From Holdemania sp. Marseille-P2844 (GTDB lineage: Bacteria > Bacillota_I > Bacilli_A > Erysipelotrichales > Erysipelotrichaceae), in NCBI RefSeq assembly GCF_900120005.1, contig NZ_LT635452.1, forward strand, positions 329,668 through 393,667: a stretch of 64,000 bases of DNA. The letters are read 5' to 3'. The notes under the pieces were generated by a model. It was not told the origin of the DNA, did not search any database, and saw only the letters and a program-made list of their open reading frames with translations. The translations under genes and the position numbers were made by a program. Shown here piece by piece: positions 1-64,000 of this stretch. The first letter of the stretch is position 1; the number at the start of each line of letters is the position of its first letter.

Positions 1-568
1 CCGCGTTAAGAAAGAGAAAAGACATTGAAGCATCAACCCCTTTGACAGAGCGAAACTCGTCAAAACAGAGATGAGGGGGAAGAAAATTCCGCTGGACTTT
101 AAAATCCTGATAGAGCTGTTGAAGAAGGGAATTCACCGTAGCATGAGAAACAGAGTGACGGAAAGCGATATCTTTTTCAGAAGTCTTCATCTTGGCGTCG
201 AGGGCAATGGAGAGACGAGTGTTATTGGAAATGAAACAATGAGGGAGAACGATGGAAGTCGAAGCCGTAAAAGTATGGCCGCAATGTTTACAAAGGAAGC
301 GTTGTTTTTTGAGGCGGAGATAAGCGGGGCGGCGGGAAACGGAAGGCAGGGTGATGAGGGAGGATTTCGTACCATGTTTGATGATAGCCGAGCCGGGGTT
401 GGAGGACCCGCAGAGAGGACAGGAAGAGGGAGGGTCATAAGAAAGCGAGCCGGAAAAGACAAGGGAGTCAACACCACGAATCGACTGAGAAGAGACACAA
501 TCCTCAGAGAAATGAAGATGAGGGTCTTTTAAATTGAGAACAGATACGATAGAATGAGTAATGGACAT
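1..568 (-). CDS. ISL3-family transposase, N-terminal part (cut by window edge)
   Basis: Read on the minus strand from ATG at 566-568, this is one uninterrupted frame of 189 codons that leaves the window. It starts MSITHSIVSVLNLKDPHLHF, has a CPLCGS...CKHCGHTF zinc-binding pair (about residues 52-110), and ends at the window edge with CFDEFRSVKGVDASMSF. That last block is the characteristic start of the ISL3 catalytic domain (first Asp of the DDE set). A ribosome binding site (AGAAAGGAAAT on the minus strand) lies 6-7 bases upstream. Open frames at 71-532 (+) and 187-498 (-) are shadows of this gene. The catalytic remainder lies outside the window, so intactness cannot be judged. Confidence 0.9.
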   Translation of the reverse strand, partial: MSITHSIVSVLNLKDPHLHFSEDCVSSQSIRGVDSLVFSGSLSYDPPSSCPLCGSSNPGSAIIKHGTKSSLITLPSVSRRPAYLRLKKQRFLCKHCGHTFTASTSIVLPHCFISNNTRLSIALDAKMKTSEKDIAFRHSVSHATVNSLLQQLYQDFKVQRNFLPPHLCFDEFRSVKGVDASMSFLFLNA

Positions 569-692
569 AGTGAGATTTCCTTTCTGTAATTTGTGGTGAT
601 TTTATTGTAACGGAAATTCTTACCTATGTCTCTTTTTTTATGCTCAAGAAAAAAAGGCGTTGGTTTCCACCAACACCAAAATTTATAGAACC
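1..692 (-). mobile_element. ISL3-type insertion sequence, promoter-proximal end
   Basis: The element carries the transposase above. Its outer end is probably near 692, where the minus strand reads GGTTCTATAAATTTTGGTG, resembling ISL3-family terminal repeats. A small hairpin (GTTGGT/ACCAAC, about 662-674) sits just inside this end, between IS end and transposase start. The other end and any target duplication are outside the window, so the exact boundary is an inference. Confidence 0.65.
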
Positions 693-741
693 AGTATTGT
701 AGATGAACAATTATCAGAGAACTCAGATTCTATCCGGGAAA

Positions 742-811
742 TTCGAATATGGAAAATTTGATGAAGTTCACATGTCAATGCCATACTTTTCCCATAATTT
801 TTTCTTATAAT
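742..811 (+). promoter_or_regulatory. Promoter region of sRNA 1
   Basis: A perfect TATAAT lies at 806-811, preceded at 791-798 by CCCATAAT. The same CCCATAAT sits at the identical distance (15 bp) before the -10 of sRNA 2. GAAGTTCAC at 763-771 is also shared with the sRNA 2 upstream region. No good -35 hexamer is visible, which fits an activator-dependent promoter. Confidence 0.5.
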
Positions 812-817
812 AAAATT

Positions 818-957
818 GTCCAAAGGATAAGACCAACAGAAAATCCCTTCAGGACAAGATGTTTTTCCCCTCTCAACCTTAATAATAATCAGGTGATCAA
901 GGCTCCCCTCCTTGGTTGCCGGAGAAAGCCCGCCTTCCCCTGGCGGGTTTTCTTTTC
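818..957 (+). ncRNA. Putative small RNA 1 with UCCC loops
   Basis: From the expected start near 818 the transcript has an AAAGGA purine segment, AAAATCCCTTC, an unpaired TTTTTCCCCTCTC stretch (861-873), then two hairpins. Hairpin 1 is a 7-bp stem 896-902/910-916 with loop CTCCCCT. Hairpin 2 is stem CCCGCC 929-934 with GGCGGG 942-947, loop TTCCCCT, followed by TTTTCTTTT (948-956), a Rho-independent terminator. No convincing ORF matches it (the frame 749-1039 has no ribosome binding site and runs through the terminator). Architecture and loops match two further units at 2054-2226 and 2354-2534. It resembles LhrC/csRNA-type regulators that pair through C-rich loops with Shine-Dalgarno sequences. 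That function is inferred. Confidence 0.6.
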
Positions 958-975
958 CTGCAAGGAAGACGGCGG

Positions 976-981
976 TATAAT
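976..981 (+). promoter_or_regulatory. -10 box before the esterase gene
   Basis: TATAAT at 976-981 lies immediately downstream of the sRNA 1 terminator and 38 bases before the esterase reading frame. This suggests the esterase has its own promoter. A matching -35 is not clear. Confidence 0.45.
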
Positions 982-1013
982 GAAGAAAAGGAGAGCGACG
1001 GATTCCTTCGTTA

Positions 1014-1970
1014 ATGGCATCAGGATCCGCCGGATATAGAATTATGGAAGCAAAATTTTATACTTATGAAGAATTTCCTGCCTCTGAACTCACCACGCCG
1101 CACATGACAGAGATTGAAATTGATCTTCATCAACGAAGCGTCCACGCTTTGCCGCTTCAGGAATATGCCAGGGCAAAAGATCGGGGACTCCACATCCGGT
1201 TCTTACAGCCGTCATTTGTCGCTGAGGAAATGATAGAAGGGCAGCGCTTTCCCATTCTTCTGTTTATCCAGGGTTCAGGTTGGCGTTGGCAGAATGTGGA
1301 ATCCAACATTTGCAGTCTGGGAAAGATTGCCGTCCACGGCTTTATCGTGGCGATGATCGAATATCGCGGCAGCGAATGCGAGCCTTTCCCCGCGCAGCTG
1401 ATGGATGTCAAACGAGCGATTCAATATGTCCGCGCGCAGGCGCCAGGCCTTCACGGCGATCCCGATCAGCTGATTTTATGGGGCGGTTCCTCGGGCGGAC
1501 ATTTAGCGGCCCTGACGGCAGTCAGCGAGGCTGCCGGGGCGTTTCCCCTGGAAAACGGCGAAGCGTTTCTGCCCGCAATGAAAGGCGTGATCGACTTCTA
1601 CGGTCCGGTCAATCTGCTCAGCATGGCGGATCAACTGTCAGCCAGGGAACATGCCGGCGCGGATTCCATTGCCGGAAAGCTGCTGGGCGGGATTGCGGTT
1701 AAAGACCATCCGCAGAAGGCCCGTCAGGCCTCCGTCACAACCTATATCGGCAAGGCTCCGCTGCCGCCGTTTCTGATTGTCCACGGCGATAAAGACCGCA
1801 ATGTACCCATGGCGCAGAGTGTGGAATTGATGGAAGCCTTATTGAAGGAGGGACACGAGGCTGACTTTATCAAAGTGAAGAATGCCGATCACGGCGGCGC
1901 CGGAATCTGGAACGATGTGATACTGGATCGCTGCCTGGATAAAATCCAGCTGTGGCTGAATAGAGGATAA
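1014..1970 (+). CDS. Alpha/beta hydrolase, BD-FAE/esterase-lipase type
   Basis: Serine hydrolase of the alpha/beta fold, probably an acetyl-ester or feruloyl-type esterase; the substrate is unknown. Visible motifs are LLFIQGSGWRW (oxyanion-hole region, HGGG-like but with QGSG), the nucleophile elbow GGSSGG (about residue 160), the acid loop VHGDKDRNVP (Asp, about 260), and the catalytic His in NADHGGAG (about 293). There is no signal peptide, so the enzyme should be cytoplasmic. The length of about 310 residues is normal. The start is uncertain: ATG 1014 and ATG 1044 (MEAKFYTYEEF) both lack a strong ribosome binding site, and 1044 would give a more typical N terminus. It stands alone between small-RNA units. 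Confidence 0.8.
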   Translation: MASGSAGYRIMEAKFYTYEEFPASELTTPHMTEIEIDLHQRSVHALPLQEYARAKDRGLHIRFLQPSFVAEEMIEGQRFPILLFIQGSGWRWQNVESNICSLGKIAVHGFIVAMIEYRGSECEPFPAQLMDVKRAIQYVRAQAPGLHGDPDQLILWGGSSGGHLAALTAVSEAAGAFPLENGEAFLPAMKGVIDFYGPVNLLSMADQLSAREHAGADSIAGKLLGGIAVKDHPQKARQASVTTYIGKAPLPPFLIVHGDKDRNVPMAQSVELMEALLKEGHEADFIKVKNADHGGAGIWNDVILDRCLDKIQLWLNRG

Positions 1971-1993
1971 GCCTTAAGAAATTCTTCAGGAAG

Positions 1994-2047
1994 TTCACGG
2001 AACCTTCACCTGCTTTTGATTCTTATCCCATAATCTTGCCCTATAAT
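1994..2047 (+). promoter_or_regulatory. Promoter of sRNA 2 with direct-repeat operator
   Basis: TATAAT at 2042-2047, with CCCATAAT at 2027-2034 as in sRNA 1. Upstream are direct repeats TTCAC at 1994-1998 and 2005-2009, 11 bp apart (GTTCACGGAACCTTCACC). Eleven-bp direct repeats of TTCAC type are typical of PhoP/OmpR-family response-regulator sites. The second repeat starts 37 bp before the -10, exactly as at sRNA 3. The regulator is not in this window. Confidence 0.55.
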
Positions 2048-2053
2048 ACAAGC

Positions 2054-2226
2054 ATACAAGGAAGGAGGCATCCAAGTTAAACTTCATCAGAAAAAAGCAT
2101 AAAGATAAAATTCCCTTTACAAAATAAATATTTTCCCCTCTTATTCATAAAAATAATATGCGGAGGCGGGCTTCCCCTCCCGCCTTCCGAAGAATCCTGT
2201 TCCCTCCCCTGAACAGGATTTTTTCT
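2054..2226 (+). ncRNA. Putative small RNA 2 with UCCC loops
   Basis: The expected transcript begins near 2054 with AAGGAAGGAGG, a Shine-Dalgarno-like run with no start codon after it. It is followed by AAAATTCCCTTT, an unpaired TTTTCCCCTCTTA, and two hairpins. Hairpin 1 is 2161-2170/2179-2189 (one bulged base) with loop CTTCCCCT. Hairpin 2 is a perfect 10-bp stem 2193-2202/2211-2220, loop CCTCCCCT, then a T run: a clear terminator. The 5' GGAGG is complementary to the unit's own CCTCC/CCCCTC stretches, so it could fold back. It shares promoter and layout with units 1 and 3. A reading frame is not visible. Confidence 0.65.
2193..2226 (+). terminator. Terminator of sRNA 2
   Basis: Perfect 10-bp stem AATCCTGTTC/GAACAGGATT, 8-base loop CCTCCCCT, followed by TTTTTTCT. 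Confidence 0.85.
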
Positions 2227-2293
2227 ATTATAACAACGGGCTTTAGAATAGGAACCAAATAACCAGACGGGCGTAAAGCTGAAAATGATCAAA

Positions 2294-2347
2294 TTCATCA
2301 TTTCTTCACACAAACTCCATTTTATCACCACATCGGTTTTCTATACT
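2294..2347 (+). promoter_or_regulatory. Promoter of sRNA 3 with direct-repeat operator
   Basis: TATACT at 2342-2347. Direct repeats TTCAT (2294-2298) and TTCAC (2305-2309) are spaced 11 bp, and the second starts 37 bp before the -10, the same geometry as at sRNA 2. No -35 consensus is seen. Activation by a response regulator of the OmpR/PhoP class is an inference from the repeat spacing. Confidence 0.5.
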
Positions 2348-2353
2348 GAAATA

Positions 2354-2534
2354 CAGAAAGGAGGATCGCAAAAGTTTATAAACGCTTTAAACATTTTTCC
2401 TCTTCTTAAATTTAAAAAATAATTGAGGACAGGCGCTAATCCCTGAGCGGCTGTTCTCACGCAGTCTGCCGAATCCCTGCGGCGGACCTTGCGGGACAAA
2501 GAGTTCTGTATTCCCTGACAGAGCTCTTTTCTTT
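2354..2534 (+). ncRNA. Putative small RNA 3 with three UCCC loops
   Basis: The 5' segment has GAAAGGAGG without a following start codon, then TTTTTCCTCTTCTT, then three consecutive hairpins with almost identical 8-base loops. A: 2429-2437/2446-2454, loop AATCCCTG, one mismatch. B: 2464-2471/2480-2487, loop AATCCCTG. C: 10-bp stem 2500-2509/2518-2527, loop ATTCCCTG, followed by TTTTCTTTC (terminator). Stems differ in sequence while loops are conserved. That pattern is expected if the loop is the functional part. No ORF is visible here. Confidence 0.65.
2500..2534 (+). terminator. Terminator of sRNA 3
   Basis: Stem AGAGTTCTGT/ACAGAGCTCT (one G-T pair), loop ATTCCCTG, followed by TTTTCTTTC. Confidence 0.8.
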
Positions 2535-2624
2535 CGAATTGCTTATCAGAATATCGGAAAACGGGAAGATTCGAGATTTATGGGAAAATTCAGTCAGAAT
2601 TCTGCCGTTTCCTGATTCAGAATG

Positions 2625-2633
2625 TGCTAAAAT
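2625..2633 (+). promoter_or_regulatory. Extended -10 promoter of fruK
   Basis: TGCTAAAAT, an extended -10 element, 26 bases before the start codon. No clear -35 is seen, as is usual for this promoter class. Confidence 0.55.
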
Positions 2634-2658
2634 AAATTCATGAGAAAGGGGCTTTTTT

Positions 2659-3591
2659 ATGATTTATACATGTACGTTGAATCCGTCGCTGGACTACTAT
2701 ATGGAATTCGATAAAGTCGAGCTGGGGAAAACCAACCGCAGTTCGCTGGAATACTACGAGGCCGGAGGCAAGGGCATCAATGTTTCTATCGTTTTAAATA
2801 ATCTGATGATTCCGTCCCGGGCGCTGGGCTTTGTCGGCGGCTTTACTAAGGATTTCTTCATCAGCCTGCTTCAGAAATATGAGTATATCGAACCGGTGTT
2901 CACCTTCATTGAAGGCCATACCCGGATTAACGTGAAAGTCAAAGGCGATCTGTTGGAAACGGAGCTGAACGCCAAAGGTCCGAGCATTACCGAAGAAGAT
3001 ATGCGGATGATGTTAAGACGGGTGGAACGGCTTAACCGCAGCGATATTTTTGTGCTGTCGGGCAACTGTCCGGATAATCTGGTTGATCTGACGGAAAAAA
3101 TGATTCAGCTGTGCATTGAAAACGACGTGAAGTTTGTCCTTGACGTCAATCATGAGCTGCTTCTGCGGTTGTTGAAATACAAGCCGTTTCTGGTCCGGCC
3201 GAATATCGAGGATCTGGAAACGATGTTTGACGAGGTGATTGCCGATCAGAAACAGCTGATCCATGCCGGACGGCAGTGCGCAAAGCTGGGCGCGGAGAAC
3301 GTCATCTTGATGATGGGGAAGGACGGCTCGCTGCTGATCAATCAGGACGGTGTATACCATGCCAATTCGATTGACGCTGAGGTTGTCAATTCCGTCGGCG
3401 CGGCCGACAGTATGATCGCCGGCTTCGTGATGAATTACCTGCGTTCCCGCGATATTATTACAACCTTTAAATATGCGAACTGCTGCGGCATCGCGACCGC
3501 CTTTTCCAAAGGCATGGCGACGCGTGAAAAAATTGAAAGCCTCTATGACGAAATTATCGTCACAAAGATTGACGAAAACGAAGAGGCTTGA
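2659..3591 (+). CDS. fruK: 1-phosphofructokinase-like PfkB-family sugar kinase
   Basis: Ribokinase (PfkB) fold kinase that most resembles 1-phosphofructokinase (fructose-1-phosphate to fructose-1,6-bisphosphate); tagatose-6-phosphate kinase is the alternative. It begins MIYTCTLNPSLDY, has EAGGKGINVS (about residues 34-43, substrate binding) and the C-terminal signature NSVGAADSMIAGF (about 248-260) with the catalytic Asp. The usual GAGD anion hole here reads GAAD. Length 310 is normal. AAAGGGG is the ribosome binding site. Normally fruK is next to a DeoR regulator and a fructose PTS; neither is here, so it is an orphan with its own promoter. Confidence 0.85.
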   Translation: MIYTCTLNPSLDYYMEFDKVELGKTNRSSLEYYEAGGKGINVSIVLNNLMIPSRALGFVGGFTKDFFISLLQKYEYIEPVFTFIEGHTRINVKVKGDLLETELNAKGPSITEEDMRMMLRRVERLNRSDIFVLSGNCPDNLVDLTEKMIQLCIENDVKFVLDVNHELLLRLLKYKPFLVRPNIEDLETMFDEVIADQKQLIHAGRQCAKLGAENVILMMGKDGSLLINQDGVYHANSIDAEVVNSVGAADSMIAGFVMNYLRSRDIITTFKYANCCGIATAFSKGMATREKIESLYDEIIVTKIDENEEA

Positions 3592-3722
3592 TATCATAGA
3601 CCAAGATGATGCGAGGTGAGAGGATGTACAGAAAATAAGACGAAGAAAATTGAATTTCTGAAATCTTGTTTTTTGTCGTTCTCTTTTTTTACCGTTTACC
3701 GCTTCCTAAGGAGGTGGTGCGG

Positions 3723-5264
3723 ATGTTAACTGTAAATCAACTTACAATTAAGACCCTCAAAGATAGAATTCTGATCGATCATTTAAGCTTTACTTGCGTC
3801 GCAGGCGATAAACTGGCGGTGATCGGTGAAGAGGGGAATGGCAAAAGCACGTTGTTTAAAGCAATTTACAATCCAGACTTGATTTCAGAATATACCGTGA
3901 TGGAAGGGACGATTGACCGCCGCGGGGCGGTGATCGGCTATCTTCCTCAGGCGCTGGACGCACGGTGGCATGAAACGTCAGGCCTGGATTTTTGTATGAG
4001 CGAAGCCCCTTCGGAAATTCCCGATTATGAGAAGATCGGCGAGCTGTACGTGCGGCTGGAAGACGTCGGGGCCAGCGCTGATTTGCTGGAAAGAAAAATG
4101 GGTCAGCTGAGCGGTGGGGAAAAGGTCAAGCTGCAGCTGGTCAAACTGATGTTAAACGAACCAGATCTGATTTTAATGGACGAGCCGACCAACGATCTCG
4201 ATCTGGAAACGCTGGCAATTTTAGAACGCTTTATTTTGGACAGCCCGGCCGGCATTCTGTTTGTTTCCCATGATGAAACGCTATTGGAACATTGCGCCAA
4301 CGGCATTCTGCATCTGGAACAGATCGTCCGCAAGACCCAGGCCCGGCATACGTTTGTGCATCTGGGCTATGCTGATTACGTGCGGCAGCGCGAAGCCCTG
4401 GCAAACCGGCAGAATCAGCTGTCCGTCAAGGAACATCAGGAATATGCGGCGCAGATGGAGCGTTACCGGCGGCTATACCAAAGCGTCGATCATGCGCTGA
4501 ATTCCGTCTCCCGGCAACAGCCGCATGCCGCCAAGATGCTCAAGCGCAAGATGCGGTCGGTTAAGGCGTTAGGAGAACGGCTGGAAGACAAACCGCTGAC
4601 GCATAAGTTTGAAGGTGAGGAACAGATTGAATTGTTTTTTGATCCGGAAGTCAGGATTGCCAATTCCCGCAAACAGATTCTGGATTTCCATCAGCCGCAG
4701 CTCTGGGCAGGGATGCATCTTTGCGCGAAGGATATCAACCTTCAGATTGTCGGGCCGCAGAAGGTCGCAATTATCGGACCCAACGGCTGTGGGAAAACGA
4801 CGCTGCTGCGGCTGATCTGGAAACAGCTGAAGGATCGGAGAGATTTGCGTGTCGGCTACATGCCGCAGAATTACGAGGAACAGCTGCCGATGGATAGAAA
4901 TCCGGTTGACTTTTTAAGCGAAGGTCAGGATCAGGCATTCCGCACGCGGATTCAGAATCATTTAGGTTCCCTGAAATTTACGCCGGAGGAGATGCGGCAG
5001 CCGATGGGGACTTTCTCCAGCGGCCAGAAAGCCAAGATCCTGTTGGTGAAGCTGGTTGTCGATCACAACGACGTGCTGCTTCTGGACGAGCCGACGCGGA
5101 ATTGTTCGCCGTTATCCGCCGGCCAGATCCGCGCACAGCTGGCGTCGTTTCCCGGCTGCATCCTCGCCGTCAGTCATGACCGCCGCTTTTTAGCCGAGGT
5201 GACGGAGCGGATTCTGCGATTGACGCCGCAGGGGCTGGAAGAAGATTCAACGATTGAATTCTAG
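3723..5264 (+). CDS. ABC-F family ATPase (two ABC domains, no membrane part)
   Basis: Soluble ribosome-associated-type ABC-F protein of 513 residues. Domain 1: Walker A GEEGNGKST (about 38-46), signature LSGGEKVKLQL, Walker B LILMDEPTNDLD. The linker is long and charged (about 225-300). Domain 2: Walker A GPNGCGKTT (about 354-362), signature FSSGQKAKILL, and Walker B LLLDEPTRN with Arg-Asn in place of the usual Asn-Asp-Leu-Asp. The start at 3723 is chosen for AAGGAGG at 3707-3713; the longer frame from 3666 has no site. Members act as translation factors or protect ribosomes from antibiotics. Which applies here cannot be told. Confidence 0.88.
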   Translation: MLTVNQLTIKTLKDRILIDHLSFTCVAGDKLAVIGEEGNGKSTLFKAIYNPDLISEYTVMEGTIDRRGAVIGYLPQALDARWHETSGLDFCMSEAPSEIPDYEKIGELYVRLEDVGASADLLERKMGQLSGGEKVKLQLVKLMLNEPDLILMDEPTNDLDLETLAILERFILDSPAGILFVSHDETLLEHCANGILHLEQIVRKTQARHTFVHLGYADYVRQREALANRQNQLSVKEHQEYAAQMERYRRLYQSVDHALNSVSRQQPHAAKMLKRKMRSVKALGERLEDKPLTHKFEGEEQIELFFDPEVRIANSRKQILDFHQPQLWAGMHLCAKDINLQIVGPQKVAIIGPNGCGKTTLLRLIWKQLKDRRDLRVGYMPQNYEEQLPMDRNPVDFLSEGQDQAFRTRIQNHLGSLKFTPEEMRQPMGTFSSGQKAKILLVKLVVDHNDVLLLDEPTRNCSPLSAGQIRAQLASFPGCILAVSHDRRFLAEVTERILRLTPQGLEEDSTIEF

Positions 5265-5317
5265 CCAAACGGGCGATTTTGATTTATACTAATACTGTTA
5301 TGGCAAGGAGGCAGAAT

Positions 5318-5896
5318 ATGAAAAAACAGATCCTGAAAGGTTTAGTTCTGTTAGGCTGCTGCCTGTTGGCGCTTGGTGCCTGCAGTCAGAAGGATAATAC
5401 GCCGGTGCATTATTTAGACGATTTGAAGATGGTGGACGTCGATATGAGCGGATATCAGGGCTTCAATGTGGCCGAGCATCAGTTCAAGCGGGTAACGCTC
5501 AAGGAAGCCAACCGTATTTATAAAGAAGGCGGAAGCGGTATCCTGTATTATGGGTATACAAGCTGCGCCTGGTGTACGCAGGCGGTCCCGGTAATGAACG
5601 AGGTTGCCAAAGAACTGGGCCTGACGATTTATTACGTCGATATGGGCACGGACGACGGCAACACGGAGGAAAGCTACAACGAATTTATTGATCTGGTGAA
5701 GGATTTTCTGAAAACGGACGATGATGGTGAGCCGGCATTGTATGTACCGCAGGTCTTTGTCGTGAAAAACGGAAAGATTGTGGGCGATCATCTGAGCACC
5801 GTCGATTCGTTCAGCCCGAGCCAGGGCAACATGACCGACAGCCAGAAAAAAGAGCTGAAGGGCATCTATAAAAAAATGTTTGAAAAACTGAAATAG
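5318..5896 (+). CDS. Thioredoxin-like lipoprotein
   Basis: Exported, membrane-anchored redox protein of 192 residues. The signal peptide ends in lipobox LGAC (Cys about 24). A thioredoxin-like fold follows, with the CxxC site SCAWCTQ (about 81-87), the cis-Pro loop YVPQVFVVKNG (about 147-157), and a C-terminal helix rich in Lys. It resembles bacteriocin-transport accessory-type thioredoxins. Partner unknown. Start at 5318 is preceded by AAGGAGG. It follows the ABC-F gene by 53 bases and is closed by a terminator. Confidence 0.8.
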   Translation: MKKQILKGLVLLGCCLLALGACSQKDNTPVHYLDDLKMVDVDMSGYQGFNVAEHQFKRVTLKEANRIYKEGGSGILYYGYTSCAWCTQAVPVMNEVAKELGLTIYYVDMGTDDGNTEESYNEFIDLVKDFLKTDDDGEPALYVPQVFVVKNGKIVGDHLSTVDSFSPSQGNMTDSQKKELKGIYKKMFEKLK

Positions 5897-5922
5897 GATC
5901 TTCGCGATCCTTTTCTTTTTTA
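5896..5922 (+). terminator. Terminator after thioredoxin-like lipoprotein
   Basis: Stem GGATC/GATCC with loop TTCGC, followed by TTTTCTTTTTT. The stem is short and overlaps the stop codon. Confidence 0.7.
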
Positions 5923-6026
5923 TTCGTTTTTTCTTTACGCCTGAGGTTGAGCGAAAGTAAGCGCTTGTGAAAACAACATTCAGGAAGACGTAAGAAAAAC
6001 TTAAAGAAAAGCGCATAAAAATTGGG

Positions 6027-6032
6027 TATAAT
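6027..6032 (+). promoter_or_regulatory. -10 box before DUF1361 gene
   Basis: TATAAT at 6027-6032, about 28 bases before the start codon and downstream of the previous terminator. The -35 is poor. Confidence 0.5.
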
Positions 6033-6059
6033 ACGGTCGATGTCAGGAGTGTGATCACA

Positions 6060-6740
6060 ATGAAACGCAGACAAAAACGCAATATGATGCTTTTGGGATT
6101 GATCCTGGCCCTTCATCTGCTTTATATTCTGGCGGGCCTGGGCTTGCGGAAAGCCGGGATTCAGCTTCATTTACGATGGTTGTTCTGGAATCTGGGGCTG
6201 GCGTTCATGCCGATAGCGCTGGCGGTGCCGGCTTATCTGCTGACCAGCTGGCGCAGACACTGGGGGCCGTTTTCTCTGACGCTGGCATTAGGCTGGCTGT
6301 TGTTTCTGCCCAACGCCTGTTACATGGTCACGGATCTGATCCATCTTCAAGGCTCGCAGCTGATTGGCGGCAACGGCGTTTATCTGCAAAGTTTAACGGG
6401 CTGGGTTCGCTTGATTTATATTGTCGGCGGAATTTTGATGGCGTTAGTCGACGGTCTGTTTTCCACATCGTTGATCCATCAGAGCGTCAAATGGCGCAAA
6501 AATAAAGTGTTTAACTTCTGCTGGATGAGCGTGATCAGTCTGTTATGTGGTTATGGCGTCTACATCGGCCGGTTTCTGCGGCTGAATACCTGGGATGTGC
6601 TGCAGCCGAAGGTCTTGTTAGCGACATTGCTGCAGAACATTGATAAATTTACCGTGCTGTTTTCCTTTATGTTGGCGGCGTTCTATTTTGCGGCCTATCT
6701 GATCTTTGATAAACTGATGCGCTCGGAACCGCATGCCTGA
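6060..6740 (+). CDS. DUF1361 integral membrane protein
   Basis: A 226-residue protein with about six or seven hydrophobic segments. It shows the DUF1361 signatures LPNACYMVTDLIHL (about 82-95) and GYGVYIGRFLRLNTWDVL (about 158-175). No biochemical function is established for this family. Start at 6060 (AGGAG at 6045-6049) is preferred to the in-frame GTG at 6051. Monocistronic, with its own -10 box and a terminator. Confidence 0.85.
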   Translation: MKRRQKRNMMLLGLILALHLLYILAGLGLRKAGIQLHLRWLFWNLGLAFMPIALAVPAYLLTSWRRHWGPFSLTLALGWLLFLPNACYMVTDLIHLQGSQLIGGNGVYLQSLTGWVRLIYIVGGILMALVDGLFSTSLIHQSVKWRKNKVFNFCWMSVISLLCGYGVYIGRFLRLNTWDVLQPKVLLATLLQNIDKFTVLFSFMLAAFYFAAYLIFDKLMRSEPHA

Positions 6741-6760
6741 TCAAAAGATCAGGTTTTTTT
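6736..6760 (+). terminator. Terminator after DUF1361 gene
   Basis: Stem CCTGATC/GATCAGG, loop AAAA, followed by seven T. Confidence 0.9.
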
Positions 6761-6776
6761 ATACGCTTTTCAGAGG

Positions 6777-6799
6777 AGTGTCGAAAAGTGTTCGACACT
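6777..6799. repeat. Inverted repeat upstream of OYE-type oxidoreductase
   Basis: GTGTCGAA/TTCGACAC, an 8-bp perfect dyad with a 5-base centre, in the 267-bp gap before the oxidoreductase gene. It has no T run, so it looks like a protein-binding site rather than a terminator. Confidence 0.5.
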
Positions 6800-7007
6800 G
6801 TGAACCGGTGGGAAACTACGCGAAAGCAGGGAACAGGAATTAACGGCCGGACCGCTTCAATATTTGATTTTCCGGGGAAAAAAGAGCAGAAAAAACGCAT
6901 GGAGACTTGGATGAACCGCAGGAATTCTGAATAAAAATGAATTTATTTTTAGAAACAGGCGTGAATGGCACGCTTCATGCTTGTATCAATAAAAAGGAGT
7001 GAGTTTC

Positions 7008-8888
7008 ATGAAGTTTGCGAGTTTGTTTCAGCCGTTAAAAATCAATTCCCTGATGATTGCCAACCGGATCATTTCCGCGCCGATGAACGAGGCGCTCAAT
7101 GACAAACGCGTCCGCTGCGGAGCAGCGATTCTGATTGCGGGCTGCGGTGGAGTAAATCTGCCCAACGCCTGGTTTGATTCGGAGTATCTGTTTTCCAAAG
7201 CCCAGATTCAGAAAACGCGCCAATGGCTGAACTTTATGCGGCAGGGGGGATCAGCGGTGTCGCTGGAGGTCATGCATATGGGCGGCGTTGGACGCGGAGC
7301 GCATCCAGAAGATGTGCTGTGGGGATCGACAGATGGAATTAACGCCTATGGCAATCGGGTGAAGGCCATGACGCCGGCAGAGATGGATCAGACGGCGGCC
7401 GCATTCGCGCAAACCTGCCGCGACGCTAAAGAATTGGGCTTCGATATGGTCATGCTTCATTTTGCGCATGGCTGGCTGCCGGCACAGTTTCTTTCACCGG
7501 CGCTGAATCATCGGACGGACAGCTATGGCGGATGTCTTGAAAATCGGATGACGTTTCCGCTGGCGATAATCAAGGCAGTGCGCGAAGCAGTCGGCCCGGA
7601 TTATCCGGTGGATCTTCGGATCAGCGCGAAGGAATGGATCGAGGGGGGAATCGGACTGGATGAGGTGCTGACCTTTCTGAAGCAGGCCGAGCCGTATCTG
7701 GATATGGTCAATGTGTCAGCCGGACAGGATATGGACAAACAAGGCAACATCCACATGGCGACGTCTGCGCTGGAGCCGCATGGCGTCAACCGCCAGCTGG
7801 CCCGCGCAATTAAGCAGACACTTGCGATCCCGGTTGCGGTAGTCGGGGCGATCATGACGCCGCAGGAAGCTGCCGCGGTGATTGAGGAACAGGACGCCGA
7901 TCTTGTGGTTCTGGGACGGTCATTGCTGGCGGACGAAGACTGGATTCACAAAGCGGAAGTGGGGCGGGAAGCGGATATCGTGCCCTGCCTGCGCTGCGGC
8001 AGCTGCATGCATTGGACGACCGACCGGCGCGATCATGGCTGTTCCGTGAATCCCGCCTATATGAACGGCAGCTGGATGTCCATGGAACAGCCGTCGGTTA
8101 AAAGACGCAGGCATGTCGTCGTGATCGGCGGCGGTCCGGCCGGGATGAAGGCGGCGCTGACGGCGGCGCAGCGGGGACATCAGGTCACGCTGCTGGAACA
8201 GAAGTCCTGTCTGGGCGGCGCGCTGACTGTTCTGGATCAGGCAAAATATAAAATGGATCTGCGGCGCTACCGGGATTATCTGATAGAACAAGTCGGGAAG
8301 TCAGAGGTAAACGTCAGGCTGAATACGAAGGCGACCCCGGAAAGCGTCCAAGCCCTGAACCCCGATCATTTAATTCTGGCACTGGGCGGGGAGCCGGTAA
8401 TTCCGCCGATTCCCGGGATTGAGCGGGGGCTGACGCCTGCACAGGCGTATACAAGTCCGCTTCCTGAAGGAAAATCCGTAGTGATTTTAGGCGGCGGGGC
8501 GATCGGCTGCGAGCTGGCGCTGAAGTTTGCGGAGGCTGGATGCCCGGTTGCCCTGATCGAACAGGGAAGTCAGCTTCACCGCGGGGAAAATCAGCTTGTC
8601 GGTTTAGCGCTGGACGAGCATATAAGCCGTTGTGACAATCTGACGATCCATCGGGAAACCCGCTGCTTGCAGGTAAATCCGGATCATGTTGTTGTGGAAA
8701 AAGCCGGCGTGCGCCTGACGATTCCAGCCGGGGTGCTGATCGTCTGCACGGGCATTCAACCGTTAAGCGAGGAAGCTGACCGCTTTTATGGAATTACGTG
8801 TCATACCTGGAAAATCGGCGACGTGAAACGTCCGGGAAACATCAAGACTGCGACATTGGAGGGCTGGATTGCGGGCAGTCAGGACTAA
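7008..8888 (+). CDS. Old Yellow Enzyme/2,4-dienoyl-CoA reductase-type flavoprotein
   Basis: NAD(P)H-dependent flavin oxidoreductase of 626 residues with the three-cofactor layout of 2,4-dienoyl-CoA reductase. An FMN TIM barrel occupies about 1-330 (FAHGWLPAQFLSP, ends VVLGRSLLADE). A 4Fe-4S cysteine set CLRCGSC...GCSVNP lies near 334-352. An FAD/NAD(P) domain follows with VVIGGGPAGM (about 374) and a second Rossmann motif VVILGGGAIGCE (about 490). The substrate is unknown: enoates, unsaturated fatty or bile acid intermediates are possible in a gut bacterium. Start 7008 has AAGGAGTGA upstream; GTG 6999 is discarded. Monocistronic. Confidence 0.85.
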   Translation: MKFASLFQPLKINSLMIANRIISAPMNEALNDKRVRCGAAILIAGCGGVNLPNAWFDSEYLFSKAQIQKTRQWLNFMRQGGSAVSLEVMHMGGVGRGAHPEDVLWGSTDGINAYGNRVKAMTPAEMDQTAAAFAQTCRDAKELGFDMVMLHFAHGWLPAQFLSPALNHRTDSYGGCLENRMTFPLAIIKAVREAVGPDYPVDLRISAKEWIEGGIGLDEVLTFLKQAEPYLDMVNVSAGQDMDKQGNIHMATSALEPHGVNRQLARAIKQTLAIPVAVVGAIMTPQEAAAVIEEQDADLVVLGRSLLADEDWIHKAEVGREADIVPCLRCGSCMHWTTDRRDHGCSVNPAYMNGSWMSMEQPSVKRRRHVVVIGGGPAGMKAALTAAQRGHQVTLLEQKSCLGGALTVLDQAKYKMDLRRYRDYLIEQVGKSEVNVRLNTKATPESVQALNPDHLILALGGEPVIPPIPGIERGLTPAQAYTSPLPEGKSVVILGGGAIGCELALKFAEAGCPVALIEQGSQLHRGENQLVGLALDEHISRCDNLTIHRETRCLQVNPDHVVVEKAGVRLTIPAGVLIVCTGIQPLSEEADRFYGITCHTWKIGDVKRPGNIKTATLEGWIAGSQD

Positions 8889-8987
8889 GCCGCGGATATC
8901 CCGGCTTTCCTTTCCGATCCGGCCTTTTTGGCAGAATCCTGGCGTTGCTTCAGATAGAAAAATGGTCTGAATTTTATTCTGGCAGAA

Positions 8988-9012
8988 AAACCTGCGCGGG
9001 CAGGTTTTTTTT
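8988..9012 (+). terminator. Terminator after OYE-type oxidoreductase
   Basis: Stem AAACCTGC/GCAGGTTT, loop GCGG, followed by a T run. Confidence 0.85.
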
Positions 9013-9124
9013 GTGCTTTTGAGGCAATAAGTTAAGGCAGACAGGAAATGCAAATGAAGTCAGGTTTGAAATTTTTAGTTTCCTGAAGAGCAGCGTCTGA
9101 GGAAATAATCATTCCGCGATGATA

Positions 9125-9177
9125 TTGACAGGGAATGATATTATATCTATAATAGATATATCTTAAATGGATATATC
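9125..9177 (+). promoter_or_regulatory. padR promoter with overlapping palindromic operator
   Basis: TTGACA (9125-9130), 17-bp spacer, TATAAT (9148-9153). An almost perfect palindrome ATATCTAT-A-ATAGATAT covers the -10. Two copies of GATATATC follow at 9155-9162 and 9170-9177, 15 bp apart. The layout indicates autorepression by the adjacent PadR protein. Confidence 0.75.
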
Positions 9178-9201
9178 GTGAATAGACTGTGAGGAATAGG
9201 A

Positions 9202-9531
9202 ATGCCAAAACAAGATACCTTTGAAACAGAACAGCTGACCGACGCGGCGTTTTACATCTTATTAGCGCTGATCGAACCGCTGCATGGCTATGCGATTATG
9301 AAGTATATTGAACAGATGACAGGGGTTCCGGGAATGATCGGGCCCGGCACGTTGTATACGCTGCTTAAAAAGATGTGCGTCAACGAGCTGATCGCGCAGA
9401 CAGCCGCAAAGGAAGGAAAGAAGTCCTATGTGCTGACCGATAAAGGAAAGACCTTATTGCGTCATGAATTGACCCGGCGGGAAACGATTGTTGCGGCGGC
9501 CCGGAAAAGAATGCAGGAGAAAGGAATGTAA
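9202..9531 (+). CDS. PadR-family transcriptional regulator
   Basis: Winged-helix regulator of 109 residues with the PadR core: AAFYILLALIEPLHGYAIMKYIE (helices 1-2), GPGTLYTLLKKM (recognition helix), and SYVLTDKGKTLLRHEL (wing and helix). Its own promoter carries AT-rich palindromes, so autorepression is likely. The stop codon is 3 bases from the DUF2812 gene, so the pair is an operon. PadR/DUF2812 pairs are common in Firmicutes. The effector is unknown. Confidence 0.9.
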   Translation: MPKQDTFETEQLTDAAFYILLALIEPLHGYAIMKYIEQMTGVPGMIGPGTLYTLLKKMCVNELIAQTAAKEGKKSYVLTDKGKTLLRHELTRRETIVAAARKRMQEKGM

Positions 9532-9534
9532 CTG

Positions 9535-10272
9535 ATGAAGAAGAAAATCATATTAGCTCAGGGGCTTGTATTTGAGGAAGAGCAGGAAAAGCTGCGGCTG
9601 CAGAAGCTGGCGCAGGAAGGCTGGCTGTTTGAGAAGGCAGCCTGGGGTGGTTTATGCTGGGTGTTGGTTCAGGGTGAACCGCAGTTCAGACAGTATGAAT
9701 TTGATTACCTGCCTTCTGATCCGGCTGAACGGCAGGAATATCTGGCATGGATGGAAGCTTCCGGCTGGCATCCGGCGTTTCGCCAGGATTCGATTGTCTT
9801 GTTCTGGACGGACGAAAAGCGGGCGCCGATTCATACGGATGCGGCGACAAAATTGGAATCCTATGCGCCGATCGCCCGGCAGATGAGCAGGATCAGTCTG
9901 ATTCTGGGCGGCTTGCTGATCGGACTTTTGTTCTCCGGACTTCGAGGGAATGGGATCGCGCTGATCTTTGTAATCGGACTGATCGGTTTTATGATGACGA
10001 TGTTGTGCGCTTCAGGCTATCGGGTTCGGATACAGCTGCTGAAACGTCAGGCGTCGCTGCAGGAGAAGCTTGACGACCGGCTGCGGAAACAGATTATTAC
10101 CCGGACGGCTTTCGCACATTTGCTTCTGCTTTTATCGGCGCTGTATCTGGTGATGATCGCCTGTGCGCGCAAGCCGATGCCAGCTGGACTGTGGATTCTG
10201 ATGATGCTGCAGGCCGGCGCCGGACTGGGGCTGAAACTGATCTGCTGGAAACAAAAAAAGAATCTCGGCTGA
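9535..10272 (+). CDS. DUF2812 membrane protein
   Basis: A 245-residue protein. The soluble N-terminal part (1-115) has the DUF2812 pattern GWLFEKAAWGGLCWV, YEFDYLPSD and ASGWHPAFRQDSIVLFW. Four hydrophobic helices follow (about 118-165 and 190-240) and a basic C terminus. No biochemical role is known; the family is typically encoded behind PadR regulators and thought to be their target. Co-transcribed with padR. Confidence 0.8.
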   Translation: MKKKIILAQGLVFEEEQEKLRLQKLAQEGWLFEKAAWGGLCWVLVQGEPQFRQYEFDYLPSDPAERQEYLAWMEASGWHPAFRQDSIVLFWTDEKRAPIHTDAATKLESYAPIARQMSRISLILGGLLIGLLFSGLRGNGIALIFVIGLIGFMMTMLCASGYRVRIQLLKRQASLQEKLDDRLRKQIITRTAFAHLLLLLSALYLVMIACARKPMPAGLWILMMLQAGAGLGLKLICWKQKKNLG

Positions 10273-10345
10273 TCTGGAAAAGCGTCTTTGATTTTAAAAG
10301 TAAAGCGATAATTCAATCATGGACTGGAAAAGAAAGCGAAACCCC

Positions 10346-10376
10346 TTGACCCGTCCCTGGCGTCCGGGCGTAAGTT
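10346..10376 (+). promoter_or_regulatory. Long-spacer (MerR-type) promoter-like element
   Basis: TTGACC (10346-10351), 19-bp spacer, TAAGTT (10371-10376), with CCCG/CGGG arms inside the spacer. A 19-bp spacer is typical of MerR-family-activated promoters, but no merR gene lies nearby. The ABC exporter genes begin about 100 bp downstream. Confidence 0.35.
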
Positions 10377-10478
10377 AGAGGTAAGGAGGATGGCAATAGA
10401 AAATGTCAGGGATTTGTAATAAATAAAATAAGAAAAATATGATAAAATAAGAAACATAAAAATGGGAGGGCGATTTCA

Positions 10479-11177
10479 ATGATTGAAGTCTATCACGTAA
10501 CAAAAAAGTACGGTTCGTTTAAAGCGGTTGACGATCTGTCGCTGACGGCGCACAACGGCCGGATTACGATTCTTCTGGGCCCCAATGGGGCAGGTAAATC
10601 CACGACGATTAAAAGTATCGCAGGTCTGCTTAAATTTGACGGTAAAATTCTGATCGACGGTTTTCCGAATTCGTCGATTGATGCGAAACGGCGCTTCGGC
10701 TACATTCCGGAAACGCCGGTGCTGTACGAGCAGCTGACGATTCGGGAACATATCCAGTTTATCAGCCGGGCTTATCAGGCCGAAGCGGGAGAAGCTCGGG
10801 CACAGGCGCTGCTGGAACGGCTGGAGCTGGCGGACAAGGCGAAAAAAACGGCCCGCGAATTATCCAAAGGGATGTCGCAGAAGCTGTCAATGGTGTTGGC
10901 GTTATTGGCGGATCCGGATTCGATCCTGATCGACGAACCGATGATCGGACTCGATCCGGCGGCGATCGAAACGGTGCTGCAGCTGCTGAAAGAGCTGCGC
11001 GGCGCAGGCAAAAGCATTCTGATTTCCACGCATATCATCGACATGTTCGAGTCGCTGTGGGATGACGCGTATATTCTGCATCATGGAAAAATTGTGCGGG
11101 AAGTCCGGCGCGAGGATCTGGGCGATCAGTCGCTGAAGGAAATCTTCTTTGCCTGCACGCAGGGAGAACAGGGATGA
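10479..11177 (+). CDS. ABC transporter ATP-binding protein
   Basis: Single ABC ATPase of 232 residues: Walker A GPNGAGKST (about 34-42), Q-loop region FGYIPETPVLYE, signature LSKGMSQKLSM, Walker B SILIDEPMIGLD, and H-loop STHIID. The family resembles exporters of the YtrB/CcmA type. It is coupled to the following permease by a 4-base overlap. GGGAGGG is the ribosome binding site. Substrate unknown. Confidence 0.9.
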   Translation: MIEVYHVTKKYGSFKAVDDLSLTAHNGRITILLGPNGAGKSTTIKSIAGLLKFDGKILIDGFPNSSIDAKRRFGYIPETPVLYEQLTIREHIQFISRAYQAEAGEARAQALLERLELADKAKKTARELSKGMSQKLSMVLALLADPDSILIDEPMIGLDPAAIETVLQLLKELRGAGKSILISTHIIDMFESLWDDAYILHHGKIVREVRREDLGDQSLKEIFFACTQGEQG

Positions 11178-12730
11178 ACGCGCTCAGCTATCTGTTTTTT
11201 GTCAAGCTCAAAGCGCAGCTCCGCCGGCTGTTTTCCAAGCCTGTTTCAGCGATCGTAACGCTGTTCGTCCTGGCTTTCTTCGGTTTTTCCATTTATTCGG
11301 CAGTGTCAAACCGGGAAATGATGTCGGCGATGATGAACGTCCAGTCGGTGCAGGGGTGGATGATGTTGTTTTGCGGTTATGTGCTGTTTTTAATGACGGT
11401 TATGATCTTGCAGAAACGCTCTGCGATCGTGACGCGCGATGATGCTCAGTTTATTTTCGCAGGCCCGTTTACGCGAAAACAGACGCTGGCTTACTTATTG
11501 ATTGAAACGGTCGAAGGCAGTCTGATCTATGCGCTGATCGCCGTGGCGTATATCTTAATGATGATGAGCTCCACTGTGATTCTGACCGTTCCGCTAGTGC
11601 TTTCGTTAATCCTGAGCAGCCTGTTGATGTTTTACTTTGCGTTTGCCTTATTTACCTGGTTTTATTTTCTGGAATTGGTGAAGCCGCAGGCGAAGTGGAT
11701 AAAATATGGATTTCTGGCGGTGCTGCTGGGGTTTATCGGTCTGATCGCCATCCGCAACGTCGGTGTTGACGGCGGAATTCAGAGTACGATCACCCGGTTT
11801 GTAGCCGATCCGTTGTTTAACTGGGTACCGGTGTTCGGCTGGTGCAAAATGGCGTTAATCGGTCTGGTGAGCCAGGATATGACGGCCTGTCTGATCGGGT
11901 TTGCGGCGACGCTGCTTGTCTGCGCCGGGATTACCGCGCTGATTCTGAACGTTAAGGGTGATTTCTACGAACAGGCGATCATGGATGCGGAATGGATCAG
12001 CGAGCTGCGGCAGAATGCCCGCGCACGGCGCGCCCAGAGCCAAACCCACGAAAAGGTTGTTTCAGTGAAGCAGGCGCGCTTTGGCAGCGGAGCGGCGGCG
12101 CTGGTTTCCAAGAATCTTCTGATCCTGCGCAAGACGCGGCGGTTGCTATCGCTGCAGGAAGTGCTGCTGATCGTGATTTATCTGGGGATTGTCTGGATGA
12201 ATGGACAAGGATTCGGTTTTTATCAGTTCTTCGTTCTGATCGTCCTGTTCACCAGTGCGACGACCGACCGGATCGCCCAGGATTTGCGGGTGTTCTATTT
12301 ATATCTGATCCCGGACCGGCCGATGAAAAAGCTGGCGGCCCTGATGGTACCCTCGATGCTGCACATTGTGGCGGTGGTGTTCGCTTCGTTGGTTCTCTGT
12401 CCGTTTGTGCTGGGCAGCAGCTGGGCGGAACTCGTGCCGGCGGCGTTGATGATGACCGGTTTTGGGTGGCTGTTTCTCAGTGCCTCGCTGGTTTGTCTGC
12501 GCTTGATGAAAAGCCGCTCGACGCCGCTTATGGAACAGATGATCAAGATGGTTTTCTGTCTGATTCTGGCGATTCCTTACGGCATCACGGTCGTAACGCT
12601 GGTGATGATTCCGGGAGTGCCGGCGTTTATGATTCAGCTGGCGGGGCTGATTGTCAACGGTGTGATCGGACTGGCCTGTCTGGCGCTGGCGACGCCGTTG
12701 TTGTCCGGCAACAACCTGATGGCGGATTAA
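11174..12730 (+). CDS. ABC exporter membrane subunit
   Basis: A 518-residue polytopic protein with about ten to twelve hydrophobic helices. Its cytoplasmic segment (about 260-310, basic, RARRAQSQTHEK) lies in the middle. It resembles the putative ABC-exporter family found next to CcmA-like ATPases. It overlaps the ATPase gene, so the two form one transporter. Substrate unknown. A strong terminator follows. Confidence 0.8.
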   Translation: MNALSYLFFVKLKAQLRRLFSKPVSAIVTLFVLAFFGFSIYSAVSNREMMSAMMNVQSVQGWMMLFCGYVLFLMTVMILQKRSAIVTRDDAQFIFAGPFTRKQTLAYLLIETVEGSLIYALIAVAYILMMMSSTVILTVPLVLSLILSSLLMFYFAFALFTWFYFLELVKPQAKWIKYGFLAVLLGFIGLIAIRNVGVDGGIQSTITRFVADPLFNWVPVFGWCKMALIGLVSQDMTACLIGFAATLLVCAGITALILNVKGDFYEQAIMDAEWISELRQNARARRAQSQTHEKVVSVKQARFGSGAAALVSKNLLILRKTRRLLSLQEVLLIVIYLGIVWMNGQGFGFYQFFVLIVLFTSATTDRIAQDLRVFYLYLIPDRPMKKLAALMVPSMLHIVAVVFASLVLCPFVLGSSWAELVPAALMMTGFGWLFLSASLVCLRLMKSRSTPLMEQMIKMVFCLILAIPYGITVVTLVMIPGVPAFMIQLAGLIVNGVIGLACLALATPLLSGNNLMAD

Positions 12731-12786
12731 GCAAGCTTGGCGGCAGGGGGAGGAAGTCCAGCCTGATGACTGAGTGAAGAATCAAA

Positions 12787-12838
12787 AAAACAACGTCTGC
12801 GGAAAAGGATTCACGGGAATTCTTCCAGACGTTGTTTT
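12787..12838. terminator. Bidirectional terminator between convergent genes
   Basis: Perfect 13-bp stem AAAACAACGTCTG/CAGACGTTGTTTT. A and T runs on both sides serve the exporter (+) and the lipoprotein gene (-). Confidence 0.85.
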
Positions 12839-12936
12839 ATTTTGAACAGAATTGCCAAAAAGAATAAACGGATCGTCCGGCCTGAACCGCAGCCAGCCAA
12901 TGTTAAAGCCGCAGATCAAAGTTCCTGGTTTCGTGT

Positions 12937-14058
12937 TTATCCGTTTTTCGGCCTGGCGCTTGCCGGGGGTTGGGACGAGGGTGAAGCTTGCGGAGTATTG
13001 GCGGGCTGAGGCGAAGTCTGGGGAGAAGCGGACGGCGTGACTTTCGAATTTGCCGGCGGTCCGTCCAGTGGATTGACAAAGCTGTCGATTTTCCAGACGC
13101 CCTGCTGCTTCACGAGAATAAACTCACTCGTTTCCTCAACTATCTGATCCTGAACCTGCCAGCTTGTCTTTGCGTCGAAGATCAGCTGTTCGTCATCCGC
13201 ATCCTGCAGCGTGAATTCCGTTTTACGATATTGCCACGAAGCGGCAGCGGTATTGGCAACCCAGCGGGTCTGGCCGCCTTCGGTAACGATCCGCTTCCCA
13301 AAAGCGGAAGCTTCCATGGCCTGTCGGCCCGCGGCGGTGAAGAAGAAATCCATGATCTGCGCATAATTTACAATAGCAGTCTGCTGCTCGGCGTCGGCCG
13401 TGTCGAGGATGAAATAATTGGAGGATCCCTGGCACAGCTCTAAAATCAATTCCAGGCAAGCCTGTGCTTTTTCCACCGGATCGTCGCTGACTTTCACCTC
13501 AAGCGTGATTTCAACGGCATTGCCGGAGGAATCCTGAAACCGGGCCGGCAGGGAATACGTTCCCGGCACAGCATAATCAACGTCGCTGATCAGCCAGCGG
13601 AAGTTTTTGGCGAGCGTGGATTCACGGTTGAAATTATCACGCAGCTGAATCCCGGCGGTCTTCGCCGTCAGTTCGGGCGTTTCTCCCGCTAAAAAGACCG
13701 GCGGCTGTACAGGCAGCACACAGGTTGGCGCGGTGTGATCGACGGTGGTGACCTTCAGGGTTTTCACGTCGTAATAACCGTTTTTATCCACGGCTTTGAC
13801 CTTGATATAGGAAGTCCCGAGCAGGGCATTGTTGGCGTTGTTCAGAAAGACGACGTTTTCCTGAGGCAGTTCGTTGCCCTGACTGTCGACAGCCTTGAAA
13901 TAAGCGCGCAGCACATCTTCTGAAAAATCAGGCTGATTGACCTCGATGACGGCGTCTTCTAAAATCGTAATCTGCGGCGGGCCGGGATTTTCAACCCGCT
14001 TGGCGCAGCCGCTCAGAAGCAGGACACATAAAGTCAGCACCCCTGTTTTCTTCAGCAT
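12937..14058 (-). CDS. Lipoprotein with Ig-like repeats, function unknown
   Basis: A 373-residue exported lipoprotein. The signal peptide ends in LLSGC (Cys 18). Two beta-rich segments resemble bacterial Ig-like or HYR domains: about 30-110 (SYIKVKAVDKNGYYDVKTLKV) and about 112-195 (PGTYSLPARFQDSSGNAVEITLE). A C-terminal alpha/beta part with WKIDSF (about 335) follows, then a Pro/Ser/Gln-rich tail from about 345. Role not recognised; cell-surface location is inferred. The gene is divergent from the redox-protein gene. Confidence 0.75.
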   Translation of the reverse strand: MLKKTGVLTLCVLLLSGCAKRVENPGPPQITILEDAVIEVNQPDFSEDVLRAYFKAVDSQGNELPQENVVFLNNANNALLGTSYIKVKAVDKNGYYDVKTLKVTTVDHTAPTCVLPVQPPVFLAGETPELTAKTAGIQLRDNFNRESTLAKNFRWLISDVDYAVPGTYSLPARFQDSSGNAVEITLEVKVSDDPVEKAQACLELILELCQGSSNYFILDTADAEQQTAIVNYAQIMDFFFTAAGRQAMEASAFGKRIVTEGGQTRWVANTAAASWQYRKTEFTLQDADDEQLIFDAKTSWQVQDQIVEETSEFILVKQQGVWKIDSFVNPLDGPPANSKVTPSASPQTSPQPANTPQASPSSQPPASARPKNG

Positions 14059-14218
14059 GTTTGAAAGCCTCCTTTCGCGTTTTGTATTTCTCCATTGATA
14101 TTAATTTTATTCTATCATATTCTGAACGATGAACTTTCATTGCCGCCAATTCGTAAAAGAATTGAAAGAAATCGCGGAATGGATCGAAACTTGTCGGGAC
14201 TTCTTCCAGGCAAAGGCA

Positions 14219-14247
14219 TTGTCACTTTTTCCTGATTCTGGTAAACT
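14219..14247 (+). promoter_or_regulatory. Promoter of glutaredoxin-like gene
   Basis: TTGTCA (14219-14224), 17-bp spacer, TAAACT (14242-14247), 20 bases before the start codon. Confidence 0.6.
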
Positions 14248-14267
14248 GATGATAAGAAGGTGAAACC

Positions 14268-14528
14268 ATGCAGGAAATCACAATGTTTATTTTAAAAAAT
14301 TGCCCGTATTGCCGTCAGGCGCAAAAGGATCTCGACGCTTTGCTTGAAGATCCGCGTTATCGGAATATCCGGATTACAAAGATTGACGAAGGCGAGAATC
14401 CGCAGCTGGCGGAGCAATACGATTATTATTATGTCCCGACCTTTTATCTGGGCGCGCAGAAGAAACTGGAAGGCGCATTGACGCGGGCGCAGATTCAGGC
14501 GCTGCTGGACGAAGCGGCGACAGGATAG
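14268..14528 (+). CDS. Glutaredoxin/thioredoxin-like small redox protein
   Basis: An 86-residue single-domain protein with the active site NCPYCRQ (Cys 12 and Cys 15) and the cis-Pro loop YYVPTFYLG. The CPYC motif is that of glutaredoxin. It probably acts as a cytoplasmic disulfide reductant. The next gene starts 4 bases after its stop, so the two are co-transcribed. Confidence 0.8.
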   Translation: MQEITMFILKNCPYCRQAQKDLDALLEDPRYRNIRITKIDEGENPQLAEQYDYYYVPTFYLGAQKKLEGALTRAQIQALLDEAATG

Positions 14529-14532
14529 GCGG

Positions 14533-14994
14533 ATGAAGGTTATGGACTGGTTGTTTCGCAGAGAGGTGCTGACGGATCAGGAAATTGATCTGGTCAAGGT
14601 TATGGAAATCAAACAAGAGGCGGGACGCGGCGATGTGCCGTCAATCGTTTTTGAGATCCGCGAACATGGGAAGCACACTGCTGTGGGACGCTGCGATCTG
14701 CGGATGGGGATGAATGAGGAACTGTATTATGCCGGTCAGATCGGGTATACCGTGTATCCGATGTACCGCGGGCATCATTACGCGCTCAAAGCCTGCCGGC
14801 TGTTGTTTCAGCTGGCGAAGCAGAAATACGGCATGGATTCGCTGATCATCACCTGCAATCCGGACAATCTGCCCTCACGGCGGACGCTGGAAGAGCTGGG
14901 CGGGGAATTAAAAGCGATTGTCGATGTGCCGAAGGCGCATTATCTGTATCAGTATGGCGACGTTCAGAAATGTATTTTTGAATATCACCTGTAA
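14533..14994 (+). CDS. GNAT-family N-acetyltransferase
   Basis: A 153-residue RimJ/RimL-type acetyltransferase. It has the acetyl-CoA loop IGYTVYPMYRGHHYALKACR and the downstream CNPDNLPSRRTLEELGGE motif. Substrate unknown. ATG 14542 is an alternative start. Second gene of the pair with the redox protein. Confidence 0.82.
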   Translation: MKVMDWLFRREVLTDQEIDLVKVMEIKQEAGRGDVPSIVFEIREHGKHTAVGRCDLRMGMNEELYYAGQIGYTVYPMYRGHHYALKACRLLFQLAKQKYGMDSLIITCNPDNLPSRRTLEELGGELKAIVDVPKAHYLYQYGDVQKCIFEYHL

Positions 14995-15014
14995 CCGGCG
15001 CTGCCGGTTCTTTT
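14993..15014 (+). terminator. Terminator after acetyltransferase gene
   Basis: Stem AACCGGC/GCCGGTT, loop GCT, followed by CTTTT. It overlaps the stop codon. Confidence 0.7.
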
Positions 15015-15195
15015 CATATCATCCTGCTTGTTCGCTTTGTGAAGCTGAAGCAGAATGGACGCCAGGCCGCCACACTTTAGTCCAGGCAGGTTTTCCAAGC
15101 TTTTTCAACGCTTGTTTTCAAGCGGATCTTAAGAAAGTCTTTCGTGCAAAGTAGCGCGGATTTCGCTATAATAGGACGTATTGAGGGGTGAAAGC

Positions 15196-15999
15196 ATGCC
15201 GGATTTTAATCTCCATACTCATACCGCCCGCTGCCATCACGCCGTTGGCACGGATGAAGCGTATGTTCAGGCGGCGATCAAAGCCGGATTGAAGGTTTTA
15301 GGCTTCAGCGATCATTGTCCCTTTGCTTGTTTAAGGGATCAGCGCGACCGCATGAACATTGAAGAAAAAGCCGGCTATCTAAACTCAATCGCAAACCTGA
15401 AAGAGAAATACCGGAATCAGATTACAATTCTTACCGGTTTTGAGTTTGAATATTTCCCATCGCTGCGTCCGGAGCTGCAAACGCTTCGGGAGGAAACGGA
15501 CTATATGATCATTGGCAACCACTACCTGACCCCCGGCGGCATGGATTTCTGCGAGGCGGCAGCGGATGAAAGCGTATTGCTTTATGCGCGGCGGATCGCG
15601 ATGGCGTTAGAGGAAGGTCTGGCGGATTATGTCGCGCATCCGGAATACTTTATGCTGAGCCGCGATCACTGGTCATTGGCATGCGACGAAGCGGCGCAAA
15701 TTCTCTGCGCGGCGGCAGTGAAGGCCGGGGTACCGTTGGAAATCAATCTCAAGGGTATGAAGCATGGCAAACTGGCCTATCGCGAAGGCTGGCGCTACCC
15801 CTATCCATGGGCGCGGTTCTGGGAGATTGCCGGAAGCTTTGGCTGCACGGCGGTCTACGGGCTGGACGCTCATGCTCCGGAACAGTTTGCGCTGATGCCG
15901 CAGCGGATTGCCGAGGTGAAAACGTTTATTGATATAACAGGCGTGCGCGTTTGGGAACAGTGGGATGCGCTGCGTTTGGGAAAGAAGGAAAAGCGATGA
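15196..15999 (+). CDS. PHP-domain phosphatase, histidinol-phosphatase type
   Basis: A 267-residue metal-dependent phosphoesterase of the HisK/PHP family. Metal-binding motifs are NLHTHTARCHHA (residues 5-16), GFSDHCPF, GFEFEY, a His in IGNHYL, AHPEYF, and YGLDAHAP near the C terminus. No other histidine genes are nearby, so the phosphorylated substrate may differ. The start is 15196 with GAGGGGTGA upstream; the frame extends to TTG 15181 without support. It overlaps the next gene by ATGA. Confidence 0.85.
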   Translation: MPDFNLHTHTARCHHAVGTDEAYVQAAIKAGLKVLGFSDHCPFACLRDQRDRMNIEEKAGYLNSIANLKEKYRNQITILTGFEFEYFPSLRPELQTLREETDYMIIGNHYLTPGGMDFCEAAADESVLLYARRIAMALEEGLADYVAHPEYFMLSRDHWSLACDEAAQILCAAAVKAGVPLEINLKGMKHGKLAYREGWRYPYPWARFWEIAGSFGCTAVYGLDAHAPEQFALMPQRIAEVKTFIDITGVRVWEQWDALRLGKKEKR

Positions 16000-17534
16000 A
16001 AAAAATATTGAATATCATGGCGAACCGGCTTTTCATCGTGGCCGTTTTAATTCTGCTTCAGCTGGGCTTAATCATCGGCGTGATGGTGAGTTTGTCCGGG
16101 TTCAAGCTGGTCAGCGACCTGCTTCGGTTCATCAACTTCTTTTTAATTATTTACATCGTGAATAAACAGGAAAATCCGTCGTATAAACTGGCCTGGATCA
16201 TTCTGGTGCTCGTCTTCCCGCTGTTCGGCGGGTTGTTTTATCTGATGTTCGGGGGACGGAAAATGCCGAAGGCACTGCGTCGGGAAGCGATGGCGGAAGC
16301 GGCCAGGACGCATCCGGTGCTGCCGCGCAATGAAAAAATCCTGACTGAAATTGAGGATCAGAATGAACAGGTCGTCAAGCAGTTCCGGTACGTGCTCAAC
16401 AACGCTTACTATCCGGTCTATAAGAATACGGAAGCGACCTATTGTCCGACCGGCGAGGTGAAGTTCTGGCACATGCTTCAGGAATTGAAGAAAGCCGAGC
16501 GGTATATCTTTCTGGAATATTTCATCATCGACAACGGAATCATGTGGGATTCCATTTTGGAAATCTTGATCGAAAAGGTGAAGCAGGGCGTCGATGTGCG
16601 GGTGATGTACGATGACGCCGGCTGCGTTTACACGCTGCCGGCCAATTACCGTAAAATCTTGGAAAAGCTGGGAATCCGCTGCGCCGTGTTCAATCCGTTA
16701 AAAGCCCGGCTGGTAATCCAGATGAATAACCGCGATCACCGCAAGATCTGTGTGATCGACGGAAAAATCGGCTTTGTCGGCGGAATCAATCTGGCCGACG
16801 AATACATCAATGCGTATGAGAAATACGGCCATTGGAAAGACACGGCGGTGATGCTGAAGGGCGAGGCCGTGTGGAGTCTGACCGTCATGTTCTTGCAGTT
16901 CTGGAACTTTGTTTATAAAGACATGGCCCCGAGTAACTACGACGATTACTGGCCGGTCTACAAGCCGGAGGAACAACCGCAGAGCGACGGTTACATCCAG
17001 CCGTTTTCCGACAGTCCGACGGACGAGGAAGAAGTCGGGGCGACGATTCATTTCAACATCATCAATCAGGCCCGGCATTACGTCTACATTCATACGCCGT
17101 ATTTAATCATTGGCTATGAGATGCAGCGGGCTCTGGAAACCGCAGCCAAGGCCGGCGTCGATGTGCGCATCACGGTGCCGCACGTACCGGATAAAAAGCT
17201 GGTGTTTATGGTCACGCGCGCCAACTATGAGCCGTTGTTAAAAGCGGGCGTGAAGATTTACGAGTACACGCCGGGCTTTATTCATTCAAAATCCTTTGTC
17301 AGCGACGATGAGATCGGGCTGTGCGGCACGACCAACATGGATTACCGCAGCTACTATCTGCATTTTGAGTGCGGGGTGCTGACCTATAAGAGTTCGATCA
17401 TCAAAGATATGAAGCAGGACTATATCGACACCCTGAAGGATTGCCGCGAAGTCACGCTGAAGGATTGCCGGGATACGCCGGCGGTAGTGCGGCTGGTCCG
17501 GGCCATCCTGAATCTGTTCGCACCGATGATGTAG
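15996..17534 (+). CDS. cls: Cardiolipin synthase
   Basis: A 512-residue membrane phospholipase-D-family enzyme that joins two phosphatidylglycerols to cardiolipin. Two N-terminal transmembrane helices (about 10-30 and 35-65) are followed by two HKD motifs: NNRDHRKICVIDG (about 243-255) and FIHSKSFVSDDEIG (about 428-441). The C terminus MM follows a hydrophobic helix. Start 15996 overlaps the PHP stop. The longer frame from 15951 is an overlap artefact. Confidence 0.93.
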   Translation: MKKILNIMANRLFIVAVLILLQLGLIIGVMVSLSGFKLVSDLLRFINFFLIIYIVNKQENPSYKLAWIILVLVFPLFGGLFYLMFGGRKMPKALRREAMAEAARTHPVLPRNEKILTEIEDQNEQVVKQFRYVLNNAYYPVYKNTEATYCPTGEVKFWHMLQELKKAERYIFLEYFIIDNGIMWDSILEILIEKVKQGVDVRVMYDDAGCVYTLPANYRKILEKLGIRCAVFNPLKARLVIQMNNRDHRKICVIDGKIGFVGGINLADEYINAYEKYGHWKDTAVMLKGEAVWSLTVMFLQFWNFVYKDMAPSNYDDYWPVYKPEEQPQSDGYIQPFSDSPTDEEEVGATIHFNIINQARHYVYIHTPYLIIGYEMQRALETAAKAGVDVRITVPHVPDKKLVFMVTRANYEPLLKAGVKIYEYTPGFIHSKSFVSDDEIGLCGTTNMDYRSYYLHFECGVLTYKSSIIKDMKQDYIDTLKDCREVTLKDCRDTPAVVRLVRAILNLFAPMM

Positions 17535-17616
17535 GTGAATCGGCATCGGATGCTGACGGATGGCATGCCGGAAAGAATACTGAAATCCAGAAATGAGCAG
17601 AAAGAAGGCGCAGAGA

Positions 17617-18063
17617 ATGAACAGCGTGCAGGTCAGCTTTCATCCCCATACCGAAGCGATTCCCCTGAAGTATGTCGTCATCGTTTTGTTTGACGGTGAT
17701 CAGGTGCTGTGGGCGCGGCATGCCCGGCGGGCTACCTGGGAAATTCCAGGCGGCCATATTGAACCGGATGAAACTCCGCGTCAGGCGGCTGAACGCGAGC
17801 TGTGGGAGGAAACCGGCATCACCAAAGCGGCGCTTCAGCCATGCTGCATTTACACCGTCAGCCAGGATGAGCGGTCCACCAGCGGGATGCTTTATTATGC
17901 GACCTCAGGCGAACCGGGACCGCTTCCCGCATTTGAAATGGCGGAAGTCCGCTGGTTCAGCGGGCTGCCCGATGAGTTGACCTATCCTCAGATTCAGCCG
18001 CGGTTATGGCGGCAGGCAAAACGGATCAGGGCTGAGGATTTGGCAAAGTCCTTCACCCGTTAG
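17617..18063 (+). CDS. NUDIX hydrolase
   Basis: A 148-residue nucleoside-diphosphate-linked hydrolase with a complete Nudix box: GGHIEPDETPRQAAERELWE then ETGI (about residues 45-68). The core fits MutT or 8-oxo-dGTPase-like enzymes; substrate not predictable. Start 17617 has AAAGAAGG at good spacing; ATG 17593 is possible but poorly supported. Confidence 0.85.
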   Translation: MNSVQVSFHPHTEAIPLKYVVIVLFDGDQVLWARHARRATWEIPGGHIEPDETPRQAAERELWEETGITKAALQPCCIYTVSQDERSTSGMLYYATSGEPGPLPAFEMAEVRWFSGLPDELTYPQIQPRLWRQAKRIRAEDLAKSFTR

Positions 18064-18106
18064 CCCCGCGACGAAGATCACAATATCCATTTCCCGCAAA
18101 AACAGG

Positions 18107-18132
18107 CAGCCCGGTTATCCGGGCTGTTTCTT
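18107..18132 (+). terminator. Terminator after NUDIX gene
   Basis: Stem CAGCCCGG/CCGGGCTG, loop TTAT, followed by TTTCTT. Confidence 0.85.
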
Positions 18133-18295
18133 AAATGAACAGGGAAAACGGCGCATTTCCCAGACGATATGGATCGCACAACAGCTGTGCAGAATCGTTA
18201 AATGTCATCTTTTCTACTGATATAAGAACTTTTTTTGCGATCGAAGACAATTAAAGATTTTGTATAATGAACGCAGAAAGATGAGGATTGTGTCA

Positions 18296-19156
18296 ATGAG
18301 AAAAAGATTGGTTTTCAGAGTCGACGACGTCGGCTATACGCCAGCCTATGACATGGGTGCGTTTAAGGCATTTGAATGCGGGATTGCGTCCTCCGCGGAC
18401 GTGATGTTCGATTCGCCGGATACCGTCGCCGCGTTAACCTGGCTGAAAGATAAGCCGTGGCTGTCGATCGGCTGGCATCGGCATCTGTGGGAAAGTCCGA
18501 TCCTGCCGCCGGAGGAAGTCCCTTCTTTAGTCAATGAAAAAGGCCGGTTTAAATGGGGACACCGGCATCCGGAGTTAATGCGGGAAGCAACCTATGAAGA
18601 CGCGTATAAGGAATTTAACGCGCAGATGGAGCTGTGTTACCGCATTCTGGGTAAATATCCCGATGTCGCCAGCGTGAAAAACAGCGAGCTGCCGCTTGAA
18701 AAAGCATTTAAAGCGGTCGTGGAAAAATACGGAATCGCCTATAATATTTTTTCCTCCGCGCCGGATCATCGCCATCCGACGGAATGTGATCCGAAATATA
18801 AGGCATTGCGTTATTATTCTTACGGCCTGGCAACAAACTCCAGCTATAAGCTGGAAGATTTCAAAGATTATCAGCCGCTGGAAAAAATGATGGCGCTGCG
18901 GTGGACAGACGCCGAGGAAGTTTTCATGTATGGCTGGCATCCAGGCTATTGCGACGATCACATCATGGAAGAATCGACCTGTAATCTTCATCGATGCAAA
19001 GAGCTGCAGGCATGCACGAGCGAGGAATATAAAAACTGGATTATTGAAAACAAAATTGAATTGGTGAATCAGCGCGACGTTCTTTATGGAACAAACGAGT
19101 TTCAGGATCATTTGAAAGCGATCGGCAGTCCGCTGTGGATCGGAAATTTTAAATAA
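18296..19156 (+). CDS. YdjC/ChbG-type carbohydrate deacetylase-like protein
   Basis: A 286-residue protein of the YdjC fold, related to chitooligosaccharide deacetylases. The metal-binding pattern is visible: VFRVDDVGYT (Asp-Asp, residues 6-15), SIGWHRHLWESP, and a C-terminal MYGWHPGYCDD. TATAAT at 18263-18268 shows that the start must lie downstream, so 18296 with GATGAGGA is chosen over the longer frame. The substrate is probably an N-acetylated sugar (family inference). Single gene. Confidence 0.8.
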   Translation: MRKRLVFRVDDVGYTPAYDMGAFKAFECGIASSADVMFDSPDTVAALTWLKDKPWLSIGWHRHLWESPILPPEEVPSLVNEKGRFKWGHRHPELMREATYEDAYKEFNAQMELCYRILGKYPDVASVKNSELPLEKAFKAVVEKYGIAYNIFSSAPDHRHPTECDPKYKALRYYSYGLATNSSYKLEDFKDYQPLEKMMALRWTDAEEVFMYGWHPGYCDDHIMEESTCNLHRCKELQACTSEEYKNWIIENKIELVNQRDVLYGTNEFQDHLKAIGSPLWIGNFK

Positions 19157-19211
19157 ATTCCAACACCTGCGCCGCTTTGTCGAAAGCGGTCGGAAAAACA
19201 GGCGGAAAGGC

Positions 19212-19240
19212 TTGCATCTTCATCCTATTTTTGGTATATT
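19212..19240 (+). promoter_or_regulatory. mntP promoter
   Basis: TTGCAT (19212-19217), 17-bp spacer, TATATT (19235-19240), upstream of the riboswitch. Confidence 0.65.
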
Positions 19241-19246
19241 GAACAT

Positions 19247-19380
19247 ACTTCTTGAGGGAGTAGTTTGCGTGGGGAAACCTGCGTGTCAAATCAACACAAT
19301 GGCGGTTTGCCGCCTGGTTTGGCTTAATGAACAAGACTCAAGCATAGGCTTTAACGAGCTTATGCCTGGGTCTTTTTTTA
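19247..19380 (+). ncRNA. yybP-ykoY manganese riboswitch
   Basis: The leader has the family's conserved pieces: GAGGGAGTAG (19254-19263), the second-strand segment with TCAACAC, and an expression platform. The platform is a terminator hairpin, AGACTCAAGCATA against TATGCCTGGGTCT (19335-19373), followed by seven T. Position directly before mntP is the classic context: Mn2+ binding favours read-through and so induces the exporter. Confidence 0.85.
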
Positions 19381-19399
19381 GGAAGAAAGAGGGAAATGT

Positions 19400-19987
19400 A
19401 TGGATGCAAATGTTATGGATGCGGTCACGTTAGTCATGTTAGCGGTCGGTTTGGCGATGGACGCATTTGCGGTGTCGATCACCGACGGCTTATGTTATGA
19501 AAACTTTCACCGCAAAGAAGCGCTGATCACTTCCGGGGCGTTCGGCTTGTTCCAGGGAATCATGCCGCTGATCGGCTATTTCTGCGGCCGGATGTTCAGC
19601 GACGCGATCAGCTCGATCGACCATTGGATCGCGCTGATTCTGCTGGGCGTGATCGGGCTGAATATGATTAAAGAAGCGTGGCAGGAAAGCCGGGAATCGG
19701 AATGTGAAAACTGCGGGAATAAAACGCTGACGCTGCCGACGATCTTGATGCAGGCAGTTGCCACCAGTATCGACGCTCTGGCAGTGGGAATCAGCTTCGC
19801 GGTCATTCACGTCAATATTTTTACTGCCTGTCTGTTGATCTGCGGTATCACTTTCGGACTGAGCCTGATCGGTGCGGCAATGGGGAAACGTTTCGGTTCG
19901 ATGGTCAAAGAAAAAGCCCGGGTGCTGGGCGGTGTGATTTTGATTCTGATCGGGCTGCGGATCTTTGTGGAACACATGTTTTTCTGA
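19400..19987 (+). CDS. mntP: Manganese efflux pump MntP
   Basis: A 195-residue six-helix membrane protein exporting Mn2+. Family hallmarks are AVGLAMDAFAVSITDG (Asp in helix 1, about 17-32) and ATSIDALAVGISFA (Asp in helix 4, about 121-134). A short charged loop with CENCG (about 100-104) joins the two halves. Controlled by the Mn riboswitch above. Ribosome binding site AGAGGGA. Closed by a terminator. Confidence 0.93.
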   Translation: MDANVMDAVTLVMLAVGLAMDAFAVSITDGLCYENFHRKEALITSGAFGLFQGIMPLIGYFCGRMFSDAISSIDHWIALILLGVIGLNMIKEAWQESRESECENCGNKTLTLPTILMQAVATSIDALAVGISFAVIHVNIFTACLLICGITFGLSLIGAAMGKRFGSMVKEKARVLGGVILILIGLRIFVEHMFF

Positions 19988-20029
19988 AATCTGCGGAAAT
20001 ATCCTCATGAAAGTCATTGCAAAAATAAA

Positions 20030-20058
20030 AACTTCTTACGCGGGTAAGAGGTTTTTTT
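20030..20058 (+). terminator. Terminator after mntP
   Basis: Stem AACTTCTTAC/GTAAGAGGTT (one wobble pair), loop GCG, followed by seven T. Confidence 0.85.
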
Positions 20059-20077
20059 TAGATGAAATTGAAGGGAG

Positions 20078-20572
20078 TCAACGCAGCCGAAATAGAATTT
20101 CCCGGGCAATGGACCGGGGTTCGCGTCCGGTTGTTTCTATTTTTTCTGAGTCAATGTCGTCATAATGAGGAAGCCGGGCCAAGCTGCGCTCAAGACAGTC
20201 CGGTGTTCGCAGGCCCCGGTCGATGTCAGACTGCAGCTGGCGGCGCAGCTGAGCAGGGGAAGGCGATAAGGTAAAATGATTGAAAGTAAACTCGCCGTGA
20301 AGCCGTTTTAAAATCGAACGCACGGTTTCGGGGTCGTCCATCACCCAGCTGAACAAAATATAATCGAAGTCCGGCTGGGCGAGGAACTGATTCAATAAAT
20401 AGGTAATATTGTCCAGAACCATCGCTTTGGTTTGATCATTAACCTGAAACGGCATCATCCAGCACCAATCCCCGTCCAGCCAGACGCTGCGGGTAAGCGG
20501 TTCGCTGCAGAAGCGGCGGATCGTGGTTTTTTCGCAGCCCATCGTAGCGCTGATAAAAATAACTTTCTTCAT
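20078..20572 (-). CDS. P-loop nucleotide kinase-like protein with altered Walker A
   Basis: A 164-residue protein. The N terminus KVIFISATMGCEKTT aligns with the GTMGxGKT type of P-loop, but two glycines are replaced (Ala and Glu), leaving only MG.EKTT. The rest matches the AAA-like small-kinase layout: a DGDWCW strand, FDYILFSWVM, and a C-terminal RSIAREIL helix. ATP use is therefore uncertain. Start 20572 has AGGAAG upstream; the GTG two codons earlier is unlikely. Single gene, convergent with mntP. Confidence 0.7.
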   Translation of the reverse strand: MKKVIFISATMGCEKTTIRRFCSEPLTRSVWLDGDWCWMMPFQVNDQTKAMVLDNITYLLNQFLAQPDFDYILFSWVMDDPETVRSILKRLHGEFTFNHFTLSPSPAQLRRQLQSDIDRGLRTPDCLERSLARLPHYDDIDSEKIETTGREPRSIAREILFRLR

Positions 20573-20653
20573 ATTCACTTCCTGCCTTTGTTTTTGATTA
20601 TAGCATGCTTTAGAAAGAATTAAGAATTTCCTTCAGTGTTCGGCGGAGGAACA

Positions 20654-20662
20654 TGTTAAAAT
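20654..20662 (+). promoter_or_regulatory. Extended -10 promoter of amidase gene
   Basis: TGTTAAAAT, an extended -10, 36 bases before the start codon. Confidence 0.55.
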
Positions 20663-20697
20663 AAAATTAAGTTTATTTCGCAGATTGGGGATGTTTT

Positions 20698-21432
20698 ATG
20701 AATACTCAACAAGGAAAAACCGCCGCGCGTCAACGGGCGGTTTCCTCGCGTTCTTCGTCAGGGAAACAGAAACGGGCACATAAACGTTACCGCCTGAAAG
20801 CGTCGGTCCGCCGCAAGCTGGCGATTTTGGGCGTGCTGGCAGGGCTGATCGTCGTCGCGCTGCTTTTGTTGTGGCTGTGGCCGGTGCGGGAAAATCGGAT
20901 CTATCATACCGAAGGCGTGCAGCTGCAGACAGTCAATGGGATTGAAGTCGTGCATGATTACATTCCCGAGGGACATCAGAACCGGCCTGGGATCCAACGT
21001 GAGATCCACTGGATCGTCATTCACGAGACAGACAACGAAGCAGCCAGCGCGGACGCCTGGCATCATAACGAATATTTAAAGACGAATGAAACGGATATCA
21101 ATTCCTGGCATTATACGGTTGACGATCATTCCATCTATCATTCCCTGCCGGATGAGGAAGTCGGCTGGCATGCGGGCGATAAAATGACGGAAAACGGCGG
21201 CAATATGACGGGCATCGGTATCGAGCTGTGCGTCAACGAAGGCAATGATTTTGAAAAGACAATGGAAAACGCGGCCGCACTGTGCGCCGAACTGATGAAG
21301 GTGTATGATCTGCGAATTGAAGATATCAGGCAGCATCATGATTTCTCCGGCAAGGACTGTCCGCATCGGATTTTATCAGCCAAAAGGACGGAAGAATTCG
21401 TAAAAATGGTTCAAGAAGCGACGAAACCATGA
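20698..21432 (+). CDS. N-acetylmuramoyl-L-alanine amidase (Amidase_2), membrane-anchored
   Basis: A 244-residue cell-wall hydrolase. The N terminus is very basic (1-40), followed by one transmembrane helix (about 42-64). The extracellular T7-lysozyme-like domain (about 85-240) has zinc ligands His in WIVIHETDN, and His plus Cys in QHHDFSGKDCP, with WHAGD before them. It cleaves the bond between MurNAc and L-Ala. Own extended -10 promoter. Confidence 0.88.
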   Translation: MNTQQGKTAARQRAVSSRSSSGKQKRAHKRYRLKASVRRKLAILGVLAGLIVVALLLLWLWPVRENRIYHTEGVQLQTVNGIEVVHDYIPEGHQNRPGIQREIHWIVIHETDNEAASADAWHHNEYLKTNETDINSWHYTVDDHSIYHSLPDEEVGWHAGDKMTENGGNMTGIGIELCVNEGNDFEKTMENAAALCAELMKVYDLRIEDIRQHHDFSGKDCPHRILSAKRTEEFVKMVQEATKP

Positions 21433-21459
21433 TTTTGTAGTGGTAAATTCAGTTTTTTT

Positions 21460-21468
21460 TGTTACAAT
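21460..21468 (+). promoter_or_regulatory. Extended -10 promoter of patatin gene
   Basis: TGTTACAAT, 28 bases before the patatin-like start codon, preceded by a T run. Confidence 0.5.
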
Positions 21469-21495
21469 AAATGACTGGATGATTGAGGTGAATTT

Positions 21496-22350
21496 ATGGG
21501 AAAAACCGGACTGGTTTTAGAAGGCGGCGGCATGCGCGGCGCCTATACGGCTGGGGTTTTGACATGGCTGATCGACCAGGGCATCGAATTTGACTACGGC
21601 GTGGGCATTTCGGCCGGCGCGATGAACCTGTGCAGCTTTGCGATGCGGAATAAGCAGTATCTGTATGATGTCGGTGTTATCTACATGCCGGACAAACGGA
21701 ATGTAGGACTGAATCCATTATTCAAGGAACGGCATTACGTTGGCTATGACTTCATGTTTGACCGGCTGCTGAAGGACACGATCCATTATAAACTGGACGC
21801 ACTGCGAAAGTCGCCGATGGAGATTGAGATCGGCCTGTTCAATTTAAATACTTCCAAAGTGGAGTGGGTCAGGAAACAGGAACTGGACGACGATCTGCGG
21901 CTGTTAAAAGGGGCTTGCACCTTACCGCTGGCCGGCTCGCCGGTGCCTTATCGCGATGGATTGTATATCGACGGCGGCGTCACGACGATGGTGCCGATCA
22001 AGCGTTCACTGGGGTATGGCTGCGATAAGCATCTGGTGATCGTGACCAAGGATGAGGGCTATGTGCGCAAGCCGAGCAGTAAGATGCTGCTGAACAGCTC
22101 GAAGCTGGCGTATCATAATCAGGCGTTGATCGACGCGCTGAAAATCCGCAGCGATGTATATTATGAAGAAATGAATCTGGTTGGTGATTTACAGAAGGAA
22201 GGCAGAGCGTTGTTGTTAAGACCTTCCAAGAATCTGGGCGTGAAGCGGTTCTCCGGCGATGCGGAAGCTTTGAAGCAGTTATTTGAACTGGGCAAGGTCG
22301 ATTGTGAAACGCGGAAAGCGGAGCTGCTGGATTTCCTGGGCAAAGTATGA
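21496..22350 (+). CDS. Patatin-like phospholipase
   Basis: A 284-residue acyl hydrolase with a Ser-Asp dyad. It has the glycine-rich oxyanion loop LEGGGMRGAY (8-17), nucleophile GISAG (38-42), and DGG with the catalytic Asp in YIDGGVTTMVP (about 157). The family acts on phospholipids or other lipids; substrate unknown. No signal peptide. Single gene with its own promoter and a terminator. Confidence 0.9.
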   Translation: MGKTGLVLEGGGMRGAYTAGVLTWLIDQGIEFDYGVGISAGAMNLCSFAMRNKQYLYDVGVIYMPDKRNVGLNPLFKERHYVGYDFMFDRLLKDTIHYKLDALRKSPMEIEIGLFNLNTSKVEWVRKQELDDDLRLLKGACTLPLAGSPVPYRDGLYIDGGVTTMVPIKRSLGYGCDKHLVIVTKDEGYVRKPSSKMLLNSSKLAYHNQALIDALKIRSDVYYEEMNLVGDLQKEGRALLLRPSKNLGVKRFSGDAEALKQLFELGKVDCETRKAELLDFLGKV

Positions 22351-22376
22351 GTTCAATGCAAAAAGAAACAAAAACG

Positions 22377-22408
22377 ATTTCTGATCAGTTTGATCAGGAA
22401 TTTTTTTG
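22377..22408 (+). terminator. Terminator after patatin gene
   Basis: Stem TTTCTGATCA/TGATCAGGAA (one mismatch), followed by seven T. Confidence 0.75.
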
Positions 22409-22633
22409 TTTTTCGCTCTGCGCACTCTCCCGACCTATTCCATTGGCTTCTGAAACAGGCAAGCATTCAAGCGTGAAGATCAGAATTAATAAGCGTAGAT
22501 AACAGAGTAGATAACAGAAATAAGATAGTGATATTATGATAAAATGTTTAATTTTACTTTTTTACTATTTTAATTACTGAAAATTTGAGTACAATAAGAA
22601 GATAGTCACTAAAAAAGGATACTTAAAAGAAAT

Positions 22634-24529
22634 ATGATGAAATATAAAGCCATGATTAATCACGTGATTCAACTAAAAAAAGAGAAACCGATCCTGATGT
22701 GGGCCGGTACAATTCTGATCATCGCGCTCGTTTCATTCTTGATCGCTTCGTTCTTCTGCTTTCCCTTTAACAACGGTCAGGTTCATCTGGGCGCCGATAC
22801 CGGTTTCCACATCAACCGGATTATCAGCCTGATGGAGGCCCAGCAGAACAACGTCGAATACCCCTATCTGTTCTGGAATCAGAATTACAATTTCGGATAT
22901 CCGACGCCGATCTTTTACTGCAACCTCTTTCTGTACTGGCCGGCCGCGCTGTTGACGGACGGCATGCTTCCGGTGCTGGTGTATAAGAAGTATGTGTTCG
23001 GGTTAGTCTGGATTGCGACGATGATGATCGGTCTGTGCAGCTATAAGGTAAGCAAGCGCAGCGGTTACGCGGCGATTCTGGCGATGCTGCTGTTCATGCT
23101 GAACACTCACAGCATTACCGATATTCTGCGGCGGGGCGGACTGGGCGAGCTGCTGGCGCTGGTCTTCATTCCGATCTGTCTGGCGGGAATCTATCAGACG
23201 ATGTACAAGGACAGCCGGCGCTGGATCTGGCTGGCGGTGGGGTATTGCGGCTTGGTGCTTTCGCACAACATCAGCTTTATCTTAATGTGCATTGTATTCG
23301 CGGTCTTCGCTTTGATCAACATGAAGAAGCTGTGGCGGGAAAAAATCCGGATCCTGAATATCCTGCAGGCGATTCTGGCGGCGCTGGCCTGCGCCTGGTT
23401 CTTCATCGCTCCGATGCTGGAACAGATGGGTGCGGTGGATATGGTCGTCTCGCATACGTTTAATCTGGGCGGCGGACTGGCGGCTTCCGCTGTCGATCTG
23501 TCGGAAATCTTCAACTTCACCGTCGATACTACGGTGTATCTGAATAATTCTCCGGGGCCGTTTCTGATCTTCATGCCGCTGATCGGCTTCGCGGTAAAGG
23601 AGAAGCGCAAGCGCAACCCGTTTATATTTCACTGTTGGATTATCGGCTATGCGTCGATGTTGATGATGACGAAGCTGTTTCCCTGGCAGCTGTTTCCGTT
23701 TTTCAGCTTCATGCAGTTTGTGCAGCGGCTGCTGCCGGTCTGCATTCCGATGCTGGCGCTGGCCGGCGGGTATTACTGGTCTGTTTTCATCCGGAATTTT
23801 AAGCGGGTGGAATTCAGGATCCTGCTGAAAACAGTCAGCGTAATCGTGATCTTGATTCCAACCTATTCTATGCTGAAGGTGAATTATGATCAGATCTACG
23901 GCTATCCGGATTCCATGACGGTGGAGGAAGCGCAGCTGAATGTTTATGGAGAAACCCAGGAAACTGCGGTCTACAATGTCCAGCAGTTAAGCAGCGCGGA
24001 TTATCTGCCGTATGACGTGGACGTCGATTACAAGGATTACCGCGAATGGGTGAAATGGGCGGTGTCGCCAAGCGAATCGTTTATCGACAGCAGTATGAAG
24101 CGGCTGATCAATGATAAGAACGTTGATGAAAGCGAGTATGGGCATTTCAAGTTTGTTGTAAAATCGGGGCCAAGCGGCCAGTGGCTCACCGTCCCGCGGA
24201 CGTATTATTACGGCTATGAGGTTGATGCGATCAAGGAGGGCGAAGTGATCGCCACGATTATTCCTTACGCTGCAAAGAACACCGGACTGGTCACGTTTGA
24301 CATGTTGGAAAGTGAAGGGCCGATTACCTATGACGTCGTCTACCGCCCAACTTCCGTTCAGACTTCCAGCATGGCTTTTTCGATTGCAGCCGTAAAGGTT
24401 GTCCTTGTGCTTTATGTTCTGGAACGCATTCTGTATTACGCGCTGGCGCTGACCCGGGGATTTCGCAAAGCTTCAGCGAAATCGACGCAGCGACCGACAA
24501 ATCCGAAACGGTCGGAATCGCGGGAATAG
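22634..24529 (+). CDS. Large polytopic membrane protein, glycosyltransferase-C-like
   Basis: A 631-residue protein with about twelve transmembrane helices, then an extracellular region (about 420-570), one last helix and a basic cytoplasmic tail. The first loop has the LGADTGFHINRI motif followed by NFGYPTPIFY, typical of YfhO/GT-C-type membrane glycosyltransferases and of the '6-pyruvoyl-tetrahydropterin synthase-related' membrane family. A role in transferring sugars from lipid carriers to wall polymers is an inference. The SD is weak (AAAGGA, 14 bases away). TGATAAAAT at 22537-22545 may be the promoter. Confidence 0.7.
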   Translation: MMKYKAMINHVIQLKKEKPILMWAGTILIIALVSFLIASFFCFPFNNGQVHLGADTGFHINRIISLMEAQQNNVEYPYLFWNQNYNFGYPTPIFYCNLFLYWPAALLTDGMLPVLVYKKYVFGLVWIATMMIGLCSYKVSKRSGYAAILAMLLFMLNTHSITDILRRGGLGELLALVFIPICLAGIYQTMYKDSRRWIWLAVGYCGLVLSHNISFILMCIVFAVFALINMKKLWREKIRILNILQAILAALACAWFFIAPMLEQMGAVDMVVSHTFNLGGGLAASAVDLSEIFNFTVDTTVYLNNSPGPFLIFMPLIGFAVKEKRKRNPFIFHCWIIGYASMLMMTKLFPWQLFPFFSFMQFVQRLLPVCIPMLALAGGYYWSVFIRNFKRVEFRILLKTVSVIVILIPTYSMLKVNYDQIYGYPDSMTVEEAQLNVYGETQETAVYNVQQLSSADYLPYDVDVDYKDYREWVKWAVSPSESFIDSSMKRLINDKNVDESEYGHFKFVVKSGPSGQWLTVPRTYYYGYEVDAIKEGEVIATIIPYAAKNTGLVTFDMLESEGPITYDVVYRPTSVQTSSMAFSIAAVKVVLVLYVLERILYYALALTRGFRKASAKSTQRPTNPKRSESRE

Positions 24530-24587
24530 CGCGGGCTGGTTCTGATCAGGATCGCTGCAAAAATAAAGGAAATCATAAAACAGAAAG

Positions 24588-24610
24588 ACGCCGGAAATAC
24601 CGGCGTTTTT
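24588..24610 (+). terminator. Terminator after large membrane protein
   Basis: Stem ACGCCGG/CCGGCGT, loop AAATA, then TTTTT. Confidence 0.85.
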
Positions 24611-24755
24611 GGTTTGAGGCTGCCGGTCAGCCTGCTGCGGTGAAAGGAGATGGGGAGCAGTCACGAAAAAAGCGAGAACCCATTTCCTTTTAGTGTGTGT
24701 TGATAAAAAAATAACATGATATAATTTTAACAAGATTTAAGGAGGAAAATGAAGA

Positions 24756-26744
24756 ATGAAAAAAGCAATGCTTTACCTGACCAGTTTCCTCATGATCTGT
24801 TCAATGGCCGGATGCTCAACTCCGAAGAAGGATGAGCCGGCGGCCGCGACAGGCATGAAGGCTGGGACGTACACCGCGACATCGCAGGGAATGAACGATG
24901 CCGTTGAAGTCACCGTTGAAGTCAGCGAGGACGCCATTGTTTCCGTTAAGGTAACAAAGGATTCAGAAACACCGGGGATCGGCGGCGTTTTGAAAAACGC
25001 GGCGGGAACGGAATTGGATGAAGGCGGGAAAGCACCGACAGTCTTGATTCCGGAAGAAATTGTAGCCAATCAGAGTTTGGACGTCGATACCGTAGCGGGC
25101 GCGACGATCACTTCCGCGGCGGTCATCAACGCTGTGAAAGACTGCCTGACGCAGGCAGGCGCGGATCCGGCGAACTGGATGAAGGAAGTCGCTTCTGAAG
25201 CACAGCAGGATCAGAGCGCAGACGTTGTCGTTGTTGGCGGCGGCGGAGCAGGCCTGGCGGCGGCGATCGCGGCTTCTCAGAAGGGCGCTAACGTTATCAT
25301 CGTTGAAAAGAACGGTGAAGTCGGCGGCGATACCTTAGTCTGCGGCGCGATTTACAACACACCGGATGAACCTTTGCAGAACAAGGTAACGATGACGGAC
25401 GCTGTGAAGACGACCGTTGAAAAAGCTCTGGCGGAAGATCCGATCAACGATGCGCATGCTGCTTTGCAGAAAGAAGTTCAGGCGCAGTGGGATGAATACA
25501 AGGCCAGCGGCCGTACCGATCTGTTCGATACGAAAGAATGGTATGCGCTGCAGACATGGATCAACGGCGATAAAGTCGGCGATCTCGATTTAGTCAAGGT
25601 TCTGTGCTACGATTCCTATGAAGGTCTGGAATGGATCGAATCACTGGGTATGGAATTCAGCGATATCATCGGCCAGGGCGCAGGCAGCTTGTGGCAGAGA
25701 ACACATACGAGCACGATGCAGATGGGCACCGGCTTTATCTCCACGTATGTTGAAAACATTTTGAAAGATGAAAAGATTACCGTTCTGACCAGCAGCACCG
25801 CTGAAAAACTGGTTCAGGATGATGCAGGAAAAGTGACTGGCGTTGTCTGCAAGGACAAAGCGGGCAATGAATTCACCGTCAGCGCGAACATGGGCGTCGT
25901 TCTGGCAACCGGCGGTTTCGCAGCCAACAGCAAGATGGTTCAGGAATACAACACCTCCGGCAAGTGGAACGATTTGAGCAAGGTCATGACGACCAACCGT
26001 TTCAGCTGCTCGCAGGGCGACGGCATCTCGATGGCTCTGGAAGTCGGCGCTTCCTTAACCGATATGGAACAGATTCAGCTGCTGTACCTGGGCAACGTAA
26101 AAGATGGCCAGCTGACGAAATATCCGCCGCGTGACGTCAACGGCACCGATCAGATTATCTTCATCAACAAAGAAGGCAAGCGTTTCGTTCGTGAAGACGG
26201 CCGTCGTGACGAGATCTGTCTGGCTGTTATGGCGCAGACCGATTCGATGTTCTACATGCTGGAATCCGGCGACGGTGCGGGCTATGTTGACATTACCGAC
26301 CCGAACTGGCGTTCAGCCGACGGATTTACGTTTGATTATTTGAAAGAAAACGGGTATATTTTAGTTGCGGATACATTGGAAGATCTGGCTTCTCAGATGG
26401 GCATTGACGCCGCGACGTTAAAAGAGACTGTTGACAGCTTCAACGCGGCTGCGGATGGCGGAACTGACGAATTCGGCAGAACGCTGTACTCCACAAAGCT
26501 CGAGAACGGACCATGGGTTGCGACAGCTCGTCAGGCTTGCGTCCATCATACGATGGGCGGCGTGACGATCGACACAGAAACCCGTGTTCTGAACGAAGCA
26601 GGCCAGCCGATTTCCGGTCTGTATGCAGCAGGCGAAATCACCGGCGGCATCCACGGTGCTAACCGTTTAGGCGGCAACGCGGTTGTTGATACGGTTGTCT
26701 TCGGTAAGCTGGCAGGCGAAACGGTCGTCGCTGACGCGAAGTAG
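24756..26744 (+). CDS. Extracytoplasmic flavoprotein reductase (fumarate/urocanate reductase type), lipoprotein
   Basis: A 662-residue surface lipoprotein. The signal peptide ends in SMAGC (Cys 20). An FMN-binding domain (about 35-135) carries the flavinylation motif DTVAGATITS, where ApbE attaches FMN to Thr. An FAD domain (about 150-660) has VVVVGGGGAGLAAA (about 154), the catalytic-Arg region RFVREDGRRDE, HHTMGGV, and GLYAAGEITGG. It should pass electrons from the membrane through FMN to FAD and reduce a small unsaturated acid outside the cell. The electron acceptor cannot be read from the sequence. The LysR gene downstream is a likely regulator. Confidence 0.88.
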   Translation: MKKAMLYLTSFLMICSMAGCSTPKKDEPAAATGMKAGTYTATSQGMNDAVEVTVEVSEDAIVSVKVTKDSETPGIGGVLKNAAGTELDEGGKAPTVLIPEEIVANQSLDVDTVAGATITSAAVINAVKDCLTQAGADPANWMKEVASEAQQDQSADVVVVGGGGAGLAAAIAASQKGANVIIVEKNGEVGGDTLVCGAIYNTPDEPLQNKVTMTDAVKTTVEKALAEDPINDAHAALQKEVQAQWDEYKASGRTDLFDTKEWYALQTWINGDKVGDLDLVKVLCYDSYEGLEWIESLGMEFSDIIGQGAGSLWQRTHTSTMQMGTGFISTYVENILKDEKITVLTSSTAEKLVQDDAGKVTGVVCKDKAGNEFTVSANMGVVLATGGFAANSKMVQEYNTSGKWNDLSKVMTTNRFSCSQGDGISMALEVGASLTDMEQIQLLYLGNVKDGQLTKYPPRDVNGTDQIIFINKEGKRFVREDGRRDEICLAVMAQTDSMFYMLESGDGAGYVDITDPNWRSADGFTFDYLKENGYILVADTLEDLASQMGIDAATLKETVDSFNAAADGGTDEFGRTLYSTKLENGPWVATARQACVHHTMGGVTIDTETRVLNEAGQPISGLYAAGEITGGIHGANRLGGNAVVDTVVFGKLAGETVVADAK

Positions 26745-26768
26745 TCCTCCAGATAACCAATGATTAAA

Positions 26769-26799
26769 AAAAGCATCCATTTTGACCATGGATGCTTTT
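26769..26799 (+). terminator. Terminator between reductase and LysR genes
   Basis: Perfect 11-bp stem AAAAGCATCCA/TGGATGCTTTT, then TTTTG. It separates reductase and regulator transcripts or attenuates read-through. Confidence 0.85.
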
Positions 26800-26818
26800 G
26801 CAGTGAAGGAGAGCAACG

Positions 26819-27742
26819 ATGGATATTAAACAGCTGATCACATTTCGGACCTTAGCCCAGGAAAAAAACTACATGAAGACCTCGGAGAAATTGAGCTATG
26901 CGCCCTCAACCCTGGCCAAGCACATTCGTTCGTTAGAGGATGAATTGCAGGTTCAGTTGGTGGAATACCGCAATGGAAAAATTGAGCTGACCTATGATGG
27001 GAAGCGGTTTATGCGCTACGCTGATGAGATGCTCAGTGTGTATTTCAAATTGCAGTATGAATTTGATCAGACGAAATCAGCGATCGGCACGATCCGGGTC
27101 GCAGGGGGCGAGCTGATGGTCGGTTTCGCATTCGGCGATTTCTTCGCGGCGGTGGAAAAGACGCAGCCGGAGCTGACGCTGCAGGTCAACGCGATCTGCT
27201 GCGCACGGGTGCCGGAATGGCTGAATCAGAACGAGGTGGACATCGGGTTTGTTCAGATGCTCAATACTCAGGAAAGCGAAGGGCAGCAGATCGTTCCGCT
27301 GTTTCAGGAACGGCTGTGTTTAATGACGTCGCCGAATCACCGGCTGGCGCAGCAGGAGGAAGTGCATCTTGGCGATTTGAACCGGGAGAATTTCTCCTAT
27401 ACCTATGAGGACTGCTGTTTCACCGACGAGTTCCGCCGGTGTCTGACCCAAAATGGCGCACGCCCGGCCTCGGAGTTATTTTTAGGCAGTATCCATGCCG
27501 TTATCAACACCGCCAAGGATGATAATCGGATCTGCCTGATTCCTTATGTTTGCGTGCCGAAAGTGCGGCAGATGGGACTGGTGCAGCTGAACTGGGTCGA
27601 TCCGTTTGTTATTTACGACGTGATTCTGATTCAGAAAGGCGTCTACCGCAGCACCGGCATTAACAATTTGATCGAACAGGCCAAGGCGTATGCGGCGCAG
27701 GTGAAGAAAAATCCGGAGACCTCGCAGATCCAGCTGCTTTAG
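26819..27742 (+). CDS. LysR-family transcriptional regulator
   Basis: A 307-residue regulator. The N-terminal helix-turn-helix (MDIKQLITFRTLAQEKNYMK, then TSEKLSYAPSTLAKHIRSLE) is followed by a periplasmic-binding-like effector domain (about 90-295). GAAGGAGAG is the ribosome binding site. It lies 75 bases behind the secreted reductase, same strand, so it probably senses the reductase substrate. Direct evidence for an operator is lacking. Confidence 0.9.
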   Translation: MDIKQLITFRTLAQEKNYMKTSEKLSYAPSTLAKHIRSLEDELQVQLVEYRNGKIELTYDGKRFMRYADEMLSVYFKLQYEFDQTKSAIGTIRVAGGELMVGFAFGDFFAAVEKTQPELTLQVNAICCARVPEWLNQNEVDIGFVQMLNTQESEGQQIVPLFQERLCLMTSPNHRLAQQEEVHLGDLNRENFSYTYEDCCFTDEFRRCLTQNGARPASELFLGSIHAVINTAKDDNRICLIPYVCVPKVRQMGLVQLNWVDPFVIYDVILIQKGVYRSTGINNLIEQAKAYAAQVKKNPETSQIQLL

Positions 27743-27788
27743 GCAAGCTGACGCATCCTGATGACGGACAATAAATTTCAATGGAGTG

Positions 27789-27816
27789 AAAGATCCTGCA
27801 GCGGGGATCTTTCTTT
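27789..27816 (+). terminator. Terminator after LysR gene
   Basis: Stem AAAGATCC/GGATCTTT followed by CTTTAT. Confidence 0.75.
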
Positions 27817-27983
27817 ATAGCGGCGGTTCAATTTTCATTCTTTAAAGGCAGCGGAAAACGAGAATCAGATCGGATAAAAAATTCTGAAAATTCTACAAAA
27901 TATGAATCGTTGATTGGAAATTAAGTTGAATAGGTCTATAATGAAAGCAACATAAGGGATAAAGAAGAGGGGGACTCAAAGCT

Positions 27984-28826
27984 ATGACACAGACGAAACG
28001 CCTGAACAAACAAGAGCTTCGCCGCATCAATCTCCGCTGGATCTGGAATTCTCAGATTGGATGGAACTACGAACGCATGCAAGGATTGGGCTATTTGACA
28101 ACCATGCTTCCGCTGATTGAAAAGCTGTATGGGGACCAGCCGGCGCTGAAGAAAAAAGCGCTGCAGGCGCATTCTGTCTTCTTCAACACCACGCCGGCCA
28201 TGGGGGATATCATCGTCGGAATGAACGTTGCGATTGAGGAAGAAATGCAGGAAAACGGCGCGGGTATCGACGTCGCGTCTTCGATGAAGACTGCGCTGAT
28301 GGGACCGTTCGCCGGTGTTGGGGATACGATTTTCAGCATGATTCCGGGCGCGGTGTTCGGCTCGATCGCGGCGACCATGGCCAAGGAAGGCAGCGTCGTC
28401 GGCATCATGATCTGGGAAATCTGGCTGATCGGCGTCCTGCTGCTGCGGTTCAAGTTGTACGACATCGGTTATCAACAGGGGGCTAAAATCGTCAATACGC
28501 TTTCCGGGATTAAAGAAACGATCACAGCTTCAGCGTCGGTGCTGGGGTTGACCGTGGTCGGCGGCATGATCGCCACGATGGTGAAATTTCCGCTGAAAAC
28601 GCTGACGGTCAGTCTGGGCACAGATCCGAAGACCGGAGAAATGCTGCTGCAGGAATTCCCGCTTCAGAAATACATGGATTCAATTATGCCGGGGTTGATG
28701 CCGGCGTTGTTCGCAGTATTGTGCTACTGGATGCTGGGAAAGAAATGGATGAATTCCAACCGCCTGATTATCACGGTGTTGGTGCTGGCGATCGTGCTGG
28801 CGTCGTTGGGGATTGTAGAAGTATAA
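27984..28826 (+). CDS. PTS mannose-family EIID component (orphan)
   Basis: Membrane subunit IID of the mannose/fructose/sorbose phosphotransferase class, 280 residues. Signatures are WNYERMQGLGYLTTMLPL (about 26-43), FFNTTPAMGDIIVGMNVAIE (about 66-85) and GPFAGVGDTIFSMIPGAVFGS, followed by C-terminal helices. IIA, IIB and IIC are always needed for transport but are absent within the window, so this copy must pair with subunits coded elsewhere or have another role. Own terminator. RBS GAGGGGG. Confidence 0.9.
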   Translation: MTQTKRLNKQELRRINLRWIWNSQIGWNYERMQGLGYLTTMLPLIEKLYGDQPALKKKALQAHSVFFNTTPAMGDIIVGMNVAIEEEMQENGAGIDVASSMKTALMGPFAGVGDTIFSMIPGAVFGSIAATMAKEGSVVGIMIWEIWLIGVLLLRFKLYDIGYQQGAKIVNTLSGIKETITASASVLGLTVVGGMIATMVKFPLKTLTVSLGTDPKTGEMLLQEFPLQKYMDSIMPGLMPALFAVLCYWMLGKKWMNSNRLIITVLVLAIVLASLGIVEV

Positions 28827-28849
28827 ACTGAATTATAATAAAGGAATTG

Positions 28850-28880
28850 GCCTGACATTATTGAATGTCAGGCTTTTTTT
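28850..28880 (+). terminator. Terminator after EIID gene
   Basis: Stem GCCTGACATT/AATGTCAGGC followed by seven T. Confidence 0.9.
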
Positions 28881-28989
28881 CGGGATTAATCCGAAAATAA
28901 GCTTCTTTCAATTAGGAAGAAGCTGCTAAGTGGCTGAAGGCGCATCCCAGTCCTGCGGAACAGGGCAGGTCAAACAGAACAGGTCAATA

Positions 28990-29019
28990 CAAAAAAGATC
29001 CGGCAGAGAAAGCCGGATC
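28990..29019 (-). terminator. Terminator of VanY-type peptidase gene
   Basis: Stem GATCCGGC/GCCGGATC, loop of seven. On the minus strand it is followed by TTTTTT. Confidence 0.85.
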
Positions 29020-29035
29020 GTTGATTAGAAAGCGT

Positions 29036-30157
29036 TTAACGCAGATACAATTCGTAATATTCGTCATAGGTCAGACCGGAATCATGCACCTTGGTCGCCA
29101 GCTCGACGCCCAGGTAGCGATAATGCCAAGCTTCATAGTTGTAACCGGTGATCGTTTCCTTCCCTTCCGGATAACGCAGGATCCAGCCGAAGCGGTGCGC
29201 ATTTTGCTGCATCCATTGGAATGCTTCGGTATCGGCGAACTTGGACAGCTGCGCGCCGGTGGCAGCCATATCGACGGTCAGTCCTGTCTGATGCTCGGAG
29301 AAACCCGGCCGGGCTGAAATTGAGTCCGCCCACTCCTGACCTTTAGAATTGACGTAGCCGTTGTACAGATCGACCTGATACTGATAATCGCGGTAAGAGG
29401 AGGAGGCATACATCTTCGGCTTGCCGCCGGCGTTCAGCTCGTCGCACATCGCGGCCATCGCATCCGCCGCTTCCTGGCGCAGGTAACAATCTTTCGCGGC
29501 ATAGGTCAGGCTTAACGGCACCAGATCATCCGGAGCGTAGTTTTCACCGAGGTAATAGCGCTTGTTCACGATCATGCTGACATCCTTCGCGTCGGAAGCC
29601 GACGTGCTGTCATACCAATGGACGTAGCTGCCGCTCAGCTCAAAATGATTCTCACTGTTGACGTCGCGATGATCGGTGCAGTCCTGGATATAAGCGTCGA
29701 CATCGCTGACATAATCAAACACCAATAACGGCGTGATCTCCCAGAAATTCAATTTCTCAAACAATTTCAGACAGGAGTCCTCGGGATAATTCCGGGCCCG
29801 CAGGCGATCGTAAAGCCGTGTGTCGTCTTCGCTCAGCGAATCGGTGACCAGATACAGCCGCAGATAATCTTTATTGAAGTTCTCAGATGCCAGCGCGGCG
29901 TTGAGATTGTCGGAATACAGCTTATCATTGAGAATCGTTTTGGTCAGCTTCTGCCGCTTGATCATCGCGATGCTTTCTTTGGAATAGCCCAGGCTTTTCA
30001 GCTTGTTATCGGTTGTAATTTTCGGAATGGTCGTGAGAGAGAAGACCAGCACGATCGCCGCGGCGATGCCGATCAAGCCGTAAAGTACGGATTTGCGGAT
30101 CCGTCTGCGCCGTCTGCGCTTAACCCTGCGCTTTTTCACGGGTGGTTTTGTTGCCAT
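29036..30157 (-). CDS. D-alanyl-D-alanine carboxypeptidase, VanY type
   Basis: A 373-residue membrane-anchored wall peptidase. The basic N terminus (1-22) and a transmembrane helix (about 25-45) precede a linker region (about 50-215). The metallopeptidase domain (about 225-370) has zinc motifs SEHQTGLTVDM (SxHxxGxAxD type) and EAWHYRY. It trims the terminal D-Ala of peptidoglycan stems. Start 30157 has AAAGGAG upstream; the TTG two codons earlier is unlikely. Confidence 0.88.
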   Translation of the reverse strand: MATKPPVKKRRVKRRRRRRIRKSVLYGLIGIAAAIVLVFSLTTIPKITTDNKLKSLGYSKESIAMIKRQKLTKTILNDKLYSDNLNAALASENFNKDYLRLYLVTDSLSEDDTRLYDRLRARNYPEDSCLKLFEKLNFWEITPLLVFDYVSDVDAYIQDCTDHRDVNSENHFELSGSYVHWYDSTSASDAKDVSMIVNKRYYLGENYAPDDLVPLSLTYAAKDCYLRQEAADAMAAMCDELNAGGKPKMYASSSYRDYQYQVDLYNGYVNSKGQEWADSISARPGFSEHQTGLTVDMAATGAQLSKFADTEAFQWMQQNAHRFGWILRYPEGKETITGYNYEAWHYRYLGVELATKVHDSGLTYDEYYELYLR

Positions 30158-30181
30158 GATCAAAAACTCCTTTCATTCATC

Positions 30182-30856
30182 TCAGGACGGATAAAATAAA
30201 TTCCATGGAACGCTGTTTGGCGGAGGACAGGTAAACGTCATCGTTTCCTGTGTTACCGGATGACGCAGCGTCAGCGATACCGCCCACAGCGCGATCTGCT
30301 GCCCGGGACGAGCCTGCGGATTGTAGCGCTGATCGCCCCACAAGGGGGTGCGGCGGCTGGCAAACTGCACGCGGATCTGATGCGGCCGGCCGGTTTCCAA
30401 CTGGATCTCAGCCAGCGTCAGTCCATCTTTTTCACCCTGGATTTGATAGCTTAGAATTGCTTCTTTGGCTTTCGGCGTGTTGGGTGCGGCCGTGCGCACA
30501 GTATTGGTCTTTTCATTTTTAATCAGCCAGTCTTTCAACGTCGCTGAAGCGGCGTGAGGACGCCCGCATAAAATGGCTTGGTAGGTTTTCTTCAAGCCGC
30601 GGGTGCGGACCTGATCGCTGAGCCGGGAAGCAGCTTTGGAGGTTTTGGCAAACACCATGACCCCGCCGACCGGGCGATCCAGCCGATGAACTAAACCGAG
30701 GTAGACGTTGCCCAGTTTCTGATACCGCTCTTTTAAGTCCTGCTTTAATAGCGTTAAGAGATCCGGATCCCGGCTGTCGTCGGCCTGCACTGCCATGTTG
30801 ACGGGCTTGACGACGACCAGCAGGTGATTATCCTCATAAAGAATTTTGAACTTCAT
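30182..30856 (-). CDS. RluA-family pseudouridine synthase
   Basis: A 224-residue enzyme isomerising uridine in rRNA or tRNA. The catalytic motif is LVHRLDRPVGGVMVFAKTS (Asp about 59) and the second motif is LETGRPHQIRVQF. No S4 domain, so it is the short RluC/D-like version. Its start overlaps the preceding methyltransferase gene by 23 bases, so the two are translationally coupled. Confidence 0.9.
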   Translation of the reverse strand: MKFKILYEDNHLLVVVKPVNMAVQADDSRDPDLLTLLKQDLKERYQKLGNVYLGLVHRLDRPVGGVMVFAKTSKAASRLSDQVRTRGLKKTYQAILCGRPHAASATLKDWLIKNEKTNTVRTAAPNTPKAKEAILSYQIQGEKDGLTLAEIQLETGRPHQIRVQFASRRTPLWGDQRYNPQARPGQQIALWAVSLTLRHPVTQETMTFTCPPPNSVPWNLFYPS

Positions 30857-31739
30857 CGTCTTCGTCGCTCCACGCGCCGTAAATTCCGCACGGCAGGATC
30901 ATGTGATCCTGAGTGATCGGCAGCCCGACTTCCCCGGCGAACACATAACCATTCGGATGACAGTGCAGCACGGTTGTGCGCAGAATATTTTCCAGAACGA
31001 TGGAGGAAAAACCGGTCGTATAGGAATTGACGAGCAGAAACAGCGCGTCGTCGTCCAGAATCTCCAGGCAGGCGTTCACTAATTCGTTGATCTGATCCTC
31101 CAGCTTCCACACTTCGCCATTCGGCCCCCGGCCATAGGACGGCGGATCCATCAGAATGCCCTGATAGGTATGACCGCGGCGCTTTTCGCGCGCGACAAAT
31201 TTCAGGACGTCGTCGACGATAAAGCGGATTGTACGGTTTTCCAGATGGGACAGCGCCATGTTTTCCTTGGCCCACTGAACCATGCCCTTGCTGGCGTCGA
31301 CATGCACGACTTCATCGGCCCCGGCGCTGGCGCACGCCATCGTCGCTCCGCCGGTGTAGGCGAACAGGTTCAGGATCCGGACCGGCCGGCCGTCGGCTTT
31401 GGCCTTGCGGATTTTACTCTGCATCCAATCCCAGTTGACTGCCTGCTCCGGGAACAGCCCGGTATGCTTGAAGCCGGTTGGGGAAACCTTAAAGGTCAGC
31501 TCTTTATACGATACCGTCCAGGTTTGCGGGACGGCCTGCTTGAATTCCCAGCTTCCTCCGCCCCGGTTTGAACGGTGATAATGCGCATGCACGCGGTTCC
31601 ATCCGGCGTGCTCCGTGCGCTTCCAGACCGCTTGGGGATCTGGCCGGCGCAGTATGATATTCTGCCAGCGCTCGAGCTTTTCACCGTCGCCCGCGTCGCA
31701 GCATTCGTAATCTTTCCATTGATTTGCAATTCGTTTCAT
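30834..31739 (-). CDS. Class I SAM-dependent methyltransferase, RlmK/RlmI-like
   Basis: A 301-residue putative RNA methyltransferase. It has SAM motif I ILNLFAYTGGATMACASAG (about 121-139), VHVDASKGMV (motif II), and ILMDPPSYGRG (motif IV, about 215). The N-terminal part with FKHTGLFPEQ is typical of the RlmK/RlmL C-terminal half. The target base is not known. First gene of a two-gene RNA-modification operon with the pseudouridine synthase. Confidence 0.82.
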   Translation of the reverse strand: MKRIANQWKDYECCDAGDGEKLERWQNIILRRPDPQAVWKRTEHAGWNRVHAHYHRSNRGGGSWEFKQAVPQTWTVSYKELTFKVSPTGFKHTGLFPEQAVNWDWMQSKIRKAKADGRPVRILNLFAYTGGATMACASAGADEVVHVDASKGMVQWAKENMALSHLENRTIRFIVDDVLKFVAREKRRGHTYQGILMDPPSYGRGPNGEVWKLEDQINELVNACLEILDDDALFLLVNSYTTGFSSIVLENILRTTVLHCHPNGYVFAGEVGLPITQDHMILPCGIYGAWSDEDDEVQNSL

Positions 31740-31848
31740 CCTTTTGATTCTCCTTATTTGTACATTATAGCATGGCTTGAAGGGAATCGCGGAGAATGCT
31801 GGAAAAATTAAGAAAGTTGAAAAAATAGTTCACCTCCGTGTCAGAGTT

Positions 31849-31857
31849 TGATAAAAT
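31849..31857 (+). promoter_or_regulatory. Extended -10 promoter of GNAT gene
   Basis: TGATAAAAT (31849-31857), with TTCACC 17 bp before the hexamer (31829-31834). Confidence 0.5.
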
Positions 31858-31879
31858 AAAAAGCATCGAGGTGATTGCG

Positions 31880-32656
31880 ATGATGATTCGCTGCAGTGAA
31901 AAACATCGGCAGGAATGTCTGGATTATCTGAGGCAAAGCCCGTCGCTGAATTTGTTTTTGATCGGGGACATTGAGAACTATGGATTCAATCAGGGGTTTC
32001 AAACTGTTTTTATTGATAAAGATGAATTTGTACATGGCATTTATCTGGTGTATTATCATAACCTGGTGATCGCCAGCGAAGAAAATCGCGTCGACTCGCA
32101 GTTTGTCGAACGGCTGGTTCAAGAATATGAAATTCAGGCGATTCAAGGGCGTAAAGAGGTGCTGGATGGGCTGGCGCTGGATGCCTTCAGCCGTGAGGAA
32201 TGCTTGTTTTGCGAATTGGACGCGCTGACAGCGGAACCGGTATCGGATCCGCAGATCCGCCAGGCCCAGCCGCAGGATGCCCAGCGGATAAAAGGGCTGC
32301 TGGAAGAGGTGTTCCAGACGGACAACGAAGCGGCGATGATTGCACACCGGATTGAAACACGGGAAGGCCGCCATTTCCTGATTGAGCGGGGCGGCCAGGT
32401 GATCTGCCAGGCCAACAGCACAGCGGAAACCGCAGAAGCGGCGATGATCGGCGGCGTGGCGACACGCGCGGACTGTCGGCGTCAGGGGTTAGCCAGCGCG
32501 GTGATGACGGCGCTGTGCGGACAGTTGCTAAGTGAAGGTAAAAAACCATGCCTGTTCTTCGAAAACGAGGAAGCGGGAAGAATTTACAGCCGGCTGGGCT
32601 TTGTGCCGATCGGCCGCTGGACATTGATGCTGCGTCAGAAGGAAGGATCGCGTTGA
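31880..32656 (+). CDS. GNAT-family acetyltransferase
   Basis: A 258-residue protein of two halves. The N-terminal degenerate GNAT-like fold (1-130) is followed by a canonical GNAT domain with acetyl-CoA loop VATRADCRRQGLASAVM and LFFENEEAGRIYSRLGF. Substrate unknown. Start 31880 follows GAGGTGA; the longer frame begins inside the promoter, so it is rejected. Confidence 0.8.
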   Translation: MMIRCSEKHRQECLDYLRQSPSLNLFLIGDIENYGFNQGFQTVFIDKDEFVHGIYLVYYHNLVIASEENRVDSQFVERLVQEYEIQAIQGRKEVLDGLALDAFSREECLFCELDALTAEPVSDPQIRQAQPQDAQRIKGLLEEVFQTDNEAAMIAHRIETREGRHFLIERGGQVICQANSTAETAEAAMIGGVATRADCRRQGLASAVMTALCGQLLSEGKKPCLFFENEEAGRIYSRLGFVPIGRWTLMLRQKEGSR

Positions 32657-32672
32657 CCTTCCTTTTCCTTTC
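32639..32672 (+). terminator. Terminator after GNAT gene
   Basis: Stem GGAAGG/CCTTCC over the stop codon, followed by TTTTCCTTT. Weak by T-run quality. Confidence 0.5.
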
Positions 32673-32981
32673 CGGCGAAGCGATGAAGGCTTAGAATGTT
32701 GCGGCAATCTGGGAAAGCCTTAGAGGCGACACCTTTTAGCCGGAGCCCATTCCGCCGGGAAAATGAAAATTCTGAAACCCGCAGCTCGGGGATAGAAATG
32801 ACTCGCGTTTCATGTATAATATAGAAAGTCTGAATCAACAATTTGAAATTCAGGGATTTTACGGGGAGTTGAATCGAGGCTTTGAGGAAAATTGAATCTC
32901 GTGGCTTAAAATAAGGAACGATTTCATGATCCAAGTCCGTGAAAATCAGCTTAAAGAAGAGAAAAGCAGAGGTGGCGAACA
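32673..32981 (+). other. Intergenic leader before pcrA
   Basis: This 309-base stretch has no credible ORF. It holds TATAAT at 32815-32820 (preceded directly by TG), probably the pcrA promoter, and would give a leader of about 155 bases. No known riboswitch motif is visible. Confidence 0.45.
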
Positions 32982-35147
32982 ATGGTTTTAATTGAGATGC
33001 TGAATGAAAATCAGAAAAAGGCCGTGCTGACGTCCAGCCAGTATGTCCGGATTATCGCGGGGGCCGGCAGCGGCAAGACGCGCGTGCTGACGATGCGGAT
33101 CGCGCATTTGATCGAGCAGTGTCATGTCTGGCCGAATAAAATTCTGGCGATCACCTTCACCAACAAGGCCGCCAACGAAATGAAGGAGCGCATCCGGCAG
33201 ATGCTTCCGGAACAAGGTAACGCCGTGTTCATTTCAACCATTCACTCGCTGTGCGTGCGGATTTTGCGCGAGGATATCCCGGCGATGGGCATGCCCCGCA
33301 ACTTCACGGTCATGGACGCCGATGATCAGCGCAGCATTCTGAAGGAAGCCTACAAGGAATTCGGTCTGGATAAGCAGACCTATACCTTCGGTTCGATGCT
33401 GGACTACATTGCCAATAACAAAGCCGCTGAGATCAGCCCGGAGCGGGCCTATGTGTTCGCCGGCGATCTGCGCGGGGAAAACGACAAGGCGAAGGTCTAC
33501 GAATATTACGTCAACCGTCAGCAGGCGATCTACGCGCTGGACTTCGACGATCTGCTTCTGTATACCGTGCGGATGTTCCGCCAGTTTGCGGAAATTCAGG
33601 CCAAGTGGGTGCAGCGTTTCCATTATATCCACGTCGACGAGTTCCAGGATATCGACAAGATCCAGTACGATTTGATCCAGCTCTTGGCCGGCAACGACAA
33701 CTCTGTCTATGTCGTCGGTGATCCGGATCAGACGATTTACACCTGGCGCGGGGCGGACGTCAACATCATCATGAATTTTGAAAAAGATTACCAGCCATGC
33801 GAAACCATCGTTCTGAATGAAAACTACCGTTCGACCCCAAGCATCCTGAACGGCGCCAACGCGCTGATTCACAACAATCGCAACCGTGTGGAAAAGGATC
33901 TATTTACCAGCCGGCCGGACAACGGCGCGATCACGCACTATTCCAGCGCCGGGGAAGAATATGAAGCAACCTGGATTGCCTGCAAGATCAACGAGCTGCA
34001 CAAGCAAGGCCAGCGCTACCGCGACTGCGCGATTCTCTACCGTTCCAACTACCTCTCCCGCGCGCTTGAAAAAGCGATGATCGAGCAGCGGATTCCGTAT
34101 GTGATCTACGGCGGCATCAAGTTCTACGAACGGGCGGAAATCAAGGACGCCCTGTGCTATCTGCGGATGGTGTGCGGCAGCGACGATCTGGCGCTGATGC
34201 GGATCATCAACGTTCCGCGGCGGGGGCTGGGCAACAAGACGATGGACACGATCGTGCAACGGGCTCGGGAAACGGGCAAGACGATGTACGAGGTTATCCG
34301 CGATGAAAAGGTTGTCAGCGGCAAGGCCCAGACAACGATCGACAACTTTGTTAAAATGGTGGAAAAGTGGAAGAATCTGGCGCCTTCGACACCGATCAGC
34401 CGGCTGCTGGAAATGATCCTGCTGGACAGCGGCTACCGTTCGATGCTGGAAGCGGATAAGGAAAATGAGCGGCTGGAAAACCTGAAGGAACTGATCACCG
34501 ATATTGAAAGCTATACGGTCAATTACCCGGACAGTTCACTGGAAGAATACCTGCAGCTGGTTTCGCTGTATGGCGATAAAGGCGCGGAGGACGGCGGCGA
34601 TCACGTTCAGCTGATGACGGTTCACGCGGCGAAGGGGCTGGAATTCGATACGGTCTTTGTCTACGGGATGAGCGAAGGGATTTTCCCGAACGACCGCGCG
34701 ATGCAGGAAAGCCAGCTGAAAGGGCTGGAGGAAGAACGCAGGCTGGCGTACGTCGCCTTCACGCGTGCCCAGAACAAGCTGTATCTGACGGAAAGCTCAG
34801 GCTTCAGCTACATTTTAAGCCGGATTAAAGTGCCGTCGCGGTTTATCAAGGAAATCGATCCGCAATATATCGAACACATCGGCGCGACCTTCGATACCGG
34901 CAAGCCGAAGGAAATCAAGCTGCACTCCGCGCTGTTTGAGGACGAAGCGCCATTTGAGGAAAGAATCGCCTCCAAGCCGCGGACGAAGTGGAAGAAGGGC
35001 GATCACGTCCGCCATGCCGCTTTCGGCGAGGGCGTCGTGCTGGAATACAGCGAAGGCATGCTGAAAATCGCGTTTGCCTTTCCGTTCGGCGTGCGCAAAA
35101 TCATGGCGACCCATCCATCGATCCAGAAAGCTGAGGAAGTTGAATAA
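32982..35147 (+). CDS. pcrA: ATP-dependent DNA helicase PcrA (UvrD/Rep family)
   Basis: A 721-residue superfamily-1A helicase for replication restart and repair. It starts MLNENQKKAV (Q motif). Walker A is AGAGSGKTRVL (about 28-38), motif II is HVDEFQDID (about 221-229), motif III is GDPDQTIYTWRGA, motif V is MTVHAAKGLEFD, and motif VI is EERRLAYVAFTRA. The C-terminal tail (about 660-715) contains KWKKGDHVRHAAFGEGVV, the Tudor-like segment that binds RNA polymerase. It leads the conserved pcrA-ligA-camS-gatCAB order. Confidence 0.95.
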   Translation: MVLIEMLNENQKKAVLTSSQYVRIIAGAGSGKTRVLTMRIAHLIEQCHVWPNKILAITFTNKAANEMKERIRQMLPEQGNAVFISTIHSLCVRILREDIPAMGMPRNFTVMDADDQRSILKEAYKEFGLDKQTYTFGSMLDYIANNKAAEISPERAYVFAGDLRGENDKAKVYEYYVNRQQAIYALDFDDLLLYTVRMFRQFAEIQAKWVQRFHYIHVDEFQDIDKIQYDLIQLLAGNDNSVYVVGDPDQTIYTWRGADVNIIMNFEKDYQPCETIVLNENYRSTPSILNGANALIHNNRNRVEKDLFTSRPDNGAITHYSSAGEEYEATWIACKINELHKQGQRYRDCAILYRSNYLSRALEKAMIEQRIPYVIYGGIKFYERAEIKDALCYLRMVCGSDDLALMRIINVPRRGLGNKTMDTIVQRARETGKTMYEVIRDEKVVSGKAQTTIDNFVKMVEKWKNLAPSTPISRLLEMILLDSGYRSMLEADKENERLENLKELITDIESYTVNYPDSSLEEYLQLVSLYGDKGAEDGGDHVQLMTVHAAKGLEFDTVFVYGMSEGIFPNDRAMQESQLKGLEEERRLAYVAFTRAQNKLYLTESSGFSYILSRIKVPSRFIKEIDPQYIEHIGATFDTGKPKEIKLHSALFEDEAPFEERIASKPRTKWKKGDHVRHAAFGEGVVLEYSEGMLKIAFAFPFGVRKIMATHPSIQKAEEVE

Positions 35148-35322
35148 TCCTTTCCTCGCGTCAGGCTGAATCGGCAGCTGCCGGCTTGCGGCAGAATCGA
35201 AGCGAGAGCCTGCGTCGCGACTTGGGGAAAAGCGAGAATTCCATGGGCATTCCAAGGCGGTGTAAGCTGCGTCAGAAGCTGGATTGAACGCAAAATTTGG
35301 ATTGAATGCAGAAAAACAGAAG

Positions 35323-35365
35323 ACCCTCCGCGCTCCTGGAATCAGGGAAACCGGAGGGTTTTTAT
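35323..35365 (+). terminator. Terminator after pcrA
   Basis: Stem ACCCTCCG/CGGAGGGT, loop of about 21 with a smaller inner stem (TCCTGGA/TCAGGGA), then TTTTT. Confidence 0.85.
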
Positions 35366-35596
35366 GTCGTTTTTGACGGCGCTCTTTTTTTCTCTCTTAG
35401 CATGAGTGAGTGATAGGCTCTGGGAAACAAGGGGTGAGGGGCACGGCGCGGCTGCGGATTCGATCCGATAAATTTGCCGAGCTTCCGTTACGGATCTGAT
35501 CGCGGGAGTCCGCTGTGAGGAAGCGGGATGTAAAAGAAAAGTGAAAAGAAGCGGCCGGGGAACGATTAGATTGCGTAAACTTGGTAAAGATGATGA

Positions 35597-38711
<3,115 letters not shown>

Positions 38712-38854
38712 CCTCTGTTTGAAAAGCGCGGCCCTTGACAAGCCAGCTAAAAAAAGCAAGGCTGAAACGCTCTGGCGGAAATAAAAGAAACAACTGAAAA
38801 AAGAAACAGTAAAAGAAGAAACAGTAAAGGAAGAAGCAAAGAAGGAGAAGAAGG

Positions 38855-39151
38855 ATGGAAGAAATCAAAGATCCCGCTTATTTTAAAGAATTAGCGCACC
38901 GGTTGATGTTCGATCTCAGCGACGCGGAAGCCGCTGATATCGCGGCCGAATTCGAAACGTTGAACAAACAGCTGAGACTGCTGGAAAGCATCGACACGAC
39001 GGGGGTGGAACCGATGGTCTACCCGTTTGAAACACCGACGAATTATCTGCGCGAGGATGTCGTCGATCATGTGATCAGCCGTGAAGACGCGCTGGCCAAC
39101 GCGCCGAAAGTCAGAGAATGCCACATTGTGGTTCCGAAGGTGGTGAAGTAA
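38855..39151 (+). CDS. gatC: Asp/Glu-tRNA amidotransferase subunit C
   Basis: A 98-residue chaperone-like subunit of GatCAB, wrapping around GatA. It has the helical N-terminal part (HRLMFDLSDAEAADIAAEFE) and the C-terminal pattern TNYLREDVVD. The complex makes Asn- or Gln-tRNA by amidating Asp- or Glu-tRNA. Strong purine-rich leader with AAGGAGAAGAAGG. The gap to gatA is 1 base. Confidence 0.92.
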   Translation: MEEIKDPAYFKELAHRLMFDLSDAEAADIAAEFETLNKQLRLLESIDTTGVEPMVYPFETPTNYLREDVVDHVISREDALANAPKVRECHIVVPKVVK

Positions 39152-39152
39152 A

Positions 39153-40577
39153 ATGGCAACGATGAGTGAATTAAAAGCGACGACGACCGCCCGCGAACGG
39201 GTGGAAGCGGCTGTAGCCAAAGCGCAGGCTTCCCAGCCGCGGCTCAATGCGGTGGTGACGTTCGTCGACGTTGAAGATCAGCTGGCGGCGCTGGATACGA
39301 TCCCGGATGGTCCGTTTCACGGCATGCCGGTGGTCTTAAAGGATAACGTCTGTACGCGCGGCGTCCGCACAACCGCTTCCAGCAAGATTCTGGATAACTA
39401 TGTTCCGGTGTATAACGCACACATCGTCGACAAGCTGAAGGCAGCCGGCGCTGTGGTGATCGCCAAAGCGTCGATGGACGAGCTGGCGATGGGCGGCACT
39501 AATTTAACGGCGGCGACCGGCCCGGTGTATAATCCATATGACCGTACCCGCATGGCGGGCGGCTCCTCCGGCGGCAGCGCAGCGTTAGTCGCGGCGGGTG
39601 TCGTTCCGTTTGCGGTCGGCTCCGATACTGGGGATTCTGTGCGCAAACCTGCGTCGTTCTGCGGTGTTCTGGGCATGAAGCCGACCTATGGCCGGATTTC
39701 CCGCTATGGCATCATTCCTTATTCCTCTTCGCTCGATCACGTCGGCTATTTCACGCGCAGCGCGCTGGATGCGGCCGAGGCCTTAAAAGTGCTGGCCGGC
39801 CGGGATGATCGCGACATGACCTCGGCTGACAGACCGGTGCCGGACTACGCGGCAGCGCTGAACAGCGAGATTAAGGGACGACGCGTCGCAGTATTTAAAA
39901 ACGTGATCGACGCGCTGGCCAATCCGGAAGTGAAAGCCCTGTTTGAAAAGACCGTCGAAGCTTTAAAAGCGAAGGGCGCAGTAGTGGAAGAAGTCAGTCT
40001 GCGCGAGGATCTGTTGAAAGCGATTCTGCCGGCTTACTACTTAATCGCCAACTGCGAAGCGACGGCCAATCACTCCAATCTGGACGGCATCCGGTTCGGC
40101 GTTCAGCAGCCGGGCAGCAGTATGGAAGAAATCATGATTCAGTCGCGCACCAAGGGCTTCGGCTCGTTGATTCGCAAGCGGTTTGTCATTGGCAGCTACG
40201 GTCTGTTTGTCGAAAATCAGGAAAAGCTGTTCCGCCAGGCGCAGCGGGTGCGCCGCCTGATCGTCGAGAATGTCGCGGAGGTTATGAAGGATTACGATAT
40301 TCTGATCGCGCCCGCCAGCAGCGATGTCGCGCCGAAGCTGGACGATCACTCCCGTGACGAATTGTCCGACGGTTATCTGATCGCGGAGAATCACATGGTC
40401 ATCGGCAACTTTACCGGGTATCCAAGCTGTACGGTGCCGATGGGCTTGATCGAGGGGCTGCCGGTCGGCTTAAACATGACGGCGAAGGCCTGGGATGAAC
40501 AGAGCCTGTTCGACTTTGCGGCGGCGATGGAAGATATCACCGGCCTGAAGGACGCCACAGCGGAGGGAATTGAATAA
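39153..40577 (+). CDS. gatA: Asp/Glu-tRNA amidotransferase subunit A
   Basis: A 474-residue amidase-signature enzyme that releases ammonia from glutamine. The catalytic Lys is in VVLKDNVC (about 54), cis-Ser in GGSSGGSAAL (about 130-139), and the nucleophile Ser in GSDTGDSVRKPAS. The usual second glycine of GSDTGGS is Asp here. It overlaps gatB by 1 base. Ammonia is channelled to GatB. Confidence 0.94.
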   Translation: MATMSELKATTTARERVEAAVAKAQASQPRLNAVVTFVDVEDQLAALDTIPDGPFHGMPVVLKDNVCTRGVRTTASSKILDNYVPVYNAHIVDKLKAAGAVVIAKASMDELAMGGTNLTAATGPVYNPYDRTRMAGGSSGGSAALVAAGVVPFAVGSDTGDSVRKPASFCGVLGMKPTYGRISRYGIIPYSSSLDHVGYFTRSALDAAEALKVLAGRDDRDMTSADRPVPDYAAALNSEIKGRRVAVFKNVIDALANPEVKALFEKTVEALKAKGAVVEEVSLREDLLKAILPAYYLIANCEATANHSNLDGIRFGVQQPGSSMEEIMIQSRTKGFGSLIRKRFVIGSYGLFVENQEKLFRQAQRVRRLIVENVAEVMKDYDILIAPASSDVAPKLDDHSRDELSDGYLIAENHMVIGNFTGYPSCTVPMGLIEGLPVGLNMTAKAWDEQSLFDFAAAMEDITGLKDATAEGIE

Positions 40578-42001
40578 TGGAATACGAAGTCATTATCGGA
40601 ATTGAAATACATTGTGAGTTAAAGACCAAAACCAAGATGTTCTCCGGCGCTCCGGTGTTGTTCGGCGCTCCGGCCAACACCTGCGTTAACGAGATTGATT
40701 TAGGCCATCCCGGCACGATGCCGTGTCTGAACAAGCAGGCCGTCGCGATGGCGGTGCAGGCTTGTACGGCGCTGAACATGGAGATCGATCCGCTGGTGCG
40801 GTTCGACCGGAAAAACTATTACTATACTGACCTGCCGAAAGGTTTCCAGATCACCCAGCAGTTCTACCCGATCGGCCGCCGCGGACATGTCGAGATTGAA
40901 ACGGAAAACGGGCCGAAGGTCATCCGGATTGAACGGCTGCACATGGAAGAAGATACAGCGAAGCAGTTTCACTATGACGCCGGTACGCTGATCGACTTCA
41001 ACCGCGCCGGTACGCCGCTGGTGGAAATCGTATCGGAACCGGATATCCGCAGCGGCAGGGAAGCGATGGCATATGTCGAAAAGCTCAGACAGACACTGTA
41101 TTACCTGGGCGTTTCCGACGTCAAGATGGAAGAAGGATCGATGCGCTGCGACGTCAACATCTCGCTGCGTCCGGTCGGAACAGAGAAATTCGGCGTTAAG
41201 ACGGAAATTAAAAACCTCAATTCCATCAGCAACGTCCAGAAAGCGGTCGAGTATGAAATTGAACGTCAGACACAGATCTTGAACGAAGGCGGTCAGGTCG
41301 TTCAGGAAACCCGCCGCTTCGACGAGGCATCGCGCACGACGATCTCAATGCGGAAAAAGGAAGGCGCTGTGGATTACAAATATTTCCCGGAACCGAATAT
41401 TTTCCCGATCCAGCTCGATCCGGAGTGGATTCGTCAGCTGCAGGCCGCGATGCCGGAAATGCCGGAAGTTCGCCAGGCCCGGTATGCCGAGCTGGGGCTG
41501 CCGGAGAACGATATCGCGCTGTTAGTCGCGAATAAGGAGTTGGCCGATTACTACGATCAGGTCATGAAGCACACGCAGCACGCCAAGATCGCCGCCAACT
41601 GGGTAATCGTCGAGCTGCCGGCCGGATTGACGAAGCTGAACACGAAGCTGGCTGAAAACCCGGTTGCGCCGCAGGCGATGGCTGAGCTGGTCAACATGAT
41701 CGTCGGCGGAGAAATCTCCGGCAAGCAGGCGAAGATCGTCTTTGAGGAAGTACTTCAGGGGAAGGATCCGAAGCAGGTCGCTCAGGAAAAAGGCATGAAA
41801 CAGCTGTCCGATTCTTCCGCGCTGATCGCGCTGATCAATCAGGTTTTGGATGAACAGCCGCAGTCGATCACAGACTATAAAAACGGGAAGGACCGCGCCG
41901 TCGGCTTCCTGGTCGGTCAGGTCATGAAAAAGTCCAAAGGCCAGGCCAATCCGGCGATGACCAACAAGCTGATCGTCGAGGAATTGAAGAAAAGAATCTG
42001 A
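40577..42001 (+). CDS. gatB: Asp/Glu-tRNA amidotransferase subunit B
   Basis: A 474-residue kinase/amidotransferase subunit that activates the tRNA-bound carboxylate. It begins EVIIGIEIHCELKTKTKMF. Further motifs are DLPKGFQITQ (about 92), the LHMEEDTAK motif, and a YqeY-like tail domain with KDPKQVAQEKGM near the C terminus. It is the last gene of gatCAB and is followed by a terminator. Confidence 0.95.
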   Translation: MEYEVIIGIEIHCELKTKTKMFSGAPVLFGAPANTCVNEIDLGHPGTMPCLNKQAVAMAVQACTALNMEIDPLVRFDRKNYYYTDLPKGFQITQQFYPIGRRGHVEIETENGPKVIRIERLHMEEDTAKQFHYDAGTLIDFNRAGTPLVEIVSEPDIRSGREAMAYVEKLRQTLYYLGVSDVKMEEGSMRCDVNISLRPVGTEKFGVKTEIKNLNSISNVQKAVEYEIERQTQILNEGGQVVQETRRFDEASRTTISMRKKEGAVDYKYFPEPNIFPIQLDPEWIRQLQAAMPEMPEVRQARYAELGLPENDIALLVANKELADYYDQVMKHTQHAKIAANWVIVELPAGLTKLNTKLAENPVAPQAMAELVNMIVGGEISGKQAKIVFEEVLQGKDPKQVAQEKGMKQLSDSSALIALINQVLDEQPQSITDYKNGKDRAVGFLVGQVMKKSKGQANPAMTNKLIVEELKKRI

Positions 42002-42008
42002 TTGAAGG

Positions 42009-42050
42009 GGGACATCCAGGCGTTACTGACGCTTTCGGTGTCCTTTTTCT
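42009..42050 (+). terminator. Terminator after gatB
   Basis: Imperfect stem GGACATCCAGGCGTT against GACGCTTTCGGTGTCC, followed by TTTTTCTT. Confidence 0.65.
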
Positions 42051-42133
42051 TACAAAAAACGCAGGGTTCAGGAAATGACTGGTCAAATCCCTTCTTTTCC
42101 TGTAAAATAGTAAAAGATAAGGAGTGAAGGACT

Positions 42134-42832
42134 TTGTCTGAACAAAAGAAAACAGTGAAGAAGAAACCGGCCGCGGCGCCGGCAAAGAAACATAAAACGA
42201 AGAAGAATGATAAATCCACAATGATTTTGATTGTGGGCTTGGTACTGATCGCGATTCCATGCGCGATTCTGGGATGGATTTTGATCAGCGCGTCCATGGA
42301 TACGGGGAAGCCGATCAACGGCGATCGGTTCAAGGGCGATCTGGATCCGGCGATCACCAAGGATCAGCTGTCGGAAATCGAAAGTCGGATCAAGGCTGAA
42401 AACCAGGTGGAGAAGGTCACTGTGGAACTGACGACGGCGACGCTGCGGGTGTATGTTGATACCGTGGATTCGATCAGCGATGAGGAAGCGAGTGCTTTGT
42501 CGGAAACGGCGTACAATGATGTGACGGCGGTGCTGAATGAAGGGACTTACTTTACGGCGTCGAATGGCAAGAAGATGTATGACCTGGAAGTGCATGTCTA
42601 CAACAATGTTGATAAATCGGGGTCCGAGGATTATGTGTATGTGATCCGCGCGAAAAACTCCAGTATGGAACAGGCTGCGACGCAGATCGTCTCAAAACCG
42701 CTGGATGCCGATCTGGCCCGGCAGCTGCGCGAGGAACTGGCAGAAAAGCGGAATCCTCAGGCGGCGAAGGATGACGATGACGAGGTCGTTGGCGGCGAGG
42801 ATACGGAAGCGCAGGACGACACGAAGGAATAA
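42134..42832 (+). CDS. Single-pass membrane protein of unknown function
   Basis: A 232-residue protein with TTG start at 42134 (AAGGAGTGAAGG upstream). The N terminus is rich in Lys, Pro and Ala (1-32). One transmembrane helix spans about 34-58, and an extracellular domain (about 75-205) has an alpha/beta pattern with strands VEKVTVELTTATLRVYVD and YVYVIRAKN. The tail is acidic (KDDDDEVVGG, DDTKE). No known family is recognised. Located between gatB and the rRNA methyltransferase, with a terminator. Confidence 0.75.
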   Translation: MSEQKKTVKKKPAAAPAKKHKTKKNDKSTMILIVGLVLIAIPCAILGWILISASMDTGKPINGDRFKGDLDPAITKDQLSEIESRIKAENQVEKVTVELTTATLRVYVDTVDSISDEEASALSETAYNDVTAVLNEGTYFTASNGKKMYDLEVHVYNNVDKSGSEDYVYVIRAKNSSMEQAATQIVSKPLDADLARQLREELAEKRNPQAAKDDDDEVVGGEDTEAQDDTKE

Positions 42833-42853
42833 AGGGCGGAAGCCCTTTTTCGT
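42831..42853 (+). terminator. Terminator after membrane protein
   Basis: Stem AAAGGGC/GCCCTTT, loop GGAA, then TTTTT. Confidence 0.8.
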
Positions 42854-42937
42854 TTTTGGATCGGTGTCAGGGCTTGAGGTTTGGTTGTTTCATCGTTGCG
42901 ATGCGCTGAAATTATGATTCAGAAAGGGGAACGGAGA

Positions 42938-44335
42938 ATGGCGTTAAAGAAGAATGATGTGTTTACAGGAGTAGCTGTCGACTATACGTTTGATGGACTG
43001 GGGGTAGTTCGTCATGAAGGATTGTGTTTCTTCGTGAAGGATTTATTGAAGGGGGAAAGTGCGGAGATCGGGGTGACGGCCGTGAAGAAAAACGTGGGTT
43101 ATGGCCGGGTGATCCGGCGCTTATCCGAGAGTCCGCAGCGCGTTGAGCCGCGTTGCCCCGTTGCGCGTCAGTGCGGAGGCTGTCAGCTGCAGATAATGGG
43201 GGCTGAGCTGCAGGCAGAGTTTAAGCGCCATCGGGTTGCGGATTGTTTCCAGCGGATCGGACATCTGGACGTGGAGGTTCAGCCGGTGTTGTCGATGGAA
43301 TTTCCCTGGAACTATCGTAATAAGGTGCAGGTGCCGGTGGGGGTCAACCGGGATGGAAAACTGGTCTGCGGCTATTATCGTAGTCATTCGCATGATATTG
43401 TGGATTTTGACGAATGCTGCCTGCACAGCGAACTGGAGAATCAGATTTTGAGATCGCTGCGGTCCTGGATTGAGGAAGCGGGCGATCCGGCGCAGCTGCG
43501 GCATTTGTTGATCAAGCATGCGTTTAAGACAGGGCAGGTCATGGTTGTGTTAATCGCGAAATCGGAAAGACTGAAAGGGAAAGACGAACTGATAGAGCGT
43601 TTGACTGTGGCGTATCCGCAGATTCGCAGCATCATCCTGAATGTGAACGAGCGTGAGGATAATGTGATTCTGGGGGATCGGGAGATCGTGTTGTGGGGAT
43701 CGGCTTCGATTGAGGAAGAGTTGTTGGGGCTGCGATTCCAGATTTCGGCGAAGTCGTTTTATCAGATTAATCCGGTCCAGACGGAAGTGTTGTATACGAA
43801 GGCGATCGAGCTGGCTGGTTTAACCGGGGAGGAAACGGTGATCGACGTGTATTGCGGCACAGGCACGATTGGATTGAGTGCGGCCCGGAAGGCGAAGCGG
43901 GTGATCGGCATCGAGATTGTTCCTTCGGCGGTGGAGGATGCGAAGAGGAACGCGGTCCGCAACGGGATCGCCAACGCGGAGTTTATCTGCGGCGATGCGG
44001 GAGTGTGCACGGCGCAGTTGTTGGAGCGGAGGATTCAGCCGGATGTGGCGATCGTAGACCCGCCGCGCAAGGGACTGGACGGGGCGACGATTGATTCGTT
44101 GGTCAGGATGAATCCGAAGCGGATTGTGTATGTTTCGTGCGATCCGGCGACCTTGGCACGGGATTGCGCGGTGTTGAATGAGCGGGGGTATGGCGTGGAG
44201 GTTGTGCAGCCGGTGGATATGTTTCCGCAGACGACGCATGTGGAGACTGTGGCTTTGTTGGAGAGGAAAGGCTGTAAAACAAAGGGTTTCGGGGATTGGA
44301 GGCGGATATGTGGATGTGCTTTTGTGGTTGGTTAA
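42938..44335 (+). CDS. rlmD: 23S rRNA (uracil-5-)-methyltransferase, RumA/RlmD-like
   Basis: A 465-residue RNA m5U methyltransferase with N-terminal TRAM domain (1-60) and 4Fe-4S ligands CPVARQCGGC (about 68-77). The SAM motif is DVYCGTGTIGLSAA (about 303-316), and DPPRKGLD and the catalytic Cys in VSCDPATLARD follow. Firmicute homologues act as RlmCD on two positions. After VETVALLERKG the frame continues with about 20 residues (RRICGCAFVVG) not typical of the family. The AT-rich island begins here. Start 42938 follows GGGGAACGGAG. Confidence 0.9.
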   Translation: MALKKNDVFTGVAVDYTFDGLGVVRHEGLCFFVKDLLKGESAEIGVTAVKKNVGYGRVIRRLSESPQRVEPRCPVARQCGGCQLQIMGAELQAEFKRHRVADCFQRIGHLDVEVQPVLSMEFPWNYRNKVQVPVGVNRDGKLVCGYYRSHSHDIVDFDECCLHSELENQILRSLRSWIEEAGDPAQLRHLLIKHAFKTGQVMVVLIAKSERLKGKDELIERLTVAYPQIRSIILNVNEREDNVILGDREIVLWGSASIEEELLGLRFQISAKSFYQINPVQTEVLYTKAIELAGLTGEETVIDVYCGTGTIGLSAARKAKRVIGIEIVPSAVEDAKRNAVRNGIANAEFICGDAGVCTAQLLERRIQPDVAIVDPPRKGLDGATIDSLVRMNPKRIVYVSCDPATLARDCAVLNERGYGVEVVQPVDMFPQTTHVETVALLERKGCKTKGFGDWRRICGCAFVVG

Positions 44336-44459
44336 GATGAAATATGTTTTCGGTTACCGTGGTGGGGTAAAGGAAATGAACGTTTTAGCAAAAGACTTGG
44401 AAGTTGGATTTTTATATTCAAATGTAAATTAAAGAAAATGTACAGTTATGGAGAAAAAG

Positions 44460-46382
44460 ATGATGTTAACAAATAATCAAATCGGAAATGTAAGATCAGC
44501 ATTTGAAAGTATTCTGAGAGCAGACTATATCAATATTAATGAAATCACCCAATTGAAAGATTTGGATAGTTATTATATTGATATGTTTGGAAATCTTAGT
44601 TTGTTATTGCAACGCCAAGATAATTATGCTGTAGGAAGGAGAGGAACGGGGAAAACTGCGTTATTATTGAGGGGATACTACGAATGTTTAAAAACAATAT
44701 CCTCTAAGGTGAAAGGGGAGAGTGAGTATTTCGTTGATAAAAAAATATTACCAATATATATTGATCTTAGTAATTGCAATGAGATATTTAGTGATAATTC
44801 AGAATTAGTGTCTATTGAAATTCACATGGTACGTCAAATAATTCAATCTTTAAAGGCGCAATTAAGGTTAATGTTTGATGAGAAATTTCTCAATAAATTT
44901 AGAAAAGAAAACCAAGCGTTTGATGATCTTACGTTCATTGAAGATGCCTTATTAAATGGATTAGCTATTCAAAATTCAAGGAAATTGGATATTAATGATG
45001 AATATAAGAATAAAGTAGGTGAAAATTTTCAAGGTAAATTAAATCTATCTGGGGCTGAAATTAATGCAAATAGTTCGAATGAAATCGAAAATTCAAGTTC
45101 TATGACTTACAAACAAATAAGAGGTCTAGATATACAAAGTTTCTTGAATAAAATAAATGAAATACGTAACAAAGCAGGTATTGATGATATATATGTTTTT
45201 TTAGATGAGTTTTCGGACTTGAATGATACAGAACAAAGAATATTATCTGTACTAATTAAAAAGTTCTTAGGTTCTAAGGTCAATATGTTTTTTAAAATTG
45301 GTGTTATTACTGACAGATTTTCTTTTGGTGATAAAATAAGAATTGGACGAGATATATATCCGATACCTTTAGATCTGAATGAATTTGTTGAACGATTTGG
45401 TGGATTGACACCAACGCTAAAACGTATGCAATTATATATGGAACAGTTGATTGAAAAAAGGCTGTCTCTTTTTTGTCAAGGCTTATCATTTAATGATGTA
45501 TTTGAAGGGTCAAAAGATTCAGTTACTGAGAGGATATCAACAGAGGCTATGGGAGTTCCAAGGAGTATTGGGTTAATACTTCAGAATGCTTGGATTCAAA
45601 CGACAGCATCAAAGAATATCAAGAAAATAGGGATGCAGGAATTAAATTATGGAATTCGAGCAACCAGGAAAACTTATTTCAAACAATTTTCTGGCGCAAT
45701 AAAAACTCAATTACTTTCAGGATTTTACATGGATATGTGGAGTGATATACTACAAAAAGCACTAGCTGAAAAACAAAAAAATTCAAGTAGACCTGCAAGT
45801 CATATTTTAATTGATCCAGTTCGTAAGGATTATATGAATATTTTTTGTGAATATTTTTTGACTCATTATTTAGAAGAAGGACGTTCATCTAAATATGGTG
45901 GTAATTACTCGTTATATTGTATTGATTATGATATATGTCAAGAAAATTCAATCAAGTTTGCATCTGATAAGGATGAGTATACATCAGTCAGATTTATCTA
46001 TGATTCTGTTTTAAGCGAGTATGATGGTTATTTTATAAAAGACAAATTAAAAAGCTATAAATGTGAAACTTGTGGAAGAATTTATGAAGAAAATGAAGTG
46101 AGTCAAGCTAGAGTAAAGAGATGCTTTGATGACGACACAGTTTTAACTGAAATAATCCATAAAGATATTCCTGTTACAAAAGGAAATTATGTGGAAGTTG
46201 AGATAAAAATCTTAGGTTACATATCAGAGTTAGATTATGAACATGCGGAAAATGCTCGTCAAATATCAGATGCAGTTGGATGCAATTGGCAAAAAGTATC
46301 TAATTGGGGGTCAAAAGTTCTGGCAAAAAAAGGAATGATCCGGATTAGACAAGAAAGTAAAAATTTATATTATGGTATTTGA
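44460..46382 (+). CDS. Uncharacterised P-loop ATPase with zinc motif and C-terminal winged helix
   Basis: A 640-residue protein, AT-rich unlike its flanks. Walker A VGRRGTGKTALLL lies near residues 58-70 and Walker B IYVFLDEFSDL near 244-254. A sensor-like ITDRFSFGD follows. This order fits an ORC/Cdc6 or STAND-type AAA ATPase. The C-terminal half has KCETCGRIY (CxxC) with another Cys in RVKRCFDDD, a zinc motif. Residues about 595-640 (ARQISDAVGCNWQKVSNWGS) look like a helix-turn-helix. ATP-dependent DNA or protein sensing, perhaps in defence, is only an inference. GGAG then ATG 44460 fits; ATG 44448 lacks a site. Stands alone on the island. Confidence 0.75.
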   Translation: MMLTNNQIGNVRSAFESILRADYININEITQLKDLDSYYIDMFGNLSLLLQRQDNYAVGRRGTGKTALLLRGYYECLKTISSKVKGESEYFVDKKILPIYIDLSNCNEIFSDNSELVSIEIHMVRQIIQSLKAQLRLMFDEKFLNKFRKENQAFDDLTFIEDALLNGLAIQNSRKLDINDEYKNKVGENFQGKLNLSGAEINANSSNEIENSSSMTYKQIRGLDIQSFLNKINEIRNKAGIDDIYVFLDEFSDLNDTEQRILSVLIKKFLGSKVNMFFKIGVITDRFSFGDKIRIGRDIYPIPLDLNEFVERFGGLTPTLKRMQLYMEQLIEKRLSLFCQGLSFNDVFEGSKDSVTERISTEAMGVPRSIGLILQNAWIQTTASKNIKKIGMQELNYGIRATRKTYFKQFSGAIKTQLLSGFYMDMWSDILQKALAEKQKNSSRPASHILIDPVRKDYMNIFCEYFLTHYLEEGRSSKYGGNYSLYCIDYDICQENSIKFASDKDEYTSVRFIYDSVLSEYDGYFIKDKLKSYKCETCGRIYEENEVSQARVKRCFDDDTVLTEIIHKDIPVTKGNYVEVEIKILGYISELDYEHAENARQISDAVGCNWQKVSNWGSKVLAKKGMIRIRQESKNLYYGI

Positions 46383-46554
46383 AATTATTGGTCAATAGTA
46401 AGAGTAAGTGTAGGTGAAGAGGAAAATGAGTTACGGGGCAGAGTAAAAGGGGAAACAGAGGAAAGCAAAATAAAAAAAGAACCAGATAATGAGGTAAAAG
46501 TGTTAAAATAACTGTAGAAACCAGATAAAAAAGGGTACAAGAAAAGATATTTAG

Positions 46555-48050
46555 CGAAATGCAATTTATTTCGTTGAGTAAATGCAGGTGCTAAATTCGT
46601 TCTTAGGCTGGCTTGTCAATGGATCTCCCTGTGTCTATTCTTTATTTGTTGAACAAACCCCGGAGGGAAAGGCAAACGTTTTCAGGAGCGATGGAAACAA
46701 GCCCTAATTTATCGAGCGTTTCGTTCCCGAAGAGAAGACTGAATAACTCAAGAGGCGAGTGATCATTCAGTCTTTTTCTTTTATAAGAATTGATATGGCT
46801 TGAAATGAGGTTCAATTCATCTTGTGTTAACTGATCGAAAGATGATCCTTTAGGATAGAATCTGCGCAACATTTCATGGTTATTCTCGCAAGTCCCTTTT
46901 TGATAGGAAGCAGCGGGATCACAGTAGAGTAAACGAGACCTGGATTGATGGAAGGCATCGTTTTCAATCGCCGTCGGATTGGAAAATTCGGAGCCATTAT
47001 CCGTCAGGATGACTTCAAATATTTTCTTGAATAACTCAGGACCGAATCGTTGTTCATAAAGTTGATCCATCTGTTGAATTGTAGCTTGAGAGGTATGGTG
47101 GTCGGCCAGGAAGAATAATTGAAGATTGCAGGACTTGAAGAGAAACGTGAGAATCACCTTACCGCCTTTAATCCCTTCAACAGTATCCATCTCTACAACG
47201 GAGACATCCGGATGAGCTTGAACGAAGTCCAGGAAGTCTGCATAAGTTCGGTGAATCCGACATTGACTATCGACCTTATGTTCTTTCCGCCCTGATTTTC
47301 TAGGCTTTAAGCGGCACTTTCGAGGCAAATCTAAATTTTTGATACCGGGAAGCAGGTTGGCGTCAATGAGATTATAAATGGTTTTCTCATGACAAGGGAG
47401 AATATCAGCTTTAACCAGACAAGCATGATGTACGGATTGTTTATTCTCTTTAATAAGCGGAGTAAGCTCCCGCTGAATCAAAGCCAATTCAGCTTCGGTT
47501 AAATTAAATCCAGAACGGGTTTCAACGAGCCTCTGCCGATATTCCTGGTGGGCTTCTGCTGCCTTATAATCACGTTGTTCCAGGGAGCAGCGCTGACGCT
47601 GCCGACAGCCATTACAAACATAAGGAGGACGAGAGAGAGAGAAGGGCAGCACTCTTTTTCATAATCATAACAAACCCGGAAACAATGACCACAAAAACGA
47701 CAATTCCCCTTTTGAAAATGGCACTGAGGCTGACAGACAAATTTTAGCCGGCATTCAAAGCGATGGAGGCAATCGTTCATCATGCGAGACTGAGGGTAAG
47801 AAGAACGATCGCGAATCAGCAGATGATTTCGAATCTCGCGGGAGAGAGTGGTAGAACTCTTGGAAATCAAACGAGCAATTGTGTTGAAAGAAGAACCCTG
47901 ATTCAATTCGGATTGAATTGTAATCCGATCTTGCAAAGTTAAGTGACTCATAATGAGGACTCCTATCTGTACAGAGAGATACAAGATAACTATAACTTAT
48001 TTGCACGAGTAAATGCAGTCCGCGTCTTTGCAAAAGTAAATGCAATTTCT
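46555..48050 (-). mobile_element. IS30-family insertion sequence
   Basis: A 1.5-kb element with a broken transposase. Both ends carry a similar terminal repeat: GAAATGCAATTTATTTCG on the left and, inverted, GAAATTGCATTTACTTT on the right. The centre of the match is shifted by one base. TTTAG occurs directly outside both ends (46550-46554 and 48051-48055) and may be a target duplication. A second direct repeat GAGTAAATGCAG lies inside each end (46575-46586 and 48007-48018). Confidence 0.7.
46642..47951 (-). pseudogene. IS30-family transposase, frameshifted
   Basis: Two overlapping minus-strand frames make one transposase. The first (47951 down) begins MSHLTLQDRITIQSELNQGS and has the IS30 helix-turn-helix (FNTIARLISKSSTTLSREI) and a Cys-rich region. 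The second carries the integrase-core acidic residues: VVEMDTVEG, VILTDNGSEFSN, and a Glu in GTCENNHEMLRRFYPKG. The join is in a (GA)6 tract at 47631-47642. Losing one GA unit would restore a single frame (CCPSLSRPPYVCNGC). Whether slippage lets it be expressed is unknown. Confidence 0.85.
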
Positions 48051-48189
48051 TTTAGTCTTAAGGCTGCGTTTACTTTTTCAATTCACAACACTCTATCTTT
48101 AAGATACTTGCTTCAAATATCCAAGCAGTTTACTAAATTTCTATGTTATGATTGATATAGGTTTATGAATTAGATTTGAGGGATGGAAG

Positions 48190-50052
48190 ATGGACGCAAG
48201 ACAGTACCTGAAAAAATATTTTGGCTATGAATCTTTCCGAGAAGGTCAGGAGAAAATCATTAATGCAATTCTTGCGGGGCGCGATGCATTGGCAATCATG
48301 CCGACAGGGGCAGGGAAATCAATCTGCTATCAAATTCCTGCTGTGATGTTGCCTGGGATTACATTGGTAATTTCACCGCTGATATCACTGATGATGGATC
48401 AGGTCAAGGCTTTAAATGAGGCTGGAATTCGCGCCGCTTTTATTAATTCATCCCTGAGCGAAGCTCAATTTGCTAAAGCTTTACTGTTTGCTGAAAAAGG
48501 AGTCTATAAGATTATCTATGTTGCTCCGGAACGATTAGAAAGTCACGATTTTATTCATTTTGCCCGTCAAGCTGATATTTCCATGATTACCGTTGACGAA
48601 GCTCACTGCATTTCTCAATGGGGTCAAGATTTTAGACCAAGTTATTTGAAAATCATCGGATTTGTCAAAAGTTTGCCAAAACGCCCGATTGTCAGTGCAT
48701 TTACGGCAACCGCAACGCAAGAAGTAAAAGTAGATATACTCTGTGTTTTAAATCTGATTGAACCGGAGGTGGTCGTGACTGGATTTGATCGGAAAAACTT
48801 ATTTTATAGTGTAGAAAAAAGAAAAGATAAAGATCGTTTTGTTATAGAGTATGTTCAAAAACATGCGAAGGAAAGCGGAATTATCTATTGCGCGACTCGC
48901 AAAAACGTAGATAACCTTTTTATGTTGCTTTCCAAACAAGGTGTTTCTGTCACCCGCTATCACGCCGGATTAGACAAAGAGGAAAGAAAAAGAAATCAGG
49001 ATGATTTTATCTATGACCGAACTCCGGTCATTGTGGCAACGAATGCTTTTGGGATGGGCATTGATAAATCGAACGTTCGGTATGTGATTCATTATAATAT
49101 GCCTCAAAGCATGGAAAGTTATTATCAAGAAGCAGGCCGTGCAGGTCGGGATGGCGAGACTTCACAATGCATCCTATTATTTTCAGCCCAGGATATCATG
49201 ATCAACAAGTTCCTGCTGGAAAATAAAGATTTTTCTGATCTTTCTTCTGAGGAAATTGAGATTATAAAACAACGGGATGCCAGGCGTCTTAAAATTATGG
49301 AAAATTATTGCAGAACCAATGAATGTCTGAGAAATACCATTTTAGATTATTTTGGGGAAAAAGTAATAAAACCTTGCGATAACTGCGGTAATTGCATGAA
49401 AGACTATAAAAAAATCGATATGACTGAAGAAGCGAAACAGGTTATCAATTGCGTTGCAGAAACAAGAGGCCGGTACGGATTAACGATAGTATTGGGAACC
49501 TTAATCGGTGCAAATCGTGCAAGACTCAAAGAGGTAGGTACTAATCGTTACAAAACCTATGGAGCATTAAAGGAATACTCTGTGTCACAGATCCGAGAGC
49601 TCATCTATGAACTTATTAATCAGAGATATTTGGTGCAGACAGAGGACCAATATGGAGTTTTGAAGCTTGGCGATATCACGATGCTGCAAGATGAGAATAC
49701 CCATGTGATTTTAAAAGTCACTGAAGAAAAAACACAGGAAGCTGGAAAAATAAAGAGTAAGCAAAGAAATACAGACAAGCTTACTTCCGCTGGCTATGTT
49801 TTATTTGATGCTTTGCGTAAACTTCGGACAGATATTGCGAGGGAGGAAGGATTACCGCCATATATCATTTTCAATGATAAGACATTGATTGAAATGTGTG
49901 TTAGATTGCCGCTTGATGAAGAGGCCATGTTAGATATCGCAGGCGTCGGCGTTAATAAACTACAAAAATATGGACAACGATTTTTAGCGGTCATTGTGGA
50001 CTTTAAAAAGACGCATCAAGAGGATAAAACCTCAATTCAAGATAATGTTTAA
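48190..50052 (+). CDS. recQ: ATP-dependent DNA helicase RecQ
   Basis: A 620-residue 3'-5' helicase for recombination repair. It has Walker A MPTGAGKS (about 37-44), DEAH motif TVDEAHCISQWGQDFR, motif VI in YYQEAGRAGRDG, and RecQ zinc ligands CRTNECLRN...CDNCGNC (about 377-407). A winged-helix RQC domain and HRDC domain (about 530-605) complete it. Composition is more AT-rich than the genes on the far side of 50270. It lies next to an IS30 copy and the orphan ATPase. Confidence 0.93.
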   Translation: MDARQYLKKYFGYESFREGQEKIINAILAGRDALAIMPTGAGKSICYQIPAVMLPGITLVISPLISLMMDQVKALNEAGIRAAFINSSLSEAQFAKALLFAEKGVYKIIYVAPERLESHDFIHFARQADISMITVDEAHCISQWGQDFRPSYLKIIGFVKSLPKRPIVSAFTATATQEVKVDILCVLNLIEPEVVVTGFDRKNLFYSVEKRKDKDRFVIEYVQKHAKESGIIYCATRKNVDNLFMLLSKQGVSVTRYHAGLDKEERKRNQDDFIYDRTPVIVATNAFGMGIDKSNVRYVIHYNMPQSMESYYQEAGRAGRDGETSQCILLFSAQDIMINKFLLENKDFSDLSSEEIEIIKQRDARRLKIMENYCRTNECLRNTILDYFGEKVIKPCDNCGNCMKDYKKIDMTEEAKQVINCVAETRGRYGLTIVLGTLIGANRARLKEVGTNRYKTYGALKEYSVSQIRELIYELINQRYLVQTEDQYGVLKLGDITMLQDENTHVILKVTEEKTQEAGKIKSKQRNTDKLTSAGYVLFDALRKLRTDIAREEGLPPYIIFNDKTLIEMCVRLPLDEEAMLDIAGVGVNKLQKYGQRFLAVIVDFKKTHQEDKTSIQDNV

Positions 50053-50358
50053 GTTTACGATATTTGAGTTAAAAGAAGAAAAATAAGTATTGTGAGATGA
50101 GTGGAAAGCAAGGAGTTCCCATAAAAGATTGAATTTAATGAGAAATGATGTTATAGCCATTGTAATTTGAATGATTGAATAAGAATCAGCCGGATAAATG
50201 TTTTAATCATAAAAGGATAAGAAAAAGGCCGGTAAAGCAGAGTGAGATTGTCTCTGCCTACCGGCCTCTTATATATGATTTTAATTTCTATTCATGTATT
50301 CTGACAGACAAGGATAAACCGTGATGGACATACTTTGAAAAAGCTTCTTCTTTACTCC
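50053..50358. other. Intergenic region recQ to HAD gene
   Basis: No ORF. It holds a terminator at 50226-50270 that can serve both directions. This marks the right edge of the AT-rich segment. Nothing else recognised. Confidence 0.6.
50226..50270. terminator. Bidirectional terminator between recQ and HAD gene
   Basis: Stem AGGCCGGTA/TACCGGCCT with inner GCAGAG/CTCTGC, A run before and TCTTATAT after. Confidence 0.8.
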
Positions 50359-51192
50359 CTACTGAAACACCAGCTGCTCCATCATCCGCGCGGCCCCGTC
50401 TTCTTTATGCGATAACGCATGATGCCGCGCCATCGCCAGCACTTCCTCCGTCGCGTTGGCGACAGCGACGCTGTGTCCGGCGACGTTCAACATCGGCAGG
50501 TCGTTGGCGTTATCACCAAATGCCGCCGTTTCCTCCGGCGTGCAGTTCAGCTGCCGCATGACCCATTTCAACGCTTCGCCTTTATTCGCCTGCGGATGCA
50601 GAATCTCCAGGTTTGACGGATGCGAAGACGTCAGTTCAATTCCCTCTTCATCCGATAACAGATTGATCAGCGCCTGCTTTTTTTCCGGATAATCGCGGCT
50701 GGTAATAAAATGAATCTTCGCGATCTGCGCGTCCGGCAGGGCATCCAAGAAATCCTTCCCCGATTCCCAAATCCGGTTTTTCAAAATATTTTTCAAATAA
50801 GAACCGTCGATCTTCAACGCCTTCCGGTCGTCCAGAATCGCCAGATGACTGTGAAGCCGGCCTTCAATCAAACAACTCCAATGTGGATTCATCGGTTCCG
50901 CCTTTGTCAATAACGCTTTGGCTCTGGCCGCAGGCAGCGTATTGGAAACCAGCGTCTCTCCCGTTTGATTATCCACGATCAAGCCTCCGTTGGCCGTGAC
51001 GATCCAGCGAATTTTTTTCTGCTCCCGCAGCCATTGCGGAATCTCCCCTAAGGGCCGGGAACTGCACGGCACAAATTCCACGCCGCTGTCCAAAATTCGG
51101 CTGAGAATTTCCTTTGTGGTTTCGGTTAAGACAAAATGTTCGTTCAGTAATGTGAAATCCAGGTCGGTGGCGATCAGGCGTATTGAACTCAT
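50359..51192 (-). CDS. HAD-superfamily sugar-phosphatase, Cof type
   Basis: A 277-residue Cof/YidA-like phosphatase. Motif I reads DLDFTLL; the usual Gly (DxDGT) is replaced by Phe. The cap follows, then motif II FVPCSS, and motif III/IV GDNANDLPML (about 227-236) with NKGEALKW. It probably acts on sugar phosphates or nucleotides; the substrate cannot be told. Start 51192 has GAGGAGG upstream on the minus strand; TTG 51198 is not needed. Confidence 0.85.
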   Translation of the reverse strand: MSSIRLIATDLDFTLLNEHFVLTETTKEILSRILDSGVEFVPCSSRPLGEIPQWLREQKKIRWIVTANGGLIVDNQTGETLVSNTLPAARAKALLTKAEPMNPHWSCLIEGRLHSHLAILDDRKALKIDGSYLKNILKNRIWESGKDFLDALPDAQIAKIHFITSRDYPEKKQALINLLSDEEGIELTSSHPSNLEILHPQANKGEALKWVMRQLNCTPEETAAFGDNANDLPMLNVAGHSVAVANATEEVLAMARHHALSHKEDGAARMMEQLVFQ

Positions 51193-51377
51193 AAACAAAA
51201 ATCCTCCTCTTTCCTCTTTCCGAATATTTTCTAACTATGATACCAAAGCCGCCGAAGGAATACAAGCCTGAAAATACAAATGGGTGGCAAGCTTCGCAAA
51301 ATTCAAATCAAGCTCAGGCAGAAAGCCGGAAATGTCTGGAATTTGCGGATTATGTAGAGAAATCCTTGCTTTTTACC

Positions 51378-51409
51378 ACCAGGTATGGTTTACTATTCCT
51401 GGTCTTTTT
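51378..51409 (+). terminator. Short hairpin plus T run upstream of SAM riboswitch
   Basis: ACCAGG/CCTGGT with 14-base loop then CTTTTTA. The T run overlaps the 5' strand of the riboswitch P1, so it may be an overlapping structure rather than a separate terminator. Confidence 0.3.
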
Positions 51410-51495
51410 ATCAAGAATGAGGGAGAGAGTCAGCTCGACGAACTCATACCAACCTGCTTGAAAGCAAGGTGGTAATGCTGGCAACGATAAGAAAG
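51403..51495 (+). ncRNA. SAM-I (S-box) riboswitch before metK
   Basis: The leader reads TATCAAGAATGAGGGAGAGA, then CTCGACGAACTCATACCAAC, and GGTGGTAATGCTGGCAACGA, matching SAM-I aptamer positions. P1 is formed by 51403-51412 and 51486-51495. An expression-platform terminator lies 15 bases downstream. Binding of S-adenosylmethionine should switch off metK. Confidence 0.9.
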
Positions 51496-51511
51496 CAGGA
51501 CGATGAATCAT

Positions 51512-51538
51512 GAAGCCTTCTTTCTGAAGGCTTTTCTT
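51512..51538 (+). terminator. Expression-platform terminator of SAM riboswitch
   Basis: Stem AGCCTTC/GAAGGCT, loop TTTCT, then TTTTCTT. Confidence 0.85.
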
Positions 51539-51582
51539 ATGCGTCATATCTGCCTTGATAAAAAAGACAAGGAGGATAATCT

Positions 51583-52683
51583 ATGAAAAAATTTTTTACC
51601 AGCGAATCCGTCACCAGCGGACACCCGGACAAAATCTGCGACGCCATTTCCGACGCGATTCTGGACGAAGCACTTCGTCAGGATCCTGCCAGCAAGATGG
51701 CGGTGGAAACGACGATCAAAGACAATCTGATTTTTATCTATGGCGAAGCGAACACCAGCGCCGATCTGCCGTTTGAGAAAATTGCGAAGGACAAAATCCG
51801 CGAAATCGGCTACACAGAAGAATTTGAAGTCTTGACCAAGGTGTCGAAGCAGTCGGCGGAAATCTATGAAGCGGTCATGCATGATGAAGCTGATATGGGC
51901 GCGGGCGATCAGGGAATTATGTTCGGTTACGCCTGCAACGAAACAGAAAACTATATGCCGATGCCGATTGCGCTGGCTCACCGGCTGGCGGAACGGCTGG
52001 AACAAGTCCGCAAACAGGAAGCTTACTCCATCCTGAAACCCGATGGCAAAACTCAGGTCACCGTGGAATATGATGATAACAAACCAGTCCGGCTCGACAC
52101 CATTGTCGTTTCCACGCAGCATATTGCCGAAGCGACCCAGGAAGAAATCCGGGCCAAGATCATCAATGAGGTCATCAAGCCGGTGATCGACGCCAACCTG
52201 ATCGACAAGGACACGAAGATCCTCGTAAATCCAAGCGGATCCTTCGTCGTCGGCGGACCATTCGGCGACAGCGGCACAACCGGCCGTAAGATCGTCGTCG
52301 ATACCTACGGCGGCATGGGACGGATCGGCGGCGGCTGCTTCAGCTCCAAGGACCCGAGCAAGGTTGACCGCAGCGCGGCCTATTACAGCCGTTTCGTCGC
52401 CAAGAACCTGGTGGCGGCCGGTCTGGCGGATCGTTTGGAAATTGAAGTCTCTTACGCTATCGGTAAGAGCGAACCGATTTCGATCTATGTCGAAACCTTT
52501 GGTACCGGCAAGGTCAGCGACGAGGAAATTCTGGAAATTATCCATAAGAATTTCGATTTCCGCGTCTCCAGCATCCTTCGCCAGTTAGATCTGAAAAAGC
52601 CGATTTACAGCCGCTATTCCGCTTACGGTCACTTTGGCCGCAGCGACTGCGCCTGGGAAAAGTTAATTGAGTTAAAGCGCTGA
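51583..52683 (+). CDS. metK: S-adenosylmethionine synthetase
   Basis: A 366-residue enzyme making SAM from methionine and ATP, somewhat shorter than the usual 390-400. It has SESVTSGHPDKICDAISDA (9-27), GAGDQGIMFGYA, GSFVVGGPFGDSGTTGRK, and GRIGGGCFSSKDPSKVDRSA. The family's usual GGGAFSGKD is GGGCFSSKD here. Controlled by the SAM-I riboswitch. RBS AAGGAGG. The stop overlaps a terminator. Confidence 0.93.
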   Translation: MKKFFTSESVTSGHPDKICDAISDAILDEALRQDPASKMAVETTIKDNLIFIYGEANTSADLPFEKIAKDKIREIGYTEEFEVLTKVSKQSAEIYEAVMHDEADMGAGDQGIMFGYACNETENYMPMPIALAHRLAERLEQVRKQEAYSILKPDGKTQVTVEYDDNKPVRLDTIVVSTQHIAEATQEEIRAKIINEVIKPVIDANLIDKDTKILVNPSGSFVVGGPFGDSGTTGRKIVVDTYGGMGRIGGGCFSSKDPSKVDRSAAYYSRFVAKNLVAAGLADRLEIEVSYAIGKSEPISIYVETFGTGKVSDEEILEIIHKNFDFRVSSILRQLDLKKPIYSRYSAYGHFGRSDCAWEKLIELKR

Positions 52684-52697
52684 CCGGCGCTTTTTCT
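52675..52697 (+). terminator. Terminator after metK
   Basis: Stem AAGCGC/GCGCTT, loop TGACCG, then TTTCTTC. Overlaps the stop codon. Confidence 0.7.
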
Positions 52698-52835
52698 TCG
52701 TCGCCGAGGAAGACAAAACGACAAAATTCAAGTACAATTAAAATGAACAAGTCGTTTGAAAGAAATTCAAATGGAGTTCAGACTGGACTGTGAGGCGGCA
52801 AAGTAACGCGGAACAACCCGCCAAGGAGGAAGACA

Positions 52836-54857
52836 ATGACTGATTTTTTACCTGTAACCCGTGAAGAAATGGAACAACGCGGCTGGACCCAGCCCGATTT
52901 CGTCTATGTCAGCGGTGACGCCTATGTTGATCATCCGTCCTTCGGCCCGGCGATCATCACACGTATGCTGGAAGCTTACGGCTATAAGGTCTGCATGATC
53001 CCGCAGCCCGACTGGACGCGCGACGAACCCTTTATGGAATTTGGCGAGCCGCGGCTGGGCTTTCTGGTGTCCTCCGGCAACATCGACTCGATGGTCAATC
53101 ATTACTCGGTCTCCAAACGCCGCCGTGATAAAGATAATTACACGGATAACGGCGAGATGGGCAAACGCCCGGACCGCGCGACGATCGTGTATTCCCAGAA
53201 AATCAAACAACTCTATCCCAAGACGCCGGTGATTCTGGGCGGGATTGAGGCATCACTGCGGCGGTTAGCCCATTATGACTATTGGGATGATCAAGTCCGG
53301 CGGTCGATCCTTTTAGATTCCGGCGCCGATCTCGTATTGTACGGCATGGGCGAGAATTCGATCATCGAGCTGGCGGAAGCACTGGACGGCGGCCTGCCAA
53401 TTCAGGATATCATCTGGATTAAAGGCTCCGTCTACAAATGCAAGACGATCGATCATCTGTTTGAGCATAAGCTGCTGCCTTCCTTTGAAGAAGTGTCGCA
53501 GGATAAGCGCAAATATGCCGAGAGCTTCCGTATCCAGCATCTCAACATCGACGCCCTCAATGCCACGGTGCTGGTCGAGCCGTATCAAGGCTGGTATGTC
53601 GTCGCCAATACTCCGGCGCTGCCTCTGACGCAGCAACAGATGGATTTTACCTATTCACTCCCCTACAAACGAACCTTTCATCCGATGTATCATCACATCC
53701 CGGCGATTGATGAAGTCCGCTTTTCGATCATCGCCAACCGCGGCTGTTTCGGCAGCTGCGCTTTCTGCGCGCTGACCAATCATCAAGGCCGGGTGATTTC
53801 TTCACGAAGCAAGCAGTCGATTCTGGAGGAAGCAAAAAAGATAATCCAGGATCCGGATTTCAAAGGTTACATCCACGACGTCGGCGGACCGACCGCCAAT
53901 TTCTACCATCCTTCCTGTCAGGATCAGCTGAAGCGCGGAACCTGTCCTGGTAAGGAATGCCTGCATCCCAAGCCATGCAAAAATCTTGAGGTTTCTCATC
54001 GCGATTATCTCAGCATCCTGCGCGATCTGCGGGTATTGCCGGGCGTGAAAAAGGTGTTTGTGCGCTCGGGCGTGCGGTACGATTATCTGATGTACGATCA
54101 AGACGATACCTTTTTCCGCGAGCTGGTGCAGTATCACATCTCCGGTCAGCTGAAGGTAGCGCCGGAACATGTCAGCGACAAGGTGCTGGATACGATGGGC
54201 AAATGCAATCACGCCCTGTATGAAAAATTCAGGGAGAAGTATCTGGCGCTGAACAAGGAATATGGAATGAATCAATTCCTCGTTCCATATCTGATGAGCT
54301 CGCATCCCGGCTGTGATCTGAACGACGCGATCGAGCTGGCCTGTTATCTCAAGTCGATCAATCACATTCCGCAGCAGGTGCAGGATTTCTATCCGACCCC
54401 GGCGACAATTTCCACGACGATGTACTGGACGGGGCTGGATCCGATGACGATGAAACCGGTCTATGTCGCCCGGGATCCGCATGAGAAGCAGCTGCAGCGG
54501 GCATTAATGCAATTCAACGCCCCGCGGAATTATAAGCTTGTGCATGAAGCGCTGACCCGCGCCGGCCGGACCGATCTGATCGGTTATGGCCGCGACTGTC
54601 TGATTCCGCCTGTTCCCTGGGGAAAACAGGAGGCAGGCAGTCGGCAGAAAACGGGACGGAGTGCAAAGGAAGAAAGCAAGCGGTCGGGGAGAAACAGTGG
54701 GAACTCCAGGTCTGGAAGCCGCTCGCAAAAGCTCACAAAGGGGCGTGAGAAAGCCGCTGCTGATGGAAAAAAGCAGGCTGCCTCAGACAAGCGTTTTGAT
54801 CAGCGTGGGAAAACGTCCAAAAGCTCGATTTCATCTCAAGGCAAACGCCGGGGATAA
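52836..54857 (+). CDS. YgiQ-family radical SAM protein
   Basis: A 673-residue radical SAM enzyme with an N-terminal cobalamin-binding-like domain (about 15-190; GDAYVDHPSFGPAII). The 4Fe-4S cluster motif is CFGSCAFC (about 306-313). The family-specific middle part has DVGGPTANFY, SGVRYDYL, and VAPEHVSDKVLDTM. The C-terminal extension from about 600 is disordered and strongly basic (Lys, Arg, Ser, Gly) and could bind RNA. The reaction is unknown. RBS AAGGAGG. Confidence 0.88.
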   Translation: MTDFLPVTREEMEQRGWTQPDFVYVSGDAYVDHPSFGPAIITRMLEAYGYKVCMIPQPDWTRDEPFMEFGEPRLGFLVSSGNIDSMVNHYSVSKRRRDKDNYTDNGEMGKRPDRATIVYSQKIKQLYPKTPVILGGIEASLRRLAHYDYWDDQVRRSILLDSGADLVLYGMGENSIIELAEALDGGLPIQDIIWIKGSVYKCKTIDHLFEHKLLPSFEEVSQDKRKYAESFRIQHLNIDALNATVLVEPYQGWYVVANTPALPLTQQQMDFTYSLPYKRTFHPMYHHIPAIDEVRFSIIANRGCFGSCAFCALTNHQGRVISSRSKQSILEEAKKIIQDPDFKGYIHDVGGPTANFYHPSCQDQLKRGTCPGKECLHPKPCKNLEVSHRDYLSILRDLRVLPGVKKVFVRSGVRYDYLMYDQDDTFFRELVQYHISGQLKVAPEHVSDKVLDTMGKCNHALYEKFREKYLALNKEYGMNQFLVPYLMSSHPGCDLNDAIELACYLKSINHIPQQVQDFYPTPATISTTMYWTGLDPMTMKPVYVARDPHEKQLQRALMQFNAPRNYKLVHEALTRAGRTDLIGYGRDCLIPPVPWGKQEAGSRQKTGRSAKEESKRSGRNSGNSRSGSRSQKLTKGREKAAADGKKQAASDKRFDQRGKTSKSSISSQGKRRG

Positions 54858-54896
54858 TCCATATCCAGACAAACAGAAATTAAATAAAGCAAGTAA

Positions 54897-54926
54897 AAAC
54901 GCCGCAATCACCCCGCGGCGTTTTCT
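54897..54926 (+). terminator. Terminator after ygiQ
   Basis: Stem AACGCCGC/GCGGCGTT, loop AATCACCCC, then TTTTCTT. Confidence 0.8.
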
Positions 54927-55235
54927 TGAAGCTTGCCTTCGGGTCTTCTCAGAAACAGCTGCCGTCGATTTTTTGTTTACCACTGCATCGCAAGATCGTG
55001 GTTGAAACGATTCATCCAATCGCATGCCGGACATTCAGACTGCCGCAGATCCCTCCTGTACTCTGAGCTGCAAATCAAAAACTGAATTTGAAAAGCGGGA
55101 ATTCAGCGGCGACTCATTCGCGATTTGCCGCCTGTTTCCCGGTATTTTTCCAGGCAAAACCAAACCGCTTTCATTGCTGAAATTATTATCACAAATTATT
55201 GATGGATCAATGAATAAAAAAGCCATTTTTACAGT

Positions 55236-55273
55236 GTGCTATTGTTGAATTCAATTTTCAAAGGGGATATAAT
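55236..55273 (+). promoter_or_regulatory. nagA1 promoter with palindrome over -35
   Basis: TTGAAT (55245-55250), 17-bp spacer, TATAAT (55268-55273). A perfect TTGAATTCAA palindrome covers the -35. GTGCTATTGTT (55236-55246) recurs at the nagB promoter. Confidence 0.7.
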
Positions 55274-55298
55274 AAGAACATCAAGGGAGGACTAAAAG

Positions 55299-56435
55299 AT
55301 GATTATTCAAAGTAAGCAGGTTTGGGTTTCCAGTACGTTCATTGAAGCGCAGCTGGAGATCATAGACGCGAAGATCACAGGAATTTACCCGTATGGAACC
55401 AAGCCGGTCGATAAGGATTACGGCGAGGATCGGATCCTGCCGGGCATGATTGATATTCATTGCCACGGAGGTCTGGGTTTTGATACGAACGACGCTAATC
55501 ATGAAGGTCTGCGGACCTGGGCTGCCGGACTGCCGAAGGAAGGCATCACCGGTTTTTTGCCGACCACAGTCACGCAGAGTGAAGAAGTGCTGACCAAAGC
55601 GCTGATCAACGTCACGGAAGTCGTTGACGAAGGCTACGAAGGTGCGGAAATCCTCGGCATTCATTTTGAAGGCCCATACCTCAACGCGAAAAACAAAGGC
55701 GCGCAGCCGGAACAGTTCATCGTTACGCCGGATGTTGAGCAGTTCAAGAAGTATCAGGAAGCCGCCAAGGGCATGATCAAGGTTATCACACTGGCAACGG
55801 AAAAGGATCCGGACTGGGCTTTAACACGCTACGCCTCCAGCCATGGCGTCTGCGTATCCATCGGTCACTCCGGCGCAACCTATGAAGACGCGCTGATGGG
55901 CATTGCCAACGGCGCAAATTCCATGACGCATGTCTTTAACGGGATGAATGGTCTGCATCACCGCACACCGAATCTGGTCGGCGCCGCGATGCGCTGCCGC
56001 GACACCTATGGCGAAATCATCTGCGACGGCAACCATGTCAACTGGGCGGCGGTCAATGCTTACGTTACCGCAAAGGGCCGCGACTATGCCGTCATGATCG
56101 ACGACGCGCTGTGCGCAAAAGGCTGCGAACCAGGCTACTATGAACTGGGCGGCAATCAGATTGATATCCGTGAAAACGGCTCCGCTTATCTGCACGGCAC
56201 CGACACGCTGGCCGGCGGCACTTTGAAGTTTAACCGCGGTCTGCAGAACCTGGTTGAAAAGGCGCTGCTGCCGTTTGACTGGGCGGTCAACATGGTTTCC
56301 CTGAATCCGGCCCGTCTGTTGAAAATGGACGACCGCAAGGGTAAAATCATGGCGGGCTACGACGCCGATCTGGTTGTTCTCAACCGCGATTACGACGTGG
56401 TTCAGACATACTGCCTCGGAAAAGAAATGCTGTAA
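55299..56435 (+). CDS. nagA: N-acetylglucosamine-6-phosphate deacetylase (copy 1)
   Basis: A 378-residue amidohydrolase that deacetylates GlcNAc-6-phosphate. Metal motif IDIHCHGGLGFD (about 51-62), Glu in HFEGPYLN (about 121-128), His in SIGHSGATYE, and His in MTHVFNGMNG. The catalytic Asp region is IDDALCAKG in place of the usual TDA pattern. First gene of the amino-sugar cluster, with its own promoter. RBS AGGGAGG. Feeds NagB at 59.6 kb. Confidence 0.9.
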   Translation: MIIQSKQVWVSSTFIEAQLEIIDAKITGIYPYGTKPVDKDYGEDRILPGMIDIHCHGGLGFDTNDANHEGLRTWAAGLPKEGITGFLPTTVTQSEEVLTKALINVTEVVDEGYEGAEILGIHFEGPYLNAKNKGAQPEQFIVTPDVEQFKKYQEAAKGMIKVITLATEKDPDWALTRYASSHGVCVSIGHSGATYEDALMGIANGANSMTHVFNGMNGLHHRTPNLVGAAMRCRDTYGEIICDGNHVNWAAVNAYVTAKGRDYAVMIDDALCAKGCEPGYYELGGNQIDIRENGSAYLHGTDTLAGGTLKFNRGLQNLVEKALLPFDWAVNMVSLNPARLLKMDDRKGKIMAGYDADLVVLNRDYDVVQTYCLGKEML

Positions 56436-56462
56436 AAACCTGAACCTTTCAGGTTTTTCTTT
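56434..56462 (+). terminator. Terminator after nagA1
   Basis: Stem AAACCTGA/TCAGGTTT, then TTCT. Confidence 0.85.
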
Positions 56463-56766
56463 GTAGTTGGACTTTGCCGGAGCAGAAAAACGGGACAGAT
56501 TGCAGCGAATGCTGCCGGGGATTTCTGTTTTTCCCCCGCTTTCAGACTCCTTCCGCGCTCTGCGATGGCGAAGGTTTTTGTCCAAGCAGAAAAAACTGCT
56601 TCCATAACGTTCCGCATTGGAATAAGCGATTGATTTTAATTCCAAGATGCGTTTCCATTTTCACGAGTCTTAAACAAACAGCCTGTCCAGCTTCAATCTA
56701 TCTCCATTATAAAAGCATATAAGAGTACAAAATAGAGACAAACTCCAAAGAAAAGAGGGAGCAAAT
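56463..56766 (+). other. Intergenic region between the nagA copies
   Basis: About 300 bases with no supported ORF and no clear operator. Weak promoter candidates (TATAAG, TACAAAAT near 56715-56735) precede nagA2. Each copy is therefore a separate transcription unit. Confidence 0.45.
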
Positions 56767-57903
56767 ATGAGAATTCAAAGCACGCGCGTCTGGCTGAACG
56801 AACAATTCGTTCCAGCTCAGCTTGTTTTTGACAACGGAAAGATCACGGCCATCGAATCCTATGATGCGCAGAAAGCCGACGTGGATTACGGCGATAAGCG
56901 GATCCTTCCAGGTCTGATCGACATTCACTGCCACGGCTACAACGGACTGGACTGCAACTATGCGACCCGCGAAGGTCTGCTGAACTGGATTGAATATCTG
57001 CCGCAGGACGGCGTCACCAGTTTTTTAGCGACGACCTCGACCGCTCCGGAAAGCAATCTGCTGGAATCCTTCGCGCTTATCAGCAAGATCATTGACGAAG
57101 ATCACCGCGGGGCAAAAATTCAGGGCATCCACGTCGAAGGCCCGCAGATTTCCCATGAATTCAAGGGCGCGCACAATCCATACTTAATTCAGAAACCCAA
57201 CATTGAACAATTTGACCGTTACCAGAAGGCGGCTGAAGGTAAGATCAAGATGATCTGCATCGCGCCGGAAAAAGATGACGATCACGCGTTGATCCGCTAC
57301 TGTGTTTCCCAGGGCGTCAAAGTCGCGATGGGGCATACCGGAGCGAAATTTGATGAATGCGCCAAAGCGATCGAAGATGGCGCCGACAGCTTCACGCATA
57401 CCTTCAACGGCATGCTCGGCCTGCATCACCGCGAACCGGGAACCGCCGGGGCCGCGATGTTCTTTGAGAACATTTACGCCGAGCTGATCGCCGACGGCGT
57501 GCATGTGCATCCGGCCGTCGCCAGTGTGCTGGGCCGCGTCAAGGGCAAGGATAAACTGATTCTGGTTACCGATTCCGTATCAATTAAGGGCCTGAAGCCG
57601 GGCTTCTATCACATGAAGGGCCGCGACGTGACGGTCGGCGAGGATGGCTGCGGACGGCTGCCTAACGGTAAGCTGGCAGGCAGCTCCAACCGCATGAACG
57701 TGCTGGTCGGCAACCTGATCGAAATGATGAAGCTGCCGCTGGCGACGGCGATCAACGCCGCGACAATCAATCCTGCCACGCGGATGGGCTTTGCCAACAA
57801 GGGCTTGATCGAAACCGGCTATGACGCCGATCTGTGCGTGCTCAATGACGATTACAGCGTAGCCCAAACCTGGGTGCTGGGCGAGGCCATGCTGCATGAG
57901 TAA
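56767..57903 (+). CDS. nagA: N-acetylglucosamine-6-phosphate deacetylase (copy 2)
   Basis: A paralogue of the same length (378 residues). It keeps the metal set LIDIHCHGYNGLD, HVEGPQIS, AMGHTGAKFD and FTHTFNGMLGLHHRE, and the catalytic Asp in VTDSVSIKG. Many residues differ from copy 1, including the loop after the HxH motif, so substrate preference (for example another N-acetyl amino-sugar phosphate) may differ. Its end overlaps the HAD gene by 8 bases, forming a three-gene operon with HAD and epimerase. Confidence 0.87.
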   Translation: MRIQSTRVWLNEQFVPAQLVFDNGKITAIESYDAQKADVDYGDKRILPGLIDIHCHGYNGLDCNYATREGLLNWIEYLPQDGVTSFLATTSTAPESNLLESFALISKIIDEDHRGAKIQGIHVEGPQISHEFKGAHNPYLIQKPNIEQFDRYQKAAEGKIKMICIAPEKDDDHALIRYCVSQGVKVAMGHTGAKFDECAKAIEDGADSFTHTFNGMLGLHHREPGTAGAAMFFENIYAELIADGVHVHPAVASVLGRVKGKDKLILVTDSVSIKGLKPGFYHMKGRDVTVGEDGCGRLPNGKLAGSSNRMNVLVGNLIEMMKLPLATAINAATINPATRMGFANKGLIETGYDADLCVLNDDYSVAQTWVLGEAMLHE

Positions 57904-58702
57904 AGCCCGCGCCGTCTTTTTCGACATCGATCACACGCTGTTCTCCCACACCCTTCACGATGTTCCCGCCTCGGCGTATACCGCGATTGAAAGGCTGAAG
58001 CAAAACGGCAGTCAGATCGCGCTGTGCACAAGCCGGGCGGTGGAGGAATTGGTCAATCTGCCGCCGAAGCTGACGGATCTGCTGGACGGGGTCGTCTGCG
58101 CTCAGGGTGGAATCATTATGGATCATGGGAAAATCATCGCCTCTAAAATCATTGACGAAGGCGATGCCGAACGGGTGATCGATTACTGCCGCCGCAACGA
58201 TTTAGTCGTGCGTTACAGCGGCGTCCATGGTGAAAACAGCCACGATCTGCACTACACCCAGGAAATCAGCGATCTGTTCTATTTTCTGTATAAGATGCGT
58301 CCCGGCCAGACGCTGTGGAAGCACCAGCCGTTAGTCAATATCATCTTTTACACCCGGGAAGCCCAACATGTCGACGCGATCCGGCCGCTGCTGCACAATT
58401 CCCATCTGATGGTCATGCATTTCGCCAACGAAGTCACCGCAGCAGATGCGAACAAGGCCAGCGGAATGCTGGAACTGGCGGCGCACTGGGGCTTTGATCA
58501 ACCTCAAACAGTGGCGTTTGGCGACGGCTACAACGATGTGGAAATGATCCGCCGGGCCGGGCTGGGCATCGCAATGGGCAACGGCTGCGACGAAGCCAAG
58601 CAGGCGGCCGACTACATCGCTGACGACATTGATCGTGACGGCGTCTACAAAGCCTGTCTGCACTTTGGATTGATCGAGGAGGAAAATCATGCCGAGAATT
58701 GA
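57896..58702 (+). CDS. HAD-family hydrolase, Cof-like
   Basis: A 268-residue Cof/YidA-type phosphatase. Motif I FFDIDHTLF (8-16), motif II LCTSRAVEEL (about 43-52), and motif IV GDGYNDVEMIRRA (about 209-221), with NKASGMLEL. Probably removes phosphate from a sugar phosphate linked to amino-sugar breakdown (context inference). It overlaps nagA2 by 8 bases and the epimerase by 14 bases. Confidence 0.87.
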   Translation: MSKARAVFFDIDHTLFSHTLHDVPASAYTAIERLKQNGSQIALCTSRAVEELVNLPPKLTDLLDGVVCAQGGIIMDHGKIIASKIIDEGDAERVIDYCRRNDLVVRYSGVHGENSHDLHYTQEISDLFYFLYKMRPGQTLWKHQPLVNIIFYTREAQHVDAIRPLLHNSHLMVMHFANEVTAADANKASGMLELAAHWGFDQPQTVAFGDGYNDVEMIRRAGLGIAMGNGCDEAKQAADYIADDIDRDGVYKACLHFGLIEEENHAEN

Positions 58703-59531
58703 AAATGAAGTCGCCGCGGTGGAAGTAAAAACGCTGGCGGCGGAAATCACCAGCTTTTATGACAAAGAAAAGAATATCGAACACATGTGGCAGGGCGACC
58801 CGCAGTTCTGGGCCGGGCGCAATCCGATCCTGTTCCCGATGGTCGGCAGCACCTGGACCAAGGACTATCAGATCGACGGAAAAACCTATAAGATGGGCAA
58901 CCATGGGTTTGCCCGTCACAGCGAATTCACCGTCGAAAGCGTGAGCGAAGACACGATCGTTTTATCTTTAAGCGACAATGAGGAAACTCGCGCGCAGTAT
59001 CCGTTTGAATTCAAACTGACGGTGACCTATCGGCTGTCCGGCCGGAAGCTGACGATCACCTACCGGATCGACAATCATTCGCCGCGGATGATGCCGTTCT
59101 CCTTCGGTCTGCATCCGGCGTTTAACTGCCCGATGGCGCCGGGGGAACGCTTTGAAGACTACAAGATCGTTTTTGCGTGCCCGGAAACGCAGACAACCGC
59201 CAGCTCCAACGCGTCGCTGTGTTTAAAGGAAGAAAAGGAAATTGCGCTGGACTACGCAACCTTCAACAACATCCCGACGCTTCTGTTCGAGCATCTGCGC
59301 TCGCCTTACGTTACCCTGACTAACGGTAAAAACAGCGTTAAAGTCAGCGTCGCGGGCTATCGCTGGCTGGCTTTCTGGACCAAGCCGAACGCTCCGTATC
59401 TGTGCATCGAGCCATGGCATGGACACGGCGATTTTGCGGAAGTTCACGTTCCGTTTGAAGAACGCGAAGGCACGATTCAGCTGCGTGAAAACGCCAGCTT
59501 CACGACGTCCTACACGATCGAAATCGGCTGA
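58689..59531 (+). CDS. Aldose 1-epimerase-like protein (LacX type)
   Basis: A 280-residue galactose-mutarotase-fold protein. It has FPMVGSTW and NHGFARHSEF (about 70-79), and PFSFGLHPAFNCP (about 137-149, catalytic His) with a conserved C-terminal CIEPWHGHGD. It likely interconverts sugar anomers of the same pathway. Last gene of the nagA2-HAD-epimerase operon; ends 85 bases before nagB. Confidence 0.85.
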   Translation: MPRIENEVAAVEVKTLAAEITSFYDKEKNIEHMWQGDPQFWAGRNPILFPMVGSTWTKDYQIDGKTYKMGNHGFARHSEFTVESVSEDTIVLSLSDNEETRAQYPFEFKLTVTYRLSGRKLTITYRIDNHSPRMMPFSFGLHPAFNCPMAPGERFEDYKIVFACPETQTTASSNASLCLKEEKEIALDYATFNNIPTLLFEHLRSPYVTLTNGKNSVKVSVAGYRWLAFWTKPNAPYLCIEPWHGHGDFAEVHVPFEEREGTIQLRENASFTTSYTIEIG

Positions 59532-59560
59532 TTTTAATTTGGCAACAACAGCCCGAAGCG

Positions 59561-59590
59561 TTGAGTTTACACCGTTTTCGTGCTATTGTT
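59561..59590 (+). promoter_or_regulatory. nagB promoter with GTGCTATTGTT motif
   Basis: TTGAGT (59561-59566), 17-bp spacer, TATTGT (59584-59589). GTGCTATTGTT (59580-59590) also occurs before nagA1, at 55236-55246. Confidence 0.55.
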
Positions 59591-59616
59591 ATAGATGTAA
59601 AAGGGAGGAATTTCAA

Positions 59617-60345
59617 ATGTTCAAAATTATTGTGACGGAAAACTATGACGAATTAAGCGAAAAAGCTTTTGAAGTCATGAAGGAAGTCATCACATCCAAG
59701 TCCAATCCGGTTCTGGGTCTGGCGACAGGCTCCAGCCCGATCGGTCTGTACCAGAATATGATCAAGGATCATAAGGAAAACGGGACATCCTATAAGAATG
59801 TCGTTACCTTCAACCTGGATGAATACATCGGCCTGAAGCGCGACCACAGCCAGACGTATTGGACGTTCATGCATGAAAACCTGTTCAACGGCCTGGACAT
59901 TCCGGAAGCCAATGTTCACGTTCCAGTCGGCGACAGTGACAACATCCAGGCGGAGTGTGAAAAGTACGAAGAAGCGATGAAAAACTTTGAAGTCGATATC
60001 CAGCTGTTAGGCATCGGCGCCAATGGTCACATCGGTTTCAACGAACCGGGGACCTCGTTTGATACGCTGACCCACACCGTCGTTCTGAAGGAAAAAACAC
60101 GTCAGGACAACGCGCGTTTCTTTGATCCATTAGGGGAAAAAGTTCCGACTGAAGCGATCACCATGGGGATCGCGACGATCATGAAAGCCAAGAAAATCCT
60201 GCTGGTTGCCAATGGCAAGAACAAGGCAGACGCGATTTACGCCATGATCAAGGGCCCGGTTACGGAAGATTGCCCGGCCAGCATCCTGCAGAACCATCCG
60301 GATGTGACGGTCATCGTCGACCGCGGCGCCGCAAGCAAGCTGTAA
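59617..60345 (+). CDS. nagB: Glucosamine-6-phosphate deaminase
   Basis: A 242-residue isomerase/deaminase converting GlcN-6-phosphate to fructose-6-phosphate and ammonia. It has LGLATGSSPIGLY (about 35-47), NLDEYIGL (about 68), and the LGIGANGHIGFNEPG block with the catalytic His (about 130-144). Start 59617 has AAGGGAGG; the longer frame from 59419 overlaps the epimerase gene. It completes the NagA/NagB pathway of the cluster. Confidence 0.94.
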   Translation: MFKIIVTENYDELSEKAFEVMKEVITSKSNPVLGLATGSSPIGLYQNMIKDHKENGTSYKNVVTFNLDEYIGLKRDHSQTYWTFMHENLFNGLDIPEANVHVPVGDSDNIQAECEKYEEAMKNFEVDIQLLGIGANGHIGFNEPGTSFDTLTHTVVLKEKTRQDNARFFDPLGEKVPTEAITMGIATIMKAKKILLVANGKNKADAIYAMIKGPVTEDCPASILQNHPDVTVIVDRGAASKL

Positions 60346-60373
60346 GCCGTTCCGAGTTTACATCAATAACTTC

Positions 60374-60400
60374 AAAACAGCCTCCGGGCTGTTTTGTTTT
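60374..60400 (+). terminator. Terminator after nagB
   Basis: Stem AAAACAGCC/GGCTGTTTT, short loop, then GTTTT. Confidence 0.85.
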
Positions 60401-60514
60401 GGCGCAAATGAAGTCGGCCGCAAGGAAATACCGTTGATGTCCGCTGTGAGCATTTCGGTATGCAAAGGAAAAAACTGTGATATACTTAGATTACTGAACA
60501 GGAGGATGAAGACA

Positions 60515-60826
60515 ATGAAAATTGTAAATACGCAGGAATTTGATGAAATAACAGCGAAGGACGGGCTGGTACTCGTGGATTTTTTTGCCGATTGGTGCGG
60601 ACCATGCAAGATGCTGGCGCCGGTGCTGGAGGAAGTCGCGGCGAAATATGAAGGCAAGCTGGAAATTGTTAAGGTGAACGTCGATCAGTCGCAGGATCTG
60701 GCGCAGCGTTACGGCGTCATGTCGATTCCGACGTTAATCGCGTTCAAAGGCGGAAAAGCCGTGAAGCAGAGCGTTGGTTTCCAGCCGAAAAACATGCTGG
60801 AAAACATGATCGAAGGTCTGTTGTAA
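60515..60826 (+). CDS. trxA: Thioredoxin
   Basis: A 103-residue cytoplasmic thioredoxin with the active site DWCGPCKM (about 27-34) and cis-Pro VMSIPTLIAFKGG. Start 60515 follows AGGAGG at good spacing; the longer frame from 60434 is not needed. No thioredoxin reductase is adjacent. Confidence 0.94.
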   Translation: MKIVNTQEFDEITAKDGLVLVDFFADWCGPCKMLAPVLEEVAAKYEGKLEIVKVNVDQSQDLAQRYGVMSIPTLIAFKGGKAVKQSVGFQPKNMLENMIEGLL

Positions 60827-60871
60827 GCGGTCTGATTCAACAGATAAGGACTTTCGATTGTCATCACAATG

Positions 60872-60899
60872 CCGGGTACTCAGTGTATCCGGTTTTTTT
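60872..60899 (+). terminator. Terminator after trxA
   Basis: Eight-pair stem CCGGGTAC/GTATCCGG (one G-T pair), loop TCAGT, then seven T. Confidence 0.75.
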
Positions 60900-61111
60900 G
60901 TGTTTGTCTGTTTGGACGTCCAAGCGGGATGAGACTGCCGGATTCGGGAAAACTGAGTACAGGCAAAAGGAGAAGACGAAGCAGGAAGCAGGCACACATA
61001 GGCCTTGAGTGCGGCCGGGGATCAAAAGGAGGGAGCGGCAGCGGGGCAGGAAGACATGAAAAGCGGAAATGTTCGCTCTGAGGGGAAACTGAATGGAAAG
61101 AGGCCATTTTT

Positions 61112-61156
61112 GAAACCTTGAAATCGGAATGCGTTTCAGCACGTTTTCAAGGTTTC
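61112..61156. repeat. Perfect 12-bp inverted repeat
   Basis: GAAACCTTGAAA/TTTCAAGGTTTC, loop of 21 bases, no T run after it in either direction. Confidence 0.7.
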
Positions 61157-61360
61157 CTACGCTTGGATTTTCCATCCCCCCCCCCTGCCAATGCGGCATG
61201 ACAGCTGCGGTAGAATTCAGGAAAAAGTTTAACCGCAGTAATCTTTTTGTTTAAAACTATTGAATTTTACAGGCGCGTATGTATAATAATATCTGTGTTT
61301 ATTAAATGCTTCCGGGAAGTTTAGTGTTACTAAACATCTGGGCGAAAAAGGAGGGGTTGG

Positions 61361-61900
61361 ATGGATATCGGATATCGGATCAAACAGCTGCGGACGAAAA
61401 ACAACCTGACGCTGGAGGAACTGGCCAGCCGCTGTGAGTTAACCAAGGGTTTCCTGTCGCAGCTGGAACGGAATCTGACCTCGCCTTCGATCGCGACGCT
61501 GCAGGATATCGTTGAAGCGCTGGGCACGACGCTGGCGAAGTTTTTCCAGGAAGAAACAGAGGAAAAACTGGTGTTTACCGACGACGACTACTTCGTCGAC
61601 GAACGGGAAGACTGCACGATCCACTGGATCGTGCCCAATGCCCAGAAAAACGAAATGGAGCCGATTCTGCTGGAACTGCCGCCGCAGGGCCGGTCACACG
61701 AGGTCGCTGTTCACGAAGGGGAGGAATTCGGCTACGTGCTGTCCGGACGGATCAAGCTGATCAATCTGGATACGGGGAAAGTCTATATCGTCAAAAAGGG
61801 GCAGACGTTTTACATCAAGGGTTCGTTCAGCCATTGTCTGAAAAACGATTCGGCGCAGCCGGCCCGCGTGCTGTGGATCTGCACGCCGCCGATCTTTTAA
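61361..61900 (+). CDS. XRE-family regulator with C-terminal cupin domain (PuuR type)
   Basis: A 179-residue regulator. The N-terminal helix-turn-helix (about 7-60; [20 protein letters not shown], then [18 protein letters not shown]) is followed by a cupin sensor (about 105-175; [16 protein letters not shown] and [11 protein letters not shown]). This architecture commonly controls polyamine transport and use. It lies 25 bases before potA, same strand, so the operon is self-controlled. The binding site is not identified. Confidence 0.88.
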
Positions 61901-61925
61901 GCCATTAGAGAAAGGGGATTTACGG

Positions 61926-63494
61926 ATGAAAAAACTAATTCAGTTTAAGAATATCGTGAAGGAATTCGACGGCCAGATCGTCTTGAAGGGCGTCAATCTG
62001 GATATCTATGAAAACGAGTTTGTCACGCTGCTTGGCCCATCGGGCTGCGGCAAAACGACGCTGCTCAGAATTCTGGGCGGATTTCTGGAGCCGACAGAAG
62101 GAAAGATTATTTTCGACGGTCAGGATATCAGCCAGGTGCCGCCTTACAAACGGGAGATCAACACCGTGTTCCAGAAGTACGCGCTGTTTCCGCACATGAA
62201 CGTGTATGAAAACATTGCCTTCGGCTTGAAAATCAAGAAGCAGTCCAAGGACGTCATCGAACAGAAGGTCATGCGGATGCTTTCCTTAGTCGGTCTGGAA
62301 GGCTTTGAAAAACGCAACGTCACCCTGCTTTCCGGCGGTCAGCAGCAGCGTGTCGCGATTGCCCGCGCGTTGGTCAACGAGCCGGAGGTTCTGCTTTTGG
62401 ACGAACCGTTAGGCGCGCTGGATCTCAAGCTGCGCAAGGAAATGCAGCACGAGCTGAAAAAAATTCAGAAGGAAGTCGGCATCACGTTTATCTTCGTTAC
62501 CCACGATCAGGAAGAAGCCCTGACGATGTCTGATAAGATCGTCGTCATGAAGGATGGCGAAATCCAGCAGATAGGCACCCCGGAAGAAATCTACAACGAA
62601 CCGGAAAACGAATACGTCGCCCGCTTTATCGGCGAATCGAATATCATCGACGGGGTCATGAAGGAAGACTACCGCGTCATGTTTGACGATAAGATCTATG
62701 AGTGCGTGGACTTCGGCTTTAAAAAGAATGAAAACGTCGATATCGTGATCCGCCCGGAAGACATCGACATCGTGCCGCGCGGTCAGGGGATCCTTACCGG
62801 CGAGGTCAAGTCGCTGTTGTTTAAGGGCGTCCATTACGAAATCATGGTCCAGACGGTATCCGGTACCGCGAAGACGGTTAAGATGCACGTTCTGGCCAAC
62901 CATGATAAAGTGAATCCGGAAGCGCATGAAAAAATTTCTGCCAACGACTTCACGATGGACCTGGAGGACGTCGCGGAGATGACCGACGCCGACGTCATCG
63001 CCCGCGCCAACGCACAGGCCTGGGATGAGGAAGATGAATTTATTTCTCTGTCCACCGTCGATTATGACATCAAGCCGCAGCCCGGCACCTATCCGGCGAC
63101 CTTCGGCACCTCCAAGGGCACCTCGATCACGATTAAAATCAGCGTCGTCGAGCCGAAGTATGTCGAGGACAACAAGCATAACATCGGCATTACCGCCTTT
63201 GACTTCTATAAAACACCGGATGAAATCAAAGAGAGCGTCGCGCTGAACACCGATTTGAAAATGTGGGCCAGCGCCGAAGCCTGGGATCTGGAGGACGACA
63301 GTCCGATCGAGATCAGCGAAGTGAAATATGACTTCGATCCGGAAACGATCACGGAAGGCGACTTCGACATCACCTTTGCGACCAAAGGCCGTATCTTCAA
63401 GATCCACACTACGGATTTCCAGGAGGAAGGCAAGAAAGTCGATCTCAAATTCGCGCCGGAGGACATTCACGTCATGTCCAAGATGGGAGTGTAA
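61926..63494 (+). CDS. potA: Polyamine ABC transporter ATPase PotA with large TOBE insertion
   Basis: A 522-residue ATPase of the spermidine/putrescine importer; the normal size is about 350-370. Walker A is GPSGCGKTT (37-45), signature [10 protein letters not shown] (135), Walker B VLLLDEP (155), and H-loop His 193. The TOBE region starts normally ([24 protein letters not shown]) and its ending is normal (FKIHTTDF...[12 protein letters not shown]). Between about 320 and 490 lies an insertion with two related beta-rich repeats, 354-408 and 441-498 ([19 protein letters not shown] and [20 protein letters not shown]). No frameshift. The stop is 6 bases before potB. Confidence 0.92.
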
Positions 63495-63500
63495 GCCGCT

Positions 63501-64000
63501 ATGAAATCATTTGCGCGCATGCTGTATCCCTATCTGATCTGGATCGCAATCATGATTCTGGCGCCGATGCTTCTGATCGTGCTGTACGCGTTCACCAAGC
63601 AGGGCAACTCCGTACTGACGCTGCAGTTTACGCTCGATAACTTCGCCCGCTTTTTCTCCGACAGTATTTTTCCCAACGTGCTGTGGCGGTCGTTAAAGAT
63701 CGCGCTGATCACGACGGTCATCTGCGTGTTGTTAGGCTATCCGGCGGCGTATTTCATCGCCAAGCTCGACGGCAACCGCAAAGCGATCATGGTTCTGCTG
63801 ATCACGCTGCCGATGTGGATCAACATGCTTGTCAGAACCTACGCCTGGCGCGGCATTCTGCTGAACTTTCCGGTCAGCAGCGAATTCAAGGTGTTTGTCG
63901 GCATGGTTTATAACTTTATTCCCTTTATGATTTTACAGATCTATACGTCGCTGACTAAAATGGATCAGAGCCTGTTAACCGCGGCGGAGGATTTGGGCGC
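63501..64000 (+). CDS. potB: Polyamine ABC transporter permease PotB (cut by window edge)
   Basis: The first 166 codons of a spermidine/putrescine-type permease. N-terminal helix WIAIMILAPMLLIVLYAF, then the TM2-TM4 segment with LLGYPAAYFIAKL and NMLVRTYAWRGILL. After VGMVYNFIPFMIL comes the EAA-loop start AAEDLGA, which ends at the window edge. The loop between RTYAW and VGMVYN is about 18 residues shorter than in E. coli PotB. Downstream genes (potC, potD) are expected outside the window. Confidence 0.9.
   Translation, partial: MKSFARMLYPYLIWIAIMILAPMLLIVLYAFTKQGNSVLTLQFTLDNFARFFSDSIFPNVLWRSLKIALITTVICVLLGYPAAYFIAKLDGNRKAIMVLLITLPMWINMLVRTYAWRGILLNFPVSSEFKVFVGMVYNFIPFMILQIYTSLTKMDQSLLTAAEDLG

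Follow-up and report, generated by a model that had tools for sequence, protein, structure and literature searches.

A multicopy family of candidate small RNAs with conserved C-rich loops in Holdemania and other Erysipelotrichaceae

Introduction

The RNAs closest to those described here are found in Listeria and Streptococcus. The LhrC RNAs of Listeria are multicopy, carry three UCCC sites (in a hairpin loop, a single strand and the terminator loop), depend on the two-component system LisRK and act independently of Hfq (PMC4132741). The csRNAs of Streptococcus are likewise multicopy and complementary to Shine-Dalgarno sequences; CiaRH drives them from strong promoters that carry an 11-bp direct repeat for an OmpR-type regulator close to the -10 box, the CiaRH regulon includes htrA, and streptococci are without Hfq (PMC3091779, PMC4132741). 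The UCCC motif also binds ribosome sites in RsaE, RNAIII and SprD of Staphylococcus and in FsrA of Bacillus (PMC4132741).

Here we analyzed a window of 64,000 nucleotides from a Holdemania genome (G000:C15:329668-393667), in which a first-pass annotation had claimed a cluster of three sRNA units, and compared it with the relatives H. filiformis, H. massiliensis and an uncultured Holdemania. The three units were recovered, but the cluster is larger than claimed: the array on contig C15 comprises seven units, of which three lie in the window and four upstream.

Results

Three units in the window share one layout

Units 1-3 all lie on the + strand and are built alike: each comprises a -10 box, a C/U stretch and a set of two or three hairpins that ends in a U-tract terminator (Table 1). 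The seven UCCC-loop hairpins that had been claimed are present, with TCCC in 7/7 loops and all on the + strand, and so are the Rho-independent terminator and the C/U stretch that had been assigned to each unit. On the window's + strand a gapless hairpin scan detected six hairpins with TCCC loops, every one within units 1-3; the seventh unit hairpin has an internal loop, which puts it outside such a scan, and was detected by RNAfold. The same scan detected three scattered TCCC-loop hairpins on the - strand, and dinucleotide-shuffled windows (n=8, 64 kb) yielded 0-2 each. TCCC loops were carried by 6/6 gapless hairpins inside the units versus 0.9% of the window's other hairpins. Unit 1 is kept in H. 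filiformis and H. massiliensis, unit 2 has orthologues in three genomes (G001-G003) and unit 3 is kept in three other Holdemania species.

Table 1. Positions of the predicted sRNA units and their elements, numbered from the first nucleotide of the window
Feature	Positions	Strand	Basis or remark
Unit 1 promoter: degenerate 11-bp-phased repeats CACAT, GCCAT, CCCAT; -10 TATAAT 806-811	765-811	+	sequence, register alignment
sRNA unit 1, predicted transcript	818-957	+	fold z = -3.2 (RNAfold); model R1 match 7e-10
Unit 1 C/U stretch TTTTTCCCCTCTC, unpaired	862-874	+	predicted fold; conserved
Unit 1 hairpin, loop CTCCCCT 903-909	892-920	+	RNAfold, hairpin scan
Unit 1 terminator hairpin and U-tract, loop TTCCCCT 935-941	923-957	+	RNAfold, hairpin scan
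Unit 2 promoter: TTCAC-N6-TTCAC 1994-2009, two weaker phased repeats, 4-nt gap, -10 TATAAT 2042-2047	1994-2047	+	
sRNA unit 2, predicted transcript	2054-2225	+	fold z = -3.0 (RNAfold)
AAGGAGG near predicted 5' end of unit 2	2062-2068	+	no start codon at ribosome-binding distance
Unit 2 C/U stretch TTTTCCCCTCTT, unpaired	2131-2142	+	predicted fold
Unit 2 hairpin, loop CTTCCCCT 2171-2178	2162-2187	+	RNAfold, scan, compensating stem changes
Unit 2 terminator hairpin, loop CCTCCCCT 2203-2210	2190-2225	+	RNAfold, scan, stem compensation
Unit 3 promoter: TTCAT-N6-TTCAC 2294-2309, weaker phased repeats, -10 TATACT 2342-2347	2294-2347	+	
sRNA unit 3, predicted transcript	2354-2535	+	fold z = -6.5 (RNAfold)
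AAAGGAGG near predicted 5' end of unit 3	2357-2364	+	no start codon at ribosome-binding distance
Unit 3 C/U stretch TTTTTCCTCTTCTT	2394-2407	+	partly paired with 5' purines in predicted fold
Unit 3 hairpin a, loop AATCCCTG 2438-2445	2425-2458	+	RNAfold
Unit 3 hairpin b, loop AATCCCTG 2472-2479	2460-2494	+	RNAfold, hairpin scan
Unit 3 terminator hairpin c, loop ATTCCCTG 2510-2517	2498-2535	+	RNAfold, hairpin scan

The array extends upstream of the window

The four further units, A, B, C and D, are of the same kind as units 1-3 and lie in the upstream 14-kb stretch (L010), where TCCC hairpins number 12 on the + strand and 0 on the - strand. An eighth copy, a paralogue of unit 2, was found on another contig (G000:C11:286117-286350). 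Units A (L010:4788-5031) and B (L010:7616-7857) are near-identical, and two copies of the A/B type are also present in H. filiformis and H. massiliensis. In these two species units D and 1 adjoin with no transposase insertion.

The surroundings hold several other elements. Between units D and 1 (L010:8650-10600 and window 1-620) lie a transposase gene of the IS200 type and another transposase-like gene, and upstream of unit A Rfam matches mark a group II intron (L010:2859-4699). The stretch between units A and B starts with a gene for a BlaI/MecI-type regulator; were the sRNAs linked through this neighbor to beta-lactam sensing genes, such a link would suit envelope stress.

Loops are conserved over varying stems

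Hand alignment of nine orthologous hairpin groups gave an identity of 95.8% for the loops versus 68.2% for the stems, and TCCC was kept in 39/39 of the aligned loops. To assess stem compensation, we counted the alignment cells that had changed on both sides of a stem. There were 11 in alignment A2 (shuffle mean 4.7), 14 in A5 (4.6 in shuffles) and 48 in A6, which holds 21 full-length sequences (17.0 in shuffles); slid controls, which account for relatedness where shuffles ignore it, gave 0-11. Rows out of register in the MAFFT hairpin alignment were left out of A5, and the HP2 pairs of A2 were picked likewise. The loops are near-invariant in the three other Holdemania species, and the loop and stem identities, together with the compensated stem changes, bear out the earlier proposal that selection acts on the loops over varying stems.

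The sRNA promoters share a box with response regulator and htrA genes

Among the 24 Holdemania sRNA promoters, 15 carry TTCAC-N6-TTCAC with at most one mismatch (reversed-pattern control, 0), and in 14 of these 15 the box starts exactly 48 nt before the -10. Of the remaining units, 6/24 have a two-mismatch box only and 3/24 have none. With a 4-nt gap left before the -10, most of the promoters resolve into four 11-bp repeats. The exact box occurs 12 times in the own genome, compared with 6 times for the reversed control, and is found there upstream of three sRNA units, two response-regulator/kinase operons and one htrA gene.

Across the family, the box lies 38-71 nt before the start codon in 20/30 regulator loci (10 exact); the controls gave three matches, all of which overlap the box itself. 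It is found upstream of 15/30 htrA genes (3 exact; controls 0), the other half being without a recognized box. In front of the regulator genes, a -10 is matched best (4.15 of 6 vs ~2) at a distance of exactly 26 nt from where the box begins. Since 48 = 26 + 22, the boxes of the sRNAs and of the regulators stand in the same 11-bp register. The regulators belong to the OmpR/PhoB type (NCBIfam, PDB), and the protease to the DegP/HtrA type. None of the named NCBIfam equivalogs was reached by the regulators, the best (PhoB, YycF, RpaB) scoring far below their cut-offs. We infer from these promoter sequences that the sRNAs, htrA and the regulator operon probably share one regulon through one or other of the two paralogous OmpR-type regulators.

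At two further loci (L018, G000:C15:139722, and L022, G000:C16:170051) the box also precedes genes for a regulator of the MarR type accompanied by an ABC transporter and for a DivIC/FtsL-like small protein; both are possible members of the regulon. The idea of a PhoB/phosphate regulon was dropped, as the pstS-type matches in the genome were weak and the box on them was not established.

Related RNAs occur across the family

A covariance-model search of the kind that the first-pass annotation had proposed extended the RNA well beyond Holdemania. Model R1, built from Holdemania unit 2 types, gave weak matches in other genera, many of which show the whole layout on reading. Model R2, a second covariance model, was built from non-Holdemania sequences only; at E<=0.01 it matched 55/273 genomes and 30/60 genera of the family, with a best value of 1e-13. 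Searched over the class, R2 matched 14/296 genomes, six of them in the family, and over the phylum 9/245, two of them in the family. Of its matches outside, some look real (G028, two loci) and most read as chance. The two models also recognize each other's members: R2 matches Holdemania unit 2 (L002 at 3e-5, the window copy at 0.005), and R1 matches R2-type members (L044 at 1.5e-5, others at ~1e-3). Twelve loci without boxes or shared layout were set aside as chance matches (L045, L046, L049, L050, L054, L057, L059, L101, L103 and L107-L109). Common descent of all family members is likely, though short of proof, since the distant ones are supported by layout more than by their weak scores.

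In other genera, full-length members fold into a 5' hairpin (GCAAGG...CCTTGC) and a further stem, leave TATCCCCTTAA single-stranded and close with a terminator whose loop is C-rich. Several genera have two units in tandem (L058, L104), and two neighboring matches each were found in G009, G049 and G056. In one genus group (L079, L081, L082, L084-L086, L088-L090, L093, L095, L099, L105) the sRNA always lies between divergent murF and HIT-protein genes. Elsewhere it stands beside typA, thioredoxin or esterase genes or in the Holdemania array. Because the neighbors differ between lineages, the RNA has no fixed cis partner.

A 5' purine element without a start codon

AGGAGG follows shortly after the predicted start in 17/24 Holdemania units; it is absent from unit D and weak in unit 1. 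None of the 24 units has a start codon at ribosome-binding distance after these purines, which rules out a small-protein reading for Holdemania. In the predicted folds of units 2 and 3 the AGGAGG pairs with the C/U stretch, and in other genera the same purines form an arm of the 5' hairpin. The element may possibly stabilize the RNA, mask the RNA's own sites or bind 30S subunits. At L058:1360-1570, the first of two tandem units carries AAGGAGGTGAACATG and a 20-codon frame, and the second has the same purines without ATG; the frame is possibly that of a dual-function RNA or of a decayed leader peptide.

Pairing with ribosome sites

We computed duplex energies on the ribosome sites and on internal sites of the 52 window genes. 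Those of the loops were only modestly better with ribosome than with internal sites, and most loops did no better than composition-matched shuffled loops at ribosome sites. The unpaired stretches clearly favored ribosome over internal sites, with ss3 falling below -8 kcal/mol at 26 versus 9 of 52. The pairing is thus plausible and, at this level, unspecific, with no target that could be named. A search for Hfq found no match in 26 genomes of the order, whereas 5/14 control genomes matched.

Discussion

Our preferred reading, to which we give a probability of roughly 0.7, is that the units are separate trans-acting sRNA genes of a multicopy family, induced together with htrA by the regulator and masking Shine-Dalgarno sequences without Hfq. 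At the level of sequence, the gene structure, the array, conservation, covariation and the shared promoter boxes with their register are well supported; that the RNAs are made, that the regulator binds the boxes, which signal induces the response and that targets are paired is what we infer. In the mechanism that we propose, envelope stress, a signal suggested by the link to htrA and by the LisRK and CiaRH precedents, would activate an OmpR-type response regulator. Bound to the phased TTCAC repeats, the regulator would then turn on several sRNAs together with htrA and its own operon. Each RNA (~140-180 nt) would offer two to four interchangeable C-rich sites, in hairpin loops, the terminator loop and the unpaired stretch, and any of these could pair with a purine-rich Shine-Dalgarno sequence and block translation initiation with no need for Hfq.

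The likeness to LhrC and the csRNAs that had been suspected extends to the arrays, the placement of the motif and promoter boxes shared with a two-component system and htrA. Like LhrC1-5 of Listeria monocytogenes, the Holdemania RNAs are multicopy and of similar length, one RNA carries UCCC in a hairpin loop, a single strand and the terminator loop, and the several copies are partly in tandem, seven on C15 and one on C11. LhrC is controlled by the two-component system LisRK (PMC4132741), and the promoter box that the Holdemania units share with an OmpR-type regulator gene is at most suggestive of LisRK-like control. Unlike LhrC, for which the LisR consensus was then unknown (PMC4132741), the Holdemania system has a recognizable TTCAC 11-bp repeat, and it further differs in its copy number (as many as eight), in its varied stems and two or three hairpins per unit, in the 5' AGGAGG and in that no Hfq gene was found.

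As with the csRNAs, one box appears to be common to sRNAs, htrA and the regulator operon, in the same register. In contrast, the CiaR box TTTAAG-N5-TTTAAG is absent from the 24 unit promoters, which have the TTCAC-N6-TTCAC type, and the recognition helix reads VVEVYVSKVRKKL in CiaR versus RTLDTHIKLLRKNL and RTVDTHIKMLRHNL in the two paralogous Holdemania regulators. In the csRNAs two stem-loops flank the conserved pairing region; the Holdemania RNAs also have such regions in the loops. RsaE, RNAIII, SprD and FsrA differ in being single-copy, with other structures and regulators, and showed no sequence or model match. With Rfam 15, only a SAM riboswitch (51405-51493, + strand) reached its gathering score in the whole window, positions 1-4000 had no LhrC match at E<=5, and the relatives' loci matched group II introns only at E<=0.05. 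The open-licence literature searched on Holdemania and Erysipelotrichaceae described no such sRNA, and LhrC, the csRNAs and the staphylococcal RNAs were what it returned. The RNAs probably work like LhrC and the csRNAs, but the absence of the CiaR box and helix and of any model match places them in neither family. The suspicion that the lineage had no such family on record thus holds within Rfam 15 and the papers searched, and we conclude that this is a real conserved RNA family of a known functional kind that, as far as we searched, was previously undescribed.

Other readings of the units were weighed against the same evidence. If they were cis-acting leaders or attenuators of the genes downstream, one would point to unit 3, which precedes a pfkB-type sugar kinase gene in all Holdemania, and to the clade that keeps the RNA beside a HIT-protein gene. 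However, each unit has its own promoter and a strong terminator, unit 2 has unit 3 and not a gene behind it, the genes next to units 1 and 3 have, by eye, promoter-like sequences of their own past the terminator, and neighbors vary among genera, those of the C11 paralogue being different again, all of which makes such a role highly improbable. We also regard it as rather unlikely that the C-rich loops are protein-binding sites and the RNAs sponges that act without base pairing, as RsmY/Z do for CsrA. Sponges typically have several equivalent loops per RNA and occur in many copies, but CsrA binds GGA and the loops are UCCC; since promoters, terminators and conservation all indicate a + strand transcript, the complement, which bears GGA, would remain untranscribed. 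The C-rich loops and C/U-rich single strands moreover suit pairing with ribosome sites.

The 5' AGGAGG raises the question of whether the RNAs have sister RNAs or the ribosome as their main target, with the element binding the 16S anti-Shine-Dalgarno or sister loops and the array so titrating 30S subunits or buffering itself. Its frequency in the absence of any start codon and its pairing with the C/U stretch in units 2 and 3 speak for this, its absence from unit D and weakness in unit 1 against it, and as the purines lie in a 5' hairpin arm in other genera, a structural or stabilizing role is simpler; we hold such titration or buffering to be very unlikely. In a broader and rather unlikely version, the RNAs would hold both halves of the ribosome code, namely anti-Shine-Dalgarno-like loops and a gene-less 5' Shine-Dalgarno mimic that recruits or parks 30S subunits or pairs with sister loops, thereby protecting the RNA or tuning the array. 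That the units are merely terminator-like hairpins spread as functionless repeats by chance or duplication could be suggested by the near-identical units A and B, but the loops persist while the stems turn over with compensation, the enrichment is strand-specific and the promoter register is fixed, which leaves that explanation with a negligible chance.

Our searches found no described regulatory sRNA for the Erysipelotrichaceae. If the trans-acting reading is right, these bacteria would be a third Firmicute lineage in which a two-component system of its own drives a circuit of HtrA protease and multicopy C-rich sRNAs. The different DNA box and the RNA sequences, unrelated as far as tested, would then argue for convergence and for a general plan on which envelope-stress responses are built in the absence of Hfq. 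For the Erysipelotrichaceae, which are common gut bacteria, the analysis provides an RNA family ready for covariance-model searches and a regulator motif.

Follow-up and report, generated by a model that had tools for sequence, protein, structure and literature searches.

The ATPase gene and its junction

The window, by which we mean the whole stretch of 64,000 nucleotides of Holdemania sp. Marseille-P2844 DNA that was analysed, carries a large ATPase gene between rlmD and an IS30-family element, beyond which lies recQ. The features of this locus are:

42.9-44.3 kb: rlmD, the upstream flank of the ATPase gene
44450..44453, forward strand: likely Shine-Dalgarno sequence GGAG, read from the sequence, 6 nt upstream of the ATG at 44460
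44460..46382, forward strand: coding sequence for an AAA+ ATPase of the ORC/Cdc6 clade, with 640 aa if translated from the likely start (the longest frame opens at 44448) and at least twelve close homologues
46642-47984, reverse strand: IS30-family transposase pieces in two overlapping frames, 46642-47652 and 47499-47984
48190-50052: recQ, after the IS30 element

The longest open frame, 44448-46382 on the forward strand, holds 644 codons. The ATG at 44460, from which the original prediction had started the gene, is favoured over 44448 and is probably the true start, because the GGAG precedes it at the distance of a ribosome-binding site and the homologues begin at the matching place. Given 644 open codons, the set of motifs described below and relatives of about 50% identity in three phyla, the frame is real and chance can be excluded. 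The gene also forms the AT-rich island reported earlier, with a GC content of about 30% against about 52% in the surrounding window DNA.

In a sister species whose flanks are about 96% identical, rlmD and recQ are both present, and nothing like window positions 44255-48115 is found at either locus; moreover, the sequence after rlmD (from about 44255) differs in all three congeners compared. The ATPase gene and the IS30 element hence fill a species-specific junction, which cut into the 3' end of rlmD, since the window rlmD has a different C-terminal end. The gene may have come in on its own or with a rearrangement of the region. The IS30 transposase, being split over two overlapping frames, is probably frameshifted. 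As an operon partner, recQ was considered and rejected, since it is a native gene with 96% identity to that of the sister species (G105) and is separated from the ATPase gene by the IS30 element. Although native, recQ (compared between window 48190-50052 and L041, 4493 onward) has a GC content of 39%, and several stops have reduced it to a broken pseudogene in the congener G079. The window holds no defence neighbour, the gene standing alone beside rlmD and the IS30 element, which counts against a role in defence; the term orphan, applied to it at the outset, is correct for the window gene and for most of its relatives.

Domain architecture and predicted fold

The protein is built from an ATPase core and a long C-terminal part (residue numbers refer to the 644-aa frame from 44448). 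Its parts, all on the forward strand, are:

44634..44657: Walker A GRRGTGKT, residues 63-70 (alignments)
44958..45122: variable linker, probably disordered, residues 171-225 (model pLDDT below 50; alignment)
45192..45209: Walker B YVFLDE, residues 249-254 (alignments)
45309..45317: putative sensor-1 region T-D-R, residues 288-290 (alignments)
45552..45563: sensor-2-like G-V-P-R, residues 369-372 (alignments)
45717..45923: predicted first winged helix, in the ORC-type position after the AAA+ lid, residues 424-492 (AlphaFold, and a structural match to 2qen over residues 17-501)
46062..46133: zinc-type motif C-x2-C-x16-C-x2-D, residues 539-562 (alignment)
46188..46367: predicted C-terminal winged helix-turn-helix (HTH), residues 581-640 (homologues and AlphaFold, with low confidence after residue 622)

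The Walker motifs are intact, as the original prediction had held: GRRGTGKT and VFLDE are present, and none of the 25 aligned relatives, which come from two families, deviates at the Walker A, at D253-E254 or at R372. For the Walker A this conservation is partly circular, that motif having been the search key for most of the aligned relatives; the copy from genome G858, found by protein search alone, carries it too. R290 is near-invariant across the same 25 relatives, and both the G and the R of G-V-P-R (the latter being R372) are invariant in all 25 sequences. The Cys motif of the earlier reading takes the form C539-x2-C542-x16-C559-x2-D/C562, its three Cys invariant in 10 of 10 aligned relatives and its fourth position D in seven and C in three.

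A first AlphaFold model from 10 sequences was too weak (pLDDT 58); once the sister family described below had been added, a model from 25 sequences reached pLDDT 74 and pTM 0.70. In it the predicted AAA+ core runs up to about residue 420 and is followed by a winged helix at 424-492; further on come a zinc region rich in beta structure at 535-570 and, at the C-terminus, an HTH of three helices. The C-terminal HTH suspected previously coincides with the modelled helices 581-594, 597-609 and 614-624, the end of this domain being poorly modelled and of low confidence. The helices and strands at 424-492, directly after the AAA+ lid, form a winged helix that was absent from the original prediction. 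The ORC-type winged helix, the zinc knuckle and the C-terminal winged HTH are three likely DNA-contact modules.

Structural comparison with VIA-align 2 gave PABY2304 (2qen) as the top match (Z 16.6, rmsd 4.5, 314 aligned, residues 17-501), together with Sso1545 (2fna, Z 15.8), Cdc6/Orc1 on origin DNA (2qby, Z 15.4, rmsd 4.3, 258 aligned), BrxC (9zdx, Z 15.0), TnsC on DNA (Z about 15) and Orc2. The top set spans Z 14.7-16.6, with rmsd mostly 4-5, and Foldseek searches agree with it. The matches to 2qen and 1w5t extend through the winged helix at 424-492; those listed are to AAA+ proteins only and barely cover the region after residue 500. Overall, the Walker A and B motifs and the sensor-2 arginine, together with the ORC-like fold and post-lid winged helix of the model, place the window protein among the ORC/Cdc6-clade AAA+ ATPases. 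In scans against Pfam, NCBIfam and PADLOC no effector domain, whether of nuclease, TIR or other type, was recognised, nor any repeat family that could serve as a sensor; an effector activity may reside in an unrecognised fold. Of the label ORC/STAND-like given earlier, the ORC half stands, on the structure comparison and on Pfam PF24389 in close relatives, and the STAND half is too loose, with neither an effector nor a repeat sensor found.

Relatives and distribution

A hand-made DNA pattern for GRRGTGKT, run over 84,980 species genomes, matched 95 stretches, and among the 80 of these that were listed at least ten encode true relatives. Two further relatives from Flavobacteriaceae came from a protein search, which brings the close relatives to at least twelve. 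They are found in Shewanella, Gilliamella and Modicisalibacter (Gammaproteobacteria), in three Clostridia, and in Flavobacterium, Winogradskyella, Pustulibacterium, Maribacter and two other flavobacteria. Eleven of them are 48-58% identical to the window protein, the Modicisalibacter copy 34%, and the module layout is identical in at least twelve close relatives across Bacteroidota, Gammaproteobacteria and Clostridia. In one flavobacterial relative (L200, 6083-9212) an IS3-type insertion lies after about residue 120.

The distribution is sparse. The Holdemania genome is the sole carrier in its family (245 genomes searched) and in its phylum (392 genomes searched); the family of the Flavobacterium copy yielded carriers in 5 of 397 genomes (one a cousin, two of the five already known), and that of the Lachnospiraceae copy in 3 of 397 (two of them cousins). 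Automatic peptide-pattern scans with the window protein returned no relatives from the genome or viral collections, nor did tblastn at 1e-5 from plasmids or phages; in viral contigs the Walker A pattern picked up unrelated ATPases apart from a single member of the sister family (P0003 type), a Sll1717 profile search of 295 genomes gave mostly P-loop background, and E. coli genomes searched with the Gilliamella gene as DNA query held no relative. Phylogenetically, the window protein groups with the Shewanella and flavobacterial copies (85/90 support), apart from the three Clostridia. The gene is AT-rich in every host, its GC content being 27-40% in the relatives irrespective of the host.

Beyond the close relatives lie distant cousins with the same order of parts (P0002, L201, L202 and L203; 21-26% identity) and a sister family (P0003 type) that lacks the tail. 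P0002 (WP_181241462.1), encoded on a 6-kb mobilizable Enterobacter plasmid, and its cousins resemble the window protein in having an ATPase, a CxxC..CxxC motif and a MarR-like winged HTH in the same order; they differ in their identity of 21-25%, their separate clade and a full CxxC pair at the second zinc half. P0002 passes Pfam MarR_2 where the window protein has its C-terminal winged HTH. The start of its gene (L073, 2830-4986) overlaps the end of the rep gene, and the plasmid also has CcdAB and Mob genes. The filamentous Vibrio phage KSF1 (L076, 6523-6813) encodes the first 100 or so residues of a P0002-like protein, 43% identical, where the annotation has short hypothetical ORFs only. On a Burkholderia glumae plasmid (L074, 4418-11599), a P0003 gene lies about 1.2 kb after a Gabija-looking pair of an AAA ATPase and a UvrD helicase, and also near gamma-mobile-trio genes.

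Carriage in integron cassettes

In Shewanella sairae the gene makes up a typical integron cassette on its own, flanked by an upstream attC and by the attC that belongs to it. An IntI gene (TIGR02249, 384 bits against a cutoff of 265) lies about 0.7 kb away on the opposite strand. The upstream attC ends in GGCG directly followed by TTAGAAATT, 51 nt before the ATG, and the gene's own attC, which starts at the stop codon, opens with AATTTCTAAC and continues with a hairpin and GTTGAAC. The cassette start GTTAGAAATT is the exact complement of the attC start AATTTCTAAC over 10 nt, a score reached by none of 300 shuffles. With IntI nearby, attC core sites and a complementary boundary, the Shewanella relative is an integron cassette.

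The Maribacter and Winogradskyella copies also have an exact 10-nt complementary boundary (1 of 300 shuffles each), with no full-length IntI adjoining. Four flavobacterial copies (L181, L182, L184 and L200) have GTTAGGC in common, 22-24 nt before the ATG, and in two of them, Flavobacterium L181 and the IS-disrupted L200, it stands at 23-24 nt with no matching 3' end; this common sequence points to a single ancestral cassette, also for the copies that no longer have the 3' attC. For the window copy no cassette boundaries were found, the best score being 7/10, which 154 of 300 shuffles reached. Two group II intron-type reverse-transcriptase genes lie close to the putative Maribacter cassette (L184, 185-3915), and integron attC sites are known targets of such introns. 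The reverse-transcriptase matches that PADLOC reported among the Maribacter neighbours were set aside as group II intron maturases, judging from the appearance of their sequences.

Overall, the gene moves horizontally between distant bacteria, in one relative as an integron cassette and probably so in others, as follows from its absence from the sister loci, its sparse distribution, its placement in the tree, a GC content independent of the host and its carriage in an integron. It is established that integron cassettes harbour small defence systems (PMC12409362): about 10% of those of V. cholerae are anti-phage (16/179), and 9 of 57 tested in V. parahaemolyticus act in defence (both in the same review).

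Neighbours of the relatives

Inspection of the homologues' neighbourhoods, proposed along with the original prediction, covered about a dozen loci and found defence-type genes at some and none at several. In the clostridial D16-51, a CAP12-type TIR gene (Pfam PF10137, 36.9 bits, cutoff 24.7) lies 114 bp upstream, and a very large gene that is conjugative-element-like by appearance only is also present. In a Lachnospiraceae genome (L187), a MAD3-like AAA_21 ATPase, matched to mad3 at 2.4e-36 in a pooled PADLOC scan of neighbours, and a 204-aa gene are directly upstream, and all three genes are AT-rich within a GC-rich genome. Modicisalibacter has a DUF3800 gene downstream, Gilliamella a downstream gene that appears RadC-like, and Flavobacterium an adjacent 313-aa gene without family assignment; the remaining copies are alone or beside unknown genes. 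Same-strand neighbours 114 to 150 bp away recur at several loci, and the partner genes vary from locus to locus and are absent in several. A constant place near core genes, named with the original prediction as a refuting finding, is not seen for the homologues. Across about a dozen loci this pattern fits defence or mobile-element cargo and argues against a fixed housekeeping operon.

Proposed function and alternatives

The balance tips slightly towards a stand-alone, horizontally mobile, DNA-binding AAA+ ATPase that acts against phage or other foreign DNA, a reading suggested by the integron cassettes, the defence-type neighbours, the AT-richness and the patchy distribution taken together. 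In such a system, the ATPase would load or oligomerise on DNA in an ATP-dependent manner, as in ORC/Cdc6, TnsC and BrxC, while the winged HTH and zinc module would pick the DNA site or structure. The complex could then assemble on invading DNA, be it on replication intermediates, origins or a sequence, and would block its replication or expression, an outcome proposed because no nuclease or NADase domain is seen. At some clostridial loci, the ATPase might serve as a sensor beside an effector gene, namely the CAP12-type TIR or the MAD3-like ATPase. A bolder and distinctly tentative version would be a novel immunity conferred by one gene, whose product, an Orc1/Cdc6-like ATPase carrying a zinc module and a pair of winged helices but neither a nuclease nor a NAD-degrading domain, would load onto invading DNA and so arrest it, and which would spread between phyla as a lone integron cassette.

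The ORC/Cdc6 fold would also suit a replication, partition or copy-control factor of mobile elements, that is, an Orc1/Cdc6-like initiator or regulator aiding the replication or persistence of its carrier, and the P0002 overlap with a replication-initiation gene on the Enterobacter plasmid and the P0002-type fragment in the filamentous phage KSF1 point the same way. However, the close relatives sit in integron cassettes or at chromosomal sites without adjoining replication genes, no iteron array is seen around the window gene, and the Enterobacter plasmid is already served by its own Rep, CcdAB and Mob genes; such a role is therefore unlikely. Just as unlikely is a STAND-like transcription regulator, in which an ATPase switch would let the C-terminal winged HTH activate stress or host genes. 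STAND regulators such as MalT do combine a P-loop ATPase with a C-terminal winged HTH in their general layout, which the window protein shares, and R290 and GVPR resemble, by eye, the STAND sensor and GxP motifs; on the other hand, no sensor repeats were recognised, the neighbours include no constant target operon, and a regulator would hardly be carried across phyla as a lone cassette without its target genes.

The same-strand neighbours at 114 to 150 bp in D16-51, Lachnospiraceae, Modicisalibacter and Flavobacterium raise the alternative that the protein acts as sensor or adaptor in various multi-gene defence systems, the adjacent gene supplying the effector (TIR, MAD3-like ATPase, DUF3800 or others). 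Yet the neighbour is different at each locus, no partner accompanies the window copy or the Shewanella cassette, and the remaining copies of cassette type adjoin only unknown or DUF4269 genes, which makes this a shade less probable than the two preceding roles. Very improbable is a TnsC/MuB-like target-selection ATPase of a transposon, which the structural similarity to DNA-bound TnsC and the IS30 element beside the window gene could bring to mind: that similarity is common to ORC-clade ATPases generally, no transposase partner recurs among the relatives and IS30 is not known to use a TnsC-type ATPase.

Comparison with known systems

The window protein is best placed in the broad ORC-CDC6-like superfamily, where Sll1717 and DS41 are distant relatives of it. 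The original prediction could not assign it to a described family, which is correct at the family level: no characterised family matches strongly, and while the superfamily is already known, neither Pfam, NCBIfam, PHROGs nor PADLOC offers a model specific to the four-module family, which genome annotation and defence finders consequently miss. The open-access literature text searched contained no description of such a four-module family. Alignment A3 has ten rows, the close relatives numbering at least twelve in all, and could be used as the basis for a profile.

Pfam gave no match for the window protein itself, PF24389 (ORC-CDC6-like) included; PADLOC returned nothing meaningful for it beyond noise at E 0.18, and sequence searches of the PDB nothing useful. 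Of five close relatives scanned one by one, four do match PF24389, scoring 41-48 bits where the gathering cutoff is 27, and 8 of 10 relatives match it at E<=0.1. This profile has the AAA+ core of the close relatives in common, and differs in that the match covers about positions 8-324 of 571, leaving out the zinc motif and the second winged HTH. Structure prediction, suggested earlier as a way to decide between ORC1/Cdc6, STAND and Sll1717, gave the ORC/Cdc6-clade fold, and the Sll1717 cutoff was failed. The sole NCBIfam match of the window protein is NF047389 ATPase_Sll1717 (E 4.7e-6), at 26 bits against a cutoff of 75; this similarity, like that to DS41, lies far below the curated cutoff and reflects the ATPase portion only. 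The AAA+ core is in common with Sll1717, and in a true member, Leptolyngbya P0004 (254.7 bits), the match ends without zinc motif or second winged HTH. The N-terminus of P0004 is deoxyribosyltransferase/TIR-like (PF05014, 24.4 bits, below the cutoff of 28.8), and its gene adjoins mobF on a plasmid (L075, 4152-6509). For NF053860, the DS41_1 anti-phage protein, the window protein has no match at E<=1 and four of ten relatives show weak similarity (best E 2.2e-6), far below the curated cutoff of 370 bits; the model, at 448 positions, is shorter than the window-protein family. DS-41, from DefensePredictor, has been validated against phage (PMC13092281).

Among known structures, the archaeal ATPases PABY2304 and Sso1545 are the best matches, across both the AAA+ domain and the winged helix; they are proteins of about 350 aa without the zinc motif and the C-terminal winged HTH, and their identity is 12-14%. 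ORC/Cdc6-clade ATPases are central to BREX, where BrxC likewise joins such an ATPase to a winged helix that follows it (PMC12839542). BrxC differs in its 1200-1300 aa and in working with PglZ, BrxB and a methyltransferase; by eye and in partial family scans, no PglZ, methyltransferase or other BREX genes were recognised in the neighbourhoods of the family described here. Should this family prove protective, it would amount to a compact defence of one gene whose basis is the fold of replication initiators instead of a nuclease or toxin, and would link the BREX-type ORC ATPases to minimal, highly mobile systems.
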